A DNA stretch of 64,000 nt, from assembly GCF_016887565.1 (NCBI RefSeq), contig NZ_CP069396.1, positions 6,616,001 through 6,680,000 of the forward strand, read 5' to 3'. Below the pieces are notes generated by a model. It worked only from the letters and a program-made list of their open reading frames with translations. It did no database searches and had not been told where the DNA came from. Position numbers and translations under genes: made by a program. Source of the DNA: Archangium violaceum (lineage in GTDB: Bacteria; Myxococcota; Myxococcia; Myxococcales; Myxococcaceae). How positions within the stretch are numbered: position 1 is the first letter of the stretch; each line of letters opens with the position of its first letter. Shown piece by piece: positions 1 to 64,000 of the stretch.

Positions 1-865
1 GGGTTGCCGGGGTCTTCCAGGTGAAGAGGCCCTCGTCCACCAGGCGCGCCATCATCAGCGTGGTGAGCGACTTGCTCGTGGAGCCGATGAGGAAGAGCGT
101 CCGCGGCGTCACGGGCTCCGGCTTGCCGAGCTCCCGCACCCCGAAGCCCTTCTCGTAGAGGACCTGATTGCCCTGGACGACGGCGACGGCCACACCCGGA
201 ATCTTCATCGTCGCGCGAGCCTGCTCGAGGAAGGACTCGAAGGACCGGAGCCGCTCGGGGGTGAGGGGAAGCGGGGCCTTTCCGGCGAAGGACTCCTCGG
301 AGAGCCGGGCGGACTTGAAGCCGAGGAGGACCTGATTGGCCTGGGCACCGCGGCGCTCCATGGCGGCGGCGGCACCATCCAGGAGGATGACGTAGTTGGT
401 GTCACCCTTGCGCCGCGCGAGGCCGACGATGACGCGCGACTCCTGCGCGGGAGGCTCGTAGGTGTTCTGGAAGACCTCGTCCCAGCCGTCCTGCGCGGGC
501 GGGTGGGCCGAGTGCATCACGGGAAGGGCGAAGCCGGGCTGGGTCTGCTTCCAGGCCTCGGCGAGAGCGCGCTCGGCGGACGGGCCGGGCACCTCCAGCA
601 GGGTGAGACGGAGCTGCCGCTCGGGGTCCTCGAGCAGCAGACGGCCCTGGTCCTCGGTGACGTACCACCCGGCGGACACGGTGAAGGGCGTGCTCGAGGC
701 CGTCTTCATGGGCGTGGCCGCGTCGAGCTTCAGGGCCTGGACGGTGGTGGGCGAGGGCGCGGGAGCGGTGGCCTGGGGCGCCGGGGCGGAGGAGGGTGGA
801 GCGGCGGTGGTCGTCGCCGCGGTACACGAGGTGAGCAGCAGAAGGGGAAGGGCGCCCAGGCGCAT
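1..865 (-). CDS. Lipoprotein serine hydrolase, beta-lactamase/PBP-like (3' end cut by window)
   Basis: The visible 288 codons begin with a lipoprotein signal (a run of leucines, then lipobox LTSC with Cys at residue 14) and an Ala/Pro/Thr linker. An N-terminal domain of unknown function covers roughly residues 45-200. A beta-lactamase/penicillin-binding-like fold follows, recognisable from its start (GVAVAVVQGNQVLYEKGFG) and the SxxK nucleophile motif STSK at residues 262-265. The later YxN and HxG-type motifs lie outside the window, so the catalytic set cannot be checked. The ATG at 865 is chosen because the signal peptide begins there. Such proteins are serine esterases or peptidases anchored in the cell envelope; the substrate is unknown. 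The family call is firm, the activity is inferred. Confidence 0.8.
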   Translation of the reverse strand, partial: MRLGALPLLLLTSCTAATTTAAPPSSAPAPQATAPAPSPTTVQALKLDAATPMKTASSTPFTVSAGWYVTEDQGRLLLEDPERQLRLTLLEVPGPSAERALAEAWKQTQPGFALPVMHSAHPPAQDGWDEVFQNTYEPPAQESRVIVGLARRKGDTNYVILLDGAAAAMERRGAQANQVLLGFKSARLSEESFAGKAPLPLTPERLRSFESFLEQARATMKIPGVAVAVVQGNQVLYEKGFGVRELGKPEPVTPRTLFLIGSTSKSLTTLMMARLVDEGLFTWKTPAT

Positions 866-989
866 GTGCAGGAATCTCCGGATAGAAAGACTGCTTCGGC
901 GGCCTCGCCCAGAACGAACGAGCGGGAATCCGATTGCGTCCGATCGAATCGTGGCGCCCCCCATCCTCACTCCGCGGTCCGCCGCGGGG

Positions 990-1967
990 TTACTGCTTCG
1001 TGGTGTAGTTGGCCGGGACGTAGACGTAGCCCTTGCCCTCGGACCTCACGTGGCCGAGGCCCGGGAACGAGACGTGGGCCAGGCCCACCCAGTAGCCCTG
1101 CTTCGCCGCGTCGGCGAGGGCCTTCTTGCGCTGGGCCGCCGCCGCCTTCGAGTCAACGTCGAACTGGACGGTCACCGACGGCTCGGGGAACTGCACCGCC
1201 GCCACGTGCAACAGGTCTCCCCACAGCATCAGCTTCTGGCCCTTGCTCTCCACGGCGTAGTTGCTGTGGCCGGGGGTGTGGCCGAAGGTCGTGATGGCCT
1301 TGATGCCAGGCACCAGCTCGGTGTCACCCTCGAAGGGCTCGAGCTTGTCCGCCGTGGCGTACGGGGTCAGCATCGCCGTGGCGTTCTGGAACCCCGACTG
1401 CGCCTCAGCGGGCGCCTTCTTCATGTTGTCGGCGCTCATCCAGTAGTCCGCCTCGGCCTTGGCCAGATGCACGGTGGCGTTCGGGAAGGTCCGCTTGTCC
1501 CCGGTCATCAGCCCGCCCATGTGATCCGGGTGCAGGTGGGTGATGAACACGGCGTCGATCTGCTCCGGCTGATAGCCGGCCGCCTTCAGGTTCGCCAGCA
1601 GCTTGCCGAGCGTCGGGCCATAGAGGTTGCCAGCGCCCGTATCCACCAGCACCAGCTGGGAGCCGGTGTTGATGAGGAAGGCATTGAACGAGCTCTCCAC
1701 GGGCGTCTTGAGGAACGCGCGCGCGAACGCCTTCTCCACCTGGGCGGGCTTGATGTTGGTCAGCATCTTGTCCAGAGGCAATTCGAGGGTGCCATCGGAC
1801 AGGGCGGTGATCTCGAAGTCGCCCAGCATCATGCGGTAGTAGCCCGGCGCCTGGGTCTTGACCTGGGGCGCGGCGGCCTGCGCGGTGGTGGGCACGAGCG
1901 CGGCGCCGCTCGCGGCGGTGAGGACCGCGGCGACCGCGGCACGCCAGGGGAAGGTACGCAGCTTCAT
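990..1967 (-). CDS. Secreted metallo-beta-lactamase-fold hydrolase
   Basis: 325 residues with an N-terminal Sec signal (cleavage likely near residue 32, after AQAAA). The zinc-binding motif HLHPDHMGG lies at residues 144-152 (H144, H146, D148, H149), preceded by the VLVDTGAG strand. Later metal ligands are visible as FGHTPGHS and in the C-terminal GLAHVSFPGLGH. The layout resembles periplasmic MBL-fold hydrolases often annotated as lactonase- or beta-lactamase-like, but nothing fixes the substrate. It is transcribed divergently from the ABC exporter operon across about 185 bp. A quorum-quenching lactonase or a carbapenemase-like role is possible but unsupported here. Confidence 0.85.
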   Translation of the reverse strand: MKLRTFPWRAAVAAVLTAASGAALVPTTAQAAAPQVKTQAPGYYRMMLGDFEITALSDGTLELPLDKMLTNIKPAQVEKAFARAFLKTPVESSFNAFLINTGSQLVLVDTGAGNLYGPTLGKLLANLKAAGYQPEQIDAVFITHLHPDHMGGLMTGDKRTFPNATVHLAKAEADYWMSADNMKKAPAEAQSGFQNATAMLTPYATADKLEPFEGDTELVPGIKAITTFGHTPGHSNYAVESKGQKLMLWGDLLHVAAVQFPEPSVTVQFDVDSKAAAAQRKKALADAAKQGYWVGLAHVSFPGLGHVRSEGKGYVYVPANYTTKQ

Positions 1968-2152
1968 CGGGTGTCTCCAGGTTGGGGATGGATCCGCCCG
2001 CGTTATGCTTCAACTTCCGCCTCGTCCCAAATTCAGTTCACGCCGCTGGAGGTCGGCCGCTCGCTCCCCCGTTGGGACCGATCAGCGACCCCTCCGGACC
2101 GGCTGGCCCTTCGTCACGAGGCGCCGCGGTGCGAGCGCCTACAGTCCCGCGC

Positions 2153-3076
2153 ATGCATGCCATCGAGGTCGTGGGGCTCAAGAAGACGTACGGCAAGGGC
2201 TGGCGCCGCGCCGGTCAGGTCGCGCTCGCGGGCGTGGACCTGCACGTGCCGGTGGGCAGCGCGTTCGGGCTCATCGGGCCCAACGGCGCGGGCAAGACGA
2301 CGTTCATCAAGTCGGTGCTCGGCATCGTGCGGCCCACGGGGGGCCAGGTGCGGGTGCTCGGCGGCGACCCCGAGGACCCCGCGGTGCGCGCGCGCATCGG
2401 CTACCTGCCCGAGCGCCTGCACCTGCCGGGGGCGTGGACGGCCACGGCGTTCCTGGGCACGGTGGCGCGGCTGAAGAACCTGCGGCGCGATGTGGCCGCC
2501 CATGCGCGCCTGCTCGAGCGCGTGGGCCTGGCCGACGCGGCGGGCCGGCGCATCGGGGGCTACTCCAAGGGCATGCGGCAGCGGCTCGGGCTCGCCGCGG
2601 CGCTGCTGGGCGAGCCGGAGCTGCTCATCCTCGACGAGCCGACGGACGGCATCGACCCCATGGGCCGCATGGAGGTGCGCCGCATCCTGCAGGACGAGGT
2701 GCGCCGCGGCGCCACCCTCTTCCTCAACTCCCACCTGCTGGCGGAGACGGAGCGCGTGTGCGACCGCATCGCCATCCTCGGCGAGGGCCGGGTGCTGCGC
2801 GAGGGGCGGCTGGAGGACCTGCAGCACACCGGGCACCGCTGGTCGGTGCGCTTCGCACCGGGCGCGAGCGCACAGGTGCTACAGGCCGCGGGATTCACGC
2901 CGGCTGGCGACGAGGGCGACGGGCGCTGGGCGCTGGGGACGCCGGACGCCGCGGCGCTCAACGCGGCCCTGGGCCAGGCGCTCGCGGGCGGCGCGCTGCT
3001 GGTGGAGTTGCGGCGCGATGCGCAGGACCTCGAGGCGGTGCTGACGGACGCGGTGGGCGCGGGGGTGGCGGCATGA
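2153..3076 (+). CDS. ABC transporter ATP-binding protein
   Basis: 307 residues. Walker A is GPNGAGKTT (residues 42-50), the signature region is YSKGMRQRLGLA, Walker B with the catalytic Glu is LLILDEPTDGIDP, and the H-loop is LNSHLL. This is the standalone nucleotide-binding subunit of an ABC-2 type exporter. I chose the ATG at 2153 because the protein family starts at the strand beginning HAIEVVGLKKTYG; the frame is open further upstream but codes nothing recognisable. The stop overlaps the start of the permease gene by 4 bp (ATGA), so the two are translationally coupled. The substrate is unknown. Confidence 0.92.
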   Translation: MHAIEVVGLKKTYGKGWRRAGQVALAGVDLHVPVGSAFGLIGPNGAGKTTFIKSVLGIVRPTGGQVRVLGGDPEDPAVRARIGYLPERLHLPGAWTATAFLGTVARLKNLRRDVAAHARLLERVGLADAAGRRIGGYSKGMRQRLGLAAALLGEPELLILDEPTDGIDPMGRMEVRRILQDEVRRGATLFLNSHLLAETERVCDRIAILGEGRVLREGRLEDLQHTGHRWSVRFAPGASAQVLQAAGFTPAGDEGDGRWALGTPDAAALNAALGQALAGGALLVELRRDAQDLEAVLTDAVGAGVAA

Positions 3077-3909
3077 ACGGAGTCCTGGGCATCGCAGGCT
3101 ACGTCTTGCGCGAGGCGCTGAGCCGCAAGTTCATCCTCGCCTTCCTGGTGGGCATCTCGCTGCTGCTCCTCACGCTCACGTTGTCGCTGCGCATCGAGGT
3201 CCTGGACGGCGCGCTCGCCGCCACGCGGCTGTTCGGCCAGTCCCTGGACCACAGCATCCAGGCCGTCGACATGGCGCTGCGGCCGCTCTACATGGCCATC
3301 GCCTACCTGGTGTTCTACGGCGGCATCCTCTTCGGCCTGGTGGCGTGCTCGGACTTCGCGCCCAGCCTGCTGTCGCCCGGCCGCATCGAGCACCTGCTCG
3401 CCCTGCCGGTGCGCCGCTGGCAGGTGCTGGTCGGCACGTTCGTGGGCGTGATGACGCTGGCGGTGGGCGGTGCGGCGTACGGGGCGGGCGGCCTGTGGCT
3501 CATCCTCGGCGTCAAGACGGGGTACTGGACGGTGGGGCCGCTCATCGCGGCGCTGCTCGCGGGCGTGGCGTACGCGGCGGTGTACGCGGTGATGCTCACC
3601 TGCGCGACGCTGGTGCGCAGCGCGGCGCTGTGTGCGGCCGCGGGCGGCGTGTTCCTGGTGCTGGGCGTCATCGCCGGCTTCCGGCGCAGCATCGCGCCAG
3701 TGTTCGAGGAGGGGATGAGCCGCACTGGCTTCGAGCTGCTCACGCTCTTCCTGCCCCGCCTCAGCTCGCTCGCCAACGCATCGGCTTCCATGGCCGCATC
3801 CATCCCCCTCGAGCAGCGCTCGCTGGGGGCGGTGCTCGCGGGCGTGGGCCTCTTCGGCATGGGCGTACTCGCGCTCGGCCTCTGGCATTTCGAACGGAAG
3901 GACTACTAG
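3073..3909 (+). CDS. ABC-2 type transporter permease
   Basis: 278 residues with about six hydrophobic segments: FILAFLVGISLLLLTLTLSL near the N-terminus, AIAYLVFYGGILFGLVA, VGVMTLAVGGAAYGAGG, LIAALLAGVAYAAVYAVML, AAGGVFLVLGVIAG and AVLAGVGLFGMGVLALGLW at the C-terminus. The motif SPGRIEHLLALPVRRWQ between helices is typical of ABC-2 permeases. It overlaps the ATPase gene by 4 bp and ends directly before the next gene (TAG followed at once by ATG), so the three form one operon. It would supply the membrane channel of the exporter. Confidence 0.88.
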   Translation: MNGVLGIAGYVLREALSRKFILAFLVGISLLLLTLTLSLRIEVLDGALAATRLFGQSLDHSIQAVDMALRPLYMAIAYLVFYGGILFGLVACSDFAPSLLSPGRIEHLLALPVRRWQVLVGTFVGVMTLAVGGAAYGAGGLWLILGVKTGYWTVGPLIAALLAGVAYAAVYAVMLTCATLVRSAALCAAAGGVFLVLGVIAGFRRSIAPVFEEGMSRTGFELLTLFLPRLSSLANASASMAASIPLEQRSLGAVLAGVGLFGMGVLALGLWHFERKDY

Positions 3910-5019
3910 ATGAAGACGCGAGGCGCGCGGTTCCTGGTGCTCGCCGTGGTGGTGTTCGCCGCCGCGGCGCTGCTGATGTGGTTTGGACAGGGTGAGGAGG
4001 CGCTCAGCGCGAGCGAGCAGCCGCCGGTGGAGTTCCCGCGTCGGCTGCGCGCCCAGGAGAAGACGCGCGCGCAGGCGCGGCGCACCTGGGTGGTCCCGAC
4101 GCCGGACGCCGGGCCCCAGGGGGCTTCGGACCCGCTGCTCGCGGCGCTGCCGCGAGGCAAGGGCAAGACGGCCGTGGTGCTGGAGGCCAACGCCCTTCGC
4201 CACTCCCCCATCGGCGAGCTGCTGCTCGAATGCCTCTATCGCGACGGCGGCAAGCAGCTGCAGCAACTGAAGGAGCGCACGGGTATCGATCCGCTCACGG
4301 ACCTGGACCGGCTCGCCATCACCGACGAGGGCCTGGTGCTGTCGGGCAACTTCGGCAAGGCGAAGACCGACGAGCTGCTCGGGCAGCACGGGCGCTCGAG
4401 CTACGGCGACTCCGCGCGCATCTACGAGCCCCCGACCGAGCGGGCGCTCGCCGACGGCGGCGTGGGGCGCGGCGGCGGGCCCACGCTCGCGACGTGGGGC
4501 AACCAGATGATCGTCGTGGGCCGGGACCGCAACGGGGTGAGAGACGTCATCGACCGGGTGGAGGGGCGTGGCTCGCAGGAGCCGCCGCTGCTCGGCGAGA
4601 CCGCGACGTACGGCGAGGTGTACGGCGTCATCGCGACCCGCACCCTCGCGAACGTCCTCCCGCCGGACCAGCGCGAGATCGCCGAGCAGCTGGTGCGCGC
4701 CGCGGGCGCGGTGGAGTTGCACGTGGACGCACGCGGAGACGTGGCGCTGGTGGCGGACGTGAAGGGCGAGGACGCGCAGGCGGTCACGGATCTGGGCAAG
4801 AGCCTGGGCGGGGCGCTTGCGCTCGCGCGCATGCGCGCGCAGAGCCAGGGGGAGGAGGACCTGGCGAAGCTGCTCGACTTCGCGCGCGTGCGGCCAGACG
4901 GGGACGCGTTCCGGCTGGAGGTGGCCCTGCCGCTCGACGTGCTGAAGGAGAGGCTCGCCTTCTGCCGCGAGCCTCTCCCGGAAGCGACGGCCGGGGACGG
5001 AGGGGTGGAGCGGCTGTAG
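3910..5019 (+). CDS. Exported or membrane-anchored protein of unknown function, third gene of ABC operon
   Basis: 369 residues. One N-terminal hydrophobic segment (residues 8-25) acts as an anchor or signal, followed by a charged linker. The rest is a soluble domain with no motif I recognise; it has alternating segments such as VVLEANALRHSP and GLVLSGNFGKAKTDELL, suggesting a repeated alpha/beta unit. The start is directly adjacent to the permease stop, so it is probably co-expressed and may be an accessory envelope subunit of the exporter. This is an inference from position only. Confidence 0.75.
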   Translation: MKTRGARFLVLAVVVFAAAALLMWFGQGEEALSASEQPPVEFPRRLRAQEKTRAQARRTWVVPTPDAGPQGASDPLLAALPRGKGKTAVVLEANALRHSPIGELLLECLYRDGGKQLQQLKERTGIDPLTDLDRLAITDEGLVLSGNFGKAKTDELLGQHGRSSYGDSARIYEPPTERALADGGVGRGGGPTLATWGNQMIVVGRDRNGVRDVIDRVEGRGSQEPPLLGETATYGEVYGVIATRTLANVLPPDQREIAEQLVRAAGAVELHVDARGDVALVADVKGEDAQAVTDLGKSLGGALALARMRAQSQGEEDLAKLLDFARVRPDGDAFRLEVALPLDVLKERLAFCREPLPEATAGDGGVERL

Positions 5020-5040
5020 CGCACGTCCAGGAGATGAGGA

Positions 5041-5982
5041 CTAGTTGCCCGTCCAGGAGCTCCGCAGGGTCACGTCGTACCTGCCGCCCGAGTCGTCCTG
5101 GATGCGCGTCACGATGGCGGTGGTGCCCGTCCCGTAGTTGCAATAGAACGAGAGGGTCTTGGAAGCGGAGCCCCAATCATCCGCGCTCGAGTCGTCATCC
5201 TCGCGAACCTGGAAGGACGCTTGCAGGCTGTTGTACGACGAGGTCGGGACGGAGGCCGAGTACATGTAGACGTTCGGGTACTTCGTCTCGCCCACGGCGA
5301 TCCTCATGTACCCGCCTGAGGTGGGCCAGTCGTTGGCGATGTTGCCGGAAGACGTCTGCAGGTTGGTGAAGAGCTCGACTTCGAGATCCCCCTCGGTGCC
5401 ACCCTGGCCCGCCACCACCTTGATGGATTCGAGATAGATGTTGTAGGAGCACGTGCCCGCGAGGGTGCTCACGGAGGCATCGGAGTTCTTCACGGCGATG
5501 GTGAGCGGGATCTGGTGGACCTCGCCGTCCACTTTCAGGGTGACGACCCGGTCGAGGAACGCGCCGGGCTCCACCGAGGAGAGGTCGATGTCGAGAGCGA
5601 TCGACTGGCTCTCATGCGGGGTGACCCAGCCCTCCTGCTGCCGGGCCGACACTCCCTTCAGCCCCTCCAGCTCGAGCGACCAGTACACGGACTGCGACGT
5701 CTGGTTGGAGATGTCCGCGATCATCATGGAGTCCACGCGAGCCCCGGGCGCCAGCTCCAGGGACAGGCCTCCCCGCTCATCGTTCTTGACCAGGAACACG
5801 GTCACATCGCAGGCATCGGCGAGGCCGTCCCCGTCATGATCGTGCGCATCCGTGATGGCCGCCGGGCAGCTCCCGCCCATGTAGGGCTGCGCGGCGGCGC
5901 TCACGGGGGCCGCGTACGTGGCACCGGTGAAGGTGAGGGCGACGACTCCCGACAGAAGCGAGGCAATACAAGTCTTCTTCAT
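5041..5982 (-). CDS. Secreted protein with thrombospondin type 3-like calcium motif
   Basis: 313 residues. A clear AGGAG ribosome binding site precedes the ATG at 5982; the frame is open further upstream but lacks a signal there. Signal peptide to about residue 24 (ATYA/AP). Directly after it, residues 45-59 hold an Asp-rich calcium-binding motif (DHDGDGLADACD), like one thrombospondin type 3 repeat. The remaining 250 residues look all-beta, with an internal Ig-like segment (LELAPGARVDSMMIADISNQ) and a C-terminal domain with paired cysteines (GTCSYN and SFYCNYG). The function is unknown; an extracellular adhesion or matrix role is plausible. It converges on the ABC operon with a 21 bp gap. 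Confidence 0.78.
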   Translation of the reverse strand: MKKTCIASLLSGVVALTFTGATYAAPVSAAAQPYMGGSCPAAITDAHDHDGDGLADACDVTVFLVKNDERGGLSLELAPGARVDSMMIADISNQTSQSVYWSLELEGLKGVSARQQEGWVTPHESQSIALDIDLSSVEPGAFLDRVVTLKVDGEVHQIPLTIAVKNSDASVSTLAGTCSYNIYLESIKVVAGQGGTEGDLEVELFTNLQTSSGNIANDWPTSGGYMRIAVGETKYPNVYMYSASVPTSSYNSLQASFQVREDDDSSADDWGSASKTLSFYCNYGTGTTAIVTRIQDDSGGRYDVTLRSSWTGN

Positions 5983-6083
5983 GACGAACTCCTCGTGTGG
6001 TGTTTCGTGGGAACACGAGCGCCGCGAGGGTTTGCCGTGCAGCCCCTCTGGCGTCCGCATGAAGAAGACGCGAGACCTCGGGA

Positions 6084-6407
6084 TTGTTACCCACGCCGAT
6101 ATTCAGTTTGCCTTCCAGCGAGGTCCACCACGTCGGCGCGAGCGGCTTGGTCGATGACGTGGCCGCGCAGTTCCGCGGCCGTCCCATCGAGCCGCTGCGC
6201 AAGGCGTACGGACCGGAAAAGGCGGGGTCGGTGCTGAGCCATCTGGCCGGGGGTGAGCTCCTGGGTGACATGCTGGAGAAGCATCCAGACGACATGGAAC
6301 GCGCGCTGACCCGGTGGGAGGAGAAGCTGCGCCCGTTCATCGAGGACATGCAGCGCGACTCGCTGAAAGCGAGACAGCTCTTCACTCCGGCTGGGCAGCC
6401 TGCGTGA
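6084..6407 (+). pseudogene. Remnant: C-terminal tail resembling an FAD-dependent monooxygenase
   Basis: The open frame ends with LAGGELLGDMLEKHP, then ALTRWEEKLRPFIEDMQ. This matches the usual C-terminal helix pattern of aromatic-ring/tetracycline-type FAD monooxygenases (LAGEL...AL.RYE..LRP.V...Q). The FAD-binding GxGxxG and GD motifs are absent, and sequence before about 6220 looks unrelated. The nominal start is TTG with no good ribosome binding site. I read it as the tail of a gene whose body was lost, just upstream of the large helicase gene. It could instead be a small genuine gene of about 107 residues. Confidence 0.45.
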
Positions 6408-6435
6408 CCCGCGTCTACACTCCTCGCAAGATCGA

Positions 6436-9400
6436 ATGTCTCGACCGTTATTCAATGCCAGCATCAGAGATCTCGAAGCCCGGTTCGAGCACGGCGGCGG
6501 CGATGCCGACGTGTTGCGCGGCCTGGCCGACGAGCTCGCGCATCGCTCCACGAAGAGAGCCGCACAGCTCAGGGCCCGCGTCCTCCGGGCACTCGACTCC
6601 CTGAGCGTGTCGGAGGGAGCCCAGGAGCGCGTCAGCGCGCCACCAGAGCCCGCTCCCAGCTCGAGACCCCGCACGAGCAAGCGCGAACAGTCGACAGGCT
6701 CGTCCTCGGAGGGGAATCGCATCCGCTTTCCTCCCATCCAGAACGCTCCCGAGGCGATCATGGATGCGTGGACGGCGCTTGAGGTCCTCTCGCCGCCAAC
6801 GTTCCGTCGCCCCGAGGATCTGGCGGGTGGAGAGCCCAGAGCCGTTGCCTCATTGACCGAGCAGGAGCTCCCCTGGGAGACGGGGCGGGACCGGGCACGC
6901 CCCAAGACCCGGCTCTACTACCAGGTGGTGCTGGGCACGGTGGAGCTCGATGCCGCCACCACAGCGCTCCTCTCCCAGTACGCGGATGGGCGGGCCGAGT
7001 GGCCCCCGGCACGTGGAGAGGCCATCCTCGCGCTCGCGATCCTCGACCGGGAGGGCAGACCCGTGGAAGGATCGGCCGCCGCGATCTCGAGCTTCGGGTG
7101 GGGACTCCCCCGCGCGCTCGATGGCGATCTCGCGGGTCTGGCTGGATGGCACGTGGCGGAGCGCCGTCTGGTTGTGGAGCTGGACGAAAAGCTCCGCCAG
7201 CGCGACGAGGACGGCAAGGTCCGACCGCTGGATCGCGCGACCCTCACCGCCGCCTACGGTTGGCTGGTCCGAACGCTTGGGTTGCCTCCAGCGCTCTGTC
7301 GGGAGCCGCGGTTCGCCATCCGGAGTTACGAGTACTACCGCAGCGACAGCCCTCCGGAACCGCTGCTGCTCAATAGCTTCTATCTGGGAGACCTCGCCGA
7401 GGCGAGGGAGCTGTTCGTGCGAGGTCGAGCCACCCCGAACCTCCTGCGCTATGTGGGCGCAATGGCTCCGGCCGTGCGGCGGAACCTGCTTCGGGACAGC
7501 GCCGCGCTCGAGGAGGCGGTCGCGCCTGGGCTGATCCCTCCGGCACGCTGGCCGGGCCCGGGGCGGCACCCGCTCGTTCTCCTCCAGCAGGCCGCGGTGA
7601 ACCTGGCGACGAGCGAGCTGCGCGCGAATGGAATCCTCGCCGTCAACGGTCCTCCCGGCACGGGGAAGACCACCTTGCTTCGGGATCTCGTTGCCTCGGT
7701 CATCACCGAGCGTGCCGAAGTCCTGGCGCTCTTCGACGATCCCGAGGAGGCGTTCGTCCACTCGGGCGAACGAACCAGGGCGGGACAGACCTGGCTGCAT
7801 CAGTACCGCATCGATGAGCGGCTTCGAGGCTTCGAGATGCTGGTGGCCTCGTCCAACAACAAGGCCGTCGAGAACGTCAGCGCCGAGCTTCCCGTGCTCA
7901 AGGCGATCGCGACCGACGCTGGTGAGCTGCGCTACTTCGCGACCGTGTCTGATGCCCTGCGGGGAGAGCCGACGTGGGGGCTCGTCGCCGCCGTCCTGGG
8001 CAACGCGGCCAACCGCAACAAGTTCAAGCAGACGTTCTGGTGGGACGAGGACCGCGGGCTTTCCACCTACCTCGCGGCCGCCGCGGGGACACCGCAGTCG
8101 GTCGAGGTCCAGGAGCCTGAATCCGGCGACCGGAAGACACGGCCGCCGCTCATCGTCACCGCCGAGAACCCTCCCCGGAATCACGAGGAGGCCCTGCGAC
8201 GTTGGCGCAAGGCGCGGTCTTCCTTTCGCGCGGCGCTCGCGAAGAGCCGTGAGCTCCTCCAGGAGCTTGGCCGAGCCCGTGAGCTCTACCTGTCACTTCC
8301 GGAACTGGCGAAGGGGGAGGCGCGAGCGGCCGCAGCGGCGGATGAAGCACGGGGTGCGGAGGATCGCGCCCAGGCCGCGGTCGCGGCCGCTCGCGAGCAC
8401 TTGACTGTCGCGCGCCAGGAGCTGACCGCCACCGAGGCACGTCTGGCCGAGCACGATGCGACGAAGCCGGGGTTCCTCCAGCGCTTGTTCCGGGGCCCGC
8501 AGCAGCAGTCCTGGCGGTCCGAGCGGTTGAAGCGGCTCCAGATCAAAAACCAGGCGGCGGAGGTGTTCGAGCGGTTGTCAGCGGATGTCGCGCGCTGCGA
8601 ACAGCGCTTGCGCGACGCTCCGGCCGAGTGTGCGCAGGCCGAACGAAGGCTCTCCGAGGCTCGGGACCGGTACGCGTCGGCCCGACGCGAGGTCGCGGCG
8701 GCTCGTGAACGGCTCGCGTCGCGGTTCGTCGATCCGGGATTCTTCGAGCGAGACCACGCCGAGCAACACATGGCGACCCCCTGGCTGGACGCAACGGACC
8801 AGCGCATCCGCGACGACGTGTTCGTCTCGGCAATGGCGCTCCACAAGGCCTTCATCGACGCGGCCGCGAAGCCGCTGAGGCACAACCTCGGCGCGCTCAT
8901 GAACGGCTTCAGCCGCCCCTCCTACCAGGATGAACGGCCTACGCTCGCCGACCTGTGGGCTTCGTTCTTCCTGGTCGTGCCGCTCGTGTCCACGACCTTC
9001 GCCTCGACGGAAAGGATGTTGGGAGCCCTGCCTTCCGAGGCGCTCGGATGGCTCTTCGTGGACGAAGCGGGACAGGCCCTGCCTCAAGCCGCGGTGGGTG
9101 CGCTGATGCGGACCCGCCGGGCCGTCGTGGTGGGGGACCCCATGCAGATCGAGCCGGTGGTGGTGCTTCCCGAAGTGTTGACCACCACGATCTGCCGGCA
9201 CTTCGGTGTGGACCCCGATCGGTTCAATGCCCCGAGTGCCTCGGTCCAGACGCTCGCGGATGCCGCGACCCCCTATGTCGCGGAGTTCGAGGGCAGGTCC
9301 GGCTGCCGCACCGTGGGGGTGCCGCTGCTCGTCCATCGACGGTGTGCCGAGCCCATGTTCGGCATCTCCAACTCGATTGCCTACCAGCGCCTCATGGTGA

Positions 9401-9906
9401 ATGCGAAGGTCCGAGGGCCATCGCGCATCCGGGAGGTGCTCGGGCCGTCGGCCTGGTTGGACGTCCAGGGAGATGTCGACGGCAAATGGTGTCCGGAGGA
9501 GGGAGCGCTCACAGTCGAACTGCTGCGACGTCTCGCCAGGGCGGGGGTGAACCCCGATTTGTACATCGTCACCCCTTTCGTGATGGTGGCGGAGAACCTC
9601 CGGCGGGTGGTGCGTGAGAGCAGGGTCCTGGAGGGTTGGACGAACCGCTCCTCCTGGCAATGGACCTCCGAGCGGATCGGTACCGTGCATACGGTGCAGG
9701 GGCGCGAGGCGGAGGCGGTCGTGCTCGTCCTGGGCGCTCCCGCACTGGACCAGGAGGGAGCGCGGGGTTGGGCGGGCCGACGGGTGAACCTGCTCAACGT
9801 GGCCGTGACCCGCGCGAAGGAGCAGCTGTATGTCATCGGCAATCGGAGCCTTTGGCGCAGCGCGGGTTTCTTCCGGGAGTTGGATGCCCGCCTTCCACCT
9901 TCATGA
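6436..9906 (+). CDS. Superfamily 1 (UPF1/DNA2-like) helicase, 1156 residues
   Basis: The SF1B helicase motifs appear in order: Walker A GPPGTGKTTLL (from residue 405), motif Ia around LVASSNNKAVENV, Walker B LFVDEAGQALPQAA (D876, E877), motif III VVVGDPMQIEPVVVLP, motif V GTVHTVQGREAEAVVLVLG and motif VI NVAVTRAKEQLYVIGNR. Residues about 590-770 form a long Ala/Arg/Glu-rich coiled coil inserted between motifs Ia and II. The N-terminal 120 residues are a charged segment of unknown role. No nuclease, PLD or kinase domain is visible. It would unwind or translocate on RNA or DNA; such large helicases are often found in accessory or defence loci. It stands alone between the tails of two broken genes. 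Confidence 0.88.
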   Translation: MSRPLFNASIRDLEARFEHGGGDADVLRGLADELAHRSTKRAAQLRARVLRALDSLSVSEGAQERVSAPPEPAPSSRPRTSKREQSTGSSSEGNRIRFPPIQNAPEAIMDAWTALEVLSPPTFRRPEDLAGGEPRAVASLTEQELPWETGRDRARPKTRLYYQVVLGTVELDAATTALLSQYADGRAEWPPARGEAILALAILDREGRPVEGSAAAISSFGWGLPRALDGDLAGLAGWHVAERRLVVELDEKLRQRDEDGKVRPLDRATLTAAYGWLVRTLGLPPALCREPRFAIRSYEYYRSDSPPEPLLLNSFYLGDLAEARELFVRGRATPNLLRYVGAMAPAVRRNLLRDSAALEEAVAPGLIPPARWPGPGRHPLVLLQQAAVNLATSELRANGILAVNGPPGTGKTTLLRDLVASVITERAEVLALFDDPEEAFVHSGERTRAGQTWLHQYRIDERLRGFEMLVASSNNKAVENVSAELPVLKAIATDAGELRYFATVSDALRGEPTWGLVAAVLGNAANRNKFKQTFWWDEDRGLSTYLAAAAGTPQSVEVQEPESGDRKTRPPLIVTAENPPRNHEEALRRWRKARSSFRAALAKSRELLQELGRARELYLSLPELAKGEARAAAAADEARGAEDRAQAAVAAAREHLTVARQELTATEARLAEHDATKPGFLQRLFRGPQQQSWRSERLKRLQIKNQAAEVFERLSADVARCEQRLRDAPAECAQAERRLSEARDRYASARREVAAARERLASRFVDPGFFERDHAEQHMATPWLDATDQRIRDDVFVSAMALHKAFIDAAAKPLRHNLGALMNGFSRPSYQDERPTLADLWASFFLVVPLVSTTFASTERMLGALPSEALGWLFVDEAGQALPQAAVGALMRTRRAVVVGDPMQIEPVVVLPEVLTTTICRHFGVDPDRFNAPSASVQTLADAATPYVAEFEGRSGCRTVGVPLLVHRRCAEPMFGISNSIAYQRLMVNAKVRGPSRIREVLGPSAWLDVQGDVDGKWCPEEGALTVELLRRLARAGVNPDLYIVTPFVMVAENLRRVVRESRVLEGWTNRSSWQWTSERIGTVHTVQGREAEAVVLVLGAPALDQEGARGWAGRRVNLLNVAVTRAKEQLYVIGNRSLWRSAGFFRELDARLPPS

Positions 9907-9909
9907 CCG

Positions 9910-10170
9910 GTGTCCGGCGCACGGGCTGCCGAACACCACTCAGCCGCCTGTGTAGAACGCGGCCGTCCGCTCCCCCATGCTGCGGGCCGTCGCGGGATCT
10001 TCGCCCCCGGCGTGGGGACGGTGACCTTCACACGAACGGCGTCGGGCGAGGTGGATGGGCTGACGATCAGCACCCGCCGCGTGCGCTACCTGCGCGCGAA
10101 ACGGCTCGTGGCGGCGAGCGCACCGGCGCCGCGAGCGGGCTCGAGCGCGGGGAAGGTGCGCGGTCGCTGA
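9910..10170 (+). pseudogene. Remnant: C-terminal tail resembling a serine hydrolase
   Basis: The reading frame has no plausible domain at its beginning, but the segment from about 10000 onward reads GVGTVTFTRTASGEVDGLTI, then STRRVRYLRAKRL. This is the usual last strand pair of serine hydrolases of the beta-lactamase/PBP class (FxRDxxGxVxGLxxxGxRVRxLRFxR). The catalytic parts are missing. It lies directly after the helicase stop on the same strand, so the helicase is flanked on both sides by the 3' ends of unrelated genes. Confidence 0.4.
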
Positions 10171-10182
10171 CTGGTTCGTGCT

Positions 10183-11184
10183 TCAGGGCTTGCTGGCGCC
10201 CGTGATGGGCGTGACGATGCAACCCGGAGCCTTGGGGTCCTTGCAGCACCGGGCGAGTTCCTCGACACTGCTCCGGTAGGTGGTCTCCCACTGTCCCAGG
10301 GACATGGAGAGGCCCGGCGGCATCCAGTGCGAGTTCGGGTAGACCATCGCCCAGCTGTCCAGGTACGGGCTGAGCGTCTCGCCCACGGACTCGTACATGG
10401 CCGTATTGCAGGTGTGCTGCGAGCCGATGCGGTGGCAACCCGTGCATGTGTTTCCCCGCGTGGAAATGGCGAAGGGCTTGGGCCACTTCTTGAAGTCCTC
10501 GCCAATGTCGTTGGCGTACAGGCCGAGCGGATCTCTCGGCATCTGCCCGGTCTGTCCGATGAGCGGGCTGTACATGAAGGGATCGCTGTCGTGGCACGAG
10601 CCGCAGTTGCCGGAGGCCGTCTTGACGGGCGGGTTCCAGAAGTCTTTCGCGGCCACCTTTCCGGGAGGAGGTGTGGCCTCCTCGGGGGGAGGCACGCGCC
10701 GCCCGTCCAGCCCCTTGTCGGCCGACAGGGGGTTGGGCGCCAGCGCCTGGAACCAGCAGGTGCTTCCCGTCTCCACGTTGTGCGAGATGAGGTCCACCTC
10801 GTCGTAGAGGTAGGTGTTCGCCGGGCGGATCTTCTTCTGGCGGCAGTAGGCGCTGATCTGCACCTTGCCGTCGTCTCGCAGCACCAGGGCGCGCGATTCG
10901 GGGATGCATTGCCCGTCGGTGTTCTCGCCCTCGCCCGGGGGCAGGAGCGAGGGCCGATCACACGTCATCTGCGGCACGTAGGCGACGGGCGTCTTGCCAT
11001 TGACGGTGATGGGGACGCGCGTGCCCTTCCGGCAGTCGAACGCGGGAATGGGGCCGATCTTCTCGGCGCACTCGCGTGCATAGGGCAACAGCTCTTGTTG
11101 CGCCCACGCCCCGGGTGCGGCGAGCAGCACCAGCAGCCAGCAGGCACCAAGGCGGAGGGACGATATCGATCTGGACCAGCACAT
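10183..11184 (-). CDS. Secreted di-haem c-type cytochrome
   Basis: 333 residues with a Sec signal (cleavage near residue 28, GAWA/QQ). Two CxxCH haem attachment sites: CGSCH (194-198) and CTGCH (247-251). Several further cysteine pairs in the N-terminal half may form disulfides. It is the last gene of a three-gene minus-strand operon after the [2Fe-2S] subunit (31 bp gap). In related periplasmic molybdenum hydroxylases a c-type cytochrome takes electrons from the iron-sulfur subunit, which is the likely role here. Confidence 0.85.
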   Translation of the reverse strand: MCWSRSISSLRLGACWLLVLLAAPGAWAQQELLPYARECAEKIGPIPAFDCRKGTRVPITVNGKTPVAYVPQMTCDRPSLLPPGEGENTDGQCIPESRALVLRDDGKVQISAYCRQKKIRPANTYLYDEVDLISHNVETGSTCWFQALAPNPLSADKGLDGRRVPPPEEATPPPGKVAAKDFWNPPVKTASGNCGSCHDSDPFMYSPLIGQTGQMPRDPLGLYANDIGEDFKKWPKPFAISTRGNTCTGCHRIGSQHTCNTAMYESVGETLSPYLDSWAMVYPNSHWMPPGLSMSLGQWETTYRSSVEELARCCKDPKAPGCIVTPITGASKP

Positions 11185-11215
11185 GGGGAACGGGCGCCTC
11201 CCTGAAGTCGAGTGC

Positions 11216-11743
11216 TTACCGAGAGATCAGCCCGGGCGTGCCCAGGATGACCTTGCGGATGGCGGCGTAGTAACGGGCGTATCCGGTGCAGCGGCAGATG
11301 TGGCTTCCACAGGCGTCCTGGATGGCCGTATCCAGCTGGTCCACGGGGATGGGCCTGGCGCGCAGCCGCTCCATCAGCAGGGTCGTGGCCATGAGGAAGC
11401 CCGGGGTGCAGTAACCACATTGGAAGGCGAACTCGTCGAGGAAGGCCTGCTGGAGCGGGTTCGGACCCGAGGGCCCGGCCAGTCCCTCCACGGTGGTGAG
11501 GGTCTGGCCGTTGAGCTCGCCCACGGGCGTCGAGCACGCGAGCGTCGGCACCGCATGCGCCTGGGGCGTCCGGCACGCGGCGACCGTGCAGGCCCGGCAC
11601 ACGCCGATGCCACAGCCGAACTTGGTGCCCGTCAGCGATATCTCCTCGTGCAGGAAATCCACCAGCGGCAGCGAGGCAGGCACCTTGCGGGTGTACGTCT
11701 TGCCATTGACCGTGAGGGTCACATTGACGAGGGGAGAGCTCAT
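11216..11743 (-). CDS. [2Fe-2S] subunit of a molybdenum hydroxylase (isoquinoline 1-oxidoreductase/aldehyde oxidase type)
   Basis: 175 residues, the usual size for this family. The N-terminal plant-ferredoxin cluster is at KFGCGIGVCRAC (C44, C49, C52). The C-terminal helical domain holds the second cluster: FQCGYCTPGFLMATTLLM and CGSHICRCTGYARYYAAI. No signal peptide, as expected if it is co-exported with the Tat-targeted large subunit. The ATG at 11743 overlaps the TGA of the large subunit by 4 bp, so translation is coupled. It passes electrons from the molybdenum site to the cytochrome. Confidence 0.93.
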   Translation of the reverse strand: MSSPLVNVTLTVNGKTYTRKVPASLPLVDFLHEEISLTGTKFGCGIGVCRACTVAACRTPQAHAVPTLACSTPVGELNGQTLTTVEGLAGPSGPNPLQQAFLDEFAFQCGYCTPGFLMATTLLMERLRARPIPVDQLDTAIQDACGSHICRCTGYARYYAAIRKVILGTPGLISR

Positions 11744-14610
11744 GAGCGGAGGGACTCCAGGATCCTGGCCGGGGTGATGGGCAGCGAGCGGAAGCGGCGC
11801 TGGGTGGCGTCGGCGACGGCGTTGGCGATGGCGGGGGGAATCGGGCACAGCACCGCCTCGGCGATGCCCTTGGGATGATCATCCGGCGGCGGCAGGGGAG
11901 ACAGCACGTGCAGCTTCATGCGCCCCAGCGGCAGGTCTCCCGCGAGCGCCACCCGGTAGCGGTCCAGGTTCCAGTTGCCCTCGCCCGCGCCCCCCACGCC
12001 CAGGGGCAGTTGCTCGAGCAGCGCGTAGCCGATGCCCATGGCCACCGCGCCCTCGGATTGACCGCTGACCAGCTCGGGCTGGATGAGGCGTCCCGCGTCG
12101 AGGAAGGTATGGACCTCGACGACCCGGACGCGGCCCGAGGGGGGGTCGATCTCGACGGCCACCAGGGCGCCCGAGGGCGAGTAGAGGCTGCGTCCGTAGG
12201 ATGCGCTGGCCGCGGTTGGCGCGACGACGTTCTTGCGCTCGTGCCACCGCCAGGAGCTGGCACCGGCCTGCCGCGTGCACAGCCCGTCGATGGGCCAGGT
12301 CCAGGTGGAGCCCTCCAGCGTGTAATCCGCCTGCACCCAGCGCGCCTGGTAGAGGGCGTGCACCATGGCTCCCGCCACGCCCTTGTCGGCGTGGAGCCGG
12401 GCGGCGATGTCCGCCTGCGCCAGGCGGCGCAGCCCCGGTGCCACGAGGAATCCGTCCTCCCAGTGCGTCTCCTCCGCCTTCAGCGGGTTGGTGGGCGGCA
12501 GACCCCAGAGCTTCCGGGCCGCGGGGAACAGCCCCGTCGCGAAGAGCACCCGGCTGGCCTGCTCGATGGCGTGCACCTGCTGGAAGGCGGTGATGCACGC
12601 GCTGGACGACATGGAATAGCTCTTCGTGTAGTGCGGATTGTCCCAGGGGTTGCTCGAATCGGTGGGGGTCGACTCGTGGGTGGTGGGACGCTCGTTGCGC
12701 CGCAACAACTGCGAGCTGTTGAGGAGCCGGAAGGTCTCCCCCTTCTTCTGCACGGCCTTGGTGGTATCGGAGGAGCCGACCGGTTGCTGCTCGGCGTTGA
12801 CGAAGCCAAGCACGTCGAAGAACTCCACCTGCCCCATGTCCGCGCGCGAGGCGTTGACCCCGAGGTAGCGCGCGGTGCTGATGGCCAGCGAGGTGGCCGA
12901 GCCATTGCCCATGTCCACGCAGTTGCTGGTCAGACGGAGGGCTCCCCTGGCATCGATCTCGACCGCGGCCATCACTCCATCCGCGCCCGTGCCATAGGCC
13001 TGATTGGCCAGCGCGAAGCCGACCCCGTAGAGCTGGCCCTGCTGCTTGCGCTTCGCCTTCTCTTCCTGGCGCCGGGTCCACAGCTCCTGCTTCCGGGCCA
13101 GCTGGCAGATCTCCGCCAGCCGCATGGGCTCCTGGAGCGGAGCGCCCGTCACGGTGTAGTTGCCCTGGGCGAGCGCGTTCTGCTCGCGCAGCTCGATGGG
13201 GTCGCGGCCCAGCGAGGCGGCGATCTCATCCATCATGGACTCGACGGCGAAGAAGGCCTGCGGCCCACCGAAGCCTCGCATGGAGCCCGCCACCACGCCG
13301 ACGGAGGGCTGGGCGAGTGCGTCGATGGCCACCCGAGGCACCTTGTAGCCACCACCGCCGCAGTAGCCCGCGAGCTGGGCGACCCACTGGCTGTAGTTGT
13401 TCTGGCCGCCGGCCAGCAGCGAGAGCTGGCTGACGATGGCCTGGAGCTGGCCCCGGCCATCCACGGCGAAGGTCTGGGTCATCTTCGCCCCGAGCTGCTT
13501 GATGCCGCCCTGGAACTGCTCGAAGCGGTCATAGGCGATGCGCACCGGCCCGTCGGAGTAGGCGGCCGCCAGGAGCATGAGGATGGGAAAGACTGACACG
13601 TCTCGTCCGCCGAAGCCTCCACCCGGATAGCAGGAATTGAGCACGACGCTCTGCACGTCGAGCGGACCCGTGGAGTGGTTCTTGAAGAGGCTGAAGGCGT
13701 CCGAGAGATCGCCATTGGTGCTCTGGGTGCCCAGCACCAGGTTCATGCGCTTGTTGGCGCGGTCGAGCCAGGCGAGGCCCGCCTCGGGCTCCATGAACAT
13801 GGGATCGATCACCTGGGTCTCGTAGGTGCCCTGGAACACCTTCCAACCCGCCGTCTTCAGCTCCTTCTGGATGAGCTCGCGCGTCTTGGCGGCCTCCTTG
13901 TCCGCCGCCGTGGACGAGGAGTAGGGGTTGGTGGAGCCGTCCTTCACCTGGGAGAACCGCACCTGGCCTCGCGCGTCGTCGTAGAACGTGAGGTAGGTAG
14001 GAGGGCTGTAGGGCGCATAGGTCTGAGCGCCGGTGGGCGTTCGCGGAGGACCGTACTGGAGCACCTCCGAGTTGAAGCGCAGCAGGCGCGAGGCGTCGCG
14101 GAAGACGTAGTAGTTCTCGAAGATGAGCAGGGCCACGGGCTGCCCGAGGTAGGCGGGCACCTGGTTCAAGGCCGCCAGGAAGACCTTCTGCCGACCATCG
14201 GGGGGCGTGGTGCTCGAGGGCAGCTGGATGCCGTCGCTGGCGAGGTCCACCGCCGTGACGACGCGCCGGGGCTGCAGCTCGGGCGGCAGCATGGAGAGGT
14301 CGATGGCGAGGAGGGGGCGGTCCGCGGAGGTCGCGCGCAGGACCATGGCGTAGCGCTCGGTGGTGGGCCACCCCTTCATGTCCCGGGCACGGAAGTCACG
14401 CGCGTAGATCTTCTGCCCGGTGACCTTGGGGAGCCCCTCGATGCGGAAGCGCGCCTTGCCCGGTGGCCCCATCCAGCCCGAACCGCCCGACTGGCCCCCC
14501 GAGGCGCGCTGGGCCATGGAGGGCAGGGAATTGAAGATGACAGTGATTCCTCCCGCGGCGACGGCCGACTTGAGGATCTGCCTGCGGGAGAAGACGAAGT
14601 GATCGGTCAA
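11740..14610 (-). CDS. Molybdopterin-binding large subunit, Tat-exported aldehyde oxidase/isoquinoline oxidoreductase family
   Basis: 956 residues from a proposed TTG start at 14610. It has a GA-rich ribosome binding stretch upstream and begins just before the twin-arginine signal SRRQILKSAVAAGG. An upstream GTG is an alternative start. Family landmarks are GFGGRDVSVFP, RGFGGPQAFFAVESMMDEIA, QPVGSSDTTKAVQKKGETFR and, near the C-terminus, SEGAVAMGIGYALLEQLPLG. It is longer than usual for this family (about 730-790 residues), with extra sequence in the middle (about residues 600-750) around the stretch with many Asn/Ser/Thr residues. It would hydroxylate an aldehyde or N-heterocycle in the periplasm. 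No maturation chaperone (XdhC/CoxI type) is in the window. Confidence 0.85.
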   Translation of the reverse strand: MTDHFVFSRRQILKSAVAAGGITVIFNSLPSMAQRASGGQSGGSGWMGPPGKARFRIEGLPKVTGQKIYARDFRARDMKGWPTTERYAMVLRATSADRPLLAIDLSMLPPELQPRRVVTAVDLASDGIQLPSSTTPPDGRQKVFLAALNQVPAYLGQPVALLIFENYYVFRDASRLLRFNSEVLQYGPPRTPTGAQTYAPYSPPTYLTFYDDARGQVRFSQVKDGSTNPYSSSTAADKEAAKTRELIQKELKTAGWKVFQGTYETQVIDPMFMEPEAGLAWLDRANKRMNLVLGTQSTNGDLSDAFSLFKNHSTGPLDVQSVVLNSCYPGGGFGGRDVSVFPILMLLAAAYSDGPVRIAYDRFEQFQGGIKQLGAKMTQTFAVDGRGQLQAIVSQLSLLAGGQNNYSQWVAQLAGYCGGGGYKVPRVAIDALAQPSVGVVAGSMRGFGGPQAFFAVESMMDEIAASLGRDPIELREQNALAQGNYTVTGAPLQEPMRLAEICQLARKQELWTRRQEEKAKRKQQGQLYGVGFALANQAYGTGADGVMAAVEIDARGALRLTSNCVDMGNGSATSLAISTARYLGVNASRADMGQVEFFDVLGFVNAEQQPVGSSDTTKAVQKKGETFRLLNSSQLLRRNERPTTHESTPTDSSNPWDNPHYTKSYSMSSSACITAFQQVHAIEQASRVLFATGLFPAARKLWGLPPTNPLKAEETHWEDGFLVAPGLRRLAQADIAARLHADKGVAGAMVHALYQARWVQADYTLEGSTWTWPIDGLCTRQAGASSWRWHERKNVVAPTAASASYGRSLYSPSGALVAVEIDPPSGRVRVVEVHTFLDAGRLIQPELVSGQSEGAVAMGIGYALLEQLPLGVGGAGEGNWNLDRYRVALAGDLPLGRMKLHVLSPLPPPDDHPKGIAEAVLCPIPPAIANAVADATQRRFRSLPITPARILESLRS

Positions 14611-14707
14611 GGAGAACCCCCTCGACCCGAAGACCAGCACCGTGAGCGAAGAAGAGCAAGAGCCCGAGTGAAGTTTGTCGAAGCTCCTCCGCACCGGTGG
14701 ACTGAGC

Positions 14708-15118
14708 TCATTTCCTCGGGGGCAGCACGTTCTGCGGGAACTGGCCCTGGTAGTTTCCGGAAGGCTGATAGTTACAGACCACATAGGTCTCGAGCCACCG
14801 GCTGCCCTTGAGATTGTAGACCGCACAGCCGACCGACGTGGTGCTCTTCCAGACCAGTTGAGTGAAGTGACCGGTGGCGGCAGTGAAACCGCCGTTCGCG
14901 AAGTTGTAACGACTGACCTCGTCGTACCAGCTCTTGGTGGCCCCCAACGCGGCATCCGTGGCGGTGGGCGGGGCCGCTTGACTGGTCCCGCTCCAATGGA
15001 GGTTCTCGCCGTAACCCCGCTGCAGGCCCGCATGGCCCTCGTTGAGCCCCTCGTATTTCACGACCTGGGCCGCGCGGGACCGCGCGTACGCTGCGAGCTT
15101 GCGGAGTGGAACGCATGG
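14708..15118 (-). pseudogene. CAP/SCP (PR-1-like) domain, 5'-truncated
   Basis: The frame encodes LRKLAAYARSRAAQ, then GLNEGHAGLQRGYGENLHWS, SWYDEVSRYNF, GHFTQLVWKSTTSVGCAVYN and YVVCNYQPSGNYQGQFPQNV. These are the diagnostic core of an extracellular CAP domain (GENLxW, HFTQLVWxxTxxVGCA, VCNYxPxGN). An in-frame TGA at 15119-15121 stands just before it, so the first helix, the HN motif and the signal peptide are missing. A GTG internal start at 15061 could give a 117-residue product but without a complete fold. The break lies next to the 3' end of the neighbouring esterase gene. Confidence 0.8.
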
Positions 15119-15136
15119 TCACGATTCCTCACGGGG

Positions 15137-16057
15137 TCAGGGCTTGGGGGTTTCCACCGCTCGGCGGATGTGGTCGGCGATGAACGCGTAGCTCTCGCGG
15201 GCGCGCTCGTCGTCCACCCCGTCGTAGCCGTGGTCCGCCCCGGTGAGCTCCCGGTACTCGACGAGCGCGCCGACGCGCTCGAGCCGGTCCGCGTAGCGCC
15301 GTGCCTCGTCACGGAGGATGTCGTGCTCCGCGGCGATCACCACCGCCGGCGCGATCCCGGCGAGATCCGCGGTGTCCGCGGCCCCCGCGGGCGAGATCAG
15401 CCGGTCGGAGCGGACCGCGGGGTCCGGCGCATACGAGGTGTCGAAGACATCGCCCATCCACGGACGGAGCATCGGCTTTCGGATGGTCGAGCGCTTGGAG
15501 GCCGCCGGGATCGATAGATCGAGCGGTGGGTAGTGCAGCACCTGGAGCGCGAACGCCGGGTGACCCTGCTCGAAGGCGAGCCGCGCCGCCGCCGCGGCGA
15601 GTGCGCCGCCGGCGCTTTGCCCTCCGATGGTCAGCCGCTGGCCGTCCCAGCCGTGCTCCGCCCCGTGCTCGGCGGCCCAGCGGGCGACCTCGTGCACCTG
15701 GTGCACGGCCGCCGGGAAGGGATGCTGCGGCGCCACGACATAGTCGACGTTGAGGACGACCGAGCCGGAGCGCGCCGCGAGCGCGCGGCAGATCGGGTCG
15801 TCGTACTCCGTGAGCGGCAACACGTAGCCGCCACCGTGCAGGTTGATGTGTACAGCGCCGGTCGCCGCCGGGGGGTGGTAGAGCGTCACGCGGGTCATTC
15901 CCGCGGACGTGGGCACCTCGGTCGACTCGCGGCGCGCCGTGAACTCGGGCAGCCGGGCGTTCGCGGTGCTCACCATCCGGCGGGACGTCGCGACGACGCC
16001 GCGCTGCATCGCCCGGGCGACGGCTGCCGCCACCCAGGGCCGGGACAGGATCGACAT
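15137..16057 (-). CDS. Alpha/beta hydrolase, hormone-sensitive-lipase family
   Basis: 306 residues from the ATG at 16057, which has a strong GGGAGG ribosome binding site. The oxyanion motif HGGG is at residues 74-77, the nucleophile elbow GQSAG at 146-150 (Ser148), followed by an acid loop at EHDILRDEA and the catalytic His at GADHGYD. This is the full HSL family set and length. Probably a cytoplasmic carboxylesterase acting on short-chain acyl esters; the substrate is unknown. It is divergent from the histidine kinase gene (about 187 bp). Confidence 0.9.
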   Translation of the reverse strand: MSILSRPWVAAAVARAMQRGVVATSRRMVSTANARLPEFTARRESTEVPTSAGMTRVTLYHPPAATGAVHINLHGGGYVLPLTEYDDPICRALAARSGSVVLNVDYVVAPQHPFPAAVHQVHEVARWAAEHGAEHGWDGQRLTIGGQSAGGALAAAAARLAFEQGHPAFALQVLHYPPLDLSIPAASKRSTIRKPMLRPWMGDVFDTSYAPDPAVRSDRLISPAGAADTADLAGIAPAVVIAAEHDILRDEARRYADRLERVGALVEYRELTGADHGYDGVDDERARESYAFIADHIRRAVETPKP

Positions 16058-16244
16058 CGGGACCTCCCATCGGGTCGCCGTCGACCCGAGTCGATAGACA
16101 GGTTTCCTGACTATAGGTGTCGGAGCCACGACAGGGCGATGAATCCCTTGCCTGCCTGGTTTCTCGTTTTAGGCTCCTGGGACCGGACCCCCATGTCATC
16201 CTTCCGCCGAGGGCCTCTTCCCCCCTCTTGGTTGATCCCCGGAC

Positions 16245-18146
16245 ATGGCGCCGCATTCATCTGCCGAGACGAGCCAGGACATTCCCAAGTCCCCCTCCTC
16301 GGGTCCCGAGAGAGCCCCGGGGATCCTGGGCTGGCTGGACTTCTTCCTCTCCGAGCCCCTGCGCAACGCACCTCCCGCGGACCTCATTCGTCATCGGGTG
16401 CTCGTAGGCGCCGCATGGTTCATGTTCATGCTCGCCATGCTGTACGTGGTGATCGCGCTGTTCTCACCGTACACCCTCGCCCCTGGCCTCGTGGGCGTGT
16501 CGTACCTGGCGACCCTGGTAGCGGCGCGGAAGTCCACCCGGATCGAGGTTCCGGCGGTGATCCTGCTGGCAACGCTCACGGTCAGCTTCGTGGGGGGCGC
16601 CTTCGCGAACAAGACCAGCTTCGAAGGCGGCGTGCACGCCTTGAACCTGCTGATCCCCGCCTTCGCCGTGTACCTGCTGGGGCCGCGCCGGGCGCTGCTC
16701 TTCACCCTCCTCATCGCCGTGGTCCTGGATGTGATTCATCCCATCTACCTCACGCACCACGCCGGAATCCCCGCCGAGTCCTTCCAGGTGTCGCGCTTCT
16801 GGATCCGGCACCTCTTCGCGGGCATCGCGTTCCTGGGCATCTGGGGGATTGGCGCGTTGCATGGCACCGCGCGGGATGCGGCCATGAAGAAGCTCCACGA
16901 CAGTGAGGGCAAGTTGAGCAGCATCATCGAGAGCACCGACGACATCGTGGTCTCGACGGACACCGAGGGGCGCCTGCTCGCCGCCAACTCGGCCATGAAG
17001 CTCTTCTTCCAGAAGACCCTCGGGATGCAGCCCGAGCTGGGGCAGTCGCTCTTCCGCTACATCCATCCCGAGAGGATCCAACTCTGGAAGGACCGCTTCG
17101 CCCAGGTGCTCCAGGGCCAGCGCCTGCGTCTCGAGGAGACGTATACGTTGGGGGACACCCGTATCGTGATGGACGTCAGCCTCCATCCCATCCTGGTGGC
17201 GGGAGGCCAGGTCGGGGGAGTGACGCTCTTCGGCCGCGACATCACCAGCCGCAAGGAGGCCGAGGTGCGGCTGGGAGAGCTGCACCGCACGCTGGTGGAT
17301 GTCTCCCGCCAGGCGGGCATGGCCGAGGTCGCCACCGGTGTGCTCCACAACGTGGGCAATACCCTCAACAGCGTCAACATCTCCACCACCCTCGTCACCG
17401 ACCAGCTCCGCCGCTCCCGCGTCACCGGGCTCACCAAGGCCACCGCCCTGCTGCGCGAGCACCGCGCGGATCTCGCCACCTTCATCACCCGGGATCCCCA
17501 GGGCCAGCAACTGCCGCCCTATCTCATCGCAGTGTCCGGCCAGCTGGCGGAGGAGCGCGACACCCTGCTCAAGGAGATGCAGTCGCTCGCCCAGGGCGTG
17601 GAGCACATCAAGTCCATCGTCACCATGCAGCAGAAGCACGCTCGCGCCGCGGGCGCCGTGGAGCAGGTGGCCGTGCCCCAGCTCATCGACGAGGCCCTGC
17701 GGCTGCACGCCGTCTCCTTCGAGCGGCTGGCCATCCGCATCGTGCGGGATTACGCCGACGTTCCCCTCATCTTCGTGGACCGGCACAAGCTGCTGCAGAT
17801 CCTCATCAACCTGCTGAGCAACGCCCGGCACGCGCTGGTGGACAGCACGCAACAGGACAAGTGCCTGACCATCCACGTCCATCCCGCTCCCGGGGAAGAG
17901 CGGCTGCTCATCGACGTGACGGACAACGGCGTCGGCATCGCCCCGGAGAACATGGCGCGCCTGTTCTCCCAGGGCTTCACCACCAAGAAGACGGGGCACG
18001 GCTTCGGCCTGCACATCAGCGCCCTGGCCGCCGAGGAGATGGAGGGCCAGCTCACCTGCACCAGCCCCGGCCCCGGTCAGGGCGCCACCTTCACCCTCGA
18101 GCTGCCCGTGAAGGGCGAAGGGGTCCAGGAGCAGGTGAGGCCCTGA
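16245..18146 (+). CDS. Membrane PAS-domain sensor histidine kinase
   Basis: 633 residues. The N-terminal ~215 residues carry five to six membrane helices (for example AAWFMFMLAMLYVVIALFS and AGIAFLGIWGIGALHG). A PAS domain covers about 225-350 (SIIESTDDIVVSTDTEGRLL to GVTLFGRDITSRKEAE). The phosphoacceptor region is GVLHNVGNTLNSV (His368), and the ATPase domain shows N-box LINLLSNARHAL, G1 DNGVGI and G2 FTTKKTGHGFGLH. It lacks a receiver domain and no response regulator gene adjoins, so it is an orphan kinase. The signal sensed is unknown. Confidence 0.93.
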   Translation: MAPHSSAETSQDIPKSPSSGPERAPGILGWLDFFLSEPLRNAPPADLIRHRVLVGAAWFMFMLAMLYVVIALFSPYTLAPGLVGVSYLATLVAARKSTRIEVPAVILLATLTVSFVGGAFANKTSFEGGVHALNLLIPAFAVYLLGPRRALLFTLLIAVVLDVIHPIYLTHHAGIPAESFQVSRFWIRHLFAGIAFLGIWGIGALHGTARDAAMKKLHDSEGKLSSIIESTDDIVVSTDTEGRLLAANSAMKLFFQKTLGMQPELGQSLFRYIHPERIQLWKDRFAQVLQGQRLRLEETYTLGDTRIVMDVSLHPILVAGGQVGGVTLFGRDITSRKEAEVRLGELHRTLVDVSRQAGMAEVATGVLHNVGNTLNSVNISTTLVTDQLRRSRVTGLTKATALLREHRADLATFITRDPQGQQLPPYLIAVSGQLAEERDTLLKEMQSLAQGVEHIKSIVTMQQKHARAAGAVEQVAVPQLIDEALRLHAVSFERLAIRIVRDYADVPLIFVDRHKLLQILINLLSNARHALVDSTQQDKCLTIHVHPAPGEERLLIDVTDNGVGIAPENMARLFSQGFTTKKTGHGFGLHISALAAEEMEGQLTCTSPGPGQGATFTLELPVKGEGVQEQVRP

Positions 18147-18156
18147 CGAATCCCCG

Positions 18157-18180
18157 GGAGCGACGGTGGAATCGCGCTCC
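18157..18180. terminator. Possible terminator hairpin between convergent genes
   Basis: GGAGCG (18157-18162) pairs with CGCTCC (18175-18180) across a 12-base loop, in the short gap between the histidine kinase and the converging membrane protein gene. There is no U-tract and the stem is only 6 bp, so this is weak. Confidence 0.35.
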
Positions 18181-18182
18181 TC

Positions 18183-19721
18183 TCACGCAGCGGAGTCGTC
18201 ACGGACCGGTTCAGCCACGCGGCGGTGCTGGCGTGCTCGCAGGGCCCGGACGCACTCCGCCACCGCCGCGACCCCCAGGGCGAGGATCAGCGGGTCCAGG
18301 GGGTAACGGAACCGATTGTTCTCCAGGTACTCGAAGAGGTTGCTCGTCAGCGCCACGAACAGGATGTTGAAGGCGAGGAACATCCACGTGGCCCCCTCCG
18401 CCGAGAACCTCCGGGAGCGCCGCAGCTCCTTCCACGCCAGCACGCCCGCGGCGCCCAGCCCGAAGACGAGCAGCGCCGTCCAGTTCCAGAGGATGCGTCC
18501 GGAGATCTCCTCCGGCGTCAGCCACCGCCCGCTCATCTCCGGCGCCTGGGCTCCATACATGCCGAGCAGGTAGCGGTTGTACAGCCAGCTCTCCGAAACG
18601 ACGCTGCGCCGGTTGCCGGCGACATAGGGCTGGTCGATCGCGGGAGTGAGGAAGATGCGGAAGCCCGACGCCACGGTCCTCAGGTAGGTGCCCGGCCGCG
18701 CGCGGATCGCGGCGAACGAGTCCCGCGCGAAGTCCTTGGACAGCGCGATGTAGGCCTCGTGGTTGAAGTTGGGCGCCCGGTTCTCCTTCACCTCGCGCCG
18801 CAACACGGGCACGTCCGGGCCGCTCACCTGACGGTAGCTCGGGGGGTAGAAGGTCAACGGCTGGAAGGGATCCGCCTTCACCAGCGGGGACACCTTCCCC
18901 TCGCGCATCAGCTCCGCCAGCTCCTCCCGGGGCATCTGCGTGAACACGATGTGGGCGAGGTTCATCCCGAACCAGCTGCTCCCCGAGAACGTGCCGAAGA
19001 GGACGGCGTTCTTCGTGTAGAGCGCGAGGATGAGCAGCAGCGGGAGCGCGGCGGCTCGTGCGACCGTGCGCCAGGGCGTACCGGCCAGCAGCACCAGGCC
19101 CACCACGACGAGGTACCACACCACATGGAAGGTGCTGCGCATGAGCGCCAGGGCTCCCAGCAGTCCGAAGAGCACCATCCCGGCACCCACCCGGCCCGAG
19201 GAGACGAAGCGGTGGAAGAACAACGCCGCCGCGCACAGCAGCAGCGTCTCGGGATACGTGTAGAAGAGCCAGTTCTCGTAGACCACCGTGGCCGGGCTCG
19301 CGATGAAGAACACCGTCAGCAGCGCACTCGGCCAGCGGGGGACTCGCAGCCGCACCATCAGCCCGTACAGGGACAATGCCAGCAGCAGTCCCATGCCGAC
19401 GTAGAACGCGGCGAAGGCGGCATCCGAGCCCTCGGCGAACGTCTGGAGCACACCGCCGAGGAACAGGTTGAAGAGGGGCGGTTGGGCGTGGAGGTAATAG
19501 ACACTCTCCAGCAGCCGGTTCCACAGGAGGTCCAGCTCGATGAACTGGAAGAACCAGAGGATGGGCGAGCTGTCGAAGTGGACACCCTCCTGCCAGTAGA
19601 GGGTCCGCGACAGGGCGAAGGCAATCAGGATGAAGACGGGCGGCGCGACACGGTGCCAGCGTCCCTCGGCGTGAGACGGGGCGGGTGGGGCGGCGTTGTC
19701 GTTCGGGCGGGGCTGTTCCAT
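18183..19721 (-). CDS. Polytopic membrane protein, glycosyltransferase family 39-like
   Basis: 512 residues from the ATG at 19721. About ten hydrophobic segments follow an N-terminal cytoplasmic stretch, including FILIAFALSR, FYVGMGLLLALSLYGLMVRL, ALLTVFFIASPATVV, GMVLFGLLGALALM and YLVVVGLVLLAGT. A large soluble loop (about residues 250-370) interrupts the helices. A C-terminal helix pair precedes an Arg-rich tail. The layout and the early acidic motif HFDSSP fit GT-C fold lipid-linked sugar transferases such as PMT/ArnT relatives. Acceptor and donor cannot be deduced. It is divergent from the CHRD gene. Confidence 0.7.
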   Translation of the reverse strand: MEQPRPNDNAAPPAPSHAEGRWHRVAPPVFILIAFALSRTLYWQEGVHFDSSPILWFFQFIELDLLWNRLLESVYYLHAQPPLFNLFLGGVLQTFAEGSDAAFAAFYVGMGLLLALSLYGLMVRLRVPRWPSALLTVFFIASPATVVYENWLFYTYPETLLLCAAALFFHRFVSSGRVGAGMVLFGLLGALALMRSTFHVVWYLVVVGLVLLAGTPWRTVARAAALPLLLILALYTKNAVLFGTFSGSSWFGMNLAHIVFTQMPREELAELMREGKVSPLVKADPFQPLTFYPPSYRQVSGPDVPVLRREVKENRAPNFNHEAYIALSKDFARDSFAAIRARPGTYLRTVASGFRIFLTPAIDQPYVAGNRRSVVSESWLYNRYLLGMYGAQAPEMSGRWLTPEEISGRILWNWTALLVFGLGAAGVLAWKELRRSRRFSAEGATWMFLAFNILFVALTSNLFEYLENNRFRYPLDPLILALGVAAVAECVRALRARQHRRVAEPVRDDSAA

Positions 19722-19902
19722 CTGGCCGCCAATGTAGCCGGAATGTTCTTCTGGCTCAGTATCCAATGGGAGCGACCTCCACCGGGAAGGTCCAGCGGCG
19801 CGGGCATGGACAGATATCGGCCACCTCATGTCCGTCTTCGGGCTTCTGTCACGATGCCTCGGCGGCTACTCCTGAAGCACCCCGATTCTACAGGAGTCCG
19901 CC

Positions 19903-20535
19903 ATGCACACCTTGAAGGCCCTCGCGTTCACGAGCGTTCTCTTCATGCTGCCCGCCCATGCGAAGGATCCCGCCCTCGGTGCGACGACCTTCACGGTCTA
20001 CGAGAGCTACCTCAGCCCGGCCCAGGAGCCCGGTGAGGAGTCGGAGACCCCCAAGCTGCTGGAGAAGAGCCTCGGGGCCACGGCTCCCTCCGTGCCTCGC
20101 GAGGAGCGCAAGTCCAGGGGCCATGGGCAGATCCGGTTCGCGCGTGATCTGAGCAAGGCCTATATCGACGTCGAGATCCAAGGGGTCAATCCCGCCGACA
20201 TCCTCATGTTCCACATCCACTGCGGACCCCCGGGATTCCTGGGTCCCATCATCGTGGACTTCGGGGAGGTCAGCAGCCCGGCGAAGCTGTTCGCCGGCGG
20301 CAAGTTCTCGGTGGAGATCACCAACAAGAACGTCAGGTTCGTCAAGGACATGCCGGGTCTGAAGCCCTCGCTGCCCGAGAGCTGCCCCTCCGATATCGGC
20401 CTCCCGAACCAGACCAAGACCATCGCCGGACTGGAGTACCTGGCGAGGAAGGGCGTGCTCTATTTCAACCTCCACACCAAGGCGCACACCTATTACGGAG
20501 AGATGCGCGGTCAGCTCTACGCCGTCAAGGAGTAG
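19903..20535 (+). CDS. Secreted CHRD-domain protein
   Basis: 210 residues with an AGGAG ribosome binding site, a signal peptide to about residue 20 (AHA/KD) and a CHRD-type beta fold: GHGQIRFARDLSKAYIDVEI, MFHIHCGPPGFLGPIIVDFG and the terminal YFNLHTKAHTYYGEMRGQLY. The HIHxGxxGxxGP and NxHTxxxxxGExRGQL motifs are the CHRD hallmarks. The domain's biochemical role is unknown; bacterial copies are exported and often stand alone. It converges on the LysR gene with a 14 bp gap. Confidence 0.88.
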   Translation: MHTLKALAFTSVLFMLPAHAKDPALGATTFTVYESYLSPAQEPGEESETPKLLEKSLGATAPSVPREERKSRGHGQIRFARDLSKAYIDVEIQGVNPADILMFHIHCGPPGFLGPIIVDFGEVSSPAKLFAGGKFSVEITNKNVRFVKDMPGLKPSLPESCPSDIGLPNQTKTIAGLEYLARKGVLYFNLHTKAHTYYGEMRGQLYAVKE

Positions 20536-20549
20536 CCGTTGCCGGCGGT

Positions 20550-21434
20550 TCAGAGCGGTTCCAGGAAGCGGAGGATGTGCGAGAGCACCTGCTTGATCTT
20601 GGGAATCTCGGAGAGCGCCTCGGGCACGCTGATGCGGACCGGGCGCTCACGTCCCACGACGTCGGGCAGCACGGGCACCAGCTGCTCTGGTGGACTGCCC
20701 GGGTCGGGCAGCTCGACGCTGGGCATCAGGCCAATGCCCAGCCCGGCGAGGCAACAGGAGCGGATCAGGTGGATGTCCGTCGCGATGAGCGCCGGCTCGA
20801 CCGTGAACGAGCCGCCCCGGAGCGTGGGCCAGATACGGGCGTCGTCTCCCGGGGCCTCCCAGGCGAAGAGCTCGTGGCCTCGCAGCTCCTCCACCGAGCG
20901 CGGAGTCCCTCTCCGCCGCAGGTACTCCTGGCTGGCCATCAGCCCCTCGTGCACCCGCATCACCACGTGCGAGCGCCACGGCCCCTTGGGCGTGTCCTCC
21001 CCGAAGTGGACCGCCATGTCCACGTCGTCCAGCGGCTCGCCCAGGGGGTTGTCGCTGAAGCGGGCGTGGACGCGCAGTTGCGGATAGGAGGTCCGCAACA
21101 GCTCGAAGAGGGGAGTGAGCAGGTGCGGCGGCAGTCCCACGGGCAGCACCAGCCTCAGCACCCCCGAGGGCGCATGGCCCACCTCGCGGATGGATGCCAG
21201 CAACGCGCTCGTCTCCTGCATCATGATCCGCCCGCGCCGGGCGAGCACCTCGCCGGCTTCGGTCAAGACGATGCCCTGGTGGGTGCTCTTGAGGAGCGGC
21301 ACACCGGCGCGTGCCTCGAGCGCCTCGACGCGGCGCCTCAAGGTGGTGCGCGACACGCCCAGGGAGTCCGCGGCGGCCAGGAACGAGCCGGTATTCACGA
21401 CGTCGAGAAAGGCGCGCAACTCTTCCAGATCCAT
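20550..21434 (-). CDS. LysR-family transcriptional regulator
   Basis: 294 residues from the ATG at 21434. The winged helix-turn-helix is at the N-terminus (LEELRAFLDVVNTGSFLAAA then LGVSRTTLRRRVEALEARAG), followed by the LysR effector domain (VLRLVLPVGLPPHLLTPLFE, HFGEDTPKGPW). Length and order are standard. It is divergent from the 782-residue gene at 21599 across about 164 bp, so that gene and the flavoprotein after it are its likely targets. The effector is unknown. Confidence 0.93.
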   Translation of the reverse strand: MDLEELRAFLDVVNTGSFLAAADSLGVSRTTLRRRVEALEARAGVPLLKSTHQGIVLTEAGEVLARRGRIMMQETSALLASIREVGHAPSGVLRLVLPVGLPPHLLTPLFELLRTSYPQLRVHARFSDNPLGEPLDDVDMAVHFGEDTPKGPWRSHVVMRVHEGLMASQEYLRRRGTPRSVEELRGHELFAWEAPGDDARIWPTLRGGSFTVEPALIATDIHLIRSCCLAGLGIGLMPSVELPDPGSPPEQLVPVLPDVVGRERPVRISVPEALSEIPKIKQVLSHILRFLEPL

Positions 21435-21598
21435 GCTCTTGCCTCGTGGCCAGGAGTGTAGATCCGGAGAGCCCGTCCTCCTCATCCTCCAGTCCGAGGC
21501 ACACGCGCGCTTCCGGACAGGTGCCCTTCAGGGCCTTGCGGCCCGAGCCCCGAGCTGGAATCCATGTGCTTCTCTCGGTGAGCCGGGGGGCTCCAGAC

Positions 21599-23947
21599 AT
21601 GGCTTTGATCGATCGCGTCAAGACACTGTGTGACCGGCTCTCGGGCCACGGCTGGGCGGACCGGTTGAGTCCCTTCGGGCTGGACATCACGGCGGCCTCG
21701 CCCGGGGCGCTCGCCACCCAGCTCGCCAGGGCCGTGCGGCGGCCCACGGGCGACGACCTGAAGGGCTTCGAGGACTTCGCCTTCCGGACCGCCGCCGGCA
21801 TCAAGCCCGCCGCGCCCGGCAAGAGCCTGCTCTATCACGCGCTGGCCAGCCCCTACGTCCATCCCACCCCCGGCAACACGCCCGCGCCTTCTCCCGAGGC
21901 CTATCCCACGCTCGAGGAGCTCGACACCCTCGAGAACTACCTCTACAGCCTCGCGAGGAGGCGATTGGCGGACCTTCCCGGCGCCACGCTCGCCGTGTTC
22001 GCCTACCAGTACCGGCCCGGCGAGCGCAGCCCGCATGGCCTGCACGCGGACATGGCCTGGTCCCGCACGGGAGTGGCCCGCGTCGGCACCCGTCCGCCCC
22101 GTTACGATGCGGCGCGGCGCTCCTTCTGGGTCGAGCCCGAGGATGGGGGAGACGGGCTCGCCGTGCTCCCCGCCCGCTACGGCGCCTTCCTCTGCGTGTC
22201 GGCGCGGCCGGGGGGCCAGCGCGTGGTGCTCGACCCGGTGCAGGGGGACAACCTCCGCAACTTCCTCTTTCCCGTGCACAAGCTCTTCCCCGGGAACGAG
22301 TGCCTCGTGGGGGAGACGCTCTCCGAGGCGATGTTCGACTTCGACGAGTACCACCGCAATGAGAAGCTGCGCCGCGTCCACACGAACGGCCGCATCCCCG
22401 CGCTGCCTCAGTTCGACCTCACCCGGACACCATTCGTGCGCCAGTCGGGGGATGACGATGCGCTGGTGGGCCGGCAGCGGGTGGGCGCCAGCGTGCTCAT
22501 CGTCCCCGTGCACCACCCGGCGCTCGTGCGGACGGTGACGCAGCGGGTGGGGGGACGCGACGAGCTGGTGCGCTTCCGCGTCCCCAGGAGGCAGCGCATC
22601 TCCTTCGGCCAGACCTCGCGCGAGACGCGTTTCTGGACGAGCTTCGACACCATCTCCGGAGGCCCCGAGGGCCGGCGCGCCCCGGAGTACGTCAACATCC
22701 GCCACCGGGTGCGGCAGGGCCCCGGCGGCACCTTCGAGCTCGAGGACCTGGGCGGCCCGCTCGCCAATGGCAGCTTCCTCCCGGAGGCCGAGTTCCTCGC
22801 GCTGGTGGACCAGGGCGGATACGAGGCCGCCCACTTCATGGACGACACGTGCGACGGGTGCGTGACCGTCCGGGTGAGCGGGCTGAGCCGGCCGCTCGGG
22901 ACGACGCTGCCGGCCTACTCGCTCGTGACGGCGCCGGACTTCTTCCCACTCGCGGACCAGTTCGAGATCGCCGCCTGGGTCGAGACACTGCCGGACCCGC
23001 ACTTCCGCCAGGGAGGGCCCAAACCCCTGAGCAGCGGGCGGGACAGCGTCAATCCGGACCTCCAGCGTCCGGGCCAGCCGAACATCAAGGCCTTCCGCCG
23101 GAGCGACAGGACGCTGACGGCCGTGGTGGGCGCCGGGGCCGTGGGCAGCGCGCAGGCGGGTGAGCGGACGCCGGTGCTCGTCACCTGGCTGCCGGATGGG
23201 GCGTCCGGTGTCTTCGCCCCGGGCTGGGATGTGGCGCTCGGCAACGATGACCTGGGGAGCTTCACCGCGGCCTTCGGCCTGGGCAGCCCCTTCCCGGAGG
23301 ATGCCAAGCTCTGCGCGGCCTTGAACTCCTTCTGGCCCGCGGTGGCTCCCGATGCCTCGCGCACGTTCAACGAGGCGCCCATGGGCAAGCCGATGCTCGA
23401 CTCCGAGCTGGGCTATCACCCGCAGCACCCGCGCGTCCTGGCGGGAGAGGTCTCCTCGTCACCCGGGTGGGATGGTGAGCACGGCCCCTTTCTCTTCCAG
23501 GAAGGCGGCCAGTGGTTCATGAACTTCGCCAACCGGTTCCGCGCCGACTATGTCTCCAATGCCCTGAAGGGGCGGATCCGGCTCGGCCCGCTCGCCCATG
23601 TGACGGCCCCGGAGCTCATCGCACGCATGGAGGCGCTGCGCTTCTGCATCAGGCGCGTGGTGCCTCCGGCGGGAGACACGGTCCCCGACTCCACCGTCGT
23701 GCTGGTGACGGCGGAGAAGGTGGTGGACTGGGACCTGGGGCCGCCGAAGGACACCGCGTTGAGCGGCCCGGGCTACCACTTCGTCTTCGTCGAGACGTCG
23801 GCACTGGAGGAGGCCATTGCCAACACGCCGCGCCGCAGGGTGCGGGTCCTGCGGCGCTACACCTGCCACGTCTCGAGCACGGCGGTCCGCTTCCAGGTGG
23901 ATGACGGGCCCTTCGCGCTCTTCTCCCGCCCGGCCGAGGGCGTCTGA
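21599..23947 (+). CDS. Large protein of uncertain family, possibly LodA/GoxA-like (quinone cofactor) enzyme
   Basis: 782 residues from the ATG at 21599 (an upstream extension of the frame overlaps the LysR promoter region and is unlikely). No signal peptide or membrane helix. The second half contains FAPGWDVALG, then PFPEDAKLCAALNSFWPAVA with C572 and W579. This is reminiscent of the FxPGxE and WWPAxxPD stretches I recall from LodA-like amino-acid oxidases, whose Trp and Cys become a cysteine tryptophylquinone. An FAD oxidoreductase gene follows within 18 bp, as LodB follows LodA. The rest (residues 1-500) has no motif I recognise. Family membership is a hypothesis; the gene itself is certain. 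Confidence 0.8.
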   Translation: MALIDRVKTLCDRLSGHGWADRLSPFGLDITAASPGALATQLARAVRRPTGDDLKGFEDFAFRTAAGIKPAAPGKSLLYHALASPYVHPTPGNTPAPSPEAYPTLEELDTLENYLYSLARRRLADLPGATLAVFAYQYRPGERSPHGLHADMAWSRTGVARVGTRPPRYDAARRSFWVEPEDGGDGLAVLPARYGAFLCVSARPGGQRVVLDPVQGDNLRNFLFPVHKLFPGNECLVGETLSEAMFDFDEYHRNEKLRRVHTNGRIPALPQFDLTRTPFVRQSGDDDALVGRQRVGASVLIVPVHHPALVRTVTQRVGGRDELVRFRVPRRQRISFGQTSRETRFWTSFDTISGGPEGRRAPEYVNIRHRVRQGPGGTFELEDLGGPLANGSFLPEAEFLALVDQGGYEAAHFMDDTCDGCVTVRVSGLSRPLGTTLPAYSLVTAPDFFPLADQFEIAAWVETLPDPHFRQGGPKPLSSGRDSVNPDLQRPGQPNIKAFRRSDRTLTAVVGAGAVGSAQAGERTPVLVTWLPDGASGVFAPGWDVALGNDDLGSFTAAFGLGSPFPEDAKLCAALNSFWPAVAPDASRTFNEAPMGKPMLDSELGYHPQHPRVLAGEVSSSPGWDGEHGPFLFQEGGQWFMNFANRFRADYVSNALKGRIRLGPLAHVTAPELIARMEALRFCIRRVVPPAGDTVPDSTVVLVTAEKVVDWDLGPPKDTALSGPGYHFVFVETSALEEAIANTPRRRVRVLRRYTCHVSSTAVRFQVDDGPFALFSRPAEGV

Positions 23948-23965
23948 GCGTCCGGAGCCCCTGTC

Positions 23966-25048
23966 ATGGCCGCGTCCTCGGAGGTCATCATCGTGGGAGC
24001 GGGTCCGGCCGGATGCGCGGCGGCCATCGGGTGTGCCACGGCCGGGTTGAGCGTACGGCTCCTCGAGTCGGCCCGTTTCCCGAGGGACCTCCCGGGTGAG
24101 ACGCTGCACCCGGGCGTGGAAGCGCTCCTGGAGCGGCTGGGCGTGGCCGCCGAGGTCCGGGCCGCGGGCTTCCCACGCCATGAAGGCATCTGGACGCATT
24201 CCCCCGAGGGAAGCGTGTTCACCCCCTACGGGGCCGGTGCGGAGGGGCCGTGGCGCGGCTTCCAGGCCTGGCGCGCCGAGCTCGATGGTCTCCTGCTGCG
24301 GCGCGCGGTGGCGTTGGGGGTCGAGGTCCTGCAGCCCTGCCGGGCCCTCCAACCGCTCGTCGAGCGGGGGAGGGTGGTGGGGGTGGAGACGTCCCAGGGA
24401 CTCCAGCACGGCCGGTTCGTGGTCGATGCCAGCGGCCGGGGGCGCTGGTTCACCCGGAAGCACGGACTCGCCAGGAGCGTGGACTCGCCGCTCCTGCTCG
24501 CCCGGTACGGCTACGTGCACGGCCACTTCGTGGAGCAGGACGAGCACCCGTCCCTGCGTTGGGAGCCGGACGGTTGGGAGTGGATCGCCAGGGTCCGTCC
24601 GGGGCTCTACGCGTGGACACGGCTGTCACTCCATGCCCGGAGGCGGACACGGCCGGACCCGCCCCGGGTTCTGAGCTCGGGCAGGGCCGTCGGCGCTCCT
24701 CGTGGGGCGGATGTCACCTGGAGCCGTGTCGAGGCCCCGGCTGGCGACGGATACTTCATCGCCGGGGACGCGGCGGCGGTGGTGGACCCCGCCTCCTCCC
24801 AGGGAGTCCTGCGCGCGCTGATGCAGGGCATGATGGCCGCACACCTCATCACCGCCTGCGTGAAGGGAACGGCCCCCGAGACGGAAGTGGCCCGCTTCTA
24901 TCGCGGCTGGGTCCGGGACATGTACCAGCGGTCCGCCTCCGCGCTTCGCGCACGGTACGCGTCCATGCTACGCGAAGGCGGCGCTGCGCAGGACCATCAC
25001 GTCGGCGAAGTCCTGGCGCACCGGCGCGAGACTCAGCGCGCCCTGTGA
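23966..25048 (+). CDS. FAD-dependent oxidoreductase, tryptophan-halogenase/LodB-like flavoprotein family
   Basis: 360 residues. The dinucleotide-binding motif VIIVGAGPAGCAAAIGCA is at the N-terminus, then the GETLHPGVEALLERLGV stretch, and the second FAD motif GDGYFIAGDAAAVVDPASSQ. It lacks the WxWxIP motif of true tryptophan halogenases. It lies 18 bp after the 782-residue gene, so the two are probably one operon; in LodA/LodB and QhpG systems such flavoproteins build a tryptophan-derived cofactor in their partner. Its last 81 bases overlap the converging methyltransferase gene. Confidence 0.85.
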   Translation: MAASSEVIIVGAGPAGCAAAIGCATAGLSVRLLESARFPRDLPGETLHPGVEALLERLGVAAEVRAAGFPRHEGIWTHSPEGSVFTPYGAGAEGPWRGFQAWRAELDGLLLRRAVALGVEVLQPCRALQPLVERGRVVGVETSQGLQHGRFVVDASGRGRWFTRKHGLARSVDSPLLLARYGYVHGHFVEQDEHPSLRWEPDGWEWIARVRPGLYAWTRLSLHARRRTRPDPPRVLSSGRAVGAPRGADVTWSRVEAPAGDGYFIAGDAAAVVDPASSQGVLRALMQGMMAAHLITACVKGTAPETEVARFYRGWVRDMYQRSASALRARYASMLREGGAAQDHHVGEVLAHRRETQRAL

Positions 25049-25897
25049 CACCTGCTCGAGGAAGTACTCGCCGTAGTCGTGGCGGGGCCCCGAGGCGTAC
25101 ACGGTGATGTCCCGGGCCCGCGCGACGTCCCCGAGCATCCGGGCCACCGCGTGCGCCACCTCTCCCCAGAAGGGGAAGTACAGATAGAACGCCGTGCCGT
25201 CCGACAGGTCCACATCGCGCACATCCGCGTGGATGAACTCCAGGTTCGGCAGCGCGAAACGCTCGCCATTGCGGCGCGCGGACTCGACGTAGGTCTGGCC
25301 GTACTCCACGCCCTTGACCCGCGCAGAGGAGCTCGCGGCCACGGTGATGGCGAACTTCCCGTTGCCACAGCCCAGGTCGTAGATCGTGTCGTGCTGCCCG
25401 GGACTCGTGATGGAGAGGAAGTCGGAGATGCGCCGCGCCCGCGAAGCCATGTTCACCTGGCCGAACGGGGGACGGTTCTGGCCCGTGGTGATGCGGGAGA
25501 TGCGCAGCAGGCCCTCGAGCCAGTCATCCGCCGCCGTGCTCGCGCGACCAGCGGCCTCGGTGAAGCCGAGCCCCTCCCACCGCTCCCGGAAGTGTGCCGG
25601 TGCGAGGTCTCCCGTGCGAAGCTGCTGGGCGACGTCATCTCCGGCCGCATCCAGCGCCTCGGTCACCGAGAGTGCACCCACCTCCATCGCATCCCAGAGG
25701 GCACGCAGCTCCGGACGATCCCTCACGTCGATGAGGAGCAGGTCTGGCTCCACGTTCTCCCTCACGAAGGAGAACCCCTCGAAGAGCTCCCACAGCGCGC
25801 CCAGGTCCAGCGTACGCACATCCTTCGAGGACAGGAGGCTCTCGGCGCGCTCGACCCACCAGGGGACGGAGCGTGGGGTGGGGGAGGTGGAGGGCAT
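24968..25897 (-). CDS. Class I SAM-dependent methyltransferase
   Basis: 309 residues from the ATG at 25897; a GTG at 25927 is an alternative, and neither has a strong ribosome binding site. Motif I is IYDLGCGNGKFAITVA, followed by the acidic strand GVEYGQTYVESAR, NLEFIHADVRDVDLSDGT and the post-motif AFYLYFPFWGEVAHAVARM. Residues 1-150 form an extra N-terminal helical domain. The FYLYFPFW motif resembles histone-lysine Dot1-like or small-molecule methyltransferases, but the substrate is unknown. Its 3' end overlaps the flavoprotein gene on the other strand by 81 bp. Confidence 0.85.
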   Translation of the reverse strand: MPSTSPTPRSVPWWVERAESLLSSKDVRTLDLGALWELFEGFSFVRENVEPDLLLIDVRDRPELRALWDAMEVGALSVTEALDAAGDDVAQQLRTGDLAPAHFRERWEGLGFTEAAGRASTAADDWLEGLLRISRITTGQNRPPFGQVNMASRARRISDFLSITSPGQHDTIYDLGCGNGKFAITVAASSSARVKGVEYGQTYVESARRNGERFALPNLEFIHADVRDVDLSDGTAFYLYFPFWGEVAHAVARMLGDVARARDITVYASGPRHDYGEYFLEQVSQGALSLAPVRQDFADVMVLRSAAFA

Positions 25898-26009
25898 GGG
25901 ACAGGATGGTGTCAGACAGGCGGACACCTGTCCAAAGCCCGTCTGCTCGACAGGTCTGCTGGCGGCATTTCAAGTAACGTCGCGACGTCGCCAAACAGGG
26001 GAGAGCGTC

Positions 26010-26480
26010 GTGGCCACTCGGAAGGTGCAAGCGAAGAAGCCCGCGGCCAAGAAGCCCGCGGCCAAGAAGCCCGCGGCCAGCGTGAGGAAGACGAAGTCGT
26101 CGTCCCAGACGACGGGCGCGGACCAGGTGGACGCGTACATGAAGGACCTGGAGCACCCGCTGAAGGCCGAGATCGAAGCCGTGCGGACGATCATCCTGGG
26201 GGCGAACAAGAAGGTCGCCGAGCGCGTGAAGTGGAACGCGCCGAGCTTCTATTACAAAGAGGACATCGCGGCCTTCCATCCCCGCGCTCGGGACTGCGTG
26301 CACGTCGTCTTCGTCTTCCCGCGAGGCACGATGCCGAGCGATCGGTTCGGCTTCCTGGAGGGCGACTACGTGGATCGGCGCATGGCGCGGTTCCGCGACA
26401 TGGCCGATGTCCAGGCGAACAAGGCCGGCCTCGTGCGGCTCGTGAACCACTGGGTCCGCGCCATGGACGAGGTGCACTGA
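26010..26480 (+). CDS. DUF1801 (YdhG-like) protein with Lys/Pro/Ala tail
   Basis: 156 residues starting at a GTG with a good GGGGAGAG ribosome binding site. Residues 8-24 are a basic tail of three AAKKP-type repeats, as found on histone-H1-like and nucleoid proteins. The remainder is a DUF1801 domain (VDAYMKDLEHPLKAEIEAVR, VKWNAPSFYYKEDIAAFHP, HVVFVFPRG). The domain fold is known from structures but not its function. The tail may give DNA or RNA binding; I infer that from composition only. Confidence 0.85.
   Translation: MATRKVQAKKPAAKKPAAKKPAASVRKTKSSSQTTGADQVDAYMKDLEHPLKAEIEAVRTIILGANKKVAERVKWNAPSFYYKEDIAAFHPRARDCVHVVFVFPRGTMPSDRFGFLEGDYVDRRMARFRDMADVQANKAGLVRLVNHWVRAMDEVH
26034..26078 (+). 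repeat. Perfect 15-bp tandem repeat, 3 copies, in the DUF1801 gene
   Basis: Three identical copies of AAGAAGCCCGCGGCC, each encoding KKPAA, at 26034-26048, 26049-26063 and 26064-26078. Being perfect and in frame, the tract can gain or lose copies by slippage without breaking the gene. Confidence 0.95.
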
Positions 26481-26521
26481 ACTGGTTGCAAAACACAATC
26501 AGTCTTGTAAGTAGGAGCCCG

Positions 26522-27196
26522 ATGACGCCCAACCCTGGACCGCCTCCGCAGCTCTACTTCCACCCCTTCGCCTCTTTCTGTCAGAAGGTGCTGGTCGCGC
26601 TCTACGAGAACGGGACTCCGTTCGAGCCGCACTTCGTCGACCTGGGCGATCCGGCCTCCCGCCAGGCCTTCCTGGCCATCTGGCCGGTGGGAAAGATGCC
26701 GGTCCTGGTGGACCGCGCCGCGAACCGGACGATCCCCGAGTCCAGCATCATCATCGAATACCTGGACCGCCATTACCCCGGCGCGACGCGGTTGATCCCC
26801 GACGACTTCGACAAGGCCCTGGAGACGCGTCTGCAAGATCGCTTCTTCGATCTCCAGATCGCCGAGCCGATGCAGAAGATCGTCACCGACCGGATCCGCC
26901 CGAAAGGGCGGGGTGATCCGCACGGCGTGGAAGCGGCCAGGGCCTCGCTGCGCACCGCCTACGACCTGCTCGATCGCCAGATGGCGACCCGGACCTGGGC
27001 CGTCGGCGAGGCGTTCACCCTGGCGGACTGCGGCGCGGCCCCCGCCTTGTTCTATGCCAACTGGGTCGAGCCCATCACCCACGCGCACGTCAGGGCCTAT
27101 CTGGACCGCCTGATGAAACGTCCTTCCTTCGCCCGCGCCGTGGAAGAGGCCCGTCCCTACAGAGTCCTCTTCCCACAGCCGCGGACGGACGATTAG
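26522..27196 (+). CDS. Glutathione S-transferase family protein
   Basis: 224 residues from the ATG at 26522. The N-terminal thioredoxin fold shows FHPFASFCQKVLVALYENG (candidate Ser18/Cys20 active site), the cis-Pro loop VGKMPVLVD and the glutathione-contacting ESSIIIEYLD. The C-terminal helical domain follows (WAVGEAFTLADCGAAPALFY, FARAVEEARPYR). Typical length. Probably a cytosolic GST in detoxification or stress; the acceptor is unknown. It lies 41 bp after the DUF1801 gene and its stop abuts the converging SDR stop with no gap. Confidence 0.92.
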   Translation: MTPNPGPPPQLYFHPFASFCQKVLVALYENGTPFEPHFVDLGDPASRQAFLAIWPVGKMPVLVDRAANRTIPESSIIIEYLDRHYPGATRLIPDDFDKALETRLQDRFFDLQIAEPMQKIVTDRIRPKGRGDPHGVEAARASLRTAYDLLDRQMATRTWAVGEAFTLADCGAAPALFYANWVEPITHAHVRAYLDRLMKRPSFARAVEEARPYRVLFPQPRTDD

Positions 27197-27961
27197 TCAG
27201 CTGCGGAAGACCCAGCCGCCGTCCACGGAGAGGGTGGTGCCGGTGGTGAAGGTGGCATCGGCGCAGAGGAAGAGGATGGCGCGGGCCACCTCCTCCGGCT
27301 GCCCGATGCGGGCCATGGGGTGGAAGGTCTCGGCCATCATCCGCTCGGTGGCCGCGTCGCCCTGGGTGAAGTCGTGAAAGGTCTCCGTCGCGATGGAGCC
27401 CGGGGCCACCGCGTTGACGGTGATGCCGTCCGGGGCGGCCTCGAGCGCGGCAGTCTCGGTGAGGCTCTCCATCGCGCGCTTGGTGGCCCCATACGGGCCC
27501 AGCCCTCGGAACGCACGCTTGCCGATGGCCGACGAGACGTTGACGATCCGGCCGCCTCCCCCCTGCGCCCGCATCTGCTGGAGCTCGGCGCGCAGGCACC
27601 AGAAGAAGGCGGTCAGGTTGACATGGAGCACCCGAGCCCAGTTCTCGTCGGTGCAATCGGCGATCGGGCTCGGCTGGCCGGTGATTCCTGGCACGTTGAC
27701 GGCGCAGTCGAGCCGGCCAAACGCGGCCACCGTCGTCTGCACGGCCCGGGTCACCTGGGGCAACTGGGCGATGTCCGTCTCGACGAAGCGCGCCGTGCCC
27801 CCCTGGGCGAGGATCTCCTGGACCACGGCCGAGCCCTCGGCCACACGCCGTGCGGCCACGACGACCCGGGCTCCCGCCTGCCCGAGTGCCAGAGCGGCCG
27901 CCTTGCCAATACCGCCACTGCCACCGATCACCAGTGCCACCTTGCCATCGAGCCGAGCCAT
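27197..27961 (-). CDS. Short-chain dehydrogenase/reductase (SDR)
   Basis: 254 residues from the ATG at 27961, which has a GGAGGA ribosome binding site. Cofactor motif GGSGGIG (13-19), catalytic Ser143/144 in NVSSAIG, Tyr157 and Lys161 in YGATK. The Arg residues after the second strand (AARR) favour NADP(H). Complete classical SDR of normal size. It is the most downstream gene of a nine-gene minus-strand run that includes a ketoacyl synthase and two P450s, so a role in small-molecule tailoring is possible. Confidence 0.93.
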   Translation of the reverse strand: MARLDGKVALVIGGSGGIGKAAALALGQAGARVVVAARRVAEGSAVVQEILAQGGTARFVETDIAQLPQVTRAVQTTVAAFGRLDCAVNVPGITGQPSPIADCTDENWARVLHVNLTAFFWCLRAELQQMRAQGGGGRIVNVSSAIGKRAFRGLGPYGATKRAMESLTETAALEAAPDGITVNAVAPGSIATETFHDFTQGDAATERMMAETFHPMARIGQPEEVARAILFLCADATFTTGTTLSVDGGWVFRS

Positions 27962-28019
27962 GGTTCCTCCTCCGGGGTCGGATACCTTCCCTTGATATCC
28001 CCGATGGCACCACCTTGAT

Positions 28020-28613
28020 TCAGGGGCCAGCGCCGCGGGACCGCCCAGGCCCTGGTGCGGGAACCTTGCCGCCGCGTGTGTCTGTCGTGTCGGGCTCGAA
28101 CACACGCAACGTCCAGAAGGAGCCGGTGTTGTAGCCGGGCAGGCCCTTCGGGTTGAAGACACTCGAGCTCGTCACGAAGCCCCCCACGTAGCCAGCGGGG
28201 AATTCCGTCAGCTTCAGCGCACAGCTGGTGAGCACCAGGCCGGGGCGCGGCACCCCGTTGCTCACCATGGTGCACCTGCCCAGCCCCGTGAAGTGACCTT
28301 CGGGCAGAATGAAGTGCACGTAGAAGTCCGCCGTCGAGCCCTCGGCGAAGCTCGGGTCCGTGATGTGCGCGCACGCCAGGGCCTTGCCCCTGAGCCGCTC
28401 GCCGCCCGTGCCCTTCTTCCCCCCTCCCGCCCGGAAGTCTCGCACGAAGACGTTCGCGGGCAGCCGCACGTTCACCTCGAACGGAGCGGCCCGACAGCCG
28501 CCAGTATCCACCGCACCGGAGCTCTCCTCGGTCCGGAACAGGAACACCTGCTCCCCGGCCAGCACGGCGGTGGGCAGGCCCAGCACGAGTACGCAGAGCG
28601 TCATCCGCGACAT
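28020..28613 (-). CDS. Secreted protein of unknown function
   Basis: 197 residues. The ATG at 28613 gives a clean signal peptide (MSRMTLCVLVLGLPTAVLAG, cleavage after residue 19). The mature protein has paired cysteines (GGCRAAPF, ACAHITDP, GRCTMVSN, SCALKL) and a beta-rich pattern; no family recognised. It lies 16 bp after the DUF2378 gene and is therefore probably in the KAS III-DUF2378 operon. Confidence 0.75.
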   Translation of the reverse strand: MSRMTLCVLVLGLPTAVLAGEQVFLFRTEESSGAVDTGGCRAAPFEVNVRLPANVFVRDFRAGGGKKGTGGERLRGKALACAHITDPSFAEGSTADFYVHFILPEGHFTGLGRCTMVSNGVPRPGLVLTSCALKLTEFPAGYVGGFVTSSSVFNPKGLPGYNTGSFWTLRVFEPDTTDTRGGKVPAPGPGRSRGAGP

Positions 28614-28629
28614 GGTGGAGAGCCCCGGG

Positions 28630-29256
28630 CTAATCCCAGAAGAACTCATACTCGCTGTTCAACTGCCCGGTGGTGTACCCCTTGACCCTGGGATTGCGGA
28701 CCCCCGCCGTCAACAGCACCCCCCGCAGGATGCCCTCATGGTGGGCCTGCGGGAGAAAGTCGTGGTGGATGACGAAGTGGCCACTCTTCTCGTAGTGGGC
28801 GCACCTCATGGTCCGAGTCCCGTAGCTGACCGCCGTGGCGTAGGCGGAGGGGACCTGCTTGAGGATGCGCTTCACATCGTGCCCCGCCAGCAGCAAGAGC
28901 GTCTTGCCCGCCGTGGAGGACAGGAAGTCCTTCGCGGACTGCTCGCCAATCAGGCGCAGCGTCTCCGCGCAGCCGCCGAGCTGTGAGCCCACTTCATCCA
29001 CCGCCGCCAGACACAGCCTCAGGAAGGTGGTCACCGGATAATTGAAGAAGTCGAGGTGCTTGCTCTCTCCAGTGGCACTGCGGCAACGCTGGGCCACCGT
29101 CTCCCCCCCCAGATTGCGCACCACGTCCAGCACGCCGTTGAAGAACATCCCTCGTGCCGTGTCTCTTGGCGTCGCGAGCCTCATGTTCCGCTCCACGTGG
29201 GCTTTCGTATTGAGGTCCATCGCGTACGTGGAGGTCTCATACTGTTCAATCATCAT
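28630..29256 (-). CDS. DUF2378 (TIGR02265) Myxococcales-specific protein
   Basis: 208 residues. The family landmark is DTARGMFFNGVLDVVRNLGG, with LDFFNYPVTTFLRLCLAAVD and the central FLSSTAGKTLLLLAGHDVKR. As I know this family, it is a paralogous set limited to myxobacteria with no assigned biochemical role. No signal peptide. Two Met codons begin the frame (29256 and 29253), with a poor ribosome binding site, so the exact start is uncertain. It sits between a ketoacyl synthase III and a secreted protein, with gaps of 45 and 16 bp. Confidence 0.88.
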   Translation of the reverse strand: MMIEQYETSTYAMDLNTKAHVERNMRLATPRDTARGMFFNGVLDVVRNLGGETVAQRCRSATGESKHLDFFNYPVTTFLRLCLAAVDEVGSQLGGCAETLRLIGEQSAKDFLSSTAGKTLLLLAGHDVKRILKQVPSAYATAVSYGTRTMRCAHYEKSGHFVIHHDFLPQAHHEGILRGVLLTAGVRNPRVKGYTTGQLNSEYEFFWD

Positions 29257-29301
29257 GAGGAGTCCCGTGCTCGTGAGGTGGTGAAGGAGCCGATCCCATG
29301 C

Positions 29302-30396
29302 CTACAACCGGATGAGCTGTGCTCCGTAGTGGACGTTCGCTCCTACAGCAGCCATCAGCACCAGGTCTCCACTACCCAGACGTACCCGGCCCGATTCCAG
29401 GTCCTCGGCCAGCAGGATGAGCTTCCCAGCCGCGGAAGTGTTGCCATAACGGTCCACGTTGATGGCCACGCGCTTTTGAGGCAGGCCCATCGTCCCGATG
29501 AAGTGCTCCATCAGCCGCTTGTTGGGCTGGTGGAAGTAGTAGCGCTTCACCTCGGAGCGCAGCTCGGGCCGATGGGCGAGCACCTCTTCGAGGCACTGGC
29601 GCATATAGAAGGAGTAGCTCTCCGCTACCCGTGGCCCGTCCACCACGAAGGCCATGTCCACCGGCCGCGTCCGCCCCTGGTACGGCAGCCGCAGCACACC
29701 TCCACCCCGGCGAATCACCAACTCCGCGTGGGCGTTGCCGGACATGGTCGTCAGGATGCCCTCTCCCTCCCTGCCGTCCGCGCGCAGCACCACCGCGCCC
29801 GCCCCATCTCCAAAGACATAGGCGGAAAGGTAGGCATTGAGCGACTTGCGCCCTGGAGCAGGGGGAAGTGCGCCAGTGTAGACGTCCGGGTTCAGCTGGG
29901 GCGAGAGCAGCGAGGAGGCCACCACCGCCACCGTCTTGAAGCGGCCGCCCTGCATCATCTTGCACACCATGTCGAGGATGTAGGGAGTGCCGCCACAGCC
30001 ATCGTCGATCACCAGCGCGAAGGTATCGGCGCGGCAGCCCAGACGGTGGTGCAGCGCCATGGCGTCGTGGTTGAAGTTCAGCTCGTCCGGCGTGCAGGTG
30101 ATGAGGAAGAGCGCATCCAGCTCCCGGGCGTCCACACCCGACTGATTCAGGGCCCGGCGCAGGGCGGTCTCGCTCATGTCTGTGTTGGAGGCCGGATAGA
30201 TGGGCAGATCATCCTCGGGTGGCGGAATGGCCCGGCCCCGTGCGTCGATGTCCCAGAGGAAACGCCGTTCGTGAATGCCTGTCTTCTCGAGAATGCGCTC
30301 AGCGGACCAGCCCGGGAAGACGGCGGCGATGCGCTCGGTGCTGATGGTCCGAGAGGGAATGAATGCGCCGGCACCTGCAACGCGAACAGTGTTCAT
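29302..30396 (-). CDS. 3-oxoacyl-ACP synthase III (FabH-like)
   Basis: 364 residues with the full KAS III catalytic triad: Cys134 in DDGCGGTPY, His289 in FHQPNKRLM and Asn319 in YGNTSAAG. The DGAGAVVLRADG strand is also typical. It condenses an acyl-CoA starter with malonyl-ACP or transfers an acyl group. The DDGCGG context differs from housekeeping FabH (usually DxxAACxG), pointing to a specialised paralogue. It heads a likely three-gene operon with the DUF2378 protein and a secreted protein. The product is unknown. Confidence 0.92.
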   Translation of the reverse strand: MNTVRVAGAGAFIPSRTISTERIAAVFPGWSAERILEKTGIHERRFLWDIDARGRAIPPPEDDLPIYPASNTDMSETALRRALNQSGVDARELDALFLITCTPDELNFNHDAMALHHRLGCRADTFALVIDDGCGGTPYILDMVCKMMQGGRFKTVAVVASSLLSPQLNPDVYTGALPPAPGRKSLNAYLSAYVFGDGAGAVVLRADGREGEGILTTMSGNAHAELVIRRGGGVLRLPYQGRTRPVDMAFVVDGPRVAESYSFYMRQCLEEVLAHRPELRSEVKRYYFHQPNKRLMEHFIGTMGLPQKRVAINVDRYGNTSAAGKLILLAEDLESGRVRLGSGDLVLMAAVGANVHYGAQLIRL

Positions 30397-30681
30397 GTTC
30401 GGTTCTCACTCGATGGTGGACCTGTTCAACATGACAACGGACATACGGAAGCCATGACTCCCCCATGTCGCTGAAATCACAGGGTTTTCGAGAGGAAAAC
30501 CCAGCGCAATCCTCTATTTCTGGCTTTCTCCGCTACCTCAGGGCATCAGTCCTGCCGCATTGTTGATGCATTGAAGCGCAAGAATAAAGAAGGACTGAGA
30601 AAAACCCATTGCCTTGCTTCGCTGGTGAACAAAGTTTGCGACTCGTGGCGCGGCCACTTCGGGAGCCGCTCGAGCGAGTGC
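30397..30681. promoter_or_regulatory. AT-richer intergenic region with a perfect hairpin; promoter of the KAS III operon
   Basis: 285 bp without a gene, noticeably richer in A/T than its surroundings, between the P450 stop and the KAS III start. It holds a perfect inverted repeat GGGTTTTC (30482-30489), loop GAGAG, GAAAACCC (30495-30502), about 90 bp upstream of the KAS III ATG. It could be an operator for the operon or a terminator for the P450 genes; a U-tract is absent. I could not place convincing -35/-10 or sigma-54 elements. Confidence 0.5.
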
Positions 30682-32097
30682 CTAGAACAGGACCGGAATC
30701 CGGCTGAACCCGCGCAGGCTGGCGACACTGCTCCACCGCAGCTCCTCGGTGGGGATCGCCAGCCGCAGCTTCGGGAAGCGCTTGAAGAGGGACTCGAAGG
30801 CGAGCTGCCCCTCGAGCCGCGCCAGCGGCGCCCCGATGCAGACGTGGATGCCCTTGCCGAAGGCGATGTTCCGGTGCGCGTCCGGCCGCGTGATGTCGAA
30901 CACGTCCGGGTTGGCGAAACGCGCGGGATCCCGATTCGCCGAGGCCAGACCCACCGACAGGTTCTCCCCCTGGGGGATGTGCGTTCCCGCCAGCTCGAGC
31001 TCCTCTTTGACGATGCGCGGCGTGCTCATGTAGTCGACCGGCCCCCAGTAGCGCAGCGTCTCCTCGACCAGCCCCTTGGCCAGACCGGCGGGGTCCGCCA
31101 GGAAGCGGGCATGCTGCTCGGGGTGCGTCAGCAGCGCGACGACGCCGTTGCCAATCAGGTTCACGGTCGTCACGTGCCCGGCGAAGAACAGGATGAACAC
31201 CATCGACACCATCTCCTGGTGGCTGAGGGTGTCGCCGTCCTCCTGCACGTGGAGCATCTGGCTGATCATGTCCTCCGCTGGCTCACGCCGCTTCCGCTCG
31301 AACAGCTCGTCCAGGTACTGCCTGAACGCCCGCATGCCGGCCCGCAGCTTCTCGTCCCTCACGGCGTCCTGACGGTCGGCGTGCAGCAGGCCCTCCGCCC
31401 AGCCATGGACCTTCTCGCGATCCTCCACCGGGATGCCGAGCATGTCGCTGATGACCGTGACGGGCAGGGGATAGGCGAAGGCCTCGACCAGGTCCATCCG
31501 GCGCTCGGACACGGCCTCACCCCGCTCGGCCGCCTTCCGTTCGACCCCGTCGAGCAGCTCATCGACGATCCGCTGGATGCGCGGCCGGAGCAGCTCCATG
31601 GCGCGAGCGGTGAAGTTGGGCTGGACCAGCTTGCGCAGCCGCGTGTGATCCGGCGGGTCGAGCATGATGATGCTGTGCGCGATGGGCCGGAAGTCCTCCG
31701 GCATGTTCGCCTCCAGCAGCGCCCGCTGCTCCGGCGTCATCGCCGAGCGGAAATCGGACGAGAGGCGATCATCCAGCAGCGCGGACACCGCCTCGTCGTA
31801 CCGGGTCACGAAGAGCCTGTCGCGTCCGGGGACCTTGCCCGGCTCGCGGCCCTTCGAGCCCTCCGGATGCGCTCCGTCCGCGAGGCCGCGGCCGAAGGGG
31901 CAGCGCACCACCGGGGCCGTGGCGCGCAGCTCGGCATAGGTGGTGTAGGCGTTGGCCAGGAACTCCGGGTTCTCCCTGTCCAGGACCACGTTGCTCATGG
32001 CCGGAGCCTCCCGCCGTCCCGTCACGGGGCAGGTCCCGCCCTCGCCCGGCGCCATCGGAGCCGTTTCCTTCCGCTCGTCCATCCTGTTCATCGTCAT
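30682..32097 (-). CDS. Cytochrome P450 (downstream of a tandem pair)
   Basis: 471 residues from the ATG at 32097 with a GGAGG ribosome binding site. I-helix oxygen-activation motif FFAGHVTT, ExxR at EETLRY, and the haem-binding loop FGKGIHVCIG with Cys420. Note that the usual acidic residue before the Thr pair (AGxE/DTT) is replaced here by Val with His two earlier. Soluble bacterial class I type; needs a ferredoxin and reductase not encoded nearby. It is 34 bp after the second P450 and cotranscribed with it and the TetR gene. Confidence 0.94.
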   Translation of the reverse strand: MTMNRMDERKETAPMAPGEGGTCPVTGRREAPAMSNVVLDRENPEFLANAYTTYAELRATAPVVRCPFGRGLADGAHPEGSKGREPGKVPGRDRLFVTRYDEAVSALLDDRLSSDFRSAMTPEQRALLEANMPEDFRPIAHSIIMLDPPDHTRLRKLVQPNFTARAMELLRPRIQRIVDELLDGVERKAAERGEAVSERRMDLVEAFAYPLPVTVISDMLGIPVEDREKVHGWAEGLLHADRQDAVRDEKLRAGMRAFRQYLDELFERKRREPAEDMISQMLHVQEDGDTLSHQEMVSMVFILFFAGHVTTVNLIGNGVVALLTHPEQHARFLADPAGLAKGLVEETLRYWGPVDYMSTPRIVKEELELAGTHIPQGENLSVGLASANRDPARFANPDVFDITRPDAHRNIAFGKGIHVCIGAPLARLEGQLAFESLFKRFPKLRLAIPTEELRWSSVASLRGFSRIPVLF

Positions 32098-32131
32098 GGT
32101 GTCCTCCGAAGTTCCTGGTTCTTCCGTCCGC

Positions 32132-33352
32132 TCAGTTCTTGCGCAGCCAGAGCGAGCGGGGCCCGCGCAGGAAGAACGAGCTCCCGTAGTCGATGCGCTC
32201 GGGCTGCCGGGGCGCGAAGCCCAGCTTCGGGGCGCGCTCCATCAGCTCCTGGAGCGCCACCGGCGCCTCCAGCCGCGACAGAGGGGCTCCCAGGCAGAAG
32301 TGGATGCCGTGGCCGAACGAGAGCAGCCCCGTCGTATCGCGCTGCGGGTCGAAGCGCTCCGGGTTGGCGAACTTGCGCGGGTCATGATTGGCGGATGCCA
32401 TCAGCACCATCACCGTCGAGTCCGCGGGGAGCTTCCCGCCGGCCAGCTCCACGTCCTGGGTGACCCGGCGCATCAGCCCCAGCACGGGCGAGTCGTAGCG
32501 CAGGGTCTCCTCGGCCACGGCGGCGCAGGCCTGGAGCGTGGGGTTGCGCCGCAGCCACTCGTACTGCTCCGGGTTGCGGATGAGGGAGACGAGCGCGTTG
32601 CCGAGCAGGTTGGTGGTGGTCTCGTTGCCGGCGATCAGCAGCACGATGGCGAAGGAGTTCACCTCCTGGGGTGTCAGCGCGGCCACGCCATCGCTCTCCT
32701 GGACGAGCAGGGAGATGAGGTCGCCCTTGGGATCCTGACGGCGCTTCTCGGCGATCTCCGTCATGTAGGCGAGCATCTCCTTCGCGCTCCGGATGCTCTC
32801 CTCCGACTGCTTCCCGGTCCGCAGGATCTCGGAGCCGGCGGTGATGAGCGAGTCGCTCCAGCGCTTGAAGTCCCGGCGCCGGGAGGTCTCGATGCCGAGC
32901 ATCTCCGAGATGACGGTCACGGGCAGGGGAGAGGCCAGTCCGTCCATGAAGTCGAACTCGTCACGGGCGGTCATCTCCGCGACGAGCCCCCGGGACAGCT
33001 CGCGCACCCGGGGCTCCAGCTCGGAGATGCGCTTGGGGATGAAGGCGCGGCTCACCAGGCCACGCAGCCGCGTGTGGTTGGGAGGATCCGAGGTGACGAG
33101 GTTGGACACCGAGCCGAGCTCGGTGATCTGCGTCCGCTCCTTGGGCAGCTTGCCGGCGACGCGGATGTCCACGGACGAGAACAGGGCCGGGTTCTTCAGG
33201 ACGTACGTCACGTCCTCGTAGCGGCTGAGGATATGGGCCTGGAGGCGCTCGTTCCAGAAGAGGGGCGCCTTCTCGCGCATCTCCGCGAAGTAGGGGTAGG
33301 GGTTGTTCATCACCTCGGGGTCGAAGAAGTCGAAGCGGTCCAGCAGGCTCAT
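32132..33352 (-). CDS. Cytochrome P450 (upstream of a tandem pair)
   Basis: 406 residues from the ATG at 33352, chosen because GGAG lies seven bases upstream; an ATG at 33364 lacks one. I-helix LLIAGNETTTNLLGNAL, ExxR at EETLRY, haem loop FGHGIHFCLG with Cys353. A standard-size bacterial P450 with the canonical AGNETT motif, unlike its downstream neighbour. The two are distant paralogues, not a recent duplication. The TetR gene lies 43 bp upstream and probably controls both. Confidence 0.94.
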   Translation of the reverse strand: MSLLDRFDFFDPEVMNNPYPYFAEMREKAPLFWNERLQAHILSRYEDVTYVLKNPALFSSVDIRVAGKLPKERTQITELGSVSNLVTSDPPNHTRLRGLVSRAFIPKRISELEPRVRELSRGLVAEMTARDEFDFMDGLASPLPVTVISEMLGIETSRRRDFKRWSDSLITAGSEILRTGKQSEESIRSAKEMLAYMTEIAEKRRQDPKGDLISLLVQESDGVAALTPQEVNSFAIVLLIAGNETTTNLLGNALVSLIRNPEQYEWLRRNPTLQACAAVAEETLRYDSPVLGLMRRVTQDVELAGGKLPADSTVMVLMASANHDPRKFANPERFDPQRDTTGLLSFGHGIHFCLGAPLSRLEAPVALQELMERAPKLGFAPRQPERIDYGSSFFLRGPRSLWLRKN

Positions 33353-33395
33353 GGGGTTCTCCATGGGTGGAACAACGGGGGGTAAGAGACGGGGT

Positions 33396-34043
33396 TCATC
33401 CGGGGCGCGGGGCGGCGCCATCCAGGAAGCAGCGCAACAGCGACGGGATCAGCTCGTCGACCGGCACGGGGCGCTTGTCGAGGAACTGGCGGACGAGGGC
33501 CGCGCGCAACATGCCCAGCAGCAGCGTGGGGTAGAGACAGGCGTCCTCGGGGCGCAGGGCACCTTCCTCCACTCCCTGCTGGGTGAGGCGCTCGATGCGG
33601 CGGGTGAGCTCGAGGGACCGCTCCTGCTCGCGGCTCACGTCCTCGCCCGAGGTGAGGCCGTGCTTCAGCACATCCTCCAGGATGAGGGTGAACAGCTGGA
33701 AGTGCGCGCGCGAGTGCTCCACGATGCAGCGCAGGAAGCCATGCAGCCGCGCGCGGTAGGGCTCGCCCTGACTCCGCTCCAGCTCCGTGTCGAGCATGGC
33801 CAGCAGCTCCCGCCCGCGCACCTCGAGCAGCGCCGCCAGGAGCTGCTTCCGATCCTCGAAGTAGTTGTAGAGCGTCCCGACGGAGACCCCGACGCGCGCG
33901 GCGATGTCGTCCATGCGCGCGGCGTGGATGCCCTGCTCGGCCAGCACCTGCTCCGCCGCGTCGAGGATGGCGGCCCGCGCCTCCTCCTTCATCCGGATCC
34001 GCAGCGACTGAGGCTTGCTTCGAGTTGTTGAACGCGGGTTCAT
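33396..34043 (-). CDS. TetR-family transcriptional repressor
   Basis: 215 residues from the ATG at 34043. The N-terminal helix-turn-helix reads ILDAAEQVLAEQGIHAARMD, then IAARVGVSVGTLYNYFEDRK, the classic TetR pattern, followed by a helical ligand domain with a C-terminal RQFLDKRPVPVDELIPSLLRC. First gene of a TetR-P450-P450 operon. Its start codon lies inside a palindrome (34037-34053), which suggests autorepression. The inducer could be the P450 substrate or product. Confidence 0.94.
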   Translation of the reverse strand: MNPRSTTRSKPQSLRIRMKEEARAAILDAAEQVLAEQGIHAARMDDIAARVGVSVGTLYNYFEDRKQLLAALLEVRGRELLAMLDTELERSQGEPYRARLHGFLRCIVEHSRAHFQLFTLILEDVLKHGLTSGEDVSREQERSLELTRRIERLTQQGVEEGALRPEDACLYPTLLLGMLRAALVRQFLDKRPVPVDELIPSLLRCFLDGAAPRPG

Positions 34044-34053
34044 TGATTGAACC
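34029..34053. promoter_or_regulatory. Candidate TetR operator: three alternating half-sites over the tetR start
   Basis: Two overlapping palindromes: TGAAC-GCGG-GTTCA (34029-34042) and GGTTCA-TTGAT-TGAACC (34037-34053). They share the central half-site, giving three TGAAC-type half-sites in alternating orientation. The ATG of the TetR gene (34041-34043) lies within them, so a bound dimer would block the start of its own operon. Confidence 0.6.
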
Positions 34054-34224
34054 AACGTATGTTTCCAGGGATACCCAGGTCAACCAGAAGGAGCCGAGCA
34101 GGCAGACATACCTTGGGCTACACGCCTGGGCATCACCCTCGGACGGGCGTCGACGCCGGAGGCCGGCGTGGGGGGAGTGGGGTCGGACATGCCTCCAGCA
34201 GATGCTCCCCGGCTCCCCTCCGCA

Positions 34225-35088
34225 TCAACGGCGGCCCACGGCCTCGAAGTGGTTCAGGAGCGCCGCCGCGAGCGGGGGTACGACGGCGCGTGGAATCGCA
34301 TGCCCCATCCCGTCGATCGTCACCAGGGTCGAGCGCGGCAGGGTCTCCGCCAGGAACCGCGAGTTGGACTCGGGATTGGTGGGATCCTCTGGGGTGGCGA
34401 TGACGAGCGTGGGCACGGTGACGTGGACGAGCTCCGCGCCACGCGCCAGTCCCGAGGGGTCGGCTCGCGCATGGGCATCCGAGGTGTCGTGACGGCCGGA
34501 GTGGGCGATGATGCGCCGCTCCAATGCGCGGAACTCCTCGGCATCGAAGGGAATCACCTTCCCGTTGAGCCTGCGCCAGTTCTCGATCTTCCATTCGATC
34601 TGCGCCTCGCGGTCGCGCGGCTCGAACATGTGGCTCCAGAACTCGTACAGGCCCGGGTCGATGGGGGCTCGCGCCGTCCCGTTGGCGCGGGCGGGAGCAC
34701 CCTCGAGGGCGGGCGCCCCGATGACCGTCGCGCCGAGCAGCCGCTCGGGATGCGTGACCAGGAGCCACTGCACCAGGAAGCCTCCCAACGACAGGCCCAC
34801 GACGTGCGCGCGCTCGATGCCGAGCGCATCGAGGATGGCCAGCGCGTCCTCGGCCATCCGGGTCGCGGAGTAGGGGACCCTGTCGAAGGCCCAGGTGGAC
34901 GCTCCGGTGTCCCGGTGGTCATAGCGGATGACCCGGTATCTCCGAGCCAGCAGGTCGACGAGCTCGTCGGGCCAGACCCGTCCCGAGACGGTGGAGCCCA
35001 TGATGAGCAGAACGGCGGGTGCATCCTCCGGACCCCGTGATTCGACCCAAAGCGATACTCCCTCCGCGACCTCGACAAAGCGTTCCAT
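34225..35088 (-). CDS. Alpha/beta hydrolase (duplicate A)
   Basis: 287 residues. Nucleophile elbow GLSLGG with Ser100, oxyanion region VLLIMGSTVSG, the IRYDHRDTGAS segment common to aclacinomycin methylesterase (RdmC)-type hydrolases, acid loop around LVIATPEDPTNPES and catalytic His at DGMGHAIPR. Complete cytoplasmic enzyme without a signal peptide. It is a recent tandem duplicate of the next gene: about three quarters of the residues match, and an 88-bp block is identical at DNA level. Only 4 bp separate the two. Confidence 0.92.
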   Translation of the reverse strand: MERFVEVAEGVSLWVESRGPEDAPAVLLIMGSTVSGRVWPDELVDLLARRYRVIRYDHRDTGASTWAFDRVPYSATRMAEDALAILDALGIERAHVVGLSLGGFLVQWLLVTHPERLLGATVIGAPALEGAPARANGTARAPIDPGLYEFWSHMFEPRDREAQIEWKIENWRRLNGKVIPFDAEEFRALERRIIAHSGRHDTSDAHARADPSGLARGAELVHVTVPTLVIATPEDPTNPESNSRFLAETLPRSTLVTIDGMGHAIPRAVVPPLAAALLNHFEAVGRR

Positions 35089-35092
35089 GATC

Positions 35093-35950
35093 TCAGCTCA
35101 CAGTCTCGATGTGGTTCAGGAGCGCCGCCGCGAGCCGGGGCACGACGGCGCGTGGAATCGCGTGCCCCATCCCGTCGATGGTCACGAGAGTCGAGCGCGG
35201 CAGGTTCCCCGCCAGGTGCCGCGCGTTGGACGCGGGATTGGTGGGATCCTCCGGGGTGGCGATGACGAGCGTGGGCACGGTGACGTGTACGAACTCCGCC
35301 CCGCGAGCCAGTGCGGAGTAGTCGGCCCGCGCGTGGGCGCCCGGATTATCGTGACGGCCAGCGTGGGCGATGATGCGCCGCTCCAATGCGCGGAACTCCT
35401 CGGCATCGAAGGGAATCACCTTCCCGTTGAGCCTGCGCCAGTTCTCGATCCGCCATTCGATCTCCGCCTCGAGATCGCGCGGCTCGAACATGTGGCTCCA
35501 GAGCTCGAGCAGCTCGGGATCGATGGGGGCTTGCGCCGTTCCGTCCGCGAGAGCGGGAGTGCCCTGGAGGGCGGCCGCCGAGATGACCGTCGCGCTGAGC
35601 AGCCGCTCGGGGTGCGCGACCAGGAGCCACTGCACCAGAAAGCCCCCCAACGAGAAGCCCACGACGTGCGCGCGGTCGATACCGAGCGCATCGAGGACGG
35701 CCAGCGCGTCCTCGCCCAGCCGGGTCAGGGGGTAGGGGGCCTTGTCGAAGGCCCAGGTGGACGCTCCGGTGTCCCGATGGTCATAGCGGATGACCCGGTG
35801 CTCGCGGGCCAGGCGCTCGACGAGCTCGTCGGGCCAGGCCAGTCCCGAGGCGTTGGCTCCCATGATGAGCAGAACGGCGGGTGCACCCTCCGGACCCCGT
35901 GATTCGACCCAGAGCGAGACTCCCTCGGCGACCTCGACGAAGCGTTCCAT
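35093..35950 (-). CDS. Alpha/beta hydrolase (duplicate B)
   Basis: 285 residues, paralogue of the gene at 34225. Nucleophile elbow GFSLGG with Ser100, the same IRYDHRDTGASTW segment, acid loop ATPEDPTNPAS and His at GMGHAIPR. Differences cluster in the cap region (residues 65-80 and 120-150), which usually sets substrate choice in this family. It is the first gene of the minus-strand run, divergent from the first giant protease across 122 bp. Confidence 0.92.
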   Translation of the reverse strand: MERFVEVAEGVSLWVESRGPEGAPAVLLIMGANASGLAWPDELVERLAREHRVIRYDHRDTGASTWAFDKAPYPLTRLGEDALAVLDALGIDRAHVVGFSLGGFLVQWLLVAHPERLLSATVISAAALQGTPALADGTAQAPIDPELLELWSHMFEPRDLEAEIEWRIENWRRLNGKVIPFDAEEFRALERRIIAHAGRHDNPGAHARADYSALARGAEFVHVTVPTLVIATPEDPTNPASNARHLAGNLPRSTLVTIDGMGHAIPRAVVPRLAAALLNHIETVS

Positions 35951-36006
35951 GGTCTCAGCTTCGCAGGACGATACGAGGGAGGGGCTCCTCTTTTTTGGTA
36001 TCCGGA

Positions 36007-36072
36007 GCGATCCAGGATCGCGGGATTAATTCAATAATCCAGGAAAGGGGTTTCGACTCCTGGGGGAGAACC
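36007..36072 (+). promoter_or_regulatory. Leader of protease 1: palindrome and hairpin over the ribosome binding site
   Basis: A perfect palindrome GCGATC-CAG-GATCGC spans 36007-36021. Downstream, CCAGGA (36039-36044) pairs with TCCTGG (36058-36063). The right arm runs directly into the ribosome binding site GGGGGAG (36062-36068) before the ATG at 36073, so folding would mask it in part. The same leader, with compensating changes, precedes protease 2. Confidence 0.6.
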
Positions 36073-39000
36073 ATGCAGCGCCTGGTGACACTGCTCGCGG
36101 TAGCACTCGTGCTCGCTTCCTGTGAGCGCCCATCCAAAGACCGCACCGGCGAGGCAGAGACCTCACGCGAGACGGCCCGGGCGGCCCGGGATTTCGTCGC
36201 GGGCAGCCGGCTGCTGAAGGCCGACAAGGCCGTACCCGGCCGCTACATCGTCGTGCTCGACGAGAAGGCCGTGGTCCAGGCCCAGGTGGGGCCGCTGTCC
36301 ACCCAGCTCTCCGCGCTCCATGGGGCCTCCGTCAGGCACGTGTACTCCCGCGCCCTCCGGGGCTTCGCCGTGACCATGACGGAGGCCGCCGCGCTGAAGC
36401 TGAGCAACGACCCGCGCGTGCGCTACGTGGAGGAGGACAGCGAGGTCCACCTCTCGGGCACGCAGTCCAACGCGCCCTGGGGACTCGACCGCATCGATCA
36501 GCGGGAACGGCCGCTGGACGGCACGTATCACTACGAGCAGACCGGCAGCGGGGTGCACGCCTACGTCATCGACTCGGGCATCCGCTTCTCCCACTCCGAG
36601 TTCGGTGGGCGCGCCGTCCCTGGCTTCACCGCCATTCAGGACGGCAACGGCACCAACGACTGCCACGGCCACGGCACGCACATGGCGGGCATCATCGGCG
36701 GAGCGACGTATGGGGTGGCCAAGGGCGTCACCCTGCACTCCGTGCGGGTGATGGGCTGCGAGGGATCGGGCTACGTGTCCGGGTTGATCGCCGGCATCGA
36801 CTGGGTCACCGCCAACCACATCAAGCCGGCGGTGGCCAACATCAGCCTGGCCACCAGCTCGAGTACGGTGCTGGACGAGGCGGTCATCCGCTCCATCAAC
36901 GCCGGAGTCACCTATGTGGTCGCGTCGGGCAACAATCAATCCACCGCGTGCCACCGCTCTCCCGGCCGGGTTCCCGCCGCGCTGACGGTCGGGTCGTCCG
37001 ACTCCGGTGACGGCCGGTACATCTTCTCCAACTTCGACGAGTGCGTGGACCTCCATGCGCCGGGCGTAGACATCCCCTCGGCCTGGAGCACCAACGACAC
37101 CAGCACGGATACGCTCACTGGCACGTCGGTGGCGGCCGCGCACGTGGCGGGTGCGGCGGCCCTCTACCTGGAAGGCCATGCCCTGGCCACCCCCGGGGAA
37201 GTCTCCACCGAGCTCACCAGCCGCGCGATGCCCGTGATGATCTACACCACGGGTTATTTCCTGAACCAACTCCTGTACGCCGGTGGCAACGGGCCGGATC
37301 AGACCGCGCCCCAAGTGCTCCTCACCGCGCCCGTCACAGGTGCGACGGTGAGCGGCACGGTGCCCCTGTCCGCCACCGTCACGGATGAGTCGGACATCGC
37401 CAGGGTCGACTTCTTCCAGGGTGACAGCCTGATCGGCTCGGATGACACGGCGCCCTACGAGCTGGCGTGGAACAGCCTCACCACCCTCAACGGCCCGGTG
37501 GTGCTCACGGCCCGGGCCCATGACGCCCACTACAATCCGGGCGTGAGCCCCCCGGTCGAGGTGACGCTCGCCAACGCCGGGCAGGCCGCGTTCGACCCCG
37601 CGTGGGGCACGCCCGTCTGCGCGGACGTGGGCGGCAGGTGTGACTCGGGGCGGCTCCTGGAGGGGAGGGGGATCGCTGGCCCCGAACCCCACCAGCCCAA
37701 CACCCTGGGAGGACTCTGCCCGGACGGGCAGGGCGGCACGTACCTCACGGACCCCTCGGTGGAGCGGCTCCTCGTCTTCCCGAGCGATGGCACCACGTTC
37801 CAGGTGGGCAAGGAGGTGACGATCCAGGCCACGGTCTACGCGGAGATGAGCCCCTACATGGGGTACGAGCATCTGGATCTCCTCGCCGCGGCCGACGCGA
37901 GCAACCCCGTCTGGATCCCCATCGCGACCCTGTGGCCGAACAAGAAAGGCCTCCAGGTCCTCACGGCCAGGTACCTGCTTCCGGAGGGTGGAATGCAGGT
38001 CCTCCGGGGCGTGCTCCTCAGCAGCGGCAACCCTCCCGCCGCCTGCCCCCAGCAGAGCTGGCGAATCGACCATGACGACCTGGTCTTCGCGGTGGACCAG
38101 GTGCCGGACTCCACGCCGCCTGGCGTGGCCATCACCTCCCCGGTGGAGGGCTCCACGGTGGCCAACTCCGTCACCGTCCAGATGGAGGCGAGCGACGACT
38201 TCGGCGTGCAGCGCGTGGAGCTGTACAACGGCTCGACCCTGCTCACGACGGACACCCAGGCTCCCTATGTGTGGACCTGGTCGACCCGGACGCTGCCCAA
38301 CGGGCCCTACACCCTCACCGCGCGCGCCTACGACGTGGCCGGCCACGTCTCGTCGAGCAGCACGGTGAACGTGACGGTGGACAACGACTTCACCCCACCG
38401 TCCGAGCCCGTCATCACCGCGCCCGCCGCCGGGTCCACCGTGAGCGGCACCGTCTCCATCGAGGTGGCCGCCAGCGACGATCGGCAGGTGACGCGGGTGG
38501 AGTTCTTCGTGGATGGCGCGCTCGTCGGGACCGACACGACGGAGCCGTTCACCCTGGCCTGGGACTCGGTGAGCGTGTCCAACAGCAGCCACACGCTGAG
38601 CGTCAAATCGTATGACGGTGCGGGCCAGTCGGCGGAGAGCGCCCCCATCACGGTCGAGGCGAACAACGCGGGTAACGCGCGCTACGATCCGGTCTTGAAG
38701 GCGCCCCGGTGTGACACCGTGACGGAACGCTGCGACACCCGGTCCCTGGTCCGGGGACGGGGCGGCGAGCAGAACGCGCCCAACACCCTGGATGGGTGTC
38801 CCGACGGCACGCGCACCGGCCTCGCCGAGTCCATCGCCCGGGTCCGCGTGAGCCGGGAAGATGGCACGGCCCTGACCGCTGGGAAGCGGGCCCGGATCGA
38901 CGTCGACGTGGTGACCGACAACCGCGACTCCGTGCCCGTCGACAGGCTGGAGCTGTACTTCGCGGCGGATGCGACCCAGCCCTCGTGGACCCATATCGCC

Positions 39001-42000
39001 ACCCTCCAGCCCCTGAAGGCGGGCTCGCAGACGCTGTCGGCGGAGTACATCCTCCCCGCTGGCGGCCTGCAGGCGGTGCGCGCGGCCTTCGGTGTGGGCG
39101 GCGGCGACGGGCTCTGCGCTTCGAGTACGCCCGCGGACTCGTGGAGGGATCGCGACGACCTGGTCTTCCCGGTCGCCCAGGTGACGGACTCCGTCCCCCC
39201 GCAGGTGGCGCTCACTTCGCCCGCCCCTGGAGCGACGCTGACCGGAACCGTCACGCTGTCGGCCACGGCGAGCGACGACTTCGGCGTGAGGTCCGTGGAC
39301 TTCCTCGACGGGGAGACCCTGATCGGAACGGATGGCGCGGAACCCTTCGGAGTGATGTGGAACACCCGGGGAGTCGCCAACGGCAATCACACACTGACGG
39401 CCCGGGCGCGCGACGTGGCCGGACACGTGGTGGCCTCACAGCCCGTGACGGTGACGACGGACAACGACTTCACGGCACCGGTGATCTCCCTCACCGCTCC
39501 CGTCACTGGCGTGCGAATGAAGATGGGTGAGATGGTGCGGCTCACCGTGAACGCCTCGGACAACCTGGGCGTCACCCGGGTCGAGTTCTACGACGGCCCC
39601 AATCTGCGCGACACCTCCGTCTCAGCGCCCTTCGACGGGTCTTGGAATACGGGGTATTGGGGCGCCTCCGCTGGCCAACACGTCCTGACCGCCAGGGCCT
39701 ATGACGCGGTCGGCAACGTGGGGACCTCGCAGCAGGTGGTGGTGACTCTCGTGCCCGAGCTCACTCCTCCTACCGTCGCGCTCACCGCGCCCCAGAGCGG
39801 TACGAGGCTCGTCGGGACCGTGACGCTCTCGGCGGATGCCTCCGATACGTCCGGGGTGTCCAGGGTCGAGTTCCTCGTGGACGGAACGCCGCTCGCGACC
39901 GACACCTCCTGGCCCTACAGCTACTCCTGGAACACCCAGACGGCCGTGAACGGCCGGCTCGTGCTGACCGCGCGCGCCACCGATATCCACGGCAACGTCG
40001 CCACCTCGGCCGGAGTGCCCGTGCTCATCGACTCCGTGGCCCCGACCGTGTCCGTCACCTCACCGGCCAGCGGGGCCTCCGTGACGGGGCTGACGTCCAT
40101 TCAGGTGGATGCCACGGACAACGTGGAGCTCTCCCGGGTCGACTTCTTCGTGGACGGTGCGCTGCTGGCGAGCGACACGACGGCTCCCTTCCGCGTGGAC
40201 TGGGACAGCGGCTTCTGGACGAACGGGAGCCACACCCTGTCCGCCAAGGCCTATGACGCGGCGAGCAACGAGGCCACGAGCACCGGTGTGGTGGTGACCA
40301 CGAGCCAGCCCGGCGGCGCCGTGTACGACTCCGTTCTGCGCGTGCCGAAGTGCGCCACGCTGACCAGCGTCTGTGACACCACGGGCCTCGTGAAGGGCCG
40401 GTACTCCCTGGAGACCAACGCACAGAACACGATCAACAGGACCTGTTACGACGGAGCGGCCTACTACTGGTACGGCGAGCTCGAGAAGATCAACCGGCTC
40501 GAGCTGTCCAGCGTCGATGGCGAGGTCTTCGCGCCGGGCCGGAGCGTCCGGATCAAGGTCCACGTCACCGTGCTCGACACCTCCACGGATGCGCTCGATC
40601 TGTTCTACACGAGCAATGCCAACAGCCCCTCGTGGACATACCTGACCACGCTGAGGCCGAGCGCCACCGGGGAGCAGGTGCTCTCGACGGAGTACGTCCT
40701 GCCCTCGGGCTATCTGCAGGCGGTGCGCGCCCAGTTCCGGCGCGGGGGTGATTCCAGCTCGGCGTGCATCCCCGGCGACTACAACGACCGGGATGACGTG
40801 GTCTTCGCGGTGGATGGGGACCCAACGGTGGCGATCACCGCTCCCGCCAGCAATGTGTACGCGCTGGGCGTGCTCTCGGTGACCGCGACGGCCGCCGACG
40901 ACCAGGCGGTGGCGAGGGTCGAGTTCTACGTGGACGGGACGCTGATCGGCACCGACACCAGCGCGCCCTACGAGACGAGCTGGAACCCCGCGGGCGTGGC
41001 GGACGGGGCCCACCTGCTCACCGCCAGGGCCTACGACAGCGGTGGCCGTGTCGGGACCTCGGCCGCGGTCGTGGTGAACGTCGACAACACCCCGCCGGAC
41101 GCGGCCCTCACTTCACCCGCGCCGGGGAGCTTCCTCAAGGGCACGGTCGTGCTCGAGGCCACCGCGAGTGACAACCTGGCGGTCTCCAAGGTCGAGTTCT
41201 ACTTGGATGGGTCACTGCTCGGCACCGACACCAGCGCGCCCTACACGCTGAGCTGGTACTCGCTGTACGCGACGGATGGCGCCCACACCTTCACGGTGAA
41301 GGCCTTCGATGGCGCTGGCAACGTCCGCACCTCGGGTGGGGTAGGGGTGACCGTCGACAACAACGCGCCGACGACATCCATCAGCGCTCCAGCGGCGAAT
41401 GCCCTGGTCGGAGGAACGGTCCAGGTCAGTGCCACCGCCAGCGATACCAATGGGGTGGCGAAGGTCGAGCTCTACGTGGACGGGACGCTGATCGGCACCG
41501 ACACCAGCGCGCCCTACGCCGTGAGCTGGAACAGCACCCCCGTGGTGGACGGAGCCCACACGCTCACCTCGAAGGCCTACGATACTGCGGGCAACGTCCG
41601 CACCTCGAGCGGGCGCGTGGTGAACACCGACAACACCCCGCCGGACGCGGCCCTCACTTCACCCGCGCAGGGGATGCTCCTCCGAAACCCCGTCGCGCTC
41701 GAGGCCACCGCCAGCGACAACAAGGCCGTCTCCAGGGTCGAGTTCTACGATGGGACGACGCTGCTCGGCACGTCCTACGCCGCGCCCTATGCGATGAGCG
41801 CGTACCTGGCGGACGGTGCCCATACGCTCACGGTGAAAGCCTTCGACGGCCTCGGCAACGTCCGCACCTCGGGCGGGGTAGGGGTGACCGTCGACAACAC
41901 CGCGCCGACGACGGCGCTCAGCGCTCCAGCACAGAACGCCCTGGTCCGGGGAACCGTCCAGGTCAGCGCCACCGCCAGCGACGCCGTAGGGGTGGCGCGG

Positions 42001-42453
42001 GTCGAGTTCTACGCGGGGGAGACCCTGCTCGGCACGGCCACCACGGCGCCGTACGCGGTGAGTTGGAACACGACGACCGGGACCAATGGCACCATCACGC
42101 TCACCACACGCGCCTACGACGCGGTGGGCAACGTCGCCGTGTCCGCCGGCCGCACCGTCACGGTGGACAACACCGCGCCTACCGTGGCCATCACCTCGCC
42201 GGCCAATGGGGCCACGCTCTCGTCGCTGTCACTGAGCACCACGATTCAAGCCAGTGCCAGTGACAACGTGGGTGTCACCCAGGTGGTGTTCTACGACGGC
42301 GCCACCGTCATGGGCACGGACACCACGGCGCCCTACAGCGTGAGCTGGAACCTGCTGAGCGCCTCGAAGGGGACGCACACGTTGACGGCCAGGGCCCATG
42401 ACGCGGCGGGCAACGTGACGATCTCGGCCCCCATCTCCGTGAAGGTGAACTGA
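36073..42453 (+). CDS. Giant lipoprotein subtilase (S8, proteinase K-like) with 13 Ig-like repeats
   Basis: 2126 residues. Lipobox LASC with Cys17. Inhibitor I9 propeptide about residues 50-125 (PGRYIVVLDEKA to VRYVEEDSEV). Peptidase S8 domain about 135-405 with the triad Asp167 (VIDSGIR), His200 (GHGTHMAG) and Ser352 (GTSVAAAHVAG). The rest is 13 Ig-like repeats of about 90 residues (Big_9/Big_7 style, ending in TARAYDxAGNV), broken by three copies of a ~170-residue Cys-containing module (from about residues 500, 870 and 1415) ending in DRDDLVF-like motifs. Proposed role: surface-anchored or shed protease for predation, with adhesive Ig stalk. A tandem paralogue follows. Confidence 0.92.
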   Translation: MQRLVTLLAVALVLASCERPSKDRTGEAETSRETARAARDFVAGSRLLKADKAVPGRYIVVLDEKAVVQAQVGPLSTQLSALHGASVRHVYSRALRGFAVTMTEAAALKLSNDPRVRYVEEDSEVHLSGTQSNAPWGLDRIDQRERPLDGTYHYEQTGSGVHAYVIDSGIRFSHSEFGGRAVPGFTAIQDGNGTNDCHGHGTHMAGIIGGATYGVAKGVTLHSVRVMGCEGSGYVSGLIAGIDWVTANHIKPAVANISLATSSSTVLDEAVIRSINAGVTYVVASGNNQSTACHRSPGRVPAALTVGSSDSGDGRYIFSNFDECVDLHAPGVDIPSAWSTNDTSTDTLTGTSVAAAHVAGAAALYLEGHALATPGEVSTELTSRAMPVMIYTTGYFLNQLLYAGGNGPDQTAPQVLLTAPVTGATVSGTVPLSATVTDESDIARVDFFQGDSLIGSDDTAPYELAWNSLTTLNGPVVLTARAHDAHYNPGVSPPVEVTLANAGQAAFDPAWGTPVCADVGGRCDSGRLLEGRGIAGPEPHQPNTLGGLCPDGQGGTYLTDPSVERLLVFPSDGTTFQVGKEVTIQATVYAEMSPYMGYEHLDLLAAADASNPVWIPIATLWPNKKGLQVLTARYLLPEGGMQVLRGVLLSSGNPPAACPQQSWRIDHDDLVFAVDQVPDSTPPGVAITSPVEGSTVANSVTVQMEASDDFGVQRVELYNGSTLLTTDTQAPYVWTWSTRTLPNGPYTLTARAYDVAGHVSSSSTVNVTVDNDFTPPSEPVITAPAAGSTVSGTVSIEVAASDDRQVTRVEFFVDGALVGTDTTEPFTLAWDSVSVSNSSHTLSVKSYDGAGQSAESAPITVEANNAGNARYDPVLKAPRCDTVTERCDTRSLVRGRGGEQNAPNTLDGCPDGTRTGLAESIARVRVSREDGTALTAGKRARIDVDVVTDNRDSVPVDRLELYFAADATQPSWTHIATLQPLKAGSQTLSAEYILPAGGLQAVRAAFGVGGGDGLCASSTPADSWRDRDDLVFPVAQVTDSVPPQVALTSPAPGATLTGTVTLSATASDDFGVRSVDFLDGETLIGTDGAEPFGVMWNTRGVANGNHTLTARARDVAGHVVASQPVTVTTDNDFTAPVISLTAPVTGVRMKMGEMVRLTVNASDNLGVTRVEFYDGPNLRDTSVSAPFDGSWNTGYWGASAGQHVLTARAYDAVGNVGTSQQVVVTLVPELTPPTVALTAPQSGTRLVGTVTLSADASDTSGVSRVEFLVDGTPLATDTSWPYSYSWNTQTAVNGRLVLTARATDIHGNVATSAGVPVLIDSVAPTVSVTSPASGASVTGLTSIQVDATDNVELSRVDFFVDGALLASDTTAPFRVDWDSGFWTNGSHTLSAKAYDAASNEATSTGVVVTTSQPGGAVYDSVLRVPKCATLTSVCDTTGLVKGRYSLETNAQNTINRTCYDGAAYYWYGELEKINRLELSSVDGEVFAPGRSVRIKVHVTVLDTSTDALDLFYTSNANSPSWTYLTTLRPSATGEQVLSTEYVLPSGYLQAVRAQFRRGGDSSSACIPGDYNDRDDVVFAVDGDPTVAITAPASNVYALGVLSVTATAADDQAVARVEFYVDGTLIGTDTSAPYETSWNPAGVADGAHLLTARAYDSGGRVGTSAAVVVNVDNTPPDAALTSPAPGSFLKGTVVLEATASDNLAVSKVEFYLDGSLLGTDTSAPYTLSWYSLYATDGAHTFTVKAFDGAGNVRTSGGVGVTVDNNAPTTSISAPAANALVGGTVQVSATASDTNGVAKVELYVDGTLIGTDTSAPYAVSWNSTPVVDGAHTLTSKAYDTAGNVRTSSGRVVNTDNTPPDAALTSPAQGMLLRNPVALEATASDNKAVSRVEFYDGTTLLGTSYAAPYAMSAYLADGAHTLTVKAFDGLGNVRTSGGVGVTVDNTAPTTALSAPAQNALVRGTVQVSATASDAVGVARVEFYAGETLLGTATTAPYAVSWNTTTGTNGTITLTTRAYDAVGNVAVSAGRTVTVDNTAPTVAITSPANGATLSSLSLSTTIQASASDNVGVTQVVFYDGATVMGTDTTAPYSVSWNLLSASKGTHTLTARAHDAAGNVTISAPISVKVN

Positions 42454-42511
42454 CCCCCCGGCATGGTTTTCCGCACTGGGAGTGATCCAATTTCCCTGGA
42501 TTTGTTCAATA

Positions 42512-42547
42512 CCCCAGGAAAGAGGTTTCGATCCCTGGGGGAGAACC
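42512..42547 (+). promoter_or_regulatory. Leader of protease 2: hairpin over the ribosome binding site
   Basis: CCCCAGG (42512-42518) pairs with CCTGGGG (42534-42540), a 7-bp stem with a 15-base loop. The right arm overlaps the GGGGGAG ribosome binding site before the ATG at 42548. Compared with the first copy the stem has shifted outward by one pair (T.G to C-G) while an inner A-T pair is lost, so pairing is kept although the bases differ. Confidence 0.6.
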
Positions 42548-45500
42548 ATGCAGCGCCTGGTGACACTGCTCGCGGCGGCACTCGTGCTCGCGTCCTGTGA
42601 GCCCACATCCAAAGACCGCACGAACGAGGCCGAGACCTCGAGCAAGACGGAGACAGCCCGGACAGCCCGGGCCTTCGTCGCGGGCAGCCGGCTGCTGAAG
42701 ACCGACAAGGCCGTGCCCGGCCGCTACATCGTCGTGCTCGACGAGAAAGCCGGGGCCCAGGCCCAGGTGGTGGGGCAGGTGGCCCACCAGCTCTCCGTGC
42801 TCCACGGGGCCTCCGTCAAGCACGTGTACTCCCGAGCCCTCCAGGGCTTCGCCGTGACCATGACGGAGGCCGCCGCGCTGAAGCTGAGCAACGACCCTCG
42901 CGTGCGCTACGTGGAGGAGGACTCCCGGGTCACCCCCATGGGGACACAATCCAATGCCCCCTGGGGACTCGACCGTATCGACCAGCGGGAACGGCCGCTG
43001 GACGGCACGTACCAGTACGAGCAGACCGGCAGCGGGGTGCACGCCTACGTCATCGACTCGGGCATCCGCTTCTCCCACTCCGAGTTCGGTGGGCGCGCCG
43101 TCCCTGGCTTCACCGCCTACAATGACGGTAACGGCTCGAACGACTGCCACGGCCACGGCACGCACGTGGCGGGCATCATCGGCGGGGCGACGTACGGCGT
43201 GGCCAAGGGGGTGACCCTGCACTCCGTACGGGTGATGGACTGCACCAACGCGGGCTATGTGTCCGATCTGATCGCCGGCATCGACTGGGTCACCGCCAAC
43301 CACATCAAGCCGGCGGTGGCCAACATCAGCCTGGCCACCTCCACGACGACGTCGCTGGACGACGCGGTCACCCGCTCCATCAACGCCGGAGTCACCTATG
43401 CGGTCTCGGCCGGCAAGACGGGCTCGCTGAACTCGTGCCTCATGTCCCCTGGCCGGGTTCCCGCCGCGCTGACGGTCGGGGCGAGCACCTCCAGCGACTC
43501 CGTGGCCTCCATCTCCAACTCCGGCGACTGCGTGGACCTCTACGCGCCGGGCACCGGCATCCCCTCGGCCTGGATCACCAACGACACCAGCACGAACACG
43601 CTCGATGGCACCTCGATGGCGGCCGCGCACGTGGCGGGTGTGGCGGCGCTCTACCTGGAAGCCCACCCCCAGGCCTCGCCCGCGGAAGTCTCCACCGAGC
43701 TCACCACTCGCGCCACGCCCGATGTGATGTACCCGGGCATCTCCGATCCCTCGTACCGGCTCCTGTACGCCCGCGGCAACGGGGCGGACCAGACTCCGCC
43801 TCAAGTCCTCCTCACGGCGCCCACCGCCGGTGCGACGGTGAGTGGCACGGTGCCCCTGTCCGCCACCGCCACGGATGAATCGGGCATCGCCAGGGTCGAG
43901 TTCTTCCTCGGCGACAAACGGATCGGCTCGGACGATACGGCGCCCTATGAGCTGGCGTGGAACAGCCTCACCACCCTCAACGGACCGGTGGTGCTCTCCG
44001 CCCGGGCCTATGACATCCACTACAACCAGGGAGTGAGCACCCCGGTCGGAGTGACGCTCGCCAACGCCGGGGAGGCGATGTTCGAGCCCGCGACGGGAAC
44101 GCCCGTCTGTACGCTGGTGGGGGGCAGGTGCGACTCGGGACGGCTCCTGGAGGGTCGAGGGCTCTCCGGTCCCGAGCTCCACCAGCCCAACACCCTGGGC
44201 GGCCTCTGCGCGGACGGGCAGGGTGGCACGTACCTCGAGAGCCCTTCGCTGGAGCGGCTCCTCGTCTTCCCGAGCGATGGCTCCACCTTCCAGCAAGGCA
44301 GGGAGGTGACGATCCAGGCCACGATCCATGTGAAGCAGAGTCCCTATTACGCGACCTACGAGCACCTGGAGCTCCTCGCCGCGGCCGACGCGAGCAATCC
44401 CGTCTGGACCCATATCGCGACCCTGTGGCCGATCAAGCAAGGCCTCCAGGTCCTCACGGCCAGGTACCTGCTTCCCCTGGGCGGGATGCAGGTCATCCGG
44501 GGTGTGCTCACCGAGGATCTCAGCTCTTCCACCAAGACCTGCGTCCAGGGTCGCTGGAGCACCGATCATGACGACCTCGTGTTCGCGGTGGGCCAGGATC
44601 CGGACCCCGCGCCGCCCATCGTGGCCATCACCTCTCCAGGGGAGGGCGCCACGGTGAACAGCGTCGTCACCATCCAGATGGAGGCGAGCGACGACTTCGC
44701 CGTGCAGCGCGTGGAGCTTTACGCGGGCTCGAACCTGCTCACGACGGACACCCAGGCCCCCTACACCTGGAGCTGGGCGACCCGGCCGCTGCCCAACGGG
44801 CCCTACACCCTCACCGCGCGCGCCTACGACGTGGCCGGCAACGTCTCGGTGAGCACCGTGAACGTGGTCGTGGACAACGACTTCACCCCTCCGTCCACGC
44901 CCGTCATCACCGCGCCCGCCGCGGGGGCCACCGTGAGCGGCATCGTTCCCATCGAGGTGGCCGCCAGCGATGACCGGCAGGTGACGCGGGTGGAGTTCTT
45001 CGTGGACGGCGCGCTCGTGGGGACCGACACGACGGCTCCGTTCGTGCTCGCCTGGGACTCGGTGAGCGTGTCCAACAGCGGCCACACGTTGAGCGTCAAG
45101 TCGTATGACGGAGCGGGCCAGTCGGCCGTGAGCGCGCCCATCACGGTCGAGGCGAGCAACGCGGGCAACGCGCGCTACGACCCTGTCTTGACGGCGCCTC
45201 TGTGTGAGACCGTGACGGATCGCTGCGACACCCGCGGGCTGGTCCGGGGACGAGGGTACTACTACGGTCCCGAGCTCAACGCGCCCAACACCCTGGACGA
45301 GTGTATCGATGGCGCGCGCACCGAATCGCAAGCCGAGTCCGTCTCGCGGATCCGGGTGAGCCGGGCGGATGGGACGGCCCTGGCCGCCGGAAAGCGGGTG
45401 CGGCTCGAGGTCGACGTGGTGGTCGATAACCCCCTGTCCCTGTCCTATGACCGGTTGGATCTGTACACCGCGACGGATGCGACCCATCCCTCGTGGACCT

Positions 45501-48500
45501 ACCTCACGACGCTGTGGCCCACGGTGACGGGCGCGCAGACGCTGTCGACGGAGTACGTGCTGTCCGCGGGCAGCCTGCAGGCGGTGCGCGCGGCCTTCAA
45601 CCTGGTCAACGGCCCCGGGGCCTGCGCCGAGTCCCCGACGGAGGCCTCGTTCAACGATCGCGACGATCTGGCCTTCGTGGTCGCCCAGGAGACGGACTCC
45701 GTTCCTCCAGGGCAGACCACGCTCACCGCGCCCGCCCCTGGAGCGACGCTGACGGGAACCGTCCTGCTGTCGGCCACGGCGAGCGACAACTTCGGCGTGG
45801 TGGCCGTGGACTTCTATGACGGGCAGACCCTGATCGGAACGGATGGCACGGAACCGTTCGGCGTGCAGTGGAACACCCGGAGTGCCGCCAACGGCGGCCA
45901 CACACTGACGGCCCGGGCGCGAGACCTGGCCGGAAACGTGAAGGCCTCGCAGCCGGTGACGGTGACGACGGACAACGACTTCACGGCGCCGGTGGTCGCC
46001 ATCACCGCTCCCGCCCCTGGCAGCAAGGTGACCGGGTCCGTGACCCTCTCCGCGAATGCCACGGACAATCTGGGGGTGGCCCGGGTGGAGTTCTTCGTGG
46101 ATGGGGTGTTGCTGGCGAGCGACACGACGGCTCCCTTCGCCGTGTCCTGGAACAGCCGCTCGATGGCGAGCGGGAGTCACACCTTGTCCGCCAGGGCCTA
46201 CGACGCCGCGGGCAACATGGGGACCTCGGCGCAGGTGACGGTGACGTCCGTGCCCGAGCTCACGCCGCCTTCCGTGTCGATCACCTCGCCCACCAGTGGT
46301 GCGGTGCTCGTCGGGCCGGTGACGATCTCGGCGAACGCCACCGATGCCTCCGGAGTGGCCCGGGTGGAGTTCTTCGTGGACGGGGTGTTGCTGGCGAGCG
46401 ACACGACGGCTCCCTACGCCGTGGACTGGGATAGCGGCTCGTGGGCGAACGGGAACCACACGCTGACGGCCAGGGCCCATGACACGTTGGACAACATGGC
46501 GACGAGCACCGGCGTCCCGGTGTCCACGAACCAGACCGGCGCGGCCGTGTACGATTCCGTGCTCCGCGTGCCGAAGTGCACCACGCTGAGCAACGTCTGC
46601 GACACCACGACCCTCGTGAGTGGCCGGTCCTCCCTGGAGTCCAACGCTCCCAACACGATCAACGGGACCTGTGCCGACGGAGCGGGGAACGGCGGCACCG
46701 GGCATCAGATCCATCGGCTCAAGGTGTCCAGCGTCGATGGAGGGCTCTTCGCGCGGGGCCGGCGCGTCCGGATCGAAGTCCAGGTCGGCGTCCTCGACAC
46801 CTCCATGGATGCGCTCGATTTGTACTCCACGAGCGATGCCAACAATCCCTCGTGGACGTTCCTGACCACGCTGCGGCCGGGCACGACGGGGACCCAGGTG
46901 CTCTCGGCGGAATACGTCCTGCCCGCGGGCTTCTTGCAGGCGGTGCGCGCCCGATTCCGCTCGGGTAGCAACTACGGCAGCCTGGGGTGCGGCTCCGGTA
47001 GCCTGGACGACCACGACGACGTGGCCTTCGCGGTGGACGTGAGCCCGGAGGTGACGCTCACCGCTCCCGCCAACAACGCGCCGGTGAGGGGAATGGTCTC
47101 ACTGGCCGCAACCGTCGCCAGCGGCCAGGCGGTGGAGCGGGTCGAGTTCTACGACAATGGGACGCTGATCGGCACGGACACCAGCGCGCCCTACGACATG
47201 AGCTGGAACAGCACCACCGTGGCGGATGGGGCCCACGCGCTCACCGCGAAGGCTTACGACATCGGTGGCTACACCGGGACCTCTCCCGCGGTCGGGGTGA
47301 ACGTCGACAACACCCCACCGGACGTGGCGCTCACTTCCCCCACGCAGGGGATGTTCCTCCCGATGTACGCCCTGCTCGAGGCCTCCGCCAGTGACAACCA
47401 GGCGGTCTCCAGGGTCGAGTTCTACGTGGATGGGGAGCTGCTCCAGAGCGACTCCAGCGCGCCCTACTCGGTGGAGTGGTTCACCATGGTCGAGGGAGAG
47501 GGGCCCCATACGGTCTCGGTGAAGGCCTATGACAAATCCGGCAACGTCCGCACTTCCGCTGGGGTAGGAGTGATCGTCGATTACGCCGGGCCGGCGCCGT
47601 ATATCTCCTCACCGGTGCAGAACGCCCAGGTCGGTGGGGCCGCCGTGCGGATCAGTGCCACCGCCAGCGACAGCATCTCGGGGGTGGACAGGGTCGAGTT
47701 CTTCGCGGACGGGACGCTGATCGGCACGGCCACCAGCGCCCCCTATGAAGTGAGCTGGAACAGCACCTCCGTGGTGGATGGGGCCCACACGCTCACCGCG
47801 AAGGGCTACGACCACGCGGGCAACGTCAGCACCTCCAATTCGGTCGCGGTGACCACCGACAACACCCTGCCGGATGCGGCGCTCACCTCACCCACGCAGG
47901 GGATGTTCCTCCGAGGCAGTGTGGTGCTCACGGGCACCGCCAGCGACAACCAGACGGTCTCCAAGGTCGAGTTCTACCGGGGCACGACGCTGATCAACTC
48001 CGACACCAGCGCGCCCTATTCGGTGGGCTGGAACACCACCACCCTGGCGGACGGGGCCCAGACGCTCACGGTGAAGGCCTATGACAAGGCCGGCAACGTC
48101 CGCACCTCGGCCGGGGTGGGGGTGACCATCGACAACACCGCCCCGACGACGGCCATCAGCACTCCCGCGGAGAACGCTCGGATCCGGGGAACGGTCCCGG
48201 TCAGCGCCACCGCCAGCGACACCGTCGGGGTGGAGCGGGTCGAGTTCTACGCGGGTACGACGCTGCTCGGCACGGCCACCACGGCGCCCTACGCGGTGAG
48301 CTGGAACACGACGAGCGTGGCCAATGGCACCTTCACGCTCACCACACGCGCCTACGACGCGGTGGGCAACGTCGCCGTGTCCGCCGGCCGCACCGTCACG
48401 GTGGACAACACCGCGCCTACCGTGGCCATCACCTCGCCGGCCAATGGGGCCACGCTCTCGTCGCTGTCACTGAGCACCACGATTCAAGCCAGTGCCAGTG

Positions 48501-48691
48501 ACAACGTGGGCGTCACCCAGGTGGTGTTCTACGACGGCGCCACCGTCATGGGCACGGACACCTCGGCGCCCTACAGCGTGAGCTGGAACCTGCTGACGGC
48601 GCCGAAGGGGACGCACACGCTGACGGCCAGGGCCTATGACGCGGCGGGCAACGTCACCCTCTCGGCTCCCATCTCCGTCAAGGTGAACTGA
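42548..48691 (+). CDS. Giant lipoprotein subtilase (S8) with 12 Ig-like repeats, tandem paralogue
   Basis: 2047 residues. Same plan as the preceding gene: lipobox LASC (Cys17), I9 propeptide, S8 triad Asp170 (VIDSGIR), His203 (GHGTHVAG), Ser356 (GTSMAAAHVAG), then 12 Ig-like repeats with three Cys-containing modules. It is one Ig repeat shorter: its sixth repeat looks like the N-terminal half of repeat 6 joined to the C-terminal half of repeat 7 of protease 1. The last repeat shares a 178-bp identical tract with protease 1. Both triads look intact, so both copies could be active. The gap between the two genes is 94 bp. Confidence 0.92.
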   Translation: MQRLVTLLAAALVLASCEPTSKDRTNEAETSSKTETARTARAFVAGSRLLKTDKAVPGRYIVVLDEKAGAQAQVVGQVAHQLSVLHGASVKHVYSRALQGFAVTMTEAAALKLSNDPRVRYVEEDSRVTPMGTQSNAPWGLDRIDQRERPLDGTYQYEQTGSGVHAYVIDSGIRFSHSEFGGRAVPGFTAYNDGNGSNDCHGHGTHVAGIIGGATYGVAKGVTLHSVRVMDCTNAGYVSDLIAGIDWVTANHIKPAVANISLATSTTTSLDDAVTRSINAGVTYAVSAGKTGSLNSCLMSPGRVPAALTVGASTSSDSVASISNSGDCVDLYAPGTGIPSAWITNDTSTNTLDGTSMAAAHVAGVAALYLEAHPQASPAEVSTELTTRATPDVMYPGISDPSYRLLYARGNGADQTPPQVLLTAPTAGATVSGTVPLSATATDESGIARVEFFLGDKRIGSDDTAPYELAWNSLTTLNGPVVLSARAYDIHYNQGVSTPVGVTLANAGEAMFEPATGTPVCTLVGGRCDSGRLLEGRGLSGPELHQPNTLGGLCADGQGGTYLESPSLERLLVFPSDGSTFQQGREVTIQATIHVKQSPYYATYEHLELLAAADASNPVWTHIATLWPIKQGLQVLTARYLLPLGGMQVIRGVLTEDLSSSTKTCVQGRWSTDHDDLVFAVGQDPDPAPPIVAITSPGEGATVNSVVTIQMEASDDFAVQRVELYAGSNLLTTDTQAPYTWSWATRPLPNGPYTLTARAYDVAGNVSVSTVNVVVDNDFTPPSTPVITAPAAGATVSGIVPIEVAASDDRQVTRVEFFVDGALVGTDTTAPFVLAWDSVSVSNSGHTLSVKSYDGAGQSAVSAPITVEASNAGNARYDPVLTAPLCETVTDRCDTRGLVRGRGYYYGPELNAPNTLDECIDGARTESQAESVSRIRVSRADGTALAAGKRVRLEVDVVVDNPLSLSYDRLDLYTATDATHPSWTYLTTLWPTVTGAQTLSTEYVLSAGSLQAVRAAFNLVNGPGACAESPTEASFNDRDDLAFVVAQETDSVPPGQTTLTAPAPGATLTGTVLLSATASDNFGVVAVDFYDGQTLIGTDGTEPFGVQWNTRSAANGGHTLTARARDLAGNVKASQPVTVTTDNDFTAPVVAITAPAPGSKVTGSVTLSANATDNLGVARVEFFVDGVLLASDTTAPFAVSWNSRSMASGSHTLSARAYDAAGNMGTSAQVTVTSVPELTPPSVSITSPTSGAVLVGPVTISANATDASGVARVEFFVDGVLLASDTTAPYAVDWDSGSWANGNHTLTARAHDTLDNMATSTGVPVSTNQTGAAVYDSVLRVPKCTTLSNVCDTTTLVSGRSSLESNAPNTINGTCADGAGNGGTGHQIHRLKVSSVDGGLFARGRRVRIEVQVGVLDTSMDALDLYSTSDANNPSWTFLTTLRPGTTGTQVLSAEYVLPAGFLQAVRARFRSGSNYGSLGCGSGSLDDHDDVAFAVDVSPEVTLTAPANNAPVRGMVSLAATVASGQAVERVEFYDNGTLIGTDTSAPYDMSWNSTTVADGAHALTAKAYDIGGYTGTSPAVGVNVDNTPPDVALTSPTQGMFLPMYALLEASASDNQAVSRVEFYVDGELLQSDSSAPYSVEWFTMVEGEGPHTVSVKAYDKSGNVRTSAGVGVIVDYAGPAPYISSPVQNAQVGGAAVRISATASDSISGVDRVEFFADGTLIGTATSAPYEVSWNSTSVVDGAHTLTAKGYDHAGNVSTSNSVAVTTDNTLPDAALTSPTQGMFLRGSVVLTGTASDNQTVSKVEFYRGTTLINSDTSAPYSVGWNTTTLADGAQTLTVKAYDKAGNVRTSAGVGVTIDNTAPTTAISTPAENARIRGTVPVSATASDTVGVERVEFYAGTTLLGTATTAPYAVSWNTTSVANGTFTLTTRAYDAVGNVAVSAGRTVTVDNTAPTVAITSPANGATLSSLSLSTTIQASASDNVGVTQVVFYDGATVMGTDTSAPYSVSWNLLTAPKGTHTLTARAYDAAGNVTLSAPISVKVN

Positions 48692-48718
48692 GGCTGGGTC
48701 AGAAAGACGGAGCACCTT

Positions 48719-48779
48719 CCGGGCGCGCTTCGGACGAACTGGTCCGACTGTCGGACCAGTTGCTCCCGAGCGCGCCCGG
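48719..48779. terminator. Long bidirectional terminator hairpin
   Basis: Outer stem CCGGGCGCGCT (48719-48729) with AGCGCGCCCGG (48769-48779), 11 of 11 pairs. Inner stem AACTGGTCCGAC (48737-48748) with GTCGGACCAGTT (48750-48761), 12 of 12 pairs around a single T. A short internal loop (48730-48736 / 48762-48768) pairs in part. It lies between the protease stop and the converging methyltransferase stop and could terminate both. Confidence 0.75.
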
Positions 48780-48813
48780 GACCTCCCTCCTGAAAGGACG
48801 TCCCCCACCTGGC

Positions 48814-49554
48814 TCAGCGGCGCTTGACGGCGAGGAGGGTGTCGTACTCCTCGCCACCGAGTATCCGGGGCTCGAAACGCGCGTCGAGCCCCACCTCATC
48901 GGAGAGCCGCAGCCAGGTCGCCCGCGGAAACACGCCGTTGCGGTGCGCGTCGTGCTCGGCACGGACGCTCCCATCGCGCTCGCGCAGCAGCAGCGCGTAG
49001 TGGACGTCCACGAAGGTCGCGCCCGGCTCCAGCGGCAGCGTCCACTCGATGTAGCGCAGCGAGCGGGCGCGCCCATCCGGAGCGGCCGGCTCGTCTCCGC
49101 CCTCCAGGATCGTGCCGGGCTCGAAGGACTCCAGCGTGGCATCCGGTGCGACCAATGCGACCCCGCCGGGCCGCAGATGCGTGGCCACCGTCTCCAGCGC
49201 GGCGCGCAGGTCGGCCTCCGTGATCATGTAGTCGACCGCGTCGTGCACGAACACGGCGTCGAACACGCGGCCGAGGCGCACGGTCCGCATGTCGCCGGGG
49301 AGATGCACGCACTCGGGGTTGAGCGCGCGGCTCACCTGGAGCATCCGCTCGGAGGGCTCGACCAGGGTGAGCGAGAGCTCGCGCTTGAGGTGGCTGGCGT
49401 TGTTGCCGCCGCCACTGCCCAGCTCGAGCACCTCCTTCAGCGGCCCGGACGCGGCGGCCCGCAGGAGCCGGATGTACTCGGCGGCCTCTTCGGCGTAGTC
49501 GGACGGGGGAGAGACCAGCGGCCACCAATCGGCCAGCTCTTCGTAGAGTTTCAT
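48814..49554 (-). CDS. Class I SAM-dependent methyltransferase
   Basis: 246 residues from the ATG at 49554. N-terminal LYEELADWWPLVSPPSDYAE is the usual start of small-molecule methyltransferases in this subgroup. Motif I LELGSGGGNNASHLKR, then LTLVEPSERMLQVSR, post-I GDMRTVRLGRVFDAVFVHDA and motif III LRPGGVALVAPD. The acceptor is unknown. Divergent from the repeat-protein gene at 49658. Confidence 0.9.
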   Translation of the reverse strand: MKLYEELADWWPLVSPPSDYAEEAAEYIRLLRAAASGPLKEVLELGSGGGNNASHLKRELSLTLVEPSERMLQVSRALNPECVHLPGDMRTVRLGRVFDAVFVHDAVDYMITEADLRAALETVATHLRPGGVALVAPDATLESFEPGTILEGGDEPAAPDGRARSLRYIEWTLPLEPGATFVDVHYALLLRERDGSVRAEHDAHRNGVFPRATWLRLSDEVGLDARFEPRILGGEEYDTLLAVKRR

Positions 49555-49657
49555 GACGCGGCCTTTCGAGCAGATGCGAGTGGTGGGCTCGAAGGTATCG
49601 CGGCGGCGCCAGCCAGGGGCAGCTGATATCCTCGCCGCCGCTTCGGAGAGAGCTCTC

Positions 49658-52600
49658 ATGCGCGGATGGATGTTGGGGGTCGTGGCTGTGGCGGGGCTCC
49701 TGCTCGCGGTGGGACTCGTGCTTCGTGAGAGCCCTCGTTCCCAGCCCTCCCGCCCGGTGTCGTCCTCGGCTTCCTCCGCGCCCGGCGTGCGGGCGGGACG
49801 CCCTGGAGTCTCGCCTGTTCTCCCTCCGAGCGGCGCCCTTCGCATTCGCGGCGTGGTGCTCGATGACCGAGGCCCGGTCGCTGGCGTGCGTGTCTCCGCG
49901 TCGCGGCCCGAGCCGGGACGGACCCTCTCGGAGCTGCCGTGCCCACCGCGAGAGGATGAGCTCCTGGCGAAAGCCTGGCCCCAGCGGCTCCCCGAGTGCA
50001 TGCATCAATCCATTCCGCGAATCCTGGAGTTCGTGGACACGTACGAGGGCGAGGCGCCCGTTCACGCGGAGGCCATCACGGCGGGGGATGGCACCTTCGT
50101 CCTGGAGGGACTGTCGCCGGGCGCCTTCGCGCTCTGGGTGCTGGGAGAGCACGGCGCGGTCATGCGCACCGGCGTGCCCGCGGGGGTGGACGGCGTGGAG
50201 CTGCGGCTCGAGGTGGGCCTCACGCTGGAGGGCATCGTCCTCGGCGAGCAGACGCCCCTGGCCGATGCACGGGTGACCGTGATCCACGCGGGACATACCC
50301 GGTTCTTCGAAACGCGCACCGGCTCCGATGGCCGCTTCCGCATCGGCCCCCTCCCGGCGTCTCGTTACCTGCTCGCCGTCAGCGCGGAGGGCTGGATGTC
50401 TGGACTCTTCACAGCGGGAGTGCTGAACGCGCTGGCGCCACAGCTGGAGCTCATCCGCCCGCGCCGCCTCACGGGTCGCGTGCTGTCCGGTGGAGCCCCC
50501 GTGCCGGGCGTCCAGGTGATCCTGGAGTCCCGGTTCCCGACAGAGGGCGACGTCAGGCCGGTGAGGACGGACGGGGAGGGCCGGTTCCGCTTCGAGCCCC
50601 TGGCCTCCGGCGAGTACAGACTCACCGCGGAGCAGGCGGGGCGCTTCGCCTTCGTGCAGTTGGTATTGGAGGAGGACACCCCCTGGCCCGACGAGGTCGT
50701 GCTCCAGCTGGGCGAGGCGTTCTTCCAGGAGGGCACGGTCCGCGAGAAGGAGGGACACCCGGTGCCCGGCGCTCGCGTGATCATGAGCCACCTGGAGACG
50801 CGCGGCTGGGCCCGCCACACCCTGACTGGCCCGGATGGGCGCTACCGGCTCGGACCCCTGCAACCCGGCCTCCACGAGCTTCGCGTCGAGGCGGAGCGGT
50901 ACCGGCGGGAGATCGAACTGGAGCACGCGTTGGAGCGGGGCTCGGGGCCTCTGGACTTCACGCTCGAGCGGGCCGCCTCCGTGCTGGGGACGGTGGTCGA
51001 CAAGGACGGGCAACCCCTTCCGAACATCGAGCTCTCCATGCTGTACACCGGGCGGAGTCATGGCAGCGCGCTGGGGCATGTCGTGTCCGACGAGGCCGGC
51101 CGCTTCGCGTTCGATCCCGCCCTCCCGGGTTCCTACATGCTCTCGTGCCAGGACGAGTCCATGGTGTCCGCGCACCTCTTCGTCCAGGCGCCCGCCGAGG
51201 GCCTCCGGTGGGTCTTGAGTCGAGGGGGCTCGGTGTCGGGAACCCTCACGGACGCCCAGGGCATCCCGCTCACCCAGGGCCAGGTGGTGTTGTGGGATCT
51301 GGGCGAGACGGGCGGTTGGGAGGAGAGGGAGGAGGTGGACGAAGCGGGGCGCTTCCTGATTCAGGGAATCCGGCCGGGCCGCTACATGCTGGAGGCGCGG
51401 GTGCCGTCGGCCAGCGTGGAGCGCTCGACCGCGCACCCCGTCGAGGTGAAGGAGGAGGAGCAGGTGGAGGTCTCCCTTCGGCTCGAGACGGGGTGGACCC
51501 TGTCCGGGGTGGTCGTGGATGGCACGGGACGACCCGTCGAAGGAGCCACCCTCCAGGCGAGCCCGTCCTCGTTGCCCCCCTGGCGTCAGGACGAGGAGTA
51601 CATCCAGATCTCGAGCGACGACGCACCAGCGGCCGTGCGCTCGGGTCCCGATGGACGCTTCACCCTGCGCTACCTCGTGGAGGACGCGTACGACGTGTCC
51701 GTCAGCAAGGAAGGCCACCGGCCGCCAGGTGAAGCCACCCGCGTGAACGCGGGAACGCCGGAGGTCCGCTTCGTCCTAGAGCGTCTGGGGCACATCCGCG
51801 GGAGGCTCGTCGATCCGACGGGCGCCCCCATCACCCGCTTCGAGGTGAACGGCGAGTCCCGGAGGGATCTGGGGGGCGCCTTCGCCGTGCCCTTCACCGA
51901 GTCCGGTATCCAGACGCTCACTCTCACCGCCTCGGGAATGGCGCCGGTGCGGCGCCCGGTGCCGGTGACCGAGGGCCTCGACGTGGACCTAGGCGAGCTC
52001 CGGATGGGTCCGGGCCGGAGGGTGAGGGGCCGGATCCTGGACGCCGAGACGTCCGAGCCCGTGAGTGCGAGCCTCCGGTTCACCGACGCGACCCTGGAAT
52101 CCACCAAGCCCACCGCGGGTGTCTGGGAGTCCGTCGAGGTGAAGGAGGATGGCACCTTCGAGCTGCCCCATGTGGAGGCCCGGCCCCTCACGCTTCTGGT
52201 GGAGGATGAAGGGCACTGGCCGCGGCGCCTGACCCTGGATGCCCGGACGGAGGAGGTGACCGTGCGGCTGGAGGCGGGGGCTCGGATCGAGGTGCGCGTG
52301 AGCGACGCCCGGGGCGGCCTCGTGGGAGCCGATCTCGACTTCGAGCGGGACGAGGGTGGAGGCAGGGGCATCTACGCCCCGGAAGGAACCTACGTCCTGA
52401 CAGGCCTGGAGCCGGGCAACTACACGGTGAGGCTGCGTCCGCTCGAGGAAGGCACCGACCCCCTCTTCTTCCGCCCGCGACGAGTGCAGGTGCCCGCCAG
52501 CGGCCGGGTGTCCCTCTCCTTCGAGGGAGAGCAGGGCGGAGCCACCGTGAGGGTGAGGGTGAAGGACGAGGAGGACATCCGCAGCGTGTGGATCCGGCCC

Positions 52601-52855
52601 GGCGGTGCTCCGCCCATCACGAAGGACTTCGACCTGGAGCGGGCGCTCAGTGGGGGTCTGACCGGCAGCGGGGAAGGGGAGTCGGACGAGTGGTGGGTGC
52701 TCCGCCATGTCCCTCCGGGCCGTGCCACGCTCCTCATCCTGGCGGATGCGGACGGGCCACCGTTCCACCTCGAGGAGCTGGAGATTCCCTCCGAGGGCAC
52801 CGTGACCCGAGAGGTGCGCCCCGTCTGGCGGGAGGGCGACGGCGAAGAAGACTGA
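49658..52855 (+). CDS. Membrane-anchored protein with many carboxypeptidase-regulatory-like beta-sandwich repeats
   Basis: 1065 residues from the ATG at 49658 (GGAGAG ribosome binding site). One hydrophobic anchor (about residues 5-22), a Pro/Ser linker, then about ten repeats of 80-100 residues. Each has the pattern GxVxxxxGxPVxGAxV...DGRFRFxxLxxGxYxLxxxxxG seen in CarboxypepD_reg/MSCRAMM B-like domains, for example GRVLSGGAPVPGVQVILESR, GTVREKEGHPVPGARVIM and GTVVDKDGQPLPNIELSMLY. No enzyme domain is present. Probably an extracellular structural or adhesive protein; similar genes are common in myxobacteria. Confidence 0.87.
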   Translation: MRGWMLGVVAVAGLLLAVGLVLRESPRSQPSRPVSSSASSAPGVRAGRPGVSPVLPPSGALRIRGVVLDDRGPVAGVRVSASRPEPGRTLSELPCPPREDELLAKAWPQRLPECMHQSIPRILEFVDTYEGEAPVHAEAITAGDGTFVLEGLSPGAFALWVLGEHGAVMRTGVPAGVDGVELRLEVGLTLEGIVLGEQTPLADARVTVIHAGHTRFFETRTGSDGRFRIGPLPASRYLLAVSAEGWMSGLFTAGVLNALAPQLELIRPRRLTGRVLSGGAPVPGVQVILESRFPTEGDVRPVRTDGEGRFRFEPLASGEYRLTAEQAGRFAFVQLVLEEDTPWPDEVVLQLGEAFFQEGTVREKEGHPVPGARVIMSHLETRGWARHTLTGPDGRYRLGPLQPGLHELRVEAERYRREIELEHALERGSGPLDFTLERAASVLGTVVDKDGQPLPNIELSMLYTGRSHGSALGHVVSDEAGRFAFDPALPGSYMLSCQDESMVSAHLFVQAPAEGLRWVLSRGGSVSGTLTDAQGIPLTQGQVVLWDLGETGGWEEREEVDEAGRFLIQGIRPGRYMLEARVPSASVERSTAHPVEVKEEEQVEVSLRLETGWTLSGVVVDGTGRPVEGATLQASPSSLPPWRQDEEYIQISSDDAPAAVRSGPDGRFTLRYLVEDAYDVSVSKEGHRPPGEATRVNAGTPEVRFVLERLGHIRGRLVDPTGAPITRFEVNGESRRDLGGAFAVPFTESGIQTLTLTASGMAPVRRPVPVTEGLDVDLGELRMGPGRRVRGRILDAETSEPVSASLRFTDATLESTKPTAGVWESVEVKEDGTFELPHVEARPLTLLVEDEGHWPRRLTLDARTEEVTVRLEAGARIEVRVSDARGGLVGADLDFERDEGGGRGIYAPEGTYVLTGLEPGNYTVRLRPLEEGTDPLFFRPRRVQVPASGRVSLSFEGEQGGATVRVRVKDEEDIRSVWIRPGGAPPITKDFDLERALSGGLTGSGEGESDEWWVLRHVPPGRATLLILADADGPPFHLEELEIPSEGTVTREVRPVWREGDGEED

Positions 52856-52864
52856 CGAGGCGCT

Positions 52865-52882
52865 GACCCGAAAAATCGGGTC
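52865..52882 (+). terminator. Short perfect hairpin, probable terminator
   Basis: GACCCGA (52865-52871), loop AAAA, TCGGGTC (52876-52882). It lies 10 bp after the repeat-protein stop and 54 bp before the chitinase start. No U-tract, so its strength is uncertain. Confidence 0.5.
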
Positions 52883-52936
52883 CAGCCCTCCCATGGAACG
52901 GGCGCTACGCCGCCGTCTTTTCACGGGAGGGCAGTC

Positions 52937-54790
52937 GTGAATGTTTCTCAGCTGAACAGAGGATTGGGACAGAAGGTGCTCGTCCTGGCGGTCATGGCCG
53001 CGCTGATGACGAGCCTGATTCCCGCCATGGCCTCCGCCGCCGATCGCGGCGCCTGGGCGGCGTACATCAACTACGTCGTCGGCGATTCCGTCACCTATGG
53101 AGGCAAGGCGTACGACTGCCGTCAGGCACATCAGTCGCTGCCCGGGTGGGAGCCGCCCAATGTTCCGGCCCTGTGGTTGGAGAAGACCGGCGGCACCGTG
53201 GACGTCCAGGCGCCTTCCGCTCCGACGGGGCTGACCTCCACGAGCAAGACGTCCAACAGCGTCTCGCTGACCTGGACGGCGTCGACGGACAACGTGGGCG
53301 TCACCGGCTACGAGGTGTTCATCGGCGCCGGGACGACCGCGGCGGCGACGGCCACCGGGACGAGCGTCACGGTGACGGGCCTGTCGGCGAACATGACGTA
53401 CACCTTCACGGTGAAGGCGAGGGATGCGGCGGGCAATCGGTCCGCGGCCAGCAGCGCGTACAGCGTGACGACCGACCCGCAGAGCAACGACACCCAGGCG
53501 CCGACCGCTCCGACGTCCCTGCGCTCGACGGGGACGACCAGCAACAGCGTCTCGCTGACCTGGACGGCCTCGACGGACAACGTGGCCGTCACCGGCTACG
53601 AGGTGTTCACCAACGGCGGGACGACCGTGGCGGCGACGGCCAGCGGCACGAGCGCGACGGTGACGGGCCTGGCCGCGAGCACGACGTACAGCTTCACGGT
53701 GAAGGCGAAGGACGCGGCGGGCAACCGGTCCGCGGCCAGCACCGCGGTGAGCGTGAAGACGCTGGATGCTCCCTCGAGCGACATCCCGAGCAAGATCCTC
53801 GTCGGCTACTGGCACAACTTCGACAACGGCTCGGGCTTCATCCGCCTGCGCAACGTGTCGCCCAAGTGGGATGTGATCAACGTCTCCTTCGCCGAGCCGA
53901 CGAATGGCTCCACGGGCGGGACGATCGGCTTCACGCCGTACAACTCCACCGAGGCGGACTTCAAGGCGGACGTGGCCTACCTGAAGAGCCAGGGCAAGAA
54001 GGTGCTGATCTCCATCGGCGGCGCCAACGGCCAGGTCCGTCTGGAGACCACGGCGGCCCGGGATGCGTTCGTGAGCTCGATGAACGCCATCATCGACAAG
54101 TACGGGTTCGACGGAATGGACATCGACTTCGAGGGCCACTCCCTGTCGCTCAACGCCGGGGATGGGGACCTCAAGAATCCGACGACCCCCGTCGTCAAGA
54201 ACCTGATCTCCGCCATCCGCTCCATCCATGACCGCGTGGGCCCGAAGTTCGTGCTCACGATGGCGCCGGAAACCTTCTTCGTGCAGCTCGGCTATGCGTT
54301 CTACGGCGGGACCTGCTCCGGGTGTGACAACCGGGCCGGTGCCTACCTGCCGGTCCTCTACGCCGTCAGGGACATCCTCGACTGGCTGCAGGTCCAGGAC
54401 TACAACTCCGGACCCATCACGGGACTCGACGACCAGTACCACACCATGGGCAACGCGGACTTCCATGTCGCGATGACGGACATGCTGCTGACCGGCTTCC
54501 CCGTGGCGAAGAACCCGAACAACTTCTTCCCCGCGCTCCGTCCGGATCAGGTGGTCATCGGGCTGCCGGCCAACGTCAATGCCGGCGGTGGCTACACGCC
54601 TCCCGCCGAGGTGCAGAAGGCCGTGGATGCCCTGGTGAAGGGCATCCCGATCGGCTCCTACTCGGTGCGCAGCAACCCGGCGAACAACAAGAGCTTCCGG
54701 GGACTGATGTCCTGGTCGGTAAACTGGGATGCGTTCGCGAACTTCGAGTTCACCAACAGCCACCGGCCCTACCTGGATTCGCTGAAGTAG
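52937..54790 (+). CDS. Secreted GH18 chitinase with chitin-binding and two FN3 domains
   Basis: 617 residues starting at a GTG with GGGAGG six bases upstream. Signal peptide to about residue 34 (MASAADRG). Carbohydrate-binding module of the CBM5/12 type at about 35-85 (WAAYINYVVGDSVTYGGKAY, W residues). Two fibronectin type III domains at about 92-180 and 185-275, nearly identical to each other. GH18 catalytic domain from about 285 to the end: SIGG strand VLISIGGANGQV and the DxxDxDxE motif FDGMDIDFE with catalytic Glu399. Substrate chitin; likely feeds on fungal or insect chitin. No regulator next to it. Confidence 0.95.
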   Translation: MNVSQLNRGLGQKVLVLAVMAALMTSLIPAMASAADRGAWAAYINYVVGDSVTYGGKAYDCRQAHQSLPGWEPPNVPALWLEKTGGTVDVQAPSAPTGLTSTSKTSNSVSLTWTASTDNVGVTGYEVFIGAGTTAAATATGTSVTVTGLSANMTYTFTVKARDAAGNRSAASSAYSVTTDPQSNDTQAPTAPTSLRSTGTTSNSVSLTWTASTDNVAVTGYEVFTNGGTTVAATASGTSATVTGLAASTTYSFTVKAKDAAGNRSAASTAVSVKTLDAPSSDIPSKILVGYWHNFDNGSGFIRLRNVSPKWDVINVSFAEPTNGSTGGTIGFTPYNSTEADFKADVAYLKSQGKKVLISIGGANGQVRLETTAARDAFVSSMNAIIDKYGFDGMDIDFEGHSLSLNAGDGDLKNPTTPVVKNLISAIRSIHDRVGPKFVLTMAPETFFVQLGYAFYGGTCSGCDNRAGAYLPVLYAVRDILDWLQVQDYNSGPITGLDDQYHTMGNADFHVAMTDMLLTGFPVAKNPNNFFPALRPDQVVIGLPANVNAGGGYTPPAEVQKAVDALVKGIPIGSYSVRSNPANNKSFRGLMSWSVNWDAFANFEFTNSHRPYLDSLK

Positions 54791-54827
54791 GGCTCACGCG
54801 TCCTGGTCGTCCTCGAGTGTGCTGGTG

Positions 54828-54861
54828 GGCCTGGCGGGCTCCGAGGGGAGACCGCCAGGCC
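54828..54861. terminator. Terminator hairpin between chitinase and lanthipeptide gene
   Basis: GGCCTGGCGG (54828-54837) pairs perfectly with CCGCCAGGCC (54852-54861), 10-bp stem, 14-base loop. It lies between two convergent stops (54790 and 54872) and could serve both. Confidence 0.7.
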
Positions 54862-54871
54862 GAGGGGGACG

Positions 54872-55180
54872 TCAACCGAGCTCGGCGATCGTGGTCTGCC
54901 GGATGGTCAGGGTCGTGGTGCAGCCGAGGGCGCTGGGGCAGGCGTCGACGGCGCTTCCCCTCGTGGTGAGAATGGTCAAGGTGGGGGGCCGGGTCGTGAA
55001 GACAGTGGGACGGGTGATGACGGGCACTCCGCCACCCACGACGTCCTCCAGGTCGTCCTCACCGAGCTCGGTCATCGGTCTGCCGGAGGGGTTCTCGGGG
55101 AGTGTGTGGAGTTGCTCCGAGGTGAGGCGCGCGCGGAACTCCGGATCCTTCCACGCACGGATGATGGTCTCTGGGTTCAT
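54872..55180 (-). CDS. Orphan mersacidin/lichenicidin-type (class II) lanthipeptide precursor
   Basis: 102 residues from the ATG at 55180 with an AGGAAG ribosome binding site. The leader (1-50) opens MNPETIIRAWKDPEFRARL, continues LPENPSG, and ends with an acidic stretch and a double-Gly cleavage site (ELGEDDLEDVVGG). This is the pattern of the mersacidin/lichenicidin type II lantibiotic family. The core (51-102) has about 14 Thr, few Ser and two Cys (C81, C87 in CPSALGC). No LanM synthetase, LanT transporter or protease gene is visible in the window; the neighbours are a chitinase and a lipoprotein. Modification would need enzymes encoded elsewhere. Family call from the leader only. Confidence 0.78.
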   Translation of the reverse strand: MNPETIIRAWKDPEFRARLTSEQLHTLPENPSGRPMTELGEDDLEDVVGGGVPVITRPTVFTTRPPTLTILTTRGSAVDACPSALGCTTTLTIRQTTIAELG

Positions 55181-55315
55181 GGGTCTTCCTCCTCGCGGGG
55201 CTCTCATTGGAGAGACTCCCAGCAGATGGAGTCATCTCGCGTCACGTGTGACGCGGGCGTGGCGAGGGCCAGGTCCGTCTCCCACCGTGCTGGTAAGAGG
55301 TAATCTCCCGGTGAC

Positions 55316-56122
55316 ATGAAACGACCCCCCCTCCAGTGGCTTGTCGCGCTGCTGCCGCTCGTCACGGCGGCCTGTGCGACCTCGGCGGCCTACCACCCCC
55401 AGAAGGACTGCGCGGCGGGCAGCCCGGGCGCGTGCGTCGACTGGGGTGACGAGCTGGTCCAGCGGGGCGCGAAGCAGGAGGCCGAGACCGCCTACGGGCA
55501 GGCCTGCGAGGGGGGCATCTCCACCAGCTGCATCACGCAGGGCCGGCTCATGATGGAGCGCGGCGAGCTGGAGGGCGCCGAGCACCCGCTCCGCAAGGCG
55601 TACCTGGAGGAGTTCCCGGAGGCCTACGAGGCCCTGGCGGATCTCTACCAGGCTCGGGGTGGTCCCCAGGAGCTGGAGATCGCCGGGGACTTGCGCTTCG
55701 ACGCGCCCGCCATCGACAAGCCGGCGGTGGAAGCCGTCTATCACTACCGGGTGGGCTACCCGGGGAGCCTCGGGGGCGCGCTGACGTTGAACGTGCAGCC
55801 GATGGCCTTCCTGTCACGTCGGCTGGACATCGGTTTTCACGCCGCCTTCGGCACCGGACCGGCGGAGCTCAACGGCTTCATCGGGTACCAGCACTTCACC
55901 TCCACCTGGGTGGTGCCGTATGCGCGGGTGATGCTCGGCGGGATTCCGGGAGCCCCCTCCGGACAGGGGCTCAACTATGGCGGGGAGCTCGGGCTGAAGC
56001 TGTGCGCGGGACCGATCGGGCACCTGGAGCTCGCCGTCGGCTCCTCGCGAGCCAGTCCCCTCCATGTCTCGGTGGGACTGGGATTGAACGCGATCTTCCT
56101 CCTCCTCCTCGCGGCCCATTGA
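55316..56122 (+). CDS. Lipoprotein with TPR/Sel1-like repeats and beta-barrel-like C-terminus
   Basis: 268 residues. Lipobox TAAC with Cys20. Residues 25-115 have two or three Sel1/TPR-like helical repeats (GDELVQRGAKQEAETAYGQA, GRLMMERGELEGAEHPLRKA). From about residue 120 alternating strands appear (VEAVYHYRVGYPG, RRLDIGFHAAFGTGPAELN, WVVPYARVMLGG), ending in a hydrophobic LGLNAIFLLLLAAH. Function unknown. Divergent from the lanthipeptide gene across 135 bp. Confidence 0.75.
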   Translation: MKRPPLQWLVALLPLVTAACATSAAYHPQKDCAAGSPGACVDWGDELVQRGAKQEAETAYGQACEGGISTSCITQGRLMMERGELEGAEHPLRKAYLEEFPEAYEALADLYQARGGPQELEIAGDLRFDAPAIDKPAVEAVYHYRVGYPGSLGGALTLNVQPMAFLSRRLDIGFHAAFGTGPAELNGFIGYQHFTSTWVVPYARVMLGGIPGAPSGQGLNYGGELGLKLCAGPIGHLELAVGSSRASPLHVSVGLGLNAIFLLLLAAH

Positions 56123-56143
56123 GCCCGGCCCCGGCCCTCGGCC

Positions 56144-56755
56144 TCAGCCCTTCGACGGAGGGAGATACTTCGCGGGAAGCGGCTGCTCCGGCGACTCCGG
56201 AGTCCAGGCCACCGTCAGCAGCCACCAGCGCTTGCCGTCGTGGACGAGCTGGATGCTGTTGACGCCGCGCATGAAGGGTTTGGTTTCCCCCTCGCGGAAG
56301 GCCTCGTAGGTGCTGAAGACGTGCACGAGCGAACCGAAGCGCTCCACCACGCGGTGCACCTCGCGCTCGCGGAAGCCCTCCTCGAGGAGCATCTTCGCGG
56401 ACGTGGAGATGTAGTCCTCGGGCGTGAGCATGCGGAAGCCAATGGTGCCGTCCTTGCGCTTGCCGGAGGGAATCATCCGCGCGCCGGGGGCGAAGAAGGA
56501 ACGGAAGCGATCCCAGTCACGGGCCTGTCCCTTCGGTCCGGAGATGACGTCATAGAGCGCCGTCACGAGCGCCTCCGGGGTGGCCACGTCCTCCGGCTTC
56601 GGGGCCGGAGGGGCGACGGCCGGTGAGGCCGCGGGAGCCGCCGGGGCAGGGGAGGAGGGAGGAGGGGGCACGGGCTTGGGATCGGCGGCGAGCGCGGGGG
56701 TGGAGAGCAGCGCCGCGACGAGCGGCCACACGCGAGGCTTGAAGGCGGAGTTCAT
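56144..56755 (-). CDS. Secreted NTF2-like (DUF4440/SnoaL-type) protein
   Basis: 203 residues from the ATG at 56755, which has GAGGTG upstream. Signal peptide cleaved near residue 23 (ALA/AD). A Pro/Ala linker of about 35 residues precedes the NTF2-like cone fold (ALVTALYDVISGPKGQARDW, FFAPGARMIP, and FMRGVNSIQLVHDGKRWWLL). No obvious catalytic dyad. The function is unknown; such domains in exported proteins often bind small ligands. It converges on the lipoprotein gene (21 bp gap). Confidence 0.8.
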   Translation of the reverse strand: MNSAFKPRVWPLVAALLSTPALAADPKPVPPPPSSPAPAAPAASPAVAPPAPKPEDVATPEALVTALYDVISGPKGQARDWDRFRSFFAPGARMIPSGKRKDGTIGFRMLTPEDYISTSAKMLLEEGFREREVHRVVERFGSLVHVFSTYEAFREGETKPFMRGVNSIQLVHDGKRWWLLTVAWTPESPEQPLPAKYLPPSKG

Positions 56756-56920
56756 GGGCACCTCGGAACTGCGGGGCGCGCGCATCATGGACCACCCCCT
56801 TGGGAGGCCGCGAGCACTTCGGTCGGACGGGGAATCGCCAGGCCCCCCGCTCGGTTCCGTACACGCGTGCCCTCATCCTCCTTTGTACGGCGAGCGCTTC
56901 TCTGCCAGCGTGGCGGGCCG

Positions 56921-58198
56921 ATGCGGCGCTCGCGCCTGACACAGGCACTGATCCTCTCGCTGGCCCTTCACCTGGGCCTGGGGCTCGTGCTGTTCCTGGC
57001 GCCAGCCCCGGAGCGGGAGCCATCCACCGCGAGCCGGCAACCGCTGCAGGTCGAAATCGTCGTGCGCACGCCTCCACCTCCCGTGGAGCCGCCGCGCCCC
57101 ACGCTTCCGGCTCCGAAAGCCTCGCCGCCCCCCCGCCCGCCACGCGCCGCCACCAGGCCTCCGCGCACTCCCGCCCCGCCGTCTCTGAGTGCCCCTCCAC
57201 CCCCGAGCGGCGCCACGGCCGCCGCGCCGCCTCCGGCCGCCGCCGAGCCGGAGACGCCTTCCGGGGCCGTGCCAGACGCACCGCGTGCCGTGCGGCTGTT
57301 CCCGGGTCCCGGAGGACTGCCCGTGCCCCCCTCGATGGGCGACACCCGGGGTGGCTCCACCGGAGGCCGCACACTGAGGCCCGGTGATGGACCCTCCCGG
57401 GAGCAGCTCCTCGCCGAGGAGGGCGCGCGGGTCCAGGGCCGCGTCCAGGGCTTCCTCGACGATGGCATGGCGAGGCTGCGCGTGGAGAACGGGCTCGTCG
57501 ACTCCTTCTTCGGAGACATGGACAAGGCGCTGGAGAAGGGGCTCTCGGGCGCGCCGCTCTTCGCGTACGAGGGCGTGTTCAAACACTTCTTCAAGGCCAC
57601 GCCCGAACGCGGCCAGGGCTTGCGCGAGCTGCTCGCGAGCGTCCAGCGTTACGGCGCGACGGGCAGCCCGGACGCGGTCGGAGAGCCCTCGGGAACGGAC
57701 AAGCTGGAGGACGTGGCGCGCTCGGGGACCGCGGGCTCGCGAGCCCGTTCCAGGCCCTCGACCTTCGACATGCTCGAGACCTACAACAAGGCCGCGGGCG
57801 CGCTGCACGCGAAGATCGAGCTCGAGCAGACTCCCACGGGACAGATGCTGTCGGTGAAGCTGGTGGAGAGCTCCGGCAATCCGCTCTTCGATGCGTACGT
57901 CCTCGAGAAGGTCCCTCCGTCGCTGGCGGCGCTCCCCCCCGCGTCCGAGCACTTCGCCGCGAGAGCGAAGGGGAACGTACGCAGTGTCTGGGCCATCGAG
58001 GGGCACGTGAGCTTCTCGCGCACGCTCAAGGTGACGAAGCTCGACGAGCTCGATGCCGGGGACGCGGCGTACCTCTCGGCGCTGATGCCGCTGGGGTTTC
58101 TGTCGGGCAGATTCGAGGAGACGCGCGGCGAGGTGATCGTCCCCGACTTCCGGCGGCCGCACTTCGACATCCGCGCCCAGCTGCTGCGCGTGTACTAG
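56921..58198 (+). CDS. TonB-like protein with proline-rich linker
   Basis: 425 residues from the ATG at 56921. Anchor helix at residues 8-27 (LILSLALHLGLGLVLFLA, the His in the helix is typical of TonB). A Pro-rich periplasm-spanning linker covers about 45-120. Then a helical segment, and near the C-terminus a TonB-like domain (ALHAKIELEQTPTGQMLSV, SSGNPLFDAYVLEKV). A usual TonB C-terminal domain is at the very end; here about 115 more residues follow, so it is a variant. It may energise an outer-membrane receptor, but no ExbB/ExbD is nearby. Confidence 0.7.
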   Translation: MRRSRLTQALILSLALHLGLGLVLFLAPAPEREPSTASRQPLQVEIVVRTPPPPVEPPRPTLPAPKASPPPRPPRAATRPPRTPAPPSLSAPPPPSGATAAAPPPAAAEPETPSGAVPDAPRAVRLFPGPGGLPVPPSMGDTRGGSTGGRTLRPGDGPSREQLLAEEGARVQGRVQGFLDDGMARLRVENGLVDSFFGDMDKALEKGLSGAPLFAYEGVFKHFFKATPERGQGLRELLASVQRYGATGSPDAVGEPSGTDKLEDVARSGTAGSRARSRPSTFDMLETYNKAAGALHAKIELEQTPTGQMLSVKLVESSGNPLFDAYVLEKVPPSLAALPPASEHFAARAKGNVRSVWAIEGHVSFSRTLKVTKLDELDAGDAAYLSALMPLGFLSGRFEETRGEVIVPDFRRPHFDIRAQLLRVY

Positions 58199-58241
58199 CG
58201 GCGGGCGAAAACCCGAGTGATTTCAAGAGCTTGAACAGCAA

Positions 58242-58280
58242 GGGGACCGGTGCGCCCTCCCTCCGGCGCGCCCGGTCCCC
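58242..58280. terminator. Terminator hairpin between convergent genes
   Basis: GGGGACCGG (58242-58250) pairs with CCGGTCCCC (58272-58280); inside it GCGCC (58252-58256) pairs with GGCGC (58265-58269). It sits between the TonB-like gene and the converging YtxH gene. Confidence 0.65.
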
Positions 58281-58358
58281 GGGTGGAGCCTCATGCGGGA
58301 GGGCAGGGGAGCACAACCTGGGGCTCCTCCGCCCGCCCGCCGGGCATCCAGGGAACTA

Positions 58359-58709
58359 CTAGGCGCTGGCGGTCTTCTCGCCCGCGGTGGTGCCGATGCC
58401 CTGCTTGCCGAGGTAGCCCATGGCCTTGTCCTTCACGTCGGTGCGCAGCTCGGTGCCGGTCTTGGGCGCGAGCATGAGGGCGGCGATGCCACCGACGGCG
58501 CAGCCGATGACGAAGGCGCCAACGCCGGCGAACGAGCTGCGGGCGGGCTTGTAGGTGGTGAGGCCCACGTAGCGCAGCACGTCATCGGGATCGAAGTCGT
58601 CCCACTGGTTGCGGGCGTACTTCGGAAGGTCCTTCAAGAGCTTCCGGGCGATGAGCTTGCGGTACAGGTCGCTCTTCACCGCCAACTTGGCCTTCTTCGC
58701 GAACAGCAT
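58359..58709 (-). CDS. YtxH-domain membrane protein
   Basis: 116 residues from the ATG at 58709 (AGGAGGAG ribosome binding site). An N-terminal charged stretch, then a single membrane-spanning segment VGAFVIGCAVGGIAALMLAP followed by KTGTELRTDVKDKA, the YtxH hallmark. Envelope stress-type protein of unknown mechanism. It is alone between convergent and divergent neighbours. Confidence 0.85.
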   Translation of the reverse strand: MLFAKKAKLAVKSDLYRKLIARKLLKDLPKYARNQWDDFDPDDVLRYVGLTTYKPARSSFAGVGAFVIGCAVGGIAALMLAPKTGTELRTDVKDKAMGYLGKQGIGTTAGEKTASA

Positions 58710-58949
58710 TCCGTTCTCCTCCTGGCCCGAGGCCATACGAAGGGTGGTCTTCCAGGAGCCCACCCCTGTGGGAGAAGAAGCTAGGGAGGAGCAGGCGGGG
58801 TGGCACCCCTGGGGCGCACATGACGAGGCTCGGCGGGGGGCAGGCGTCGGCTGTCTGTCAGAGCGGGGTCATGACGCGCCGTGCCCAAGACATCCTGTGA
58901 ACGGAGAGGGCAGCCAGCCGAGCACCTTTCTGCTATGCCCCCGCCCGCC
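58710..58949. other. Intergenic region, 240 bp
   Basis: I see no gene, no convincing hairpin and no repeat here. It must carry the promoter of the carboxylase operon and, on the minus strand, that of the YtxH gene. Confidence 0.6.
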
Positions 58950-60479
58950 ATGTCATTCGATCAGAAGCTGCTCGAGAAGATCGCCCAGGTGGAGAAGGGC
59001 GGGGCCGAGAAGTACCACGCGAAGAACCGGGAGACGGGCAAGCTGTTCGCCCGCGAGCGCATCCGGTTGTTGGTGGACGAGGGCTCGTTCGTCGAGGACG
59101 CGAAGCTGGCCAACAACGTGGAGCCGGAGCTGCCCTCGGACGGCGTGATCATCGGCCTGGGCAAGGTGGCGGGGCGGCCCGTGGCGATCATGGCCAACGA
59201 CTCGACGGTGAAGGCGGGCAGCTGGGGTGCCCGGACGGTGGAGAAGATCCTCCGCATCCAGGAGACGGCGAAGCAGCTGCGCTGTCCGCTGATGTACCTG
59301 GTGGACTCGGCGGGAGCGCGCATCACCGACCAGGTGGAGATGTTCCCCGGCCGGCGGGGCGCGGGCCGCATCTTCTATAATGAGGTGCACATGTCCGGCG
59401 AGGTGCCGCAGGTGTGCCTGCTCTTCGGGCCCTCGGCGGCCGGCGGCGCGTACATCCCCGCCTTCTGCGATCTGGTCATCATGGTGGACGGCAACGCCTC
59501 CATGTATCTGGGCAGCCCGCGCATGGCCGAGATGGTCATTGGCGAGAAGGTGACGCTCGAGGAGATGGGCGGCGCGAAGATGCACTGCTCGGTGTCCGGC
59601 GTCGGCGACGTGCTGGTGAAGACGGAGCAGGAGGCCATCGAGGCGGCCAAGAAGTACATCTCCTTCTTCCCGGAGAACTTCACGCAGGCCCCACCCCGGG
59701 CCGAGCTCAAGGCGCCCAAGGCCAGCGGCAAGCGGGTGGACGAGATCATCCCCGCGGACCAGAACAAGCCCTTCGACATGCACGCGCTCATCGCCGAGCT
59801 GATCGACGAGGGCAGCTGGTTCGAGGTGAAGAAGCTCTTCGCCCAGGAGATCATCACGGGTCTGGCGCGCATCGGCGGCCGGCCGGTGGGCATCGTCGCG
59901 AACCAGCCCAAGTACAAGGGCGGCGTGCTGTTCGTGGACTCGGCGGACAAGGCGGCGCGCTTCATCTGGCTGTGTGATGCCTTCAACATTCCGCTGCTGT
60001 ACCTGGCGGACGTGCCGGGCTTCATGATTGGCACCAAGGTGGAGCGCGCGGGCATCATCCGCGCTGGCGCGAAGATGATCTCCGCGGTGTCCGAGGCCAG
60101 CGTGCCGAGGATCTGCGTGGTGGTGCGCAAGGCGTACGGCGCGGGCCTCTACGCCATGAGTGGACCGGGCTTCGCTCCGGATGCGACCCTGGCGCTGCCC
60201 CAGGCGATGATCGCCGTGATGGGCCCCGAGGCGGCGGTGAACGCTGTCTACTTCAACAAGATCCAGGAGAAGCCCGAGGCCGAGCGCGCCGCCTTCGTCC
60301 AGCAGCTACGCGACGAGTACCGTCAGGACGTGGACATCTACAAGCTGGCGAGCGAGCTGGTGGTGGACGAGATCGTCCCCGGCGACCGGCTGAGGAACGA
60401 GCTCTTGCAGCGTTATGAGCTGTATTCCCGGCGCTTCCAGCCCCGGGAGACGAAGAAGCACGGCGTCTACCCGGTTTGA
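58950..60479 (+). CDS. Acyl-CoA carboxylase, carboxyltransferase (beta) subunit
   Basis: 509 residues from the ATG at 58950; an ATG at 58935 is possible. Two carboxyltransferase (crotonase-like) halves. The N-terminal half has the acyl-CoA oxyanion stretch LVDSAGARITDQVEMFPGRR and GPSAAGGAYIPAFCDLVIMV. The C-terminal half has DVPGFMIGTKVERAGIIRAG and the biotin site KAYGAGLYAMSG. The MFPGRRGAGRIF variant resembles methylcrotonyl-/geranyl-CoA carboxylases, while neighbouring meaB suggests propionyl-CoA. Substrate not decided. The biotin-carrying alpha subunit is not in the window. Confidence 0.93.
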   Translation: MSFDQKLLEKIAQVEKGGAEKYHAKNRETGKLFARERIRLLVDEGSFVEDAKLANNVEPELPSDGVIIGLGKVAGRPVAIMANDSTVKAGSWGARTVEKILRIQETAKQLRCPLMYLVDSAGARITDQVEMFPGRRGAGRIFYNEVHMSGEVPQVCLLFGPSAAGGAYIPAFCDLVIMVDGNASMYLGSPRMAEMVIGEKVTLEEMGGAKMHCSVSGVGDVLVKTEQEAIEAAKKYISFFPENFTQAPPRAELKAPKASGKRVDEIIPADQNKPFDMHALIAELIDEGSWFEVKKLFAQEIITGLARIGGRPVGIVANQPKYKGGVLFVDSADKAARFIWLCDAFNIPLLYLADVPGFMIGTKVERAGIIRAGAKMISAVSEASVPRICVVVRKAYGAGLYAMSGPGFAPDATLALPQAMIAVMGPEAAVNAVYFNKIQEKPEAERAAFVQQLRDEYRQDVDIYKLASELVVDEIVPGDRLRNELLQRYELYSRRFQPRETKKHGVYPV

Positions 60480-60515
60480 TGGTCCCCCCTCCTCCCTCTG
60501 CTATACATCCCCACC

Positions 60516-61661
60516 ATGGACTTCGAACTTCCCGAAAGCCATCGAGCCCTTCAGGCCTCCCTCCGTGACTTCTGCGAGCGCAAGGTGAAACCCTACGCAC
60601 GCGAGTGGGACAAGGAGGAGAAGTTCCCGATGGAAGTGGTGCGGGAGCTGGGCGAGCTGGGCGTGATGGGCATGCTGGTGTCGGAGGAGTATGGCGGCGC
60701 CGCCATGGACTCCCTGGCGGTGGCGGTGGCGGTCGAGGAGATCGCCCGCTACGACGGCTCGCTGGCCCTCACCGTGGCCTCCCACAACGGGCTGGGCACC
60801 AGCCACCTGCGCGTCTTCGGAAATGACGCGCAGCGACGCAAGTACCTGCCCAAGCTGGCCTCGGGCGAGTACCTCGGCGCCTGGGGCCTGACCGAGCCCG
60901 GCAGCGGCTCGGACGCCGCGGGCATGAAGACGACGGCCGTCCGCAAGGGCGACAAGTGGGTGCTCAACGGGGCGAAGATGTTCATCACCCAGGGCACCGT
61001 GGGCAGCGTCTTCGTGGTGCTGGCGGTCACCTCGCCGGAGAAGAAGCAGAAGGGCGTCACCGCCTTCATCCTCGAGAAGGGGATGCCCGGCTTCAGCCAG
61101 CGCTCCATCCACGGCAAGCTGGGCATGCGCTCCTCGGACACGGCGGAGCTGGTGCTGGAGAACGTGGAAGTTCCCGACTCGCAGCGGCTGGGCGAGGTGG
61201 ACCATGGCTTCATCGACACGATGAAGATCCTCGACAAGGGCCGCATCACCATCGGCGCGCTGGCGGTGGGTCTGGCGCGCGGGGCACTGGAGGAGTCGGT
61301 GCGCTACGCGAGGGAGCGCACCGCCTTCGGCCAGCCCATCTCCGAGTTCCAGGGTCTGCGCTGGATGTTCGCGGACATGAAGACGGAGACGGACGCGGCG
61401 CGGCTGCTGGTGCACCGCGCGGCGTACCTGGCCGACGCGGGCCAGCCGTACAGCCAGGAGGCCTCCATGGCGAAGCTGTTCGCCTCCGAGGCGGCCACGC
61501 GGGCCTGCAACAAGGCGGTGCAGATCCACGGCGGCTACGGCTACACCCGCGAGTTCCCCGTCGAGCGCTACCTGCGCGATGCCAAGCTGTGCGAGATCGG
61601 CGAGGGCACCAGCGAGATCCAGCGCTCCATCATCGCCCGAGAGGTCTTCAAGAAGGCGTGA
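60516..61661 (+). CDS. Acyl-CoA dehydrogenase
   Basis: 381 residues, the standard length. Substrate/FAD motif [17 protein letters not shown]-binding [20 protein letters not shown], and the catalytic region [13 protein letters not shown] near the C-terminus, with a helical N-terminal domain ending in [11 protein letters not shown]. It introduces a 2,3-double bond, passing electrons to ETF. It sits 36 bp after the carboxylase gene and its TGA overlaps the next start, so it is in the same operon; with a carboxylase this fits branched-chain amino-acid or fatty-acid degradation. Confidence 0.95.
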
Positions 61662-62536
61662 TGGAGATGGACCGGCTGCGACAGCTCGGACTGGAGGTAC
61701 GGGGCGAGGGAGAAGGCCTGGAGGCGACCCTCGTCCTGACCGACCCCCTGTCCCATCCGGTGGGCTCCGGCGCGGTGGAGCGGGTGACCTTCCAGGTGAG
61801 GGAGGAGCGGCTGGTGCCCGTGTCGCCGCCGGAGGTGGTGGGGCTGCGACCCATCGCGCTCGGCGCGGTGCGGGAGGCCCGGGAGGTGGAGGCGGAGGTG
61901 GCCGACGCCTTCAACGAGCACCTCTTCCACGTGCAGCGGCGCTCGGTGGAGTTGCGGGCGCTGGGGTTGAGCCCCCAGGTGGATCCGGTGTCGCTGGTCC
62001 TCTCCGCGCGGTTGGAGGAGCACGGGCTGGCGCTGACACTGGTGGCGGATCGTCAGGGCAACTTCCAGGTGTCGGCCGCGGAGCGGGGTGGGCAGGCGCT
62101 GTCCGTGCCGCCCGGGCACACCTTCGAACTGTCCGAGTTCCGCGAGCGGGGCGCGCTGGTGGGCTACCTGGCCGCCCTCTTCGGGGAGCAGGGGCCCGCG
62201 GAGGCGGCGCGGACGCAACGACCCGGGGCGGCGGGGGAGGGCCTGGTCCGCTTCTCGGAGATCCTCCAGGCCTTTGGCGAGGGGGCGGTCGTGCCCCCGA
62301 GAAGCGGGCTGGAGCTGCTGGTGCTGCTCGAAGTCGAGGGCCGACCCTACCGTTTCGCGGTGGCACGCGTGGCCGGACGCACCTTCCGGGGTCTGCTGGC
62401 CGGGGGTCAGGGCAAGGTATGGGCGGAACGTTTCGAACTGGATGATTTCCCCGGAGTCGTCCCGCTGGTGGCGGACCTGCTGAAGGTCCCCGCCGAGGCC
62501 GTGAAGCTGGTCGGCTCGGGCGCTCCACAGGAGTAA
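61661..62536 (+). CDS. Conserved-looking protein of unknown function in the acyl-CoA operon
   Basis: 291 residues from the ATG at 61661, overlapping the TGA of the acyl-CoA dehydrogenase by one base. No signal peptide, helix or motif that I recognise. It has a leucine-rich, two-domain look with repeated LxVxGxGxGLEATLV and AVEVEAEVADAFNEHLFHVQ stretches. Its position between the dehydrogenase and meaB suggests it works with the same pathway, but that is only inference. Confidence 0.75.
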   Translation: MEMDRLRQLGLEVRGEGEGLEATLVLTDPLSHPVGSGAVERVTFQVREERLVPVSPPEVVGLRPIALGAVREAREVEAEVADAFNEHLFHVQRRSVELRALGLSPQVDPVSLVLSARLEEHGLALTLVADRQGNFQVSAAERGGQALSVPPGHTFELSEFRERGALVGYLAALFGEQGPAEAARTQRPGAAGEGLVRFSEILQAFGEGAVVPPRSGLELLVLLEVEGRPYRFAVARVAGRTFRGLLAGGQGKVWAERFELDDFPGVVPLVADLLKVPAEAVKLVGSGAPQE

Positions 62537-62541
62537 GGGTT

Positions 62542-63585
62542 TTGGCAAAGGCGAGTGCGAGTCTCTCCCAGAGGGTTCTGCAGGGCGATGTGCGGGCCGC
62601 GTCGCGTCTGATGCGCAACATCGATGATGGCGAGCCGGAGGCCACCGAGTCCCTGCGCGAGCTGTTCCCGAAGACGGGGAAGGCCTACATCATTGGAATC
62701 ACGGGCTCGCCGGGCGCGGGCAAGTCCACGCTGACGGATCGGCTCATCGCCCACCTGCGCAAGGCGGGCAAGACGGTGGGCGTCATCGCGGTGGACCCCA
62801 CCAGCCCCTTCACGGGGGGCGCCATCCTCGGCGATCGCATCCGCATGCAGGATCACGCCACGGATCCGGGCGTCTTCATCCGCTCGCTGGCCACGCGCGG
62901 GCACCTGGGCGGCTTGTCGCGCGCCACGGGCGACTGCATCCGGGTGATGGATGCCATGGGGCGCGACGTCATCATCGTGGAGACGGTGGGCGTGGGGCAG
63001 GATGAGATCGACATCGCCCAGATGGCGCACACCACCATCGTGGTGACGGTGCCGGGCATGGGCGACGACATCCAGGCCATCAAGGCGGGCATCCTCGAGG
63101 TGGCGGATCTCTTCGCGGTGAACAAGGCCGACCTGGACGGAGCGGACCGGGTGGTGCGCGAGCTGCGGATGATGCTGGAGCTGCGCCACGCGGTGAAGGC
63201 GCCGCCCATGGACCATGACGCCCACCACCGCATGGTGATTGCCAAGGCCCAGGGCACGCACGTGGAGGAGCCGGCGGGGCCTCGCGAGTGGGAGCCGCCC
63301 ATCCTCAAGGTGATGGCCGCGAGGGATCAGGGCGTGGCCGAGCTGCTCAAGGGCATCGAGGAGCACCGGGCCTTCCTGGAGGAGACGGGCCAGCGCAAGC
63401 AGAAGGAGCGCAACCGGGCGGCGGCGCAGTTCGTGGCCCTGCTGCGCGAGCGGCTGCTGAGCAGCGCGCTGGCGCGGCTGGAGCGCGAGCGTGGCCAGTT
63501 GGACGAGGTGGCCGGGCGCATCGCCGAGCGCCAGGCGGATCCCTACGCGCTCGCCGAGGAGCTCGCGAGCCAGCTCTCGGAGTAG
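62542..63585 (+). CDS. meaB: Methylmalonyl-CoA mutase-associated GTPase MeaB
   Basis: 347 residues from a TTG start with AGGAG upstream. P-loop GSPGAGKS (55-62), G2-type ILGDRIRMQDH, the DxxGVGQDE stretch at IVETVGVGQDEIDIAQMAHT, and NKAD (guanine specificity) in FAVNKADLDG. This is the ArgK/MeaB family, which protects and loads coenzyme B12-dependent methylmalonyl-CoA mutase. It links the operon to propionyl-CoA to succinyl-CoA conversion. The mutase genes are not in the window. Confidence 0.95.
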   Translation: MAKASASLSQRVLQGDVRAASRLMRNIDDGEPEATESLRELFPKTGKAYIIGITGSPGAGKSTLTDRLIAHLRKAGKTVGVIAVDPTSPFTGGAILGDRIRMQDHATDPGVFIRSLATRGHLGGLSRATGDCIRVMDAMGRDVIIVETVGVGQDEIDIAQMAHTTIVVTVPGMGDDIQAIKAGILEVADLFAVNKADLDGADRVVRELRMMLELRHAVKAPPMDHDAHHRMVIAKAQGTHVEEPAGPREWEPPILKVMAARDQGVAELLKGIEEHRAFLEETGQRKQKERNRAAAQFVALLRERLLSSALARLERERGQLDEVAGRIAERQADPYALAEELASQLSE

Positions 63586-63588
63586 GCC

Positions 63589-64000
63589 GTGGCGATGCAA
63601 CCCGAAGAGTGTGTGCGGGCCCTGGAGCAGCGGCTCGGGACGACGTTCTCCCGTCCCGAGCTGGCCCGCACCGCGTTGACGCACAAGACGTACGTCAACG
63701 AGCGTCCCAACGAGGGACTGCAGGACAACCAGCGGCTGGAGTTCCTCGGGGACGCGGTGGTGAACCTGGTCATCGCCCACCGGCTGATGGACCGTTTCCC
63801 CAACGCCGACGAGGGCGAGCTGTCGAGGCTGCGGGCCCGCGTCGTCGACGAGAAGGGGCTGACCCGGGTGGCCCGCCGGCTGGAGCTGGGCGAGCTGCTG
63901 CTGCTCGGGCGGGGCGAGGACCGCCATGGGGGCCGGGACAAGAGCTCCATCCTCGCCGATGCGGTCGAGGCCATCATGGCCGCGGTGTACCTCTGCTCCG
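63589..64000 (+). CDS. rnc: Ribonuclease III (3' end cut by window)
   Basis: 137 codons visible. The GTG at 63589 follows the meaB stop by three bases with GGAG six bases before it; the ATG at 63595 is less well placed. RNase III signature NQRLEFLGDAVVNLVIAHRL with the catalytic Glu/Asp, then ELSRLRARVVDEKGL and DKSSILADAVEAIMAAVY. Only the nuclease domain is in view; the dsRNA-binding domain would follow. It processes rRNA and other double-stranded RNA. Joining the acyl-CoA operon may be coincidental. Confidence 0.95.
   Translation, partial: MAMQPEECVRALEQRLGTTFSRPELARTALTHKTYVNERPNEGLQDNQRLEFLGDAVVNLVIAHRLMDRFPNADEGELSRLRARVVDEKGLTRVARRLELGELLLLGRGEDRHGGRDKSSILADAVEAIMAAVYLCS

Follow-up and report, generated by a model that had tools for sequence, protein, structure and literature searches.

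The closest described systems are the prochlorosins and synechococsins of marine picocyanobacteria. In these systems, one class II LanM enzyme (ProcM or SyncM) acts on many precursors that have a common leader and varied cores, and the precursor genes may lie dispersed across the genome or occur singly, as described in the accessible parts of two papers (PMC10783134, PMC7268733). For myxobacteria, lanthipeptide clusters linked to LanT have been described, and the accessible part of PMC3951391 does not describe orphan precursors. No dispersed myxobacterial precursors were found in the accessible part of PMC12328550, nor were dispersed lanthipeptide precursors in myxobacteria found in a search of the open literature covering titles and the beginnings of abstracts. 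The class II peptide LanII-2B of Archangium violaceum has been reported with two of its four Ser/Thr residues dehydrated and two of its three Cys residues cyclised. Its activity was weak, against two Gram-negative species at 130 µM, and the work demonstrates that a class II enzyme of this genus functions in E. coli (accessible part of PMC9576775).

The window analysed here, a stretch of 64,000 nucleotides, comes from an A. violaceum genome that resembles the prochlorosin systems in having one LanM together with unclustered precursors of its leader type; the likeness lies in the leader class and presumes that the enzyme uses them. The precursor gene of the window can be read with good confidence as belonging to a dispersed set of class II precursors, whose products LanM1 would modify and LanT would export in trans. 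Features of the sequence that support this reading are the leader class, a common upstream box, co-occurrence with LanM1, conservation of the gene and of a core motif, and the absence of a local enzyme.

The gene occupies positions 54872..55180 on the minus strand and encodes 102 residues plus a stop codon, with the N-terminus MNPETIIRAWKDPEFR. A longer frame with a second possible in-frame start exists at 55207; the start at 55180 is preferred because of a ribosome-binding site, GAGGAGGAAG (55185..55194, minus strand, read from the sequence), and because of the alignment with relatives. The leader (residues 1-50, to the first GG; 55031..55180, minus strand) matches the mersacidin/lichenicidin-type model TIGR03898 over residues 5-50 with 66.4 bits (E 1.5e-18, cut-off 23.5) and ends in GGG, within the double-Gly site VVGGG at residues 47-51. 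An earlier reading of this DNA from the letters alone (the sequence-only reading) had proposed both the leader type and the double-Gly site, and the profile search bears it out. The leader family and GG site are those of the type 2 lantibiotics of the mersacidin/lichenicidin family; unlike the members of that family, the window precursor has no LanM nearby. The prochlorosin leaders, in contrast, are Nif11 leaders (accessible parts of PMC10783134, PMC7268733), and Nif11 is absent both from the four NCBIfam matches (E up to 1) of the window precursor and from its Pfam search, which gave nothing above cut-off. The NHLP leader model reached 15.5 bits, below its cut-off of 50.9.

Enzyme profiles were run over the whole window genome (G000, one contig of 13,213,980 bases), namely TIGR03897 (LanM), PF05147 (LanC-like) and PF03412 (C39 peptidase), with E thresholds of 1, 1 and 0.01, respectively. 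None of the three has a match in the window, in agreement with the earlier statement that neither LanM nor LanT is encoded there. Over the cut-offs, the genome contains four LanM matches, two of them full (1020.9 and 943.6 bits) and two lower (518.1 and 365.5 bits), as well as six LanC-like and six C39 peptidase matches. A LanM that combines a dehydratase with a LanC domain, as a class II lanthipeptide calls for, is therefore present in the genome; it does not lie near the window precursor, the nearest LanM (LanM1) being 1.30 Mb away. In the LanM1 cluster, at about 7.969-7.975 Mb, a C39-ABC transporter (LanT, with C39 and ABC domains), two LanA precursors and LanM1 stand in a row on one strand, and the LanM1 frame begins about 28 bases past the second LanA. 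LanM1 (7972001-7974811) has the domains DUF4135 (the dehydratase part) and LANC_like. Its zinc motif, WCHG at 948-951 and CHG at 994, has the C-x-CH signature, whereas the zinc ligands of ProcM are all cysteine. The other full enzyme, LanM2, is encoded at 4353827, and its own precursor carries another leader, HILRAWRDAEYF. The two lower matches (877425-880064 and 3501433-3503355; 518 and 366 bits) are divergent LanM-like proteins with no TIGR03898 precursor nearby.

Precursors were counted with TIGR03898 among 150 of 232 candidates in the window genome and 65 of 167 in the family search; the counts are lower bounds because only part of the first-look candidates was scored. A precursor was called an orphan when its contig had no LanM over 700 bits less than 20 kb away, a status that the end of a draft contig can mimic (the contigs concerned in G068 and G070 are only 6.7 and 8.9 kb long). 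The genome-wide check for LanM genes and same-leader precursors suggested by the sequence-only reading yielded, besides the four LanM matches, at least nine precursors over the cut-off in the window genome. Three are no more than 1 kb from one of the two full LanMs; the other six are orphans, at 232105, 3977311, 4274178, 6671031 (that of the window), 7323557 and 8952334. The closest of these orphans is 79.6 kb from a LanM. Within 20 kb of the six, no match to TIGR03897, PF05147 or PF03412 was found, partial matches included; the nearest match to any of the three is a C39 peptidase 27.7 kb from 232105.

Across 96 family genomes, 36 carry precursors, at least 120 in total, of which 41 are orphans and the other 79 have a LanM over 700 bits no more than 20 kb away. 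A LanM over 700 bits is present in 35 of the 36 precursor-bearing genomes, the exception being the fragmented draft G070, and every one of the 96 genomes that has such a LanM also has a precursor. The LanM1 clade has 11 members, with support of 95/95 in a tree built from 38 of the 60 LanMs; the same 11 members are recovered by FastTree on all 60 (0.996). They come from five genomes of the window genus, namely G000, G001 (Archangium lansinium), G002, G004 (A. violaceum Cb vi76) and G005, from G018, and from five of genus g15 (G082-G086; G086 is Hyalangium versicolor). These 11 genomes hold 37 of the 41 counted orphans, up to ten in a single genome (G005), and the remaining four are found in G003, G068, G070 and G110. 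Orphans occur in 10 of the 11 LanM1 genomes versus 4 of the 25 other precursor-bearing genomes (Fisher p 3.7e-5, with kinship ignored, and the shared ancestry of the genera swells such co-occurrence counts). Two further g15 genomes, G019 and G033, have no LanM match at E 1e-60 and no precursor. G004 has LanM1 and no orphan, and its sole precursor adjoins LanM1.

Two leader profiles were built, one from the 24 leaders adjacent to LanM1 and one from 36 distinct sequences among the 48 leaders next to other LanMs; seven leaders beside the sister clade entered neither. In a leave-one-out control, 24/24 and 36/36 were assigned correctly. The LanM1 profile is the better fit for 38 of the 41 orphan leaders, by 7.8 to 38.2 bits, including all 37 in the LanM1 genomes; the three others are those of G068, G070 and G110, all of them genomes without LanM1. 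The window leader scores 85.4 bits on the LanM1 profile versus 58.7 on the other. The 38th leader is a real exception: the orphan of G003 (4665043) has a LanM1-type leader, yet the LanMs of G003 all fall outside the LanM1 clade. Consequently, either retention of such orphans is not strictly dependent on LanM1, or another LanM can act.

The same precursors tend to have a bipartite, promoter-like box upstream. Its form is GTCACA, a spacer of mostly 14 bases and ACTCC[AT][TC]C, and it usually lies 62-81 bases upstream of the start codon. In the window it is GTCACA-N14-ACTCCATC (55225..55252, minus strand), beginning 72 nt before the start codon. Start codons were picked by rule, and the loose pattern GTCACA-N13-15-ACTCC was found in 49 of 62 LanM1-type precursors (22/24 adjacent to LanM1, 27/38 orphans of the 11 genomes and G003). 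Box patterns were defined after inspection of these upstream regions, and the weight therefore rests on the comparisons and not on the 49 itself: the loose box precedes 1 of 58 other precursors, 4 of the 119 control genes drawn from the window and other loci of its genome have it, and 200 shuffles gave a mean of 2.1 of 62, with a maximum of 9. A stricter pattern was found in 16/24 adjacent precursors, 19/38 orphans, 0/58 other precursors and 0/119 control genes. Orphans without the box accordingly number 11 of 38 by the loose pattern and 19 of 38 by the stricter one.

The idea of a box exclusive to a precursor regulon was rejected. The pattern TCACA-N13/14-ACTCCWNC has 15 sites in the window genome (3 for the reversed control), and only 5 precede precursors, while 10 are not before TIGR03898 precursors; several of the latter lie ahead of regulator, lipoprotein or enzyme genes and some within long frames. 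A similar pattern also occurs in genomes without LanM1. In a count across the family with TCACA-N13-15-ACTCCWYC, sites number 15 in the window genome (3 in the control), 13 in the orphan-free G004 (0 in the control) and 10 in G080, a genome devoid of precursors (3 in the control). Since the box also stands ahead of unrelated genes, it is a promoter type common to these precursors and not their private mark. Sites at 676732, 1074751 and 12003818 of the window genome lie ahead of response-regulator-like, lipoprotein-like and secreted-type proteins, as read from the sequence, and the sites at non-precursor genes may mark a wider regulon.

The reading that survives best beside the preferred one is that another LanM of the window genome, either LanM2 at 4353827 or one of the more distant proteins at 877425 and 3501433, modifies the window peptide. 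The presence of two full and two lower-scoring divergent LanMs would allow it, as would G003, which keeps a LanM1-type orphan with other LanMs only. However, it is improbable: the window leader is 26.7 bits better on the LanM1 profile, the LanM2 precursor has a different leader, and only one in 58 precursors outside the LanM1 type has the box.

Conservation of the gene bears on whether it is in use. A syntenic homologue in G005 has 81% identity, an in-frame two-codon indel and a core with 11 Thr, and the loci are 88% identical in DNA over 3.1 kb. Between the two, dN/dS is 0.45 for the leader and 0.46 for the core (point estimates from few changes). Together with GC contents of 0.59/0.56/0.85 at codon positions 1/2/3, these comparisons (synteny, in-frame indel and dN/dS) confirm the predicted frame as a real gene. 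Across 11 homologous pairs, core dN/dS ranges from 0.20 to 2.28, and therefore some cores vary freely. In 9 of the 11 pairs, which are not independent of one another, the leader has diverged less at synonymous sites than the core, possibly through gene conversion between leaders or a constraint on codons. The window gene is flanked by genes for a chitinase (GH18, with CBM5/12 and fn3 domains; 52937-54790) and for a lipoprotein-like protein that has no Pfam match (55316-56122). The lipoprotein gene is also present in G001 and G002, where the 1.5 kb upstream of it contains neither chitinase nor precursor. The draft assembly of G005 has a tandem duplication of the chitinase 3' end and the precursor (contig C3, about 276800-278200; L066:2300-3700). 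In one copy, a 139-nt core-coding segment is inverted (93% complementary, 664 nt between the arms), which leaves a Cys-less core.

Orphans elsewhere are conserved as short units. The gene at 4274178 and its homologues in G001, G002 and G003 (group A) have about 340 bases in common, beginning approximately at the GTCACA box and running beyond the stop codon, with differing flanks; among these four genes, only the G001-G002 pair is syntenic. Other non-syntenic pairs share less (176 bases for 3977311 and its G001 homologue), and in group D homology begins about 33 bases ahead of the leader match. Carriage of the gene by a mobile element was considered as well; no terminal repeats were seen by eye in the four aligned orphan groups.

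The core of the window precursor (52 residues; 54875..55030, minus strand, with presumed cleavage after GG) is unlike those of mersacidin and lichenicidin. It contains 14 Thr, 2 Ser and 2 Cys (C81 and C87), so that the unusual composition pointed out from the sequence alone stands, with the correction that the Cys residues are six apart and not seven. Given this composition, most Thr, once dehydrated, would lack a Cys partner. The conserved motif SAVDACPSALGC (residues 76-87; 54920..54955, minus strand) may hold two lanthionine ring sites: one Ser lies five residues ahead of C81 and another four ahead of C87, a spacing from which rings Ser76-Cys81 and Ser83-Cys87 can be guessed. The motif, SAxDxCPSxx(x)C with Ser or Asn in first place, was found in 10 of the 120 counted precursors. 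All ten are orphans, from six genomes and two genera, and no LanM-adjacent precursor among the 120 has it. In nine aligned motif orphans (that of G086 left out), A77, D79, C81, P82, S83 and C87 are invariant; one member, from G002, has Asn in place of the first Ser. A CPTxxC motif is present in the beta peptides of two-peptide lantibiotics, and the window core resembles them in its CPS-x2-3-C after a Ser ring site and its Thr-rich N-terminal part, a resemblance only and to be taken as a lead. The strings compared are CPSALGC in the window precursor and CPSLFC and CPSVFC in relatives; the string CPTTKC was not found in the papers searched for it.

Other core types were also observed. The cores of three LanM1-type orphans lack Cys. 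Cys-less precursors beside LanM1 in two genera (G018:C2:615580 and G085:C279:39711) have a similar core, IGPDQDL.DF...TPYIRV. A second set of related orphan cores, also from two genera, consists of G000:8952334, G082:7905738, G084:C12, G085:C116, G085:C258 and G086:C101. Their Cys-bearing part has CC[FL] close to its start, and four of the six end in CRDL[ED] plus one residue.

The sequence-only reading had offered modification in trans and a broken cluster side by side. The former is now well supported by a remote locus that combines LanM1 and a C39 LanT with precursors whose leader type and box match those of the window gene. That the window gene is a disused relic of a broken cluster is very unlikely. 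No enzyme lies near it, and signs of decay exist in the family, such as the G005 tandem copy that has lost its Cys-bearing core, the three Cys-less LanM1-type cores and the G003 orphan without LanM1. Against this stand an intact frame with a ribosome-binding site and box, a dN/dS near 0.45 versus G005 (few changes), the core motif kept in ten orphans of two genera, and the lack of even partial enzyme matches within 20 kb of the six orphans. The broken-cluster reading was rejected since the gene is conserved and has a stand-alone promoter-like box; it is a lone gene that has a syntenic counterpart in another species, and five further lone precursors in the genome have its leader type. Equally slight is the chance that the leader serves export alone and the peptide remains unmodified, or mostly linear and dehydrated, as its 2 Cys for 16 Ser/Thr and the Cys-less precursors with similar cores beside LanM1 (G018 615580, G085 39711) might suggest, for both Cys and CPS are invariant in nine aligned sequences in which much of the remaining core varies.

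Under the preferred reading, modification and export in trans by LanM1 and LanT, the orphan would be expressed from its box along with LanA-LanM1. The enzyme LanM1 would bind the orphan leader in trans, dehydrate Ser/Thr and close two rings at SAVDACPSALGC, with several Thr left as Dhb or unmodified, and LanT would cut after GG and export the core. The six scattered substrate genes of the window genome probably share one modifying enzyme, and the orphans are apparently mostly stand-alone transcription units. A secreted peptide directed at other bacteria is a guess at the role of the product. LanII-2B may come from the orthologous LanM1 cluster of G004, whose LanM1 is 79% identical to that of the window genome and whose adjoining precursor has 4 Ser/Thr and 3 Cys after GG, a composition that fits. 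This precursor differs from that of the window in adjoining its LanM and in its core, which has STGC...TCG and not SAxDxCPS.

The dispersed kind of system is already known from cyanobacteria; what is new here is the leader family, the host group and the zinc motif. Substrate numbers are also different, with 6 orphans in the window genome and up to 10 in G005 versus 29 and 79 in prochlorosin-type systems (accessible part of PMC10783134). One large survey capped the precursor distance at seven genes (accessible part of PMC7268733). Neighbourhood mining anchored on LanC overlooks such substrates because the orphans, six of nine precursors in the window genome, sit outside the clusters. For the family, the odds are about even that a single LanM/LanT pair in each genome of three genera (Archangium, Hyalangium and one more) serves lone precursors genome-wide, many of them under one promoter type and each moving as a small box-to-stop unit into differing flanks, which would amount to a dispersed, coordinately switched library that evolved apart from the prochlorosins. 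If so, LanM1 would be a LanM for dispersed substrates with a leader family and zinc motif other than those of ProcM, and would offer a direct test both of one enzyme on many cores and of co-expression of an enzyme and its scattered substrates through a shared promoter type.
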